A stretch of DNA of 64,000 nucleotides from Arctopsyche grandis. Lineage: Eukaryota > Arthropoda > Insecta > Trichoptera > Hydropsychidae. Below are positions 1-64,000 of this stretch, in pieces. How positions within the stretch are numbered: position 1 is the stretch's first letter; each line of letters starts with the position of its first letter. Both the position numbers and the translations under genes were made by a program. The notes below the pieces were generated by a model that saw nothing but the letters and a program-made list of their open reading frames with translations, was not told the origin of the DNA and ran no database searches. The stretch covers positions 12,824,001-12,888,000 of the forward strand of contig NC_135360.1 in the NCBI RefSeq assembly GCF_051622035.1, in the 5' to 3' direction.

Positions 1-4
1 ACAG

Positions 5-318
5 AACGGCAGCTTTAAACCTAATTCTCGTTTTCTCGAATGATAGATTGCACATCAGATGACGAGTAACCTTTCGATGTGCACAGATGCAATTATTAAA
101 ATGGTAATTATTAAAATTGAGTTGGATCTTTCTGGCGAGTTTAATAAGGCAATATTCGGAACTTATCGAATCTTGCCTTATTAAACTCGCCTGAAAGATC
201 CAACTCAATTTTAATAATTACCATTTAATAATAACATCTGTGCACATCGAAAGGTTATCCGTCATCTGATGTGCAATCTATCATTCGAGAAGACGAGAAT
301 TGCATTTAAAGCAGCCGT
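5..318. repeat. Long inverted repeat (hairpin/foldback element)
   Basis: Two arms of about 150 bp (roughly 8-157 and 168-317) are reverse complements with few mismatches and only about 10 bp between them. GAGTTGGATCTTTC near 120-135 recurs as its complement near 190-205, and the outer ends (GGCAGCTTTAAA and TTTAAAGCAGCC) also pair. It sits upstream of the filamin-repeat exon, probably in an intron. It looks like a non-autonomous DNA element; the superfamily is not determined. Confidence 0.8.
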
Positions 319-903
319 CCGTTAATCTGTCGTTCAATTTGTCTGGCGATTTTAGAGCGGATGCACCGCATCCGATCCAGCCTGTATAATTTGAATAGAT
401 CGAATCGGTTACTGCTGTTTCAGTTACGTCACTAACACATTACGAAAGGTATGAATATGTCCGTATAGAATGTATTACAAAATATTTTTTATACTGCTGT
501 TTACGTACAGTTTCCAGCTTGACCTGTACTGGCTTAAACGAACCATTTATCGTTAATTAATAATAAAAAATATTATTATTTATGATTTTTAAATATTTTT
601 TTTTATTTTTACCATGCGGCTATTGCACGTCACATTGCCATGGTGCCACGCTCCATAGCAAGACCTATGGTTTTTAAACTTGTACATATTCAAATTGATA
701 ATTAATAGAAATCATGTTTCATAAGTACTTAGTATTTATTTACTTGGTTACCATATCAATTATTTAGTCCTGGTGGTATAAAAGTGTAAGCGATTATATT
801 GTATTTTTTACTATTTTATTATTTTTTCCATTTTATCTTAAAAAAATATTATCAAAAATTTCCCCTTTAAATGGCGAATGAATCTTTTTTTTTCTTTTGG
901 CAG
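319..903 (+). other. Probable intron sequence upstream of the filamin-repeat exon
   Basis: No open frame of note. The stretch ends in a long pyrimidine tract and CAG at 901-903, a good splice acceptor immediately before an ATG at 904. The in-frame ATG at 871 translates this pyrimidine tract (MANESFFFFWQ), so it is probably not the true protein start. Confidence 0.55.
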
Positions 904-3900
904 ATGTTTTCCAAAGAAGACTTAACCAATCCGGTGTTGTCTACATATCAAGAATGCAGGCTGGCTCATTACTTATGCTGCATCAGAGATTCTCTGGATC
1001 GTCTAAGCCCTCCCTTATCCAGGACTGGATCACCCATTATGAACTTGCAAGCTTACACTCTGGATTACGTGGCTAGAGGTATGGGACTGGTGACAGCTTC
1101 AAAAAATAGAAAAGCGTCCTTCTATTTATACCCAACTGCCCAGCAAGGACTCGAACCTGGAGAAATATCGATCCAAATCAAAGGTCCCGTAAATAGTTTT
1201 GGGTCCATGCTGATCCCAGCAATCTACGGCAAAGCTCACATTGTCCGAAATGTCTTCTACAATCTAGGACATCGACAAAGTCTCAAAGATATGCAGCTGC
1301 CTATAGCCAGAAGTTCGAATTACAACAACCATTACGTGTCTTCTTCAAATTATTTAATGCCAAAATTTGCTAACGATATAGAAATAAGTATACTCATAAG
1401 GAACGATAGAGTTAAAGTGTTTTATGCACCTAAAGAAATCGGTTACCATGAATTATCCATGATTAGTAAAGGATGCCACATTATAGGATCTCCTTTCGGG
1501 ATAAATGTCGAAGAAGAACGCAATGAGAGATCAGAATCGCGTGACTATGAAGAAGAAATTAAAAATGCAGAACCTCTACGATCCGATAGAAAGATTGTTT
1601 TCAGAATTGTTGATTTCGTCACTGAAAAGATGATACTTACTGAGGATGGTTCTTTAGAAAAAATATCTGACGAAGAAGCAGATGCCCTTATGCGAACTGT
1701 GGATTCTTTAGAAGACATGACTATGAAGTGTTTGCAATATAGTAATGGAGAACGAGCACTCTTCAGCCCCGATTTGATAAAATATAATCAAAAACAAAAT
1801 AAGGTTCAATATAAATCGAAAAAGCATTTCAATATCGTCGCCAAGAAAGTTCTTCTGATGCTTCGAATCTGTAAGGAGCTCAGAGAGTTGGCAAAACTAA
1901 TAAAAATGGATGACAAGCAAAGATCGGAGAGTGTTTCGACTCCGGATATAGTAAATTCAACAAGGAGGGAAGAAAACTTTATAAAATCTGCTGAATATAT
2001 GAGAAGCATATACAAAAATAAACCTACAAGCCTGAACGAAACAAATGATACATTTTCAGATGAAAAGAATATTGGAAGCCAAGATGAAAGTTCACCACGC
2101 AACCATATCACAAAATATCCAGTCATAGATATTGTTATATCTTCTTTTGACGACGATCAAATAGATAATATTATAAACATACCAATTATAGAAGAATTGC
2201 CGGAAAGACCGAAAACTCCGGTCTTTAAAATATTAACAACAGACGACGAAGACGAAGCAAGGACCGAATTATACAAAAATTTCAATATTCAAAATTATGT
2301 TGGACAATTTGATTCCCTCAATCAAGATTCACTGACTGAAGAAGAAATTAATGCATTATCATCAAATGCAATTGAAATTCAAAACACCGAAAGACGAAGT
2401 CCTATTGATTTCCATATAGGAGAACCAGTGACCCCAACATGTATGATGAACGCACCAAATATAGATGGCGACATGGATTCCATAATCTTAGCTTCAAATT
2501 TAGAAGAAGCTCTATTGAAGTATGATAATAAAATTCAAAAAACTATTAAAGATCACGAGCAGTATCCATCTGACAATAACTCTTCCGTCTTTACAACTCC
2601 TCTACGACAAACTCCGTTCGAACAAATGACTGATAACGAAATACTTCAAATGTACGAAGGATCTTTACAACAAGAAGAAGCCGAACTCGAACAGTCTACA
2701 AACAGAAATTCAGAAGAACCAAAAACGTTGGATGATAGTGAAAATGGGTCGTTGGTTACAACTCGAGGAAATAGTTGTGATACATGGGATTCAGCATACA
2801 TGAGCATAGATGAAGTAAACAGTTCTCCAGAATGCAGTACAACCAGTCCTAAAAACGACCAACCTTCCAAATCTAAGCTCTTCGCTATAAAAGAAGCAGA
2901 AATTGATATCATCCAAAGCAGTCAAGTGTATGATGAAATTGATCACGAAGCATATTCTAAAATGGGACCAGCAGAAAAAGAACTTTGGGAATCCATTACC
3001 CAAAATGAAAATCTGAAAGAAAGTCACTTTAACTGTTTAGCAGTTTCACAACCGTATTCCAGGATGATAAAACGAGAAATCAACATACCAACACCTATAA
3101 ATGAAGACGAAATATACAACAAAATTACCAATCCACAAAACGAACTGACAAAAGCGATTTATGTATTAAGTGACGGTTCAGCATCTGATAATAAAGCAGA
3201 TGTGAAACGATCTGTAGAAGAAAATAATCCATATTTGCAAGATACATTGATTTCCTCAATTCAGACTTTGGATGCTGAATTGATAGATGCAAGTCAAACA
3301 GTAAACAACGGCGAAGTGTCAAAAGATGAAGCTTTAAACACACTTCAAGCAAAAAAATCCTTATCAAAGATGGTCTCTGAAAAAAAAGAGTATTGGGATG
3401 ATATGATTAAATCAATAGAGAGCACTGAAGGTGAAAAGAGCCGAACTTTAAATAAAAAATCAACAATTTTGAGAAGAAATGACTCATTGAGTAAAAAAAG
3501 GGAAAATCAAACTACCAATAAAGTTTCACGTATTGAAAACAGAAAGAAATACAACACGGAACCAGTTGATTTTGAATCGCTCACATGTTCAGGAGACGAA
3601 TCTCTCGTCACAAGATGGAAAAAGTATTGGAATGAGAGAATTGAAAGTATGCCGACTCCCGAATCCAACGTTAAATACATTCGTAAGGAACTAGCCAAAA
3701 AAAGAAAATATCTAACATCTCCAGAAGAATTCGTGTCAAATAATTTTAGTGAATCGATGCCTTTTTTAGAAAGAAGCCACGTCACAGAATCTCCGTATGT
3801 TTCGAAGTCCTGTACAAAAAAAGAAGACAATAACCTTGTCGATAAAAAATACCGAGCGAAGTCGATGAGTATGTCGAATTTATCGGAACGAATTGACAGG

Positions 3901-5824
3901 TACTTAGACACAGTGTCAAGTCCGTCAACGATGGTAGATTTGAACGACTCCAGATTCTCAACACCAGATGATTCTGTGACAAAACGAATGGACACACCTG
4001 AAATGACTGTGTCGATTGAAAACAATCTGCTGAAAATTGAAAAGGACGACAAAAAATTAGTGGTGACGTGGAATGAAAGTTCAAATGAAAGAAGAATCAA
4101 AGCATTACAAAACATAAGCAACAGATCTACACCTTTAATAACTGAAGTTATGAATACTGAAATTGCTAATTATAATGAACACAGTTCGTTGCCAACATAT
4201 ATTAATGAAAACATTGAAGCATCAGGAAATCTCGAGGAATTCTCCGTTGATGTGCAATCAAAAATTGAAATCTTAAGAGAAAAAGCTAGACAGTCCTTCA
4301 TTCAAAATAAATCAAAAACCATAGACATTCCACGAGATGAATCATTCAAAACACTTAAAAAATATTTTTCACTTGAAAAAATTGAGCCGACTTCATCTGC
4401 CTTTAATAATATAAAACGCTTTAGTAAAATAAACAAATCAATGGAAACCATTCAACAAACAAGTAATATGAAAGAAGAGTTTAATGCATCTACAGAATCC
4501 ATACCAACACTCTCGGAAAAAAAAGCTAGGATAGAATTGCATCTACAATCCATTCAAAATAAAATTAAATTACAGGCATCAAATCCCCAAATCAATATAA
4601 ATCAAATTCAAAATCACCACGCTGTTCAGGTAAAAGCCGACGATACGGTCATGTGTGGAAATAATGATGATGAAATTAAAGAGGAGTTGAAAAAAATATC
4701 CAAACCGATTGGATCAATTGTGGCAGCTTTTGAACAACAGCACAATGCAGTTAGATCAAAACCAAACATAAACACAAGGAATAAAGACAAATCATCAGTG
4801 CAAATGTCAAAATTGGATGCCGATAGCCCGGAAGGTAAGATGAATATAAATTTCGAAACCTCTAAATAACAACTTTGCACATATACGTACATAAAAAATG
4901 ACAAACCTGAACTTCAAAAATTAAATTCAATCAAAAATTTGTTAAATTTCAGGTACCAATGGGACAGACATTCGAAATTTGCTTACAGTGCTTTCGGTTA
5001 CATCTACAGATATTGCAATTGACGATAATATCAAAAAGCCTTCTGCAGTTCAAGTAGAAATGAAAGAAGATGAAAAGGGTACGTTGCAAGAGCAACTAGA
5101 TGAAGCAGACAATGAAATTCGATCTTCATGTTATAAAGAAAGGTTTCAACAGGCCAAAGCTTTCTTTCAAACACTTGACGAACCAAAACGAAAACCTCGT
5201 AAAAAAAATCTTAATGGATGTGAACAGCTATTACAAGAAGTTGTCAATCCTGATATCAACGATAACGATCCTAAAATAGAAGACAAGCATAAAGATCAAG
5301 AAAAGCAAAGCAAAGAAAAAAGGAGTCATTTAAAGAGATCATACAGAGCATTTTCTGCGCCGACATCAGATAGTGAAACCGATTATTCAAAATACATGTT
5401 TAAACGTGGTGGAAGTGAAAGATTAATGAAAATCTCTGAAAAATTCTTTGTACACGACTTGTTCCGCGACGTGGCAGGAGAAGCAACCAAAACGAGATAC
5501 AGCATATTCAAAGGGATTCCTCACAAAAATGCAGTGTTGGCTTCGTTTCAATCTATGGAGAATATAAACCAACTTTCATCATACGACTATACAGAATCAC
5601 AAATAGAAGACTTTACTAAGAAAAATAGCATTGCTAATTCGCAAACATATCACAGCGAATATCCCCACTTACCGATGACGGATCCCAGCAAATACAGATC
5701 CCGATATGATGCAGTAGCTTCGGGTCTCATCCTAAGAAAAGACATGCTAAAATTACAGAATATGAGGCGAAACAGTGCACCGAGCAACATAGACGTGCAA
5801 TTCAGTCATTATATGGATATTTAA
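904..5824 (+). CDS. Filamin-repeat protein with long disordered C-terminal region (3' part of gene)
   Basis: Two coding exons, 904-4834 and 4953-5824, join in phase 1 across a 118-bp GT-AG intron, giving 1,600 residues and a TAA stop. Residues 55-202 (counted from 904) match a filamin/ABP280 Ig repeat: the GMGL strand, GEISIQIKGP, then VKVFYAPKEIGYHEL and GCHIIGSPFGINV. An insertion of about 55 residues (roughly 101-157) interrupts the repeat. The rest is rich in E, K, S, N and T with many S/T-P sites, consistent with a disordered region. Three related short motifs occur: KELWESI, KEYWDDMIKSI and KKYWNERIESM. The last residues include RRNSAPS. Because 904 follows a splice acceptor, earlier exons (perhaps CH domains and more repeats) probably lie left of the window. 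A jitterbug/filamin relative is possible but not established. Confidence 0.75.
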
Positions 5825-6352
5825 ATCCAAAATTTTAAGAAATGAAATCTAAATCCAAACAATACAACATTAACATATCGAGTTATACATATTAATATTA
5901 TATTATTTAATTGAAATCTACCAATCTATGTTCCTGTTTATTTTAAGTACCAGAAAATAGAATAATATTATTATTTTAATATTGTAAAATGTTAATATCA
6001 TTATGTATTATATTACTAAGTATTGTTAACATTTGTAAAACGAAATTTTTTCATCACAAATCATTTCATTTTTGCTTATAGCTCAGTATAACCTCTCATA
6101 CACTAACAAAAATGAATGATATATTTGAATGCATGTATGTATATTATATAATAAGCTATATATATATATATAGGAATATGATTAAAGAAATAATGCTATT
6201 AAGTATATAAATGATTATTTATTGAAATAAATCATAATCATCACATTTTGTATTATTTTTGATACACAAATATTCGATTAAAACTATTTGACTTAAAAAT
6301 ATAATTTGAGGACATAAAACAAATACGAATTTAAAAATATATCTTCTTTTAT
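5825..6352. other. Convergent 3' region with back-to-back poly(A) signals
   Basis: AT-rich sequence between the stops of the filamin-repeat gene (+) and VPS72 (-). TTTATT at 6218-6223 (AATAAA on the minus strand) lies next to AATAAA at 6226-6231 on the plus strand, a compact palindromic signal that could serve both genes. A second minus-strand AATAAA (6348-6353) overlaps the VPS72 stop. Confidence 0.5.
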
Positions 6353-8216
6353 TTACATTAACTTAGCGATAGTTTGCAACTGTCGTGCTTTACGATTTGC
6401 AACTCTCCACGAGATCCATTTTGAAACATCCCGTCTTGCGCGATTACCACGCGCTTCCAACTGTTGATAATATGCTTCTCTTAATATCTTAAATGCTTCG
6501 ATGCTGCTATATGGCAAGTTTGTAACTGGGTCGAAATACTTTGCAGGTAATCTAAAAACAAAATGAAAAAAATCATATGCATAGTGAAAACATATACAGC
6601 CATAATGTATAAAGCTGCAAAATGTTAATACTTGGTAACGGCACACATTTTGCTTTTTGGTTTTGGACGTTTCGATACGGGAAAAGCTGACTTGAATGCT
6701 TTATCTTTAATGTCATTTAAAAATGTGATGAGGGTGCGTTCATATTTTGTACCGATGCCATCCTTATCCAAAGGTTTTGGATTTTCTAAATCATTGTTTG
6801 CATCAGACCTTAAATTCAATTGAATGAGTACAAACTTATTAAAATGTCATTCTTTGAAATTTACATACATACTACAGCTTCGAACTTACAGGTCTGAAAT
6901 TCGATTATCTGTGTCGATTTTAGACTCGCTAAAATCAGGTATAACATTGACTTTATCTTCGTCTTCATTTTCAGTTGCTTCAGCTTTAATATCTAAAATA
7001 TCCATGTCTAAATCTTTCACACTATCGTTTTTCTTGTCATCTATGACTGAGTCCTTTTTATCTTTAATTGGATTTGTCTTCTTTACTTTGGCGGAGACAT
7101 TGTCAACTAATAATGGGTTAACAGTAAAGGAATGATACCTGATATATAAAAAAAGAAACATGAGAATAATTTTATTGTGTATAATAGTGAATAACAGGTA
7201 GGTTAACTGACGAACCTTATCAATGGTCCATTGAATGCTCGTTTAGTTGGTCTAGTGATTTTCTTCTCAAGTTCCAAACGTTCAAATCGTTCTAAAATTT
7301 TATTTTTTAATTTACAATCAACAAATAAACAAATTCATAATCAATGATGGAATGCGTAAGATTTACCCAAGCTTTTTATATTATCTATTTCCGTTGTTAC
7401 AGCCTCGGCTAATAATTCTTCTTGTGATGGCATTCGATCGTCAACGTTTGACTTTTTCACTTTATCTTTCATAAGTTGATTACGAATCTTCATTCTTTGT
7501 TTAGTTTCCGCCGACTTATCTGCTGTGGACTTTCTTATAGATTTTCTTTCTAAAATTATAAAACATAAGCTAAAATGACAATTTCTATAGCAGAATATGA
7601 CATATTATGCATTACAATTTGGACTAGCAAAATCTTACTACCAATATGGCCATCGGGAGTACTTTCTGTAGGTTTTTTAACCTTTACTTTTGGTGTTAGA
7701 TCTATTTTTATATCAGGAGTTTCTTTAGGTTTAGATTTACCAGGATCCTAAAAATAAAAATTGATTAGTCAATACTCAAAATACTAATACATTTAAATAA
7801 AGATTAGAATACTCTATAACAAGAATATGACAATAAAATAATAAATTTTACTTTATAAACTTTTGTAAAGGCACCAGGTTTCCTTCTCTTTTTTTTTTCT
7901 TCGTCACCATGGTCCGAAACAGGTTCATCATTTTCATCAATACTAAAATCCGAATCTACTTCATCTTCACCCTCAGCACCCTGCCTAAAACGAACAAACA
8001 AATTATTAACACAATATTATAGTACAAATCAACAAAAAGTGTATATACAACACAAAAACAAAATTTAGAAGTTCACACAACTCACTCATAATCGTTATCC
8101 TCATCGGCGTCTTGGAAACCACCATAAGTTGTTTTATAGAAATCGTCTACGTCTTCCTCCTGAAGTAACCGGATCAAACGATTACCGGCATTTACACGGC
8201 GGGAACGATTAGCCAT
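6353..8216 (-). CDS. VPS72: VPS72 / YL-1, chromatin remodelling complex subunit
   Basis: Eight exons on the minus strand: 8216-8086, 7984-7852, 7747-7642, 7549-7367, 7291-7216, 7138-6890, 6808-6632 and 6551-6353. All junctions are GT-AG, phases agree, and the total is 1,254 nt (417 aa plus TAA). The start reads MANRSRRVNAGNRL, the family N-terminus, followed by DDFYKTTYGGFQD, an acidic DSDFSIDENDEPVSD stretch (the H2A.Z-H2B binding region of the family), basic KKKRRKPG, and PSQEELLAEA in exon 4. The last exon holds the YL1_C signature KYFDPVTNLPY. Known role: an H2A.Z chaperone subunit of SWR1/SRCAP and Tip60 complexes in the nucleus. Human and fly proteins are about 350-365 aa; the extra length here lies mainly in the polar middle (exon 6). 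Confidence 0.95.
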
Positions 8217-8689
8217 CGTAATACAACACTGACAAAATATAATACGATAACCTCAACTAGCGATTGACAACTGACAGTTGACAATAGAAGCTCGAAGCAT
8301 AGCATCTAAAACATATTTTGGTCGTCATACTATCAATATCGACCAAACACTTATTTTATTTATAACTTGAATTTGATTGAGATTCACTTTTTTAATCATT
8401 TTCTATAGGGTAAATAGTGGTGTAGCTACCTCATAGTAAAGTCATGCAAGGCATGAGGGCCTAACTTGAAAGAGGGTCCACAATCCTATACACTCAATAT
8501 AATGTATCATTGCTAAAATTAATATCGAAAGTGATAAAAATGACTCAAATAGTAGCTTAAACAAAATATTATTTTGCTTCACTACCGGTCAGCATATAGT
8601 AATAAAAGTGTAAAAGAATAACAAAATCTTTCCTTCATTGGATATTTATTAAGGAACTGGGAGGCTTGCCTAGCTTTTTTTTTTAATTA

Positions 8690-8920
8690 AAATTTAAGCT
8701 ACTGAATAAACCGATTATTTCGCACATTATAATTATTGCCACAAAAATCTCGAATACGAAATATCTAGTACTCAAGTTCTCATTCGTATGATATTTCGCG
8801 AGTGTAATTCTTGATGGATGGAATTTTCCAATTCCGGAATATTCATCAGATATCCCATAACCGAGTGACGTGTTCGAGACCGCTTTGTGCGGAATAATCA
8901 CCGAACTACAAAGCAAGTGG
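8690..8920 (-). repeat. Dispersed ~200-bp repeat R1, copy 1
   Basis: The reverse complement resembles 9195-9400: an axis of 'gcgaaataatc..', a 'cgagaac' block and an 'aaatatc' block occur in the same order. Divergent copies; no coding potential. Class unknown. Confidence 0.5.
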
Positions 8921-9194
8921 GACGACTCGTTTTCGGACCTCAGTTTTATAAATAAAATACATTTTTTTTCGACTCAATTTCTTTCTTTCTTTTTCATTTT
9001 CGAGTCTTATTTTTTATGTATATATGTAGAGCCCAAGTGATTCGCATCTTGCACTTCCCCAAATTGGCAGGCATTCCTTCACGATAAAATATTTTAGTAT
9101 CCTCAAACAAATTATCCGATATTTTTCAATCCATATAAATTCAATATCTACTTTCAATGTTAAGCTTGCCAAGGACATCATTTGGAGGATTCAG

Positions 9195-9400
9195 TGCTTA
9201 ATCCTCATAAAGCGATCTCGCACACGTTACTAAAATCTCGATCAGGGAATATCTGGCACCCCCAAATTCCATCCACCAAGTTAAACTCACGCGAGCTATC
9301 ATATAATACTAACGAGAACTCGAGTGTCAGATATTCCATATTCGCGATTTTCGTGTGCGCGATCGCAATGTGCGAAATAATCCGTTTACCCATTTGAGAG
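9195..9400 (+). repeat. Dispersed ~200-bp repeat R1, copy 2
   Basis: Shares CTAAAATCTC, ATCTGGCA, TAACGAGAACT, ATTCGCGATTTTC, CAATGTG and TTACCCATT in the same order with 11110-11320. Confidence 0.65.
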
Positions 9401-10089
9401 TTCAGAGGGAAAATTCCCCCCCTTCTAGATTTAGCCAGGCCAAGAATATGCATGTCATTATATTGATTATTTGTTACTAAGAGTTCAAGCTAGCAGAAGC
9501 TGCAACAAGTTTAAATATTCCGATCAAAAGCTTGTGAAAAAGATGAAGAAAAATGGTTTTATAAAAAAACATATGGAGGATGAACGAATGAGACGACTGG
9601 CATGTTAATGCACGTGTTTATTATATGACAGCTGAAGACAGAGTGAGTAGTGGCTCTCCGAACCCAGCCGGGTTGGTCCCCACTCGCAGGAAGGCAACCA
9701 AACTCGACCATGTCGTATAAGCGAGCCGCCACAAACAATCTCAAATTAGCCAACTATTAGAACATCAAAGTTGGTACAAAATGCAATTTTGACGCAGTGT
9801 CGCGCCATTAGTAGTGCGTTCTATCCTGTGACGAATCAAGTAAATGGGAGGCCCCAGGCACATTTGAAATTCGAGGCCCCTACTTCAGTAAAAAAATTCT
9901 ATCTTTTTTACCATGCTTTTCAGTATACAGTTTTTCATTAGGATTTTACAAAACCATATTTTTTTATTTATTTACTATATTTACTTAAAACACTAACAGT
10001 TTTTAGAATAAAATAGGTACTAGGTACCGTGTCCATAGGCGACATACAGTACATATGACAATAATTAATTTACTATAGCAGCCTACTCA

Positions 10090-10345
10090 CCTTTTGGCAG
10101 AGAAATGTAATACTAATAGAAGGGCCCTTACGAATAAATAATTGTTGTCAATATTGCGCGGTACGTCTCTGTGTTTTTGCATGCATTGTGCAATATTTAC
10201 CGATGCTTGCCCATCTTGTGAGTAATATAAACATAAAACATACGTCAAGAACCAAGCATTAAATACGACTGATACTAAAATTATTTAGGATTGTCTGTGG
10301 ACAATCGTCACTTGACAACAATATGACGCCTAAAGCCCATAGATA
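10090..10345 (-). repeat. Dispersed repeat R2, copy 1
   Basis: Matches 44330-44600 as the reverse complement, including GATTGTCTGTGGACAATCGT and CAACAATATGACGCCTAAAG, and, more weakly, GCAGAGAAATGTAATA at the other end. A non-coding interspersed repeat of about 260 bp. Confidence 0.75.
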
Positions 10346-10381
10346 AATAATACACATAGATGGGCCCTGATGCGTGATTTT

Positions 10382-10558
10382 GGTCGGAGATCTTGTCATC
10401 ACTAACTGGGGAGTGCGGGGGGGTTTAACTAGCGGGGAAGTTGGAAAAAAAAAGGTTTTTTTCCCTACGACGCAGCGGTCGGCGTTTTTTTCACTTCCCC
10501 GCTAGTTAAACCCCCCGCACCCCTCAGTTAGTGACGACAGGATCTCCACAATCGACCT
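10382..10558. repeat. Hairpin element with ~70-bp arms
   Basis: Left arm 10382-10452 and right arm 10490-10558 are near-perfect reverse complements; GGGTTTAACTAGCGGGGAAG pairs with CTTCCCCGCTAGTTAAACCC. The loop holds an A-run, a T-run and GC-rich sequence. Confidence 0.85.
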
Positions 10559-10639
10559 TTTCTACTTAGAAGCTAACTACCTACTGAGAGAAAGCGTGCA
10601 TGCGCCAAAAGGGAGACCAGTATAAAGCGTGAGGGCGGA

Positions 10640-10982
10640 TCTATGTATTATTCATGGTGACACGACAACTCGTTCACAGATTTTCCGTAAACCGAGGATG
10701 CGCTCCAGGCATTACGTATACGTCCATCTCTTTCTCACCCCGTCAGTTCACCAAGATCTCGTTTACTATGCCATTACGTATGCAGTCATCACAGACTGGC
10801 TGTTATCGGTGAACAGACGGTCTGTGAAATAGATGGCTGCATACGTAATGGCATAGTAAACGAGATCTTGGTGAACAGACGGGGTGAGAAAGAGATGGCC
10901 GTATACGTAATGTCTGGAGCGCATCCTCGGTTTATGGAAAATCTGTGAACGATTTGTCAGGTAACCATTATACATCTATTTT
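10640..10982. repeat. Hairpin element with ~150-bp arms
   Basis: Arms about 10640-10795 and 10830-10982. TTCACCAAGATCTCGTTTAC on the left and its complement GTAAACGAGATCTTGGTGAA on the right match exactly, as do the CGAGGATGCGCTCCAG blocks. Antiparallel open frames on the two strands are a by-product of this palindrome. Confidence 0.85.
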
Positions 10983-11109
10983 ATTTTATTTAACTTATAT
11001 GTACTGTCCCTCACAGAGGTGTCTCTTTGCTCCTCGCAAGAATGCATCCATGGTCTCACGCCCTCCCTGATGCACTCAGGGAGGGCGTTATACATTAGTA
11101 CGGTTCGGT

Positions 11110-11320
11110 GATTACTGGTCACAAATTACTCGTCACAAAGTCACTAAAATCTCTATAACGGAACATCTGGCAGCCGAAAAGTCCATCATACTAACGATAA
11201 CTATCATAGTAACGAGAACTTGAGTGCCAAATATTGTGTATTCGCGATTTTCATCGCAAAAATTGTCTTTGTGACCACCCCAATGTGACGAATAGTCCAA
11301 TTACCCATTAGTACACCCCT
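11110..11320 (+). repeat. Dispersed ~200-bp repeat R1, copy 3
   Basis: Same block order as 9195-9400 (CTAAAATCTC, CATCTGGCA, TAACGAGAACTTGAG, ATTCGCGATTTTC, CAATGTG). Confidence 0.65.
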
Positions 11321-12058
11321 GTGAAAGACACCCCCAGCTGTCTTTATTTTTCTTACTCTACCCACAACTAAATTATTCTTATTTCTAGTGTAATGATTAT
11401 GAATATCTCTATTTCTTATTGTATAATCTTTAAAATAATCGGGTAATAACTCTATGCTAAAGCCACTTCTATTAATATAACATTTCTCTAGCAACCAGAG
11501 GCAAGCGAGCCGAGAAGGTCCGCCTCGTCCGTAAACCCCTCTTTTACCAATTTTACAGCATTCCTGTGAGAAAAAATTAAAAAAAAATCCCTCTTATTCC
11601 AAGAGCATTCTTATAACTAAAGGTCGGACCGGAAGCGTGCTGTTCTTTGTTTATTGTTCGTTGTGCATTGTTCATTTTTATGATGAACCTTTGTTAAAGG
11701 TTCGCCGAACCTTTTTTTATTGCACTCTGGCTTTGTGAATAGACCCAAAATGCCGTGATTCCTGGAAAAAGCACGCTCTCTATCCGCTCTTTACTTATAA
11801 CCAACTTTCAAAATACGAATCACAAATTCGAGATTCATTCAGAACGATCGCATGCCGACCGTCCCACGCGACGCAATCTAACTAATCGCATTAAAATCCG
11901 CGCAGAAAGTCGCTCGCATTATTTCGTCCATACATGGCGGAACGCAACACGCACGCACACACCCACGCGGCTTGTGTACGCGATGACGTGTAGTCGTGTA
12001 GATGCGCAACGAATGACACACACACATCACGCCGTGCACGCGAGTGAAAGAGAGAGGA

Positions 12059-12092
<34 letters not shown>

Positions 12093-12249
12093 GGAAGTGG
12101 AAGTGGCGGTGGTGCGCACGCGCGGTGGAATCGCGTCCTCCGACCGCCATAACAGCTGCTGGCCACTCGGTCGGTAGCCGCGCGCCCTCGACGCCCCCCC
12201 TTCGCCGACCCGCCCCTGCCGCCCGCCCCGCAGCCCCCGCGTCCCAGCC
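12059..12249 (+). promoter_or_regulatory. Rab11 5' region: GA tract and GC-rich leader
   Basis: An uninterrupted (GA)n run of about 32 bp at 12059-12090 is followed by a GC-rich, CpG-containing stretch up to the Rab11 ATG, unlike the AT-rich surroundings. GA runs bind GAGA-type factors at many insect promoters. A promoter/5' UTR role is inferred from position; the start site cannot be fixed from sequence. Confidence 0.45.
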
Positions 12250-19164
<6,915 letters not shown>

Positions 19165-21290
19165 CCTGTACTAGACCACAAGGTTTGTTTATATTTTTGA
19201 TTCGATTATGTTTCTCTTTCAAATTAAGTTGTGCGTTTGTGTGAAATGTAATATTTTTGTTTGTTACAGATTTTTAATATTGGATGGAACCGTCAAACTG
19301 AAGGATCAAGAGTGTTACAAATCATTCTTGGTTGCAGATGTATTGACGGACAAGACTTGTAGATATTGTTTGAAAATTCCATTAAACCAACTGTAAAAAT
19401 AATGCAGTACATGAATAACTAAATTACGTTGTATGTGTGATCAGTTTGGACAGATAATGAAAGAAAGAAAAAAAAAACATTCTATATACATAAAAAAATA
19501 TATATATACATACATATATATAATACACACTTATATACATGTGAAGTCTAATTCAAAATATAATTTAAAAAAATAAGTCGTAACATGCATTTTTTGTAGA
19601 CCACTGTCACTTAATTTATTATTTGCTGTTGTCTGCAGAGTTTGCATTTATTTGCTATTTGAAATTAGCGTTTTAAAAAGCATAGCAGACAAAAGCTACT
19701 GACAATTTTACAATTCATGAATACGGGACGGCTATAAAACAGGGTTTATTAGTGAGAAGTGGAGTAATTGCCTTTTCCTACTAAGCAAATCAGTTTACTG
19801 TTTTTATATGACGAAAGTGACACGGAAATACTCTTGAATTTAGTGATTCAACATCGATTTAAGTAAAATGATTTTGTTTGCATCACTCGGGTTAACGTTT
19901 TAGTCATATTTGAAAAGCTGGCCTTATTTTCTCACATTTGTTCCGACAGTGTGTCCCCAAAGCCGGTGAATTTGATGATAATGTTAATTTTTTTATGTTA
20001 TTTTTAGATATATCATTTATTGTATTAAAAATGTATTAATGTTACTTTTAAATTCTACCATGAGGCATATATATATAGTATTTGAATCGAACGAGCAGTA
20101 TTTTAATCAACACCACCCCCCCCCCCCCCCCATGTTATCGTGTGAGCGAAGTATGCCGAGGGATTCACGCTCCCTCTTAATGTTCGTCATGGTTTTAAAG
20201 GCAGTACAGCGCCGACTTTATTATTTGTATATTGCTATTTATATTTAAAACTTTTAAAAATAAATATATTAAAGCTAGCGAAAGCTTTAACGAATGTTTT
20301 ATTTTGCCACCTCACCCTCGCCCAGTAAGGCCCCCTAGTTTTGCAATCGTTCGGCTCATTCATATCATTCTCATAGAACCTTATATTATTAACGAGTAGG
20401 CATTATTTTTAAAGTAATTTTATTGTAACGAAAATCTTTTTTTTTATTATTAATTTTTCACCTTTGTGTCTATGCATAATCCAATTTTTACCCACGTCTT
20501 AATATGTAAAGCTTACGCTGGTGTTAGTGTAGCCGTATAGGTTTTTGTTTTCATGCAGGTGCTATTTATGTTTAAGGTGAATGTATATAAAACTTGTGAT
20601 TGTATACAATAGTAAAATGTTTTTAATTAACCGATTGCTTTCCACATCAGCTGTGTTGTTGACAGATCATGTAAAAATACCGATGAGAGGCTCGTGTGTA
20701 CGACATTACTTACGATTGTTTGCATTGTTAGGCTAAGCGTCGGTGACGGACATTATATAAGCTAATTGATATCAATGACAAATGTTTTTGTTGTCGGTTT
20801 CTTGATTAATGCTGTTCATTCGAGCCCTTCTAGACTGTGTGATAATAATTTTAAGTGATGTCGAGTAATATTGTGTACACGAATATTTGTTTCATACTTG
20901 TGATTACATGTTAAAATTAAAATATTGATGGTTTTTTTTATATCGATTAGGATTTGTAACACGGCTTGCTTCAGCTACATATACACAGTGTTAGTTTTTA
21001 ATGTAATTTAGTGCAACAAGCATTTTTTTCATGTTTAGAAAACACTGTATAAGCACATTTCTATCGCATAGGTGTTGGAATTGTTCCTCTGATTAGTAAA
21101 AAAAAAAAAAAAAATTTTAACGGTTATCATGTTTATTGTGGTTTGCTAGGAAATGATTCATCCAATTTGTAATGTACATACATATTTAATCAACTGAACT
21201 TTTGATTAACACTGTGTTTTCAACTGTAAATACTTTTCTTTAGTCTGGTAACTTACTGGGTAAATAAAGCAGTGCTTTCGTGTAAAGATA
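19165..21290 (+). other. Probable Rab11 3' UTR
   Basis: No further coding sequence and no recognised transposon for about 2.1 kb after the stop. AATAAA hexamers occur at 20259-20264 and 21263-21268. A possible 3' UTR intron is visible (donor-like AAG|GTTTGT near 19181, acceptor-like TTGTTACAG near 19270). A run of 16 C lies at 20116-20131. Transcript evidence is needed to fix the end. Confidence 0.4.
20116..20131. repeat. Homopolymer C16
   Basis: Sixteen consecutive C in otherwise AT-rich DNA; prone to length error in reads. Confidence 0.95.
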
Positions 21291-22051
21291 CTTTTTTTAA
21301 ATAAATAAAAAAATATTGTAAAACTTATGAATTTCATTGCACGCTTATAAGAAGTTAAATACTATTACAACATACTCAAATAAGACGAGATTTAAAATCA
21401 TGACGAGACAAATACAACAATATTTAATTCATCAAAATCAACATTTGTATGCAATTTTGATTTATTTCCATTCATGCTTCAATGGTTTAAATCGCAATAT
21501 ATGTACTTTTTTTTTAATTACAACATACTTATTTAGGTATTTTGGTTTTTATTTATTTTATAATACTGAATATAAAAATAATTATCACTACATATACTAA
21601 TATACAACTATGACCGTGCACACTTTTCATCATTTCACATTACACATTTACACATGTATCGGTAATTATATATTTTTAATATATACAGACAGCTTAAAAA
21701 AGATTCTAAAAATACGAATGGTTCAAACTTAGATTATAATTCCAATTTTGAAAAATAAATAGTAATAGAATTGTTTTAAATTTACACATTGTTTTAAATA
21801 CTTCAATTCATCAAATTGGCGAGTTTTGCATTTCATAAATAAAACTATTTTTATTTAATAAACTTATGTACAATTTAGTATGAAATGCACTCAAATATAA
21901 ATATGATACAAATTCCCGTACTATAATACAAAAGGTAAGTACCATTAGGAAATACATACCGAAGGCATAAAATTGAATATTCAATTAAAAAAAAAATAAA
22001 TTAAACATTACAAAATTAATTATATTGTGTACTATAAATTAATTGTATTCA

Positions 22052-22057
22052 TTTATT
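22052..22057 (-). terminator. Poly(A) signal for SLC46-family gene
   Basis: TTTATT on the plus strand is AATAAA on the minus strand, just downstream of the SLC46-family stop at 22061. The close spacing makes it a candidate only. Confidence 0.4.
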
Positions 22058-22060
22058 TTT

Positions 22061-36537
<14,477 letters not shown>

Positions 36538-37185
36538 GTTGTCGTGCGGTCACTTGTACCCTCTGCAAAAATTCAAGCATATCATGTCAGAATAACAATG
36601 AAGGACGCATTGTTCACGTTTCACCAAACATCAAAGAACTGATCTGTGAATAAATACTTATTCATATGTGGGTACAAAAATTGTGTTTAACCCAAATAAA
36701 TAATTGTGAATGACCACACACACATTTATATACATATGCATGTACACGGTCACCCATTCAGTGGCACGTTGGCGAATTTAGATTGTCGTCAAATTAGTTC
36801 CGCACAATTGAATGATTGCACCGCGCGAATACGTCGTATTTTATACAAAACTCGACAGTAATGTTTGCACCGTGGAAGACTCGTCTGCATACCATTGTGT
36901 GGAAATGGTCCGAAAACTCGCTCAAAAATGAATTAACGTGATACATGCACTTTGTTTGTCACAATGGAAATGTGAGCTAAAGCGATGTGTTAATCGGAAG
37001 AGAAAATTTAGAGATAAAAAACTATAAGGAAGTGGAAATAAGGAGGCGTATCAAATTAAGATGGAGTGCATTTGGGCGAATGAACGACGTTTTTAAATCA
37101 AAATTGTCACTTTGAAATAAAAAATCTTCGATCACAATGCGTTTTGCCAGTTATGACGTAATTGCATACATATACATACATATAT

Positions 37186-37603
37186 ATAAATACTAGGAAG
37201 GCCTAACACTTACTGGCCAATTTTAAGAATAATTTTAACAAAGCATCATAAATATATCATAGCATCATAAAATTTTTGAAAAACTTACATTTTCGGACCA
37301 TTTTTTTAATATAAATCGTCAAATTTTGAGATGTTGAAAAACTACAAATTTGCGAGACATTTATGGACAAATTTGCAGCATTTGTATATGAATCGGCTAA
37401 AATTCGAGATGCTGAAAACTCTAAAACTGCGAGAAATTGGTAAAGGTTGCCAATTTGTTGGAACCGTTTCAATGAAAGTCAGATAAATTGGCAAACTCTG
37501 ATAGAAAATGATCGATCTTGGGTCATACACCAAGGTTGGGCCAGCAGCAAGGAGTGGGAGTTCGAAAGCACATATGCTAACTATAATATGTTCACACTGC
37601 TGG
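37186..37603 (-). mobile_element. tRNA-derived SINE, copy S3
   Basis: Minus-strand element: the head near 37603 begins CCCAGCAGTGTGAAC; the body has CATTTTCTATCAGAGTTTGCCAATTTATC and three repeats of the 'aaatttcgagatgctgaaaa' type; the 3' end is a weak form of the terminal GGCC..CCTTCCTAG stem. Confidence 0.6.
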
Positions 37604-37608
37604 GTACC

Positions 37609-37925
37609 ACTGTATGGATTTGAAACTTGGACATTGAACCCCAAACTGTTACACAAAGTTTAATCCACTCAAAGAAATATATTGAACGCTGTATGATTGA
37701 CATAATGAGGAGATATAGGAAACGGAATACGTTGGTGAGACGTATGACAGGCGTCGTTGTTAAAGTCACCTAGCTAGAAGAATGGACGAAAGTCGAAAGG
37801 CAGACAATATACATATGTACATAAGTGCTGAAATGGTACCCGAAAGAATGTATAAGGTTGAAAGGAAGATTGCAAAGAAAATGGGTAGATTTAACCAGCA
37901 GCATAGACTAGTAGTTATTATATAA
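37609..37925 (+). mobile_element. Degraded LINE reverse-transcriptase C-terminal fragment
   Basis: Frames read YGFETWTLNPKLLHK from 37613, then with frameshifts RYRKRNTLVRRMTG, a WTK-like phrase and VLKWYPKECIR with a trailing RKWVDL. This matches the order of conserved blocks at the C-terminus of RTE/CR1-like ORF2 proteins (YGCETWTL, RNxxIR, WYP, RW.DD). Several frameshifts; dead copy. Confidence 0.6.
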
Positions 37926-37980
37926 TACTTTCGAATAAAGTGGTTACGGGTTCAATCCCACCGGTTGCGGGATGCAGCGA
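37895..37980 (+). mobile_element. SINE tRNA-like head (truncated), S6
   Basis: CCAGCAGCATAGACTAGTAG resembles an A box region, and GGGTTCAATCCC (about 37948-37959) a B box. The body is missing and other repeat sequence follows. Confidence 0.5.
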
Positions 37981-38044
37981 ACACATTTGAAATAATTCAA
38001 TTATTTGTTTATTTTACCTAACAACGCAGGTGTTGCAATGTTTA

Positions 38045-38700
<656 letters not shown>

Positions 38701-38947
38701 TAATAATCAAATTAAATTATAGTAAATTATAGGAACGCATACGTGACAGACAGACAAACATTGATTTATATAGATATGTAGGATTGTTATGAGTGGTACG
38801 TAATGTCAGGTTGGTATGAGTGGTACGTAATGTATTTGTACGTTGGCAATACGTGGGCGCAAGTTGGTTGCTAACGTAAACATTTCCTTAACTACCCACT
38901 GGCGCTTCATACTTTCGCGTCGATAAAATCGTAATTATATTATTATT

Positions 38948-39056
38948 ATTAAGAGGTTTTTTCCCTTTTTATTTTCACAGTAATCTTTCCGGACATGCAT
39001 ACAATAAATCCTGAAAGTTTCATCGTAATCGGTTCTTTAGTTTAGGAGCCTATTCG

Positions 39057-39093
<37 letters not shown>

Positions 39094-39115
39094 TTGATTT
39101 TTATATATATAGATA
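38948..39115 (+). mobile_element. Family B element, 3' fragment (copy 5)
   Basis: TTTCCGGACATGCATACAAT, ATCGTAATCGGTTCTTTAGT, GGAGCCTATTCGAGACAGAC and an expanded CAGA run. Confidence 0.7.
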
Positions 39116-40960
39116 CAGATTACAACTATATATGTACCTACATATGTACATATATAGTTGTAATTGTATAGTTGTAATATGTTTTAAAACATAATGGCAT
39201 TATCAATTAAATCTTTCCGTTAAATAAAGCCATTAAAATGCAGTATTTAGAACAAGTGAAATTTTCGCAGGGGCGTTTTGCGAAACTTCAAAGCTATCTA
39301 ATATTATATACATTTACCAGTAGTAATAGAAACATTAATATTTACAATATTTTTTTACAACGAACAGTTACCGAACGGTTCAACGATTCGCCCTCGGGCA
39401 TAACTGGTGCTAAATCCGTGCCCAATGAGGCTTTTTTTTTGTTTTTGGTCAGATTGAAATCACTGGGTCTTTACACTACCTTGAACCAATGCGGTTAATT
39501 GAATCAATCACGAGTTTGCGTAATCTGCTCCAACCGAATTTTACGCAACTGTACTTTTTAAATCATAATGTTATTTTTTTTTTTTAGAAATTTTCGCTTT
39601 ACATAACTTTTGATCGATTAATTAGAGTAAACGTGTGTGCTAAGTGAGTGCTTAGAATGTCGATAAAAAATATGCGCGATCGCTCAAATTTTTCCAAGGT
39701 ACAATTTTGCAAAGAAATGAACATTTGGTTTCGGAAAATTCGCTTCAAACCGGATCGTCGTGTTATTATTTGAGCCCACGTTTTCACTCGGAATTTTCAT
39801 TTGCGAAACGGCCCAATGTAGATTCCAATTAAATTTAAACTGTATGTTGCGATATTTTGTCATTTCCTTCAAAACATGTTTGGTACTTCCCGAACGTGTT
39901 ATTTTGGCTGAGAAAATTTGCATAATAAGTTAAAAGTGTCGTCAGAAATGTTAGGTATAAACACGCAATTTTTTAGCGTGAGTATACAGGTATCAATTTG
40001 CAGAATCATCGCATTTTCAGGCCGATAAAATCTTATTATTCTCATAAGATTATGACATATCCGCGTGTTATTATCCATCATCATTTTTCACGCTCTGTGA
40101 ATTCGAAAATTACGTATCTTCCTGGTGTCATCAAATATTATTCACTTAAAATTTTAATAAATCCCCGAAACAAATCATTGCCAAGTGTCACGACAGATAA
40201 AGGCCGCCATTTTTTTATCTGATTAATTATATTTCTCACCTCTACTACGTACTCAAGTGTAAACTACTATATTTATTCATCAACGCTGAATGATTGACAT
40301 TTGTTGTATAATACTTTTATTGTGCAAAACTACGGGAAACTCTCGATTACTACATATATACGTTGAATGGAATATGGATAAACCCGGACATATTCGAAAG
40401 ATGATTTTCAATTTTAAGTTTCCGGGTAATCTGTGATCAACAATTTGGAGTTACAATTACAACAATTTTGAAATATTTTATTAGTTATTTATGTAATTAT
40501 CTTACTTATTTAGGTAAGTATATGTCAATAAAATACATGTAAATCATATGTACTTACATGATTGGCATTATTATTTTTAAAATAAATATACAATTTTTTC
40601 AATCGTTATTACATGAAAAACTTCAACTAAATGGCAAAGGTGCACACTTTAAAGTTGATTAACATATGAAGGTTTTCAAATATTTATCAAATTAACAACA
40701 AAATTACGTATATCCAAAAGAAAACAAATAAGGACCATATAAAGAATCGTTTTATAAATGCTTTAAAAGTTTATAACATTTATTATTTAGAATATTAAAT
40801 AATCATATTTATTACACACTTTTAAATTTGACAAGACATTTACCACTAGATCAGTACATTTAGATAAAATAAATATTGGGATAGAAAACTTATCTTTATA
40901 ATCGTGATAAAGTGAAAAATTAGCGAAATATGCTCATTACATCATGGATTAAATGGTTAA

Positions 40961-41917
40961 AAAAAAGTATATTTTTGACTTTTAAAATACGCTAGGTAAT
41001 CAATTAAAAGTATTTTAAGGCATTGAAAAATCATAATCAATAGGAAAAATATCTGACTATTGATTCCAATACTCACTTCTGGCATATAAATACTAGATTT
41101 TGAGTTAAAGACTATAAAAGCCAAAAAACTGTGATAATTATTCATTATTTTAAGGGCTCATATCTCATAAATAAAAAAAACCATCAAAAATCATTGTCAT
41201 ATTCGAATTTAGAGGGTTAAACTTGATTGATTAGTCTCTACTCCGGTAAAAAAAATTTGTTGCTCAGTGTTATCTTTGTTGGTTTGATAAAATATTTGTA
41301 TTGCATCTTTAGATATTTTGGCGTTAATATTTTTAGCGATAGCAAAAAGGCAATTTTAGAAAATAAATAAATCTTAAGGACAGACCAGTGAAATAAAAGA
41401 CTATCCTCTCAAACAAGGGAAGTATGGTCAGCATAACGATATATCATATTTAAAATAAAAAATCTGTCACTTCAGATGACTGATAACTAGAGGTAGGATA
41501 GTCACAGTGCTATCCATTGTTCGGCAAACCTTTAACAATGCATTTACAACCTTTGAACAATACACGGCCCCTCAGGCTCCGGTGACTACTGATAACAATG
41601 AGCAACAAAAAAAATTACCAGAGCGGAGACTAACCAATATTTACTAATTTTGTCCGTCTGAATTCGAATATGATATTGATTTTTGTTGTTTGGGTCCCTT
41701 TACGAGATATGAGCGTTTAAAAAAATGCGCACTTTTTACAGATTTTTGGCTTTTGCGGTCTTTAATTTAAAATCTAGTATTGCTGTGCTCATTGTGAGTA
41801 TTGGAATCAATAGTCAGAAGTTTTTTTCTATTGATTGTGATTTTTTATTGTTTTAAAATACTTATAATTAATTTTCTAGCGAATTTTAAAAGTCAAAAAT
41901 ATATTTTTTTTACGGAT
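40961..41917. mobile_element. Large foldback element, arms ~320 bp
   Basis: Left arm 40961-41278 and right arm 41589-41917 are reverse complements over nearly their whole length, e.g. CTATTGATTCCAATACTCAC pairs with GTGAGTATTGGAATCAATAG. The spacer of about 310 bp is unrelated. No coding capacity. A T-rich low-complexity run (to 41980) adjoins it. Confidence 0.85.
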
Positions 41918-41983
41918 TTTATATCTGTGCTATTTTTTTTTTTTTATTTTTTTTTTTTTTTGTTTTTTTTTTTTATTTCATAC

Positions 41984-42413
41984 CAGGAAGGCATTACAGG
42001 TAAACCCCAATGCGCCTTCCTGGCCAAATTACAAACAATACAGCATTTTTTTATTATATAAGTCGCTAAATTACGAGACACTGACTTAAACTCGACAATT
42101 AACGAGACATCTATGAATTGTACATACATTTTTATTGTAATATTTACATTAATCATACTCTAATAGTGGTGACATAGTGGGTAGGAAGGATTTTTAGCCA
42201 ATTTTTAATCGGGAATCGTTTCAACAATGAAATCAGAGAAAATTGGCAAACTCTGATAGGAAACGATCAACCAGGAGTCACAAATCCTGGTCTGACCAGC
42301 AGCATTACAGATATACTCAGAAAAATTCTTTTCAATCGAGGTCAGCTCAAGGGATCGAACTCGGCGCCTCTCAGTGTTAAGCAGAAGCTTAACGACCGAG
42401 CCACGCTGCTGGC
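41984..42413 (-). mobile_element. tRNA-derived SINE, copy S1 (most complete)
   Basis: On the minus strand the head starts GCCAGCAGCGTGGCTCGGTC (A-box-like) with GAGTTCGATCCC (B-box-like, 42351-42362) about 50 nt on. The body carries GATCGTTTCCTATCAGAGTT and the 'cctacccactatgtcaccac' block. It ends in a stem-loop with 10-bp arms CCAGGAAGGC/GCCTTCCTGG (41986-42026). About 430 bp. Confidence 0.75.
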
Positions 42414-42547
42414 TTTTTGCATTTGTTTGGTCAGTACCCCCTGGACACATACCCCCGGTTAAAAACCCCCTGATCATTAATACCCCGTGCAAAAAACCCC
42501 CATATTTGCCATGCACTGAACTGATACGAGTAAATTGTAATACGATA

Positions 42548-43600
42548 TACATACCTACCTATGTATGTATTTCTTTTTTTAAACGTTTTTTTAGAACTGC
42601 TGATCTATTTATCTACGTGTACATATATATGTACATATATTGTTTGAAAATAAATTAAACGTCGTTTTATGACATTTTAAGGTGACTCAAACATTGAACG
42701 TGACAATGAACATCGGCAATATTTTTACTACAGTAATGTAAATTACAAATAAAATAATAATTACTTTTAAATATCGATCAAAATTTTCATCGTTGTAATC
42801 ATTACGTATATTTTAATACAGAAAAATTCGTTACTTTTAAATTATATCAAAGGATGATTACAAATTCATCAAATTTATAATAAATATTATCAAATCGGTT
42901 GAACCGACAATCCTTTAAAATACCATTGCTACAGATTTTTCTAGGGTTACTTTAAAAATTTAATCGCTGAATCGTAATTTAGCAACGCTGGTATTTTATA
43001 TGCATATATTCAGTTATTGCAGGAAAAAATACTGTCATATTTATCAAACATATGTACATATGTACATTCCAACACTTGAATGCATTCGGAAAAATTGGAA
43101 AATGTTCTTATACATTGAATCATGACAATAAATACGAATATTTTTTGGCAATGAATTATTATTTTCTTGGTAATGAATTAAAATTTTATTGGTAATCAAT
43201 TAAATTCCATTGCATTAATTGCTCAATAAGAACATTTTCCAATTTCCAATTTTTCCGAACCCGAGAAAAAAATTGTAGCAATGGTATATTTAAAAGATTG
43301 AGATACAATTTAAAAATAACAACTTTTTCTGTATTACAATATACGTAATGATTACAAGGAGGAAAAGCTTGATTGATATTATATAACAATTACATTTTTA
43401 TTTTTAATTTAAATTGGTTTAGTAAAAATATTGCCGTTGTTCAATGTCACGTTGAAAGTTTGAGTCACCTTAAAATGTCATAAAACGATGTTTAATATAT
43501 TTTCAAACAATATATGTGTGTAGGTACATGTAGATAAATAGACCAGCAGTTATAAATAAACGTTTGAAAATAGACATCCTTATGTAGGTAGGTATATTGT
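42548..43600. mobile_element. Large foldback element, arms ~350-400 bp
   Basis: Left arm about 42548-42960, right arm about 43257-43600. ATGACATTTTAAGGTGACTC pairs with GAGTCACCTTAAAATGTCAT, and TACCATTGCTACA with TGTAGCAATGGTA. The arms differ by several indels. The inner 300 bp also has a local palindrome (ATGTTCTTAT/ATAAGAACAT). Confidence 0.8.
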
Positions 43601-44329
43601 ATTGAAATCACTGTGCACTTTACTCCTATGAGTTAAATGCATGGCATTTCGAATATGAACCGGAATTTAAAAAAATATATATTCATTATAATACAATATC
43701 TTTCAGAAAGCAAAAATTAAATTCATGTGCATATGATATGCTTATCTTTATTTAATAATACCTACCTATATAGATATATAGGTTTTTATATACTTACATA
43801 TGAATGCCTATATACTCATTTATTATTGTTGTTATACATTGTATGCAAATATGTACTTGACATATAAAGTATGACTATATTTTACAAGCACATAAGTGAT
43901 AACAATTTGTGAATGAAGTCAAACAGAAATAATGTTTTTGGTACTGAAAATTAGACTTCCGCCACTGTCAAATATTATATAGTGGCTCATATATATGTAT
44001 GTATGTATTCGGAAACAGTCTCAGATGTAAGTTCGGTACTTTCGGCATTCTTATCTTTAATTTTAAATTTATGATACACTTAGCAGCTCCTTTGAATAGC
44101 AGGTCAAAAAGTATGTTGAGTGTTGACACATTTTTCGGCTAATCCATACAAACTAGACGTTATGACGTTTTCTTCTAAATTCAAAAAAATTCAACTTATA
44201 TAAAATTGAAATGTTTACATTCCGGTGCTCCCGGTAATACCGAAATAAGGTAGAATTTTGGTCGGTATTGGAATCCATAGTATCTACCTATATGTACATA
44301 CATACAGATAAATGATATATTAATAGAAG

Positions 44330-44600
44330 TCGCTTTAGGCGTCATATTGTTGTCAAGTGACGATTGTCCACAGACAATCCTAAATAATTTTAGTATCATT
44401 CGTATTCGATGCTTGGTGCTCGACGTACATATGTCCGATAAAAACTTTTCTGTTCGTTTATATTACTCGCAAGAAGGGCAAGCATCGGTAAAAATCGGAC
44501 AATGCATTCAAAAACACACAATAAGCAACATGGGATACATTTGTATAAGTAAATTTTATTCTTAAGCCCTTCTATTGTTATTACATTTCTCTGCATACAT
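44330..44600 (+). repeat. Dispersed repeat R2, copy 2
   Basis: Reverse-complement match to 10090-10345: CTTTAGGCGTCATATTGTTG, ACGATTGTCCACAGACAATC, GATGCTTGG, CAAGCATCGGTAAA and ATTACATTTCTCTGC occur in order. Confidence 0.75.
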
Positions 44601-45314
44601 ATGCATTGTGAAAATATTAGACAAAATGAAATTAATTTTCATATGATATTATTATAAATGCTATATTTTATTCAAATAGCTTACAATTTGACATATAATA
44701 AGTATCTATGTATATGGAACGAACGGGTGTCACAATAATTCGACATAGCTCACAGCTATCAGAGCGAGCAGAGTGTCGTGGAACGACCAGGCTTTGCCGA
44801 GAAAAATTATGTGCAATTTCGCTATTCATTTTATTTAGAAAGCATTTTTAAAATGTCAAAAATTGACGTTTTCCGAGCATTCTAACTGAGAGATCCGTTA
44901 ACGCAATGTCAACGTATCTTAACGTTTCCAAATGACCTATTGCCTGCCTGTCGAACGTGTGTACATAAGAAGTGTGCATATTCCACGCTCTGTAAATTAA
45001 TTGACCACCGGTAAAATGTTTTCCCGTTTGCGAACTTCACTTGCCTAACGATCGGTAGTGGTAAAAAGATTTCGCAAGATGGAAAATTACCACTCTAGTG
45101 CCGTAACTTAATCGGAACTGTCGATACCTAACCGTTTCGCAATCGTTCGGTTCTAAATAGGAGAACGATACAACGATTCATAAAATACAATCCAGTTGTT
45201 TTATTATGATTATGAATTTGCGTCATTCGAGAAAAAAAAATATCACCAATAAAAGCTCAAAATGTAAAATACAATGAAAAAAAAGCTCAAAATGTGATTA
45301 GAAAAAAATAATAT

Positions 45315-45540
45315 CCTAATATATAATTTAGAAATAGACTTTGTATGTATGTAAGTTTGTTTGTTTGTTACGTGAAATCCGTGACTTTCAATTTAACAAA
45401 AAAAACAAATGAATATTCAAATAAATTTAAATAAAATAAAACTATTCAAATAAATTTAATAAAATTTGTACTATAAGATTGGCCATGTTCAAGCGGTTTA
45501 TATTACAAATACTGAGCGAAGCCGGTTAAAAATACTAGTA
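45315..45540 (+). repeat. Family A repeat, full copy
   Basis: Starts CTAATATATAATTTAGAAAT with GACTTTGTATGTATG, contains GAAATCCGTGAC, and ends AAGCGGTTTATATTACAAAT then GAGCGAAGCCGG and CTAGT. Confidence 0.7.
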
Positions 45541-45596
45541 ATATACCTATATAAGTCACACGTTCAATGTTATGTATTATATATACAAAAATATAC

Positions 45597-45815
45597 ATTA
45601 GTTGTTTTACCCGGCTTCGCTCAGTATTTGTAATATAAACAGCGTAAACATGGTGAATCTAATAGTAACTATTCATTTGTTATTTTATCTAATTTATTTG
45701 AATCCAAAAAGAATATATCGAATCGTCATAGAAACTTCGATTTGTTTTCGATTCCCAACCAAAGATACATACATACATACTTACATACATACAAAGTCTC
45801 TTTCGAATTTATATA
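45597..45815 (-). repeat. Family A repeat, inverted partner
   Basis: Mirror copy of 45315-45540 only about 56 bp away: TTAGTTGTTTTACCCGGCTT, CGCTCAGTATTTGTAATATA and, at the far end, ACAAAGTCTCTTTCGAATTT. Confidence 0.7.
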
Positions 45816-45819
45816 TTAG

Positions 45820-45935
45820 ATTATTTACTGGTTCCTCCATTAAATTGGCTAAAACCATCCTACCTACTATGTCACCACTATTTGAGTATGATTAAATGTA
45901 CAATAAAAATGTATGTACAAGTTAAAGGTTCATAG
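45820..45935 (+). mobile_element. SINE body fragment
   Basis: GGTTCCTCCATTAAATTGGC, CATCCTACCTACTATGTCAC and the CACTATTTGAGTATGATTAA block match the SINE body of S1 in opposite orientation; no head. Confidence 0.5.
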
Positions 45936-46063
45936 ATGTCTCGAGTTTTTCAATGCATATGTATGTATGTACACACGTATATCATTTCTAAAACTACCAC
46001 CAGTTGAATTATCAACGGGCAAAATATTAGTACATATTACTATATTTTTACATACACATATAC

Positions 46064-46353
46064 CAGGAAGGCTTAACAGGTCAACCCCAATGCGCCTTCC
46101 TGGCCAATAAAAAACATCGATACACATTTTTTTTTTTAGAATAATTTTAACAAAGCATCATAGAGACATCTATAAATAAATTACATTTTCGGAGCATTTT
46201 TTTTATATAAATCGTCAAATTTCGAGATGCTGAAAAACGATCAACCTGTAGTCACAAACTAAGATCTGGCTAGCAGCAACCAGTAGACCTCGAACCCGCG
46301 ACCACTATGTTCGAAAGCATAAACATATGATAACCACTAGTCCACACTGCTAT
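46064..46353 (-). mobile_element. tRNA-derived SINE, copy S2
   Basis: The minus-strand head near 46353 (TAGCAGTGTGGACTAGTGGT) and B box GCGGGTTCGAGGTC (about 46288-46301) are followed by a shortened body. It ends in the same terminal stem-loop CCAGGAAGGC..GCCTTCCTGG (46064-46104). Confidence 0.7.
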
Positions 46354-47390
46354 CTACATATCTACATATATTCTATCGCTTCAAAAAATGATCTATTTCA
46401 CATTAAGTAGGTATTTTACATTTAGTAGGTAATAAAAATTGTATATTTTTCACATTTTCAACATGCTTTTACAATAAGGGCTTAGATAAATGCACGCATT
46501 TGTTTCAAAGAATATTAACATAGTACCACATAGTGGTAGATTTAAATTTTTGCAATTATGCCAACGATACGTTAAGAATGTAACCTTATTAAGGCAACGT
46601 GAGTGCGATCTTGAAACAATATGTCGGTCGCGATAATAAGCTCGTAACAACAATTATAAGGAATCGAGAGATAAAAAATATATTATTTATATAATAAATG
46701 CAAGAACCCTGACATTAATTTTAATGTAAGACCGCATCACTCGAATTTTCCGAACGCAACGGGAAAATCGCAGATTGAACTTGAAAAATACTGGTCAAGG
46801 TCGCATACATAGGAGTCAGCCAAACCGCTTAAAATGTCACAAACAACACATGTTTATGATAATTATGTACGTGTATCGAATCTGGTAATGGATTTTCATC
46901 GAACAATAGGAAATATATGTAGTAATAATATATAAGCACGTTATGTAAAATTGCACTGTATGTTACTTGACTTCACTTTGTACTATGGGAAAGTTCATAT
47001 TTTTGTTAGGGTGTGAATGTAACACATGATCTAGTTACGTATAACTACATAGTAATAATATGATGACCGGGTCTATTTGCTGACTATCATTACTGGGAAA
47101 ATTTCATGAGAGCTTTATTGATGCATTATTTCATTGAGAGAATAGAGAGAGCCCTTTGTGCATAGTCATTTACGACCTTGAATGTTTCCTATGTGTAATT
47201 GAAGCTTCTGAAAAATATATACATCACACCTTTAAATTGATTGTGGATTAATGTAATGTTCTTCCTGATGAGATCACATCGAAAAGTTTAATCTCAACTA
47301 CTGAGTCATGTGTGACTTTTGTCGTGATTGAAAAATTGTTATGTTGCTAGGATCACAATGATAATCGACATTCAAACTTAAATAGTCAGC

Positions 47391-47655
47391 AGCATAGCTC
47401 GGTGTTTGCATTAATGCTAACCAACGAGAGTTTTTATTTATATTTAATAAAACAAATATTTATCCCGAGTATAATCTATAGTGCTGCTGGCCAAACTTGG
47501 ATATTTGTGACTCAAAATCGATCGTTTCCTATCAGAGTTTGCCAATCTATCTGATTTCATTGTTGAAGTGGTTCCTCAATCAAATTGACAAAAATCATCC
47601 TACCCAATATGTCACCACTATTTGAATATGATTTGAATAAGTTTAATACCATATA
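47391..47655 (+). mobile_element. SINE copy, degraded
   Basis: CAGCAGCATAGCTCGGTG head-like start, then GATCGTTTCCTATCAGAGTT, GCCAATCTATCTGATTTCAT and CATCCTACCCAATATGTCAC in family order. Confidence 0.55.
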
Positions 47656-47993
47656 TGTCGCTCAGGGACAGTCCGTAATGAAATCATAAGGAAGTATAAA
47701 ATATAAAAATAAATAAATATAGTTTTTCTGGTTGAATTACTAACTAACTTTTAAGCTAACGCCTTCAATTAGTCGTTATCGGAGAAAAATTGAGCATGAA
47801 ATTCTTGGAGCAACCATTGTACAGTACCTTTTTTAACAGAGCCCAAATCACAAACAATCATTAGTTTATGAGCCTTTATATTATATTTAATTACCACCCG
47901 CTTAAATCATACATAAAGTTTGGGGGTCCCTTGTGTAACATCAATTCTCGTAAAATGAACTCTCCATTTCTATACTTGATACTAGGATCATCA

Positions 47994-48153
47994 TCAGAAA
48001 CCAGCGGCCAGGATTCTTTTATGCCCAAAAATTGGTTTTCTATTGTCAATTACTATCATCAACCTTTTTTTGCTCTCTTGCTTTGTAGCACAAAAGTAAT
48101 TGACAATAGTGAACCATTTTTGTGCATAAAAGAATCCTGGCCGCTGATCTCTG
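47994..48153. repeat. Hairpin with ~58-bp arms
   Basis: Arms 47994-48053 and 48095-48153; GGCCAGGATTCTTTTATG pairs with CATAAAAGAATCCTGGCC and CTATTGTCAATTACT with AGTAATTGACAATAG. The loop is about 40 nt. Confidence 0.85.
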
Positions 48154-51139
48154 ATTAACATTAGTAATCATTCCAAAAACATTTTCCATTATCATTAGTA
48201 ATCATTCCACTATGATACGACTTATCTCAACTTTTAATGAATCATTAAATGCAAATTTATAATATTATTTTAAATAAAATTATTATTCTAGAACTTTCAA
48301 CTTAAAAGGTTTTGGTTTCATTACATACATATGCATGCAACTGTAAAAAACATAACATTATTAATCTTATTCAAAATTGATGACAAATTATATTCAAGTA
48401 TAGAAACGTTGATGACAAACATATTCAAGTACAGAGTTCATTTAACGAGAATTGATGAAACCGAGCCCACCGAATGTTTGGTACAAAAAATTCCTATTAT
48501 AACAATTATTAATATGATAAAAATTAAACTGAATTCAATGCTACCAAAATACCGATCAAAAATTCAATTTAAAGCAATATCAATATGAACTTGATGAAAT
48601 GTCATTTTTATTTGAAGAAAAAAAAAGCATATAAAAAATAAAAAACCGCAATTATTTTTGTGGAAATCAAATATCATTATGTATATTTTAGTTAAATTAT
48701 AAGAAAAAATGAAATCGATTCACTTTTACAGTAAGTGCCAAGGATTTGCGAAAGTATTCCTATGATAGATTACTCTTAAAAGCAATATATTTATGTACAT
48801 ATATATAATAAAAAATAAAAAAAATAGTTTGTACTAATATCTGAAACGATTATTTTACAATTAGGCATCGTATTTAATTAAAACATAATATTTACAAATT
48901 ACACAGATTAAAATACGAATGCATTCAAATGTACATATGTATGTATCGTTACGTATGAATAAGGTCAAGAGCTTAAGGCTTTTTATTGGAAAAAATGAAT
49001 ATCCTTTCATAGAAACGATTTGTCAACATTTTATATTATACTCCAGAGCTAATAATTCTATCAATAAGTTCACCTTTGTTCCTTTCAGAACTAGAATTAT
49101 TACGATTAGAATCTAGGATTCTTAAAATCTGTACGTAATGCCTACTTTTAGAGGTTTAAGATTGATGGTAATGATAACCAAATCAATGCATTCTGAGAAG
49201 AGAACACTTGTTGTGTTACAAAAACAAATTTTACAATGAATTTATTTGTAAAAGCATTATACGGGAAAACCTTTTCAACTCGTGTACGTCACACATTGAA
49301 AAATTTGTCACCGATAATTTAACACAATGACTTTGTAAAGCAATTGCTTTATATTCAAAACACAAATGAATTTTTAAAAGTTTTAAGATCTGAAAAATAA
49401 ACAAATGAAAATCACCTGCATGTACGTAATATATTCGAGTCGTTAAGCTTTCAATGAAAATATTCAAATTGATAAATGATACAAAATTTATTACGCTGAT
49501 TAATTTTGTCAATTAATTGCTGACTGTTGTTACTCAATCGATTGGGTCAATAGCATTGCGGAGCAAGACCGATAATCTTCAATCAATCAATCTTTCAAGC
49601 TGATCATTGATAAGTGATAACTTTTAAATACTTAATTCGCTTGTCATTCATTTATAAAACCTCATACAAGAATAAGTCTTGGCGAGATGTACACGGATGA
49701 TTTCGATGCCTACAAAGTGACGTATTTTTTATTATACGTCTGCTCAATGTTCAAAGAAGTTTTTTTTACATACACGTGTAAAAATATACATTTATGCACA
49801 CCTGAATGCTTACAAACAACAATAGAACGATTCGTCAATGCGCACATACTATTACACCCAACGATTACAACTAAAACAATTTTTCATATCGAATTTGAAT
49901 AAATTAAGCTAAATTGAGTATGCTTAACTGTTATCTGTATACAGATTAATTTAATGCGATTTAAATTAATACAATGTTCTATTAAACTTGGAGATATGAA
50001 TCGTTGAATCTAGGTCCACCCACTTATATACATACTTACACCATCACGTGTGAGAAAATTCGCAAGTGTATCATTATATTAAGAAAAAATTGCAAGGATA
50101 TGATTTTGAATGTTTTAATTGCACATTTCGCTGTTATTTTTTACGGTCACGGTCGATTCGTTTTCGCTCCATGATTTGTTAAGCTTCGTCGATTTTGATT
50201 TTGATCTGTCCGCTCGTTTGATAACGTTTCGTTATATTTTTTCGCAATTAAATTTTATTATACTATCGGATCGACTTTAATTAATAACCAAGTTTATGTT
50301 GCAGCTTTTGCTTTATCTTTGCTTTGTAATTGTATTATACTTGGGCACGTATCATGCTAAAAATCGGTTTTATTGTAATGTGTGTTGTGCAATGCAACGT
50401 GACTAATATGATCACATCAAATTGCACATAATGTAGTGCAATTTGTATGTTTATTATGGATCTATTTTCACGTTTAAAACCACATCTTCGATATACCCTG
50501 AATGTGTATATTGTATTTAAAAACTTGCATTGATGAATTAAATAGGGTTACAGTCAAATTTGAAATTATACATACACGTCGGTGTCAATTTGCTATAGTA
50601 ATTTGTCTTTTGTACAGTGGATTTCATGGCCTTAAAATAAACATGTATAATTTATTATTATCACGTACGACCTTTTCGCACTGAAAATTCGCTTTTTATT
50701 GAAAAACCTCCTGGTGGTTTTTCCCATTATATGGACATACATATGTACATTATATAAATATCAATTGATTGAATTCGATTGAATTATTTCGGCCGAACTA
50801 TGACAGTGGAGCGTTTCGAGGTTGTTCGATTCGTCAAAGCATCAAATCGTTAGAATTGTTTCATGCCTGAAAAAACATGAACGAAAATGCAATTTGCGAT
50901 AAAAAAATTACAATTTGCTTCTCGTAAGAAATAATAATACAGAAAAGAAAAAAGGCGAAACAAATCTTAACTTTCACATCCGCACCGTTAACCCTTTAGT
51001 TAACAAAATGTGCTATTCTTGTACCGCAAATACAGATAAACATTGAGAAATTCGATTTAATGGGTTAAAAATTACATTTTTGTTAAATTATAAAAAAATC
51101 TAGTTTATGTATACACAAATTACATTCCAATTGTTCACT

Positions 51140-51545
51140 CCAGTTCGTTCATGAAAATTCCAGTTTGTTTATACGGGAACTATTGGTTTTAGTTTAAGTG
51201 CTAACAGTCAAAAGCTACATATATTCAAATAAATTCACCAGGTTTCGCAAGAATCTCTTAGTTGTCCAAACTTTTGAGCTGTCAAAATGCCAAGTGTTTA
51301 AACGGAATATCCTGTGGAAAGTACATTACAACGTTGCTATTAAAAATGCAACACAGGTCAAGCATACATATGTATGTACATACATAGAGGATAGGACAAA
51401 CGATTGAAAATACTTATACATATACCCAACAGTTTATGCATGAACAAACTAGTTCGTTTGTCAATTTTTTCTTCTGTGCACACTATAACTAACCAGATTG
51501 GTTAATATATGAACAAACTAGTATGTTCATGAATTTACGAAATGT
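51140..51545. repeat. Region with blocks shared, inverted, with 31.1-31.86 kb
   Basis: ACAAACTAGTATGTTCATGA and GAACAAACTAGTTCGTTTGT are the complements of blocks at 31130 and 31824. Repeated ACTAGTT/CGTTCATGA phrases lie within. Confidence 0.5.
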
Positions 51546-51663
51546 ATTCTTAGACTAGCTAAATAATTTAATATATAAGTGACTTTTCTCTATTCGGACC
51601 AAAAGTTTCCCATCCTTTCGAAAAGTTAGAATACATATTTACATTTATTTTAAATTAATATAT

Positions 51664-52025
51664 TGTAACGTGGGAACATGAGAGAGAGTATCCATTGTAT
51701 AAGTGGATTCGTGAGTGAACAAAAGAGACCCAAGATTCGGCTAAAGGGACTAAGTAAGTGCCCGAACAAAGGATACTCTGGAGTTCTCACAGACCCTGGC
51801 GAGTTCGTGCGTAAACAATAGACTCGTCAGGGTAGACACACGTATGGATCGGGGAAGCTGTGCTGTGCAACTTGTCCTTTATAAGGAGGTACACACGGTA
51901 AATTAGATATTCTGGAGTGAACGGTAGTTCCGTATGGACCTCTCGAATCGTTGAATAAATGCTGTGATGTAACTTTTTCCTTTTATTTGGATCCTGAACT
52001 AACCCCTAAGTTTCAATCTTATACA
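51664..52025 (+). mobile_element. Probable solo LTR
   Basis: Begins TGTAACGTGGGAACATGAGA, has TATAAGG at 51880-51886 and AATAAA at 51954-51959 in LTR order (U3, R, U5), and ends near ..TTATACA. About 360 bp; composition differs from its flanks. The second LTR and internal genes are absent. The right edge and target duplication are not fixed. Confidence 0.5.
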
Positions 52026-53754
52026 TACATATATGAAAGGCCAAACACAAAGTTAAAAATAGTTTTGATTTTATCACTATTTTGAAGATTAAATAATTTA
52101 TAAAATATATATCCCATGCTCAAGCCCATTTATTATGAACATCGTTTTTGTAATAACAATAAATCAGGGGACTATACACATACGAAAATTATCTATTTAA
52201 ATTATTGTAAGCTAATTTTTTCTCTCAACATTTTGCCATCTGACATTTCACCAGATGATATTGAAAAGGATTTGATACGTGATTTGAATATGAAAAAAAT
52301 AGCAGCAAAATTGCATTAACATTTCAATTTAGACTTTATGCTTCATGGAATCAAATCTACATATTTGATATCAGCTGTGCATATAACACCATTAAAGTGA
52401 ATATATTATATTTACGTAGGTACGAATTATAAACCAATAATTCGGATGTAATGCCTTGAAGTTTATTCCAATTTGTACGATTTGATTGATACTTTCATAA
52501 CTATAACAATACAATCTAAAATGTATTAATTTTCAATCGTTAATGATACACATTTCGAAGATGAAGGTCTTTTCTGAGTTTACACTGCAATTACACATCA
52601 TCATGCACCGGTAATAACACCTAACGTGCACGGTATCGTTGCGATTCATAGCATATTTTCCACGTGTACGACTTCACAGCTTCGCAACATTGGACTGGGA
52701 GTGACCGGTCGATTCAAAATATGGCAATATTCAAACGATTCAGTGGCCTCGTCGTGGAACCGTGACAGACTTGTGTTTACAATGTGTGCAACACAATAGA
52801 AAAAAAAATAACAACATGTGTTTGTGTATATTTGCATTTTAGTTGCAAGATGAGTTTATTGACATCCGATTACACAATTATGCGAAAATTTCCCATGTAT
52901 TGAACATAATTGCACAAATGCGCAAACGACCCAAAAATGAAGTGAGTCTATCGGCAAGGTTTGCGTTGTTGGATTAAGCCACTAGGAAGCTGGCATTTCA
53001 TCGGCGGGTCAATATTTGAAGTTTATTTTGTAATTTAACCCGACTTCTACCAAATATGTACATGATAACTCGACTTTTATAGAAATTTCTGAGTTGCCAA
53101 TGACCTAAACTATCCCTGAGGGTATATGGCGCCCCTAGGCAGATTGGTTTATACCGCCCCATCATTATTTTTTTTTAAACAATAAATTTTACACGTTGAA
53201 GAAAAATATATTAAAAAAGCCATGTGAAATGCAAAGGAGGTATGTAAAAATAAAGTTATTTTATAATAATATTCTTCATTCCGCATTCGTTCATCTTTGT
53301 TCGTTTCCATGTTTACTTTTTTCAATTTTATCGCAATATTGAACATTGCCTCCTGCAAAATATTTCACAACTTTTCGTTGCATCTATAATCCTGTATATG
53401 GAATATGTATTGTAATACTCGTTTACTAGCAATGCAAGAATGAGAACAGCACTGTGGGTTACTTTTAATATTTTCGTTGAATTCATACTGAATATTTCGT
53501 TTAAGGTCACCTTTCAGTAGTATTTTACTAAAATGCAATACCAAGTAACCATTTGTACCGACGACAGTTTGACAATTTTTATTCGCAAGACGTTGATATT
53601 TGACGGTCGACTTCTGCGTCCTGTAAATTGTTTATATTATAAATATTTTAAAGTCAGTATTGTTACTTCGAGTAGAAATAATGAAGTTGAATATAAAATG
53701 ATTTATAAATTCAAAGAAAGTCAATTATTTTCAATTTTATAATCAAAAAAATAG

Positions 53755-53845
53755 GAAAAACGAGTGCGCCTCACAGCGCCCCTTGGATATGGAGCCCCTA
53801 GACACGTGCCTAGTCTGCTGCCCCTTTAAGCCGGCCCTGCATATA
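53755..53845 (-). mobile_element. hAT-like terminal fragment
   Basis: On the minus strand it starts CAGGGCCGGCTTAAAGGGGC followed by 'gcagactaggcacgtgtctaggggc', a common hAT-type terminus. Related GC-rich text ('gcgcccctaggcag') at 53128-53142 may be the other end, which would give a ~730-bp element. Confidence 0.4.
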
Positions 53846-54234
53846 CATATGTATGTATGCATTTATAAAATTTCTTCATTCAAGACAGAAAATATTGTAC
53901 ACTATGTACCTACATATTTCCACCAGGTACTGTTTCAATAAAAAAACGACTATTTCAAAACTAATGTAATTTTATTTCATCATTTTGTATTTGCCTAAGC
54001 CTATATGTAGGTACATACATATGTATGTATATAAAAAAAATGTTACGTCTATTAGAAAGAATTTTAAAATTCAACACAATCTGTACACAATCTTATAAAA
54101 ATATTAAAATAACAAAAGGACCGCAAAAAATAAATATTCAAAAGAAGCCTATTTAAGTGCCTATAGAAGTGTATTTTTTATTTATTCATAAGTAATATGA
54201 GATTGAAATAACAATGGGTGTGTCACGTAGTTAG

Positions 54235-54415
54235 AATAACGGACAGTCGGACGGACGGATCATCGAAAGAAGTGCTCGAATACTACCCGAAAGGATTTAA
54301 AAGCGTGCAAAGGAAGAAATTTAAACAATGTGATAGCTAAACAAAACAGAGACGAGTGCTGGAGAAGGCTGCATCGAGCAGTAGAAGACGAGTGGCTGTA
54401 AATGATGATGATGGT
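54235..54415 (+). mobile_element. Degraded LINE ORF2 C-terminal fragment
   Basis: Frames give EVLEYYPKGFK and, later in another frame, ECWRRLHRAVEDEWL, in the order seen after the WYP block of LINE proteins. Short and frameshifted. Confidence 0.45.
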
Positions 54416-56077
54416 GACATAAGTAATTAGTCACGAATAGCTAATCTTTTAAGTACTATAAAGCAGTCAAAAAATAATATGTATATTATTTATAATATGA
54501 TAATAATGTCCAGTACATATGTATATCGATTTGGACTCAAAAGGGTTAACTGTAATAAAACAACGAGCAATACATATGTACAAATGTATATACATACACT
54601 TGATCATTAACATATTATATCACGAACCAGACGTGACATTTTTGGCGTTGAAAATATTTTTACTCGACGGTTCAACTTTCGAATTTAAGCCATCATTTTT
54701 GACAATATAAACAATGATGACATTAAAACAAATATGAAAAAAAATCTTTCAGAGAGCGATTGAATGCAAAATTTACACAGCATGTTTTTAAATTGACGGC
54801 AATGTAAATCGTACTGTTGTAAATTCGCCCAAATGCAGATCGCATTCAAGAAATGTACTTTTATTTTTAATATTGCATAAAAATATAAGCGACTTAATTT
54901 CTTTCGAGATCGTGTCGCTTATCGTCGGTAGTGAAATTCAAATTACGTGAAAGTGAAGCAATTCCCTTCCATTGACATAGAAATTTACGTCAGCTAAAAC
55001 GACATTATAATTTCACCTCAATTCAATGTAGACATGAATAAGATGTTTACATTGTGTTGATGATTAACAACATGTGTTTTCATAAAAATTCCATTAACAG
55101 ACAATGATGATTTTATTTATTTGGTGACGACTGTATGTACTTCAAAATTCATCGTAACGATCTGAATTACATCTAAGAAGGTATAATGTTTTCACACGTT
55201 AAATTATTTATAAAATAAATATGTACATGTGAACAAAGAATGACACGGTTATTTTGAATCATCTGTAGAAATCTTTAAAAAAATTGTTTATTATTCAATG
55301 TTTCGACGTTGCCAATATATTCAAAGCGATTGTTGTATTTCTTTTAGTATTTATGAAATGAGTTATATTTATGTACATATGTTTAATTTGATAAACATAC
55401 ATACATGCATTCGCTTTTGAAATCAATTTTTAAATATAATATATAAATAATGATTGTCATATCTATTGCAAACAGCCTTCAACGATTCATTTGAAAACGA
55501 AAATTGATCCACTATGTAGTTATAATTCCTGCACACAGTGAAAAATTCAAATGCTGCTACATATACATATATCTAACAAAGTGTAAATGAAATATTTTGA
55601 TATGAATATACATACATATGTATATACAAATTAAGATATGTATATATGTATATAATACCAAAAATATCCTAATGTTCACACAAATATGCAATAAACGTTT
55701 ATTGTAATCAAAATGAAAAATCAAAAAATATCATTGGTTATATTGTATTTTCTTCGTTTTCGTTCACTTGTAGTATTAATACTTGCAATATTAATTAATA
55801 ATAAAGGTTTTCAATAACCTTTCAAATGACTGATTAAATGTAACTATTTCAACGACTTGAACGATAAGGAAATTAAATTATAAACTAGTTATGAAATTGA
55901 TTTTGAAATTTTGTTAATAGACAACAATTAATTTGTATTTGGTGAATATACATACGTGTCAAAAAGATTTTTTGTTTTGAATGTAGATATAAATAATACT
56001 ATTGATTATTCCAAGAAACGAATGAGAAAATTGGTTAATCGGTTAACTCTTTTGTTTTTTTTTTTATTTAAATCTAA

Positions 56078-56232
56078 TATATAATTTCGAAAGATACTTT
56101 GTATGTTAGTATATTTTGGTTCGTAGAATCCGTGACGTTAAATTTAATAAAAAAAAAATGAATATTCAATTAAATTTAAGTTTAAGCGGTTTATATTAAA
56201 AATACCGAGGGAAGCCGGGTAAAACAACAAAA
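56078..56232 (+). repeat. Family A repeat
   Basis: TAATATATAATTTCGAAAGA, GTAGAATCCGTGACG, AAGCGGTTTATATT and GAAGCCGGGTAAAAC in family order; internally shortened. Confidence 0.7.
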
Positions 56233-58552
56233 ACATGTAAAATAATGCCATAAATTTTACATAAAAGACATATTAGATCAATGCGACTTTAATGTAATCC
56301 ATATTATTGAAATATTTTAATGGTTGATATTAAATTTTTATAAAAAGCAATACATACATATATAATGAGTTATAATCGGCAGTTATATTTTCAATCTTCC
56401 TAATAAAAAATCTATCAATCAATAAATCACATACATATATTTACTATGAATTATAAAAAAATTTACATCTAGTTTCATTTGTTTTATAAATAATCGTACT
56501 GAATAACATTTAATATTCAAAATCTAACTAATGATATGAATTTTTGGTGAGCATTGATTATAGATTGTTTGTTACCAATATGGTATACATACGCCCGCTT
56601 ACAGAAAGAAAAGACAATATGTTTCCGGTCTATCATGGACGAGAAAGAACAATTTTACAATTGACAAATGTCCTAACGGTTAAATTGCTTTGTTTATATT
56701 ATGTCCGAACGATCATTATCTATAAGGACACGAATGCGACCTCACAATTTCGAACCCATCTTCTAACACAATTTTAAAATATTTAAACACACTTAAATAC
56801 ATAAATTAATCATGTATACATGTAGTTCACAAGTCACTTACCTTCGGTTACGAAAAAATCCTCTTAAAAGATGTATTTTACAATTTCATAAATGGCACTT
56901 TTCAATATTCAGCCATGCGGTTCAAATAAGTATATATATTTATTAAGATCACACAAAATGTTATACTATGTATGTATGTATGTAAATTCAAATCGGCACA
57001 CTTTTATGTAAAAAAACACGCTTTCGTAAACTGAAAATGTTCTATTTGTTTGGAAAACTGGTTGCGAACGTGAAGGCGCTGCGCGCGAAATTTTCCCGAA
57101 TTTCCGGTTGCAAAGTTTTCCCTCGTGAAAATTTATGCCAATTGGTTGATTGATACAAGTTGACCAACCCCGACCAACTGCCGACAACTCGACGACTTCT
57201 TGCCTCTTAAATGCTTTGACGGATACGCTACTCTCGCTAAAATGCAGACGTTCTCAACTCCAATTGGCAAACTCAATGTATATGTATACTTGTATGTGAA
57301 TAACAACCAAAGAAGTTAGAACATATTATTTTATTTATTCAACATTAGGTGGGAAAAAGTAAAAAGTTTGAACGTATCAGTATTATTTAATGTATTTGAA
57401 AAAAACTACTAAAATAGCAACATACAATAAAAATCTTATTTTTTATTATACATATATATGTATCTGTACATAAACATACATATATTTATTTATTACATAC
57501 CTCCTTTACGTTTCACTTACAATTTTAATTCAGGAAAAAGTTTGCCTCTTATCCGATCGTTTTCATACATTGCCATATTGCTAATTTTGGTCATCAATAT
57601 AAGTAAATGGATCCTCCGCCACTACGATAGAGATAAAATATCGTTTAAGAAGCTTTTCAAGTCCGAACATTTTTAATCTCGGTGACAGTTGGTAGTCATT
57701 AATTTTATACATAGATGGCGGTAGTAAAAAAAATTTATTTGTGTTTTTATTCAAAATAATAATTTAAGTTGTAACTCAATGATTATAAATAAATTCATGC
57801 CATTATATTTATTGTTTATACATAAATTAATTATACATATAATTTTATAAATTATCTCAAAAAATCTAACCTAACCTGAAGTATATTTCTCGTAGTTTAA
57901 TAGACTTGTAAACACCTGTGTTGCATCCACACATCAATGATATCGTTTTGAATACAAATCGAGCGATAGTCAGCTCAGTGTCAATCCACATTTCATACAA
58001 TGCAGTGGACAAAAGTCACTATGTACATACATACATATAATATATTATATTTACTTTTAAATGCTTTTTATTATTACGAAATTATGTTCACAATCCATCT
58101 TATATCTATTTTAATAGCTAATGATCTACTGATCATTTTCTATTTTACAATTTAATTTAATTTGGTTAGTAATCATAGTATTATATTATTATAATGTTAA
58201 TTTACAGCATAATAGGAAAAAGAGCTCATATAGAATATATTATATAATATATGTAGTATGTACTCAAATATTTTAATTTTCAATGAACATCAAATACAAA
58301 CTACAAATCAATTTTATTACGTTTTTAACTAATTGCTTTTAGATATTAAGTAATGACAGTTAAATTTATAAAATTTAAAAAACATGCTTTTTTCGTTGCT
58401 TGTTCAATTTGATTAATTCTCAAAGTTAACATTTACATTCAAAAATTTCAAAAGTCAAAATACCAATTTATTTAACAAACTTCCATTATTTCGCAAAATT
58501 CATTTTTAATAATTCTAAAAGAAAAATTAATATACATATATTTATATTACAC

Positions 58553-58728
58553 TAGTGGTTTTACCCGGCTTCGCTCGCTATTTCTAATATAAACCGCTGA
58601 AACATGGCTAATCTAATAGTAAACATTTTATTAAATATATTTGAATATTCACTTTTTCGATGACGTCACGGATTTGACGAACCCAACAAACATACAAAGT
58701 CTCTTTCGAAATTATATATTAGATAATA
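58553..58728 (-). repeat. Family A repeat
   Basis: Minus orientation: CTAGTGGTTTTACCCGGCTT, CTAATATAAACCGCTGAAAC, GATGACGTCACGGATTTGAC and CAAAGTCTCTTTCGAAATTA. Confidence 0.7.
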
Positions 58729-59107
58729 CATACTTACATATATGTATGATAAATCTACATAATATTCATAACTTGTGATCTACATATAATTTATATACTT
58801 TTTCTATAATATTCTTTATGAAATTTAGTGTTTAATTAACAAAAATGAATAATTATTCATTTACTTACAAAACGAATTAATCATTCATTATAATCTTGAC
58901 TAATCGCATAATAAAATTGAAGATAGATGGTTATATAAGTAATCCAAGCACCAACGAATGAATATAATAAACTGAAGTTAATATTTAGTAAGGTACTTGT
59001 TATATTACGGTTCAAAAAAATTGATAATTTTAATAGCTCCTTTTTGTCGGCTGCGCCTAAAATTAAAAAACATATTTTCAGTGGAAGTTTCAATGATCAA
59101 TAAAAAT

Positions 59108-59483
59108 CAGGGGCGTCATTTGGGGAGGGGGAGGGCAGCTGCCCCCCTCTAGATTTAAACGGGAATATCGACGTGGTTTAATGTACTATTATGAATTTGA
59201 ATTAAAATACTAAACTAACAAAAATAGAACATTTAAATTCTTTGGAACACTGTCAGGTATAAACTCGTTGATTTTTTCCCAGAAAAAAAAATAGTTTGTC
59301 TTGCTTTGAAAGATATCTGTAAACTTTATCCTACGAAACAAATTGTTGAATAGGATTACCTTTATATTACTGAAAAAACGATAAAATAAATAGACCCCCC
59401 CCTCTAAAGGTTATTCCTTAAGAGGGCTGTACATCCGAAACCTTAATTTTGTTGCCGTTATATCAATATATGTCGCATTCACT

Positions 59484-59574
<91 letters not shown>

Positions 59575-60039
59575 TAAGTGAATGCGACAGTTGCGCTTCG
59601 ACCAGATAAAACGTATTTTAAATTGACAAAATCGAGGTTCCGTATTCTCCTATTTTCTCCTCCGAAGCTGGACCAATTTTTAAAAAAATTTCATCATCGG
59701 TATGAAAAAGATATTTTCTGTGCAACTATACGCGTATTTTTTTTAAAATCGACCGTTAAATAAGCACGCTGGACTCTTTTCGTAGGTGTAAAAAAGAGGC
59801 GATTTTATTGATGTTTGGTGGCTCCTAGCACCTAAAAAAAATACCTAATCAAAAAAATAAAACGATAGATGCAACCCAATGGAGGATATCCATAGCATAT
59901 TAAAAAATAATTTCTCTAGTGCCATAATTGAGGAAGGGAGAAGTCTAATACGTTTGTATGGAGAAGGCGCTGGTGTCCAGCCCTCTTAATGGTCAAAAAT
60001 ATTGGAAAATATATGGGAAAAGCTGAAATGACGCCCCTG
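59108..60039. mobile_element. hAT-type non-autonomous element in the receptor intron
   Basis: Perfect 14-bp terminal inverted repeats CAGGGGCGTCATTT (59108-59121) and AAATGACGCCCCTG (60026-60039), with the G-rich subterminal run usual for such elements. No clear 8-bp duplication. It accounts for most of the 1.1-kb third intron and contains the TTAA element. Confidence 0.7.
59418..59989 (+). mobile_element. TTAA-bounded non-autonomous DNA element, copy B
   Basis: Flanked by TTAA at 59418-59421 and 59986-59989, with termini GAGGGCTG and CAGCCCTC. The body matches 32033-32544 in inverse order, including a frame starting MNATVALRPDKTYFK. It is longer than copy A because a (TA)n run (59486-59567) has expanded. 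It sits inside the hAT-type element, so it inserted later. Confidence 0.75.
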
Positions 60040-60551
60040 ATATGCATGCATATATAAAATTTTGCATTGCACATATGTAAGTTTAATACATAATGACACT
60101 ATGCGTGGAAATACACGTCAGAAACAAAAAAAAATATTCATTATTTTAAAACAAAAAATTTTATGCAATTTTTTTTAATACTAGTTACCTAGTTACCTCT
60201 GTTTTAATAGTAATTTACTTAAATTTATCCGTGTTTGATTTATCATATAAGTAGTCAATTCACCGACTACAAATGGCATGATGAAAATGAATATATCATG
60301 TATGCTACTCGCCACGTTATGACTACCCAAATGCAAATCCTACAAAATAATTATTAATTGGAATTATTTAAAAAATTCAGAAAAAGGTATTATTTTAAAA
60401 ATTTCATTCCTTTTACCTCTGCATTTAAATATGAATTCAAATAGTGCATACCGTCAATTGTTACCGAGTGATACATTGTGTGAAGTAACATAAAAAGCTA
60501 AAATATAAATAATTAGGTTTATAAAATAGAACACTAATTAGTGATAATATA

Positions 60552-60587
<36 letters not shown>

Positions 60588-61337
60588 ATTCAAAATACAA
60601 ACTTGAACGCTAAAAATTGAATTTATCAGATGAATATTATGTGAGACCAGATAATATAACCTATGAATGTCTTTGAAACTAAGAAAATGTGATTATGTAT
60701 TATTCATAATTTTATTTGTCCTCCTCAAAATTAAATAATCAATGTTCAATTGACAGTTGTACGATTTCAATGTGCTATTAATTTCGTATATATACATTAT
60801 AGTTGAAAAACTATAAAGAAAATGTTGAAAATATAATAAGTCCAAATAGAAAACTTGAATATGAAACCAAATAAACCATAGCAATCGATGATTCCAAAAA
60901 AAGGAAATGTGCCACAAATGGTAAAATATCAATATAGAAATCAATGTATAATATAGCACTCGTAAAATTTCACGTAAATTTTTTTTCGGCAGCTCAGCCT
61001 CAATTTCATCCAGAATTTTAATAATTTCCAAAAATATTTTTGATTTTAAAAGAGGAAAAACTATTGATAGCAAATAACATAAAAAATTCTCAGTATGTAA
61101 TATGACGCAAAATATTGACAGTGTATTCATATTCTCGAAAATAAAATCTAAAAGGGACCTTTTATAATTCCACATTGAAAACAGAAACAGTGCTAATACT
61201 TTTATTTTTGCCAAGATATTTGGCTGAAAAACTAACCCGTATTTCTCATTATAATATTTTAATCCTAAATACTCATACATCTTAGATAAAATTTCAATCT
61301 TATCTAATGTTGACCGGTGTTTCAATTTATAATTCAT

Positions 61338-63126
61338 ATTTAATTTTTTTTTAATTTATGGTCGTTTGCATGTGAAGGAATTTTTACACTTACATATGTA
61401 TAATGATATATTTTGAAAGCAATTTCATTATTCCATTAAGAGTATTTTTTATATAATTGATTGTTAATAAGTCGTTCACTAAGTGCAAACAATGTCAAAT
61501 CGTGTAGAAAGTAAACAGTATCATAAAATAATAAGCATCGTATTGTCATATTAAATTTTCATACTTGATTAATTCTTCTTTTTATTAATTAAGTAATTAT
61601 TATTTACGAAATCTGAATTTATATTGTACAAATGTACTTACGGTTAAGTCTACAACGATGATGACAATGATCCAAAATTTCTTGTGTAATAATAATTGTG
61701 AATACTTTTGTTACTCATTTTTCGGCTAGGAAATATTTTAATGACATTTGGTAATTGTAGATTTCTTCAAACACTGAATCTAATTGGTGGAATAAATTAT
61801 AATATATAGAAGAAGTTCCTTCACTTCATAGCCTAAATGAGTACATACCTTCATAGGACATCGTTTCAGTTATTGCATAATTAATTGCTTAAAAAGCAAT
61901 ATTCATGAAGTGGAGTTTTTCGAATATATTAAATGACAAAAATTGGAAATAAGTTTTAGATGTGAAATTATAAATTAAAGATTTTTCTTTAATTCTGTTT
62001 TCTATATACATACATATAGCACACACACTTATTAATTATGTACATTTCCCAATTTTAGAATTAATGAGACCCATTAAAAAAATTACAATATTCAGTAAAT
62101 ATGTATATTATTTATACATAGCCAGCAGTTTGGCTTAACGGTAGCGTATATAATTAGCACCACTGAGACCGAAGGTTCGAATCGTCAAACTGTTGGTTAG
62201 ATTTGGGGGTTTTGTGACTCCAAATTGATCGTATATCAGAGTTTGCCAATTTTATCTGATCATTGCTGAAACGGTTCCTGAAAAATTGGTATAAGATCAT
62301 TTTCCTGTTGTCACAAAAATCTGTCTGTGTATAATTTGTAATAATTATGCACAGTAATCTGAAATCTATAGATATCTCTATAGACATCTCTATAATTTCG
62401 TATTTATTATATGTATAAAATTGTACACAAAAATCTAAAAATAATCCATATATGTCTCTATGATTATTATTTCTGATTAATTGTTATATGCTATATATTC
62501 TGATTGTATATGTATTATTGTATTTCTGATTTCTGATTGTTTATGTATTCTGTATTTCGTTATCGTACACACGTCGCATTGGAGCGATCTGTAATGACGA
62601 GTGTATATTGATTGTAACAATAAAAAAATAAAATATTTGTACATACATTCATGACAGAAAAGAAAAAAAAATAAAAGTTCACTTTATCTATGTATGTAGT
62701 AACAATAGATGAAGTTTTGTTTTTTGTTAATTCAAACCCAAAACAAAAAGTTATACTCGAAGCTCTTTATCAAAGACAAAAAAATAATTATAATGAGCGT
62801 ATGTATGTTCAACGATTTAACGAAAAGCAAAAGCCGAAAATAATAATAATTCCATTTTATATTTAATCATTTAATAGTTTACTCCTTCAATATAAAAAAA
62901 AATCTCTTGGAATGTTAAATGAAACTCATCCAAACACGCGCACTAGTATTATCCTTTATTTTATTAATATACAATATTAATTTTAAATATTGATCGATTT
63001 ATGAAGTATTGAAATAACAATTATATTCATTACTATTGAACATAACTTAAAATATAAATTTACATAAAAGTGAAATTCTGTAGGATTCATTGTAAAGTAA
63101 TATTATAATTTCATATACTTAATATT
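61338..63126. other. Spacer between the two gustatory receptor genes
   Basis: AT-rich. Contains a SINE at 62121 and no other recognised feature. The promoter of the first receptor should lie just right of 61337. Confidence 0.5.
62121..62345 (+). mobile_element. tRNA-derived SINE, copy S4
   Basis: Head GCCAGCAGTTTGGCTTAACG (A-box-like) and GAAGGTTCGAATCG (B-box-like, about 62171-62184). The body has GATCGTATATCAGAGTTTGC, TTTTATCTGATCATTGCTGA and AACGGTTCCTG. AT-rich sequence to about 62640 may be its tail. It encodes no tRNA: the fold beyond the boxes is not tRNA-like. Confidence 0.7.
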
Positions 63127-63971
63127 TTATTCGTATTTTATTAGCTGCATGAAAATAATACAATAAGTCACTATGGCAACACCAAATGAATGTAATAAAG
63201 TAAAATCAATACTCAATAGGGTTGAAGTTGTGGAATTTCTTATGGTGCGATTCAAAAATTTAGAAAATTTCAAAAGATCCTTTTTTTCACTAGCTATAAA
63301 TAAAAAATTGTTAGTCAAAATTAAATATAATATTATAAATTATATATTATATATAAAACATTTACAAGATTTGGAAAAATTTATTGTTCATTCATTTGTA
63401 TATATGTATATGTATGTACATACCTATAAATACATATATGTATATGTACATACAGGAGTATGCTGCAAACTCAGTCCGGCTTATTCTTATATCAAGTTCT
63501 AATAATATTTATCTTATCATAATTTTTTATTGTATAGTTACTGTTTGAGTTTAAAATCTAACCGTTTGTTTGAAATTTTTGATATTCTCTATATTTATAT
63601 GTTTTTGTCAAACACATATAATCAAATCAAAAGTTAAATAATTTACACTTACATACAAATGCATACTATATATTTGTATAAAAAGATATCCAAGTATGTA
63701 CATATATGTATATGAAAACTTTTTATGTTCATAAGCACAGTAAAAAATGTGCATCTACATATATATTATATTATATATTATGTAATTTTACAAAAAGTGA
63801 TAATAGCCATAAGAAAAAAATACCTGATTTCTGTGTTAATATCATTTTACTTATAATGATTCTGGTTTGATTTATGAAATATTTTAATAATTCTCCAACT
63901 ATACATGGCGTTATAAAAATGCGTATTAGATTTAAAATATTCAACACCTGCATGTAATGCATATGTAATTT
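63127..63971 (-). CDS. Gustatory receptor, C-terminal exons (gene continues beyond right edge)
   Basis: Two minus-strand exons, 63971-63824 and 63293-63127, joined in phase 1 by a GT-AG intron and ending in a stop. Exon 63971-63824 reads KLHMHYMQVLNILN and FITPCIVGELLKYFINQTR, aligning with exon 3 of the neighbouring receptor. The last exon reads SEKKDLLKFSKFLNR and DFTLLHSFGVAIVTYCIIFMQL, the final membrane span with the TY-x5-Q hallmark (L in place of the usual F). No lesion is visible in this part. Earlier exons lie right of the window. Tandem paralogue of the gene at 58881-61337. Confidence 0.8.
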
Positions 63972-64000
63972 CTAAAACATATTTTATTAATACATACATA

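Follow-up and report, generated by a model that had tools for sequence, protein, structure and literature searches.

The gene read on the minus strand down to position 58881 of the window, a 64,000-nucleotide stretch of the Arctopsyche grandis genome (C6:12824001-12888000; 475.7 Mb in 189 contigs), is most probably a tandemly duplicated gustatory receptor (Gr) gene that was inactivated recently, an ordinary young pseudogene (probability about 0.85). Set against its intact-looking paralogs, it carries an in-frame TAA in exon 1 and, probably, a faulty donor at the end of exon 3; as read here, one lesion is certain and two are probable. Turnover is rapid among Gr genes, and one copy in this array would have been captured shortly after it died, alongside two open copies, which makes it a clean case for dating the loss of a receptor.

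Reading frame and exon layout

As modelled with exon 3 ending at 60219, the focal gene (A) comprises 370 codons inclusive of the TAA. Its parts are given below in window positions, all on the minus strand.

60603..61337, minus strand: exon 1, 735 nt, ending in phase 0, interrupted by TAA, collinear with exon 1 of B and C
60693..60695, minus strand: codon 215, an in-frame TAA that falls between hydrophobic spans 4 and 5, next base T; sense codons in this column in B and C
60498..60602, minus strand: intron 1, 105 nt, phase 0, donor CAA/GTTTGT
60417..60497, minus strand: exon 2, 81 nt (27 codons), of equal length in B and C
60340..60416, minus strand: intron 2, 77 nt, phase 0
60219..60339, minus strand: exon 3 as far as the nearest frame-keeping GT (60218) before the ancestral end, 121 nt
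60181..60218, minus strand: exon-3 tail homologous to that of the paralogs (SKLLLKQ...), then the tandem 8-mer GTAACTAG in two copies; probable second lesion
59057..60218, minus strand: intron 3, phase 1, with a length of 1162 nt when 60218 is taken as the donor
58881..59056, minus strand: exon 4, with TYITIYLQF and the terminal TGA, matching the paralogs

Translation of exon 1 gives 245 codons with the TAA as the sole stop. It is preceded by 214 open codons that start at an ATG, within a stop-to-stop frame of 220 codons for which the chance is ~7e-7, as reckoned with the stop-trinucleotide frequency of the + strand of the window (0.062; 0.064 on the minus strand). Beyond the TAA the frame continues unchanged with HRLYYLVSHNIHLIN for 30 codons to the phase-0 exon end and a GT at 60602, although these 30 codons taken alone are weak evidence (chance ~0.15). 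The description given in the earlier note, of an in-frame TAA at 60695-60693 with an identical frame on both sides and a phase-0 donor, is confirmed by this translation. Exons 2 and 4 are open, as is exon 3 up to 60219 when the GT at 60218 is taken as its end. The intron-1 donor is weaker in the focal gene (6/9 consensus positions) than the CAT/GTAAGT of both B and C (8/9). Tracts of (TA)n occupy 60552-60584 in intron 1 and 59486-59567 in intron 3.

Assignment to the gustatory receptor family

Searched with X at the stop, the whole frame scores 21.6 bits against the 7tm_7 profile (PF08395; E 1.5e-4, curated cut-off 26.6), in a collinear alignment of residues 50-363 to profile positions 41-369. 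The 155 codons that follow the stop score 25.1 bits alone (E 1.3e-5), just below the cut-off, and the 214 residues before it, searched alone, give no 7tm_7 match. The scores of the paralogs are even lower (B, 16.5 bits; C, 8.9 bits). Owing to these low profile scores of A, B and C, the assignment is carried by motif, transmembrane-like spans and paralogy. The TYhhhhhQF motif of the last transmembrane span, a mark of Grs (PMC2680840, PMC3732137), is present in focal exon 4 as TYITIYLQF, with a loosely hydrophobic middle five residues, and its counterparts are TYCIIFMQL in B and TYIILYVQL in C. Hydropathy reveals seven hydrophobic spans in the focal gene, merged by eye from 18 overlapping rows, of which four precede the stop and three follow it. 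The length of insect Grs is typically about 350-400 residues. At the place in exon 4 where an intron is taken as a Gr feature (PMC2680840), the exon is uninterrupted in the focal gene, B and C, and the last intron of the focal gene, in phase 1, lies ~39 codons upstream of that place. A phmmer search against solved structures returned no match, and a viral_contigs scan with exon 1 found 14 stretches that fit a pattern, none of them a relative. By these sequence characters the genes represent a divergent Gr subfamily, and the Gr identity proposed in the earlier note is borne out.

The tandem array and its surroundings

A DNA search located the focal exon at a single 100% place genome-wide, and found two related places just upstream. 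Translated comparison with C6:12884001-12924000 resolved a tandem array of A, B and C together with a more distant D, and within that interval nothing matched at E 0.01 beyond 12891659. The exons of B, and likewise those of C, can be joined into a single open gene of four exons, and the following parts were placed.

C6:12888944-12888231: exon 1 of B (exons 1-2 of B lie outside the window, at C6:12888061-12888944)
63824..63971 of the window, minus strand: exon 3 of B, 148 nt
63127..63293 of the window, minus strand: exon 4 of B
12890931-12890194 of the genome contig: exon 1 of C

The focal gene aligns with B and with C over its full length. Amino-acid identities by codon column are 151/352 for A-B, 149/352 for A-C and 153/352 for B-C, where the TAA column and any column gapped in one of the three genes were dropped and the focal exon-3 tail stood outside the model. 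D, at genome C6 12891522-12894000, is a more distant Gr with a long open exon 1 and an exon-3 tail that resembles those of B and C. Between the focal gene and B, the stretch 62140-62260 appears by eye to be tRNA-like and SINE-looking; Rfam at gathering scores gave 0 matches in the whole window, this stretch included.

Other features of the window include exons like those of a Rab-type small GTPase at 16223-18998 on the + strand (Pfam Ras, 3.6e-31 on 18329-18628, with other frames judged by eye) and an exon of a major-facilitator transporter at 35644-36549 on the minus strand (MFS_1, 1e-20). A 1332-codon stop-to-stop frame at 871-4869 on the + strand has a weak filamin-repeat match that falls below the cut-off (E 0.0089), and is followed by a 292-codon stop-to-stop frame at 4946-5824.

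The TAA of exon 1

Alignment with the paralogs shows that the TAA is a nonsense codon within ancestral coding sequence. C codes across the segment at nearly the same length, with one residue more (LKSETFKSDCACLILEEKKRIINCNNSLCIISFKEI as compared with LKSYNCQLNIDYLILRRTNKIMNNT*SHFLSFKDI in the focal gene), and B codes across it with 5-7 fewer residues, depending on the alignment. Because both code across the site, no unrecognised intron removes the TAA. The earlier note had reached the same outcome by arguing that no usable intron was present, an argument that does not hold: when introns of 45-400 nt whose removal deletes the TAA were enumerated, exon 1 offered 24 GTs before it and 4 AGs after it, which combined into 18 in-frame GT-AG pairs spanning it.

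These pairs are what commends the alternative that splicing removes the TAA as part of a small intron that keeps the frame, of either 84 nt (60762-60679) or 117 nt (60795-60679), ending at the good acceptor TTTTCTTAG. The best of them, 60795-60679, has a 6/9 donor and 10 pyrimidines of 14, and scores alike with the modelled introns of the focal gene (donors 6/9, pyrimidines 8-10/14). However, at least one pair as good arises in 129 of 1000 codon shuffles, which were unscreened for newly made stops; the segment is coding in B and C; and splicing would cost 28 or 39 codons. The Pfam evidence is mixed, in that removal of the 84 nt lowers the 7tm_7 score of the whole frame to 12.7 bits, while removal of the 117 nt leaves 20.6 bits in an alignment then limited to the post-stop part. 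When the 28 codons that the 84-nt candidate covers were masked instead of deleted, the score was 17.7 bits. Four control masks of 28 residues elsewhere yielded 22.9 bits, no match, 11.4 and 12.4 bits, and three control deletions of the same size yielded 12.5, 14.7 and 8.5 bits. Since the control deletions give similar scores, the drop upon deletion of the 84 nt is not special, and the masking and deletion controls are indecisive overall because most of the score sits after the stop. A single-sequence AlphaFold model of exon 1, with the TAA read as Q, situates residue 215 between helices 200-213 and 221-242 at a mean pLDDT of 52.5, too poor to rely on. The intron candidate was rejected as ruled out by the coding of B and C through the site, and is considered highly improbable.

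As a nonsense codon past the fourth hydrophobic span, in a copy whose paralogs B and C code through, the TAA would terminate a product without spans 5-7 and without the conserved C-terminal motif. It might be supposed that this 214-residue product serves some separate role, and no point in support of this was found; what remains would be devoid of the last three spans and TYhhhhhQF, and has no 7tm_7 match by itself, so that such a role is given next to no likelihood.

The end of exon 3

The phrase "otherwise intact" of the earlier note is apt for exon 1 and probably not for the whole gene, the exon-3 end of which seems broken. Exon 3 of B and of C is 148 nt long and ends in phase 1 (TCAG/GTATTT and ATAG/GTAAAT, respectively), and in D, judged by its tail sequence only, one base is left over after a similar peptide. 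The focal gene retains the homologous peptide SKLLLKQ, then GAGGTAACTAGGTAACTAG, with the tandem 8-mer; the two copies, at 60181-60196, coincide with the ancestral exon-3/intron-3 boundary. Use of the GT in the first copy (60196) would give an exon 3 of 143 nt ending in phase 2, with exon 4 thrown out of frame, and use of that in the second (60188) an exon of 151 nt ending in phase 1, with an in-frame TAA immediately before. Four AGs were examined around the start of exon 4: two of them require phase 1 and the other two phase 0, so that none would fit a phase-2 donor.

In the interval 60339-60051, 5 of 19 GTs keep an open frame into exon 4 from 59056, and all five lie upstream of the ancestral exon-3 end. 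Phase-0 exon-4 acceptors at 59039 and 59036 paired with upstream phase-0 GTs fall outside this test, and with them exon 3 would shrink much. The nearest of the five, at 60218, matches 6/9 of the consensus, equal to the other modelled introns, and would leave an exon 3 of 121 nt, nine codons shorter than in B and C. The GT of B that aligns with it is part of coding AGT AAA inside the longer exon. The exon-3 end was initially placed at 60218, where the frame is kept and B has a GT, and this placement was rejected when fuller B, C and D moved the ancestral end by nine codons.

From this comparison the exon-3/intron-3 boundary of the focal gene is probably also damaged; a 60218 donor would preserve the frame minus nine codons, and the second lesion is not certain. 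In the proposed course of the loss, the place of the ancestral phase-1 donor is now taken by the tandem 8-mer, in which one GT throws the frame off and the other comes just after another in-frame TAA; this boundary is probably damaged, and together with the exon-1 stop this would leave the focal gene without a working receptor product. A more general caution follows for the reading of single exons as having a "single stop, otherwise intact", which can overlook a splice-site lesion shown by paralogs.

Readthrough, sequence error and null alleles

Were gustatory neurons to read through the UAA in a tissue-specific manner, and exon 3 to end at the upstream donor 60218, a full-length receptor might result, and the gene would offer a Gr example of a pseudo-pseudogene. 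The downstream frame is indeed open to the gene end with this donor, and A has no overall excess of protein change, but recent death accounts equally well for the open frame. Neuronal stop readthrough occurs in flies, with a TAA reporter among those used (PMC7244557). Nonetheless, other studies describe UAA as less leaky than UGA or UAG in human-cell reporters (PMC4132726) and a U after the stop, as in the focal UAA-U, as lowering readthrough in yeast and E. coli (PMC5289835). RNA structure around the site is unremarkable, with no downstream stem and no advantage in folding over shuffled sequences for three stretches around or after the stop (z was 0.12 for the one downstream, -1.12 when intron sequence was included and 0.98 around the stop). 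A pseudo-pseudogene should also have the stop as its only lesion, whereas here the exon-3 donor anomaly is avoided only via an upstream GT such as 60218, and rescue would require a donor that the modelled B and C do not use. The suggestion of readthrough, made in the earlier note, gained nothing from the analysis, was lowered by the probable donor lesion lying beyond the exon that the note described, and is judged improbable.

It is somewhat less far-fetched, and still unlikely, that the TAA is a sequence error, or that the individual sequenced carries a null allele while other individuals have a working gene, a reading that partly overlaps with that of a young pseudogene. There is one assembly, and the single 100% place of the focal exon leaves no second haplotype to compare; the same caveat accompanied a termite Gr with one stop (PMC6175461). 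Against this, the exon-3 donor anomaly makes one wrong base insufficient, unless the upstream donor is normal here. As a single assembly makes a fixed loss indistinguishable from a null allele, the loss in the young-pseudogene reading would be recent on a neutral scale, and may have reached fixation or may still segregate.

Age of the loss

The three genes have similar numbers of residues unique to one of them (A 56, B 52 and C 54 of 352 columns). In the part ahead of the stop the number is highest in A (37, as compared with 29 in B and 23 in C, of 204), and in the part beyond it A has the lowest (19, as compared with 23 and 31, of 148). The lack of an overall excess of amino-acid change in A relative to B and C argues that the death was recent, and, with the TAA opposed to sense codons in both paralogs, supports the "very young pseudogene" named among the possibilities in the earlier note. 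Pairwise dN/dS is 0.33-0.55 across the three pairs and both sides of the stop, at dS of 0.88-1.38, which would reflect only purifying selection over the long history of the paralogs and not since the TAA arose. A previous estimate against B (0.59/1.47; 85 codons of exons 3-4) used a shorter exon-3 model and is superseded. Reckoned from lesion counts, two lesions correspond to ~1.0-1.7% neutral divergence (95% span 0.12-6.3%) and one lesion to 0.5-0.9%, a rough bound that takes nonsense changes as a fraction of 0.0528 of random changes and assumes 0.05-0.15 indels per substitution.

Comparison with known systems

Stop-containing Gr matches are common in the A. grandis genome. At least 91 PF08395 matches were found in it (111 of 274 candidates scored), and among the matches listed, from which the focal gene, B and C are absent, 40 by count from the table cover at least 150 profile positions. 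Stops occur in 9 of these 40 long matches and exactly one stop in 5 (C11:24652061, C9:27563922, C13:18571274, C9:31303267 and C9:6824328), some of which introns may explain. In other insects, published surveys describe a stop in the fourth exon of termite ZnevGr92P (PMC6175461), two in-frame stops in Heliconius HmGr61 (PMC3732137) and, for Spodoptera littoralis, a set of 373 Grs of which 19 were classed as pseudogenes (PMC9339325). The focal gene resembles these in having an internal stop in a Gr and in its tandem Gr cluster. It differs from them in nothing of kind, and adds a probable fault of the exon-3 donor.

The Ir75a gene of Drosophila sechellia is reportedly a readthrough pseudo-pseudogene, described by Prieto-Godino in 2016. 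Neuronal readthrough in flies, Ir75a included, is also reported elsewhere (PMC7244557). Like Ir75a, the focal gene is a chemoreceptor whose exon 1-type coding sequence holds a single premature stop, beyond which the frame stays readable; unlike Ir75a, it belongs to another receptor family, is known from sequence alone and has a probable second lesion.
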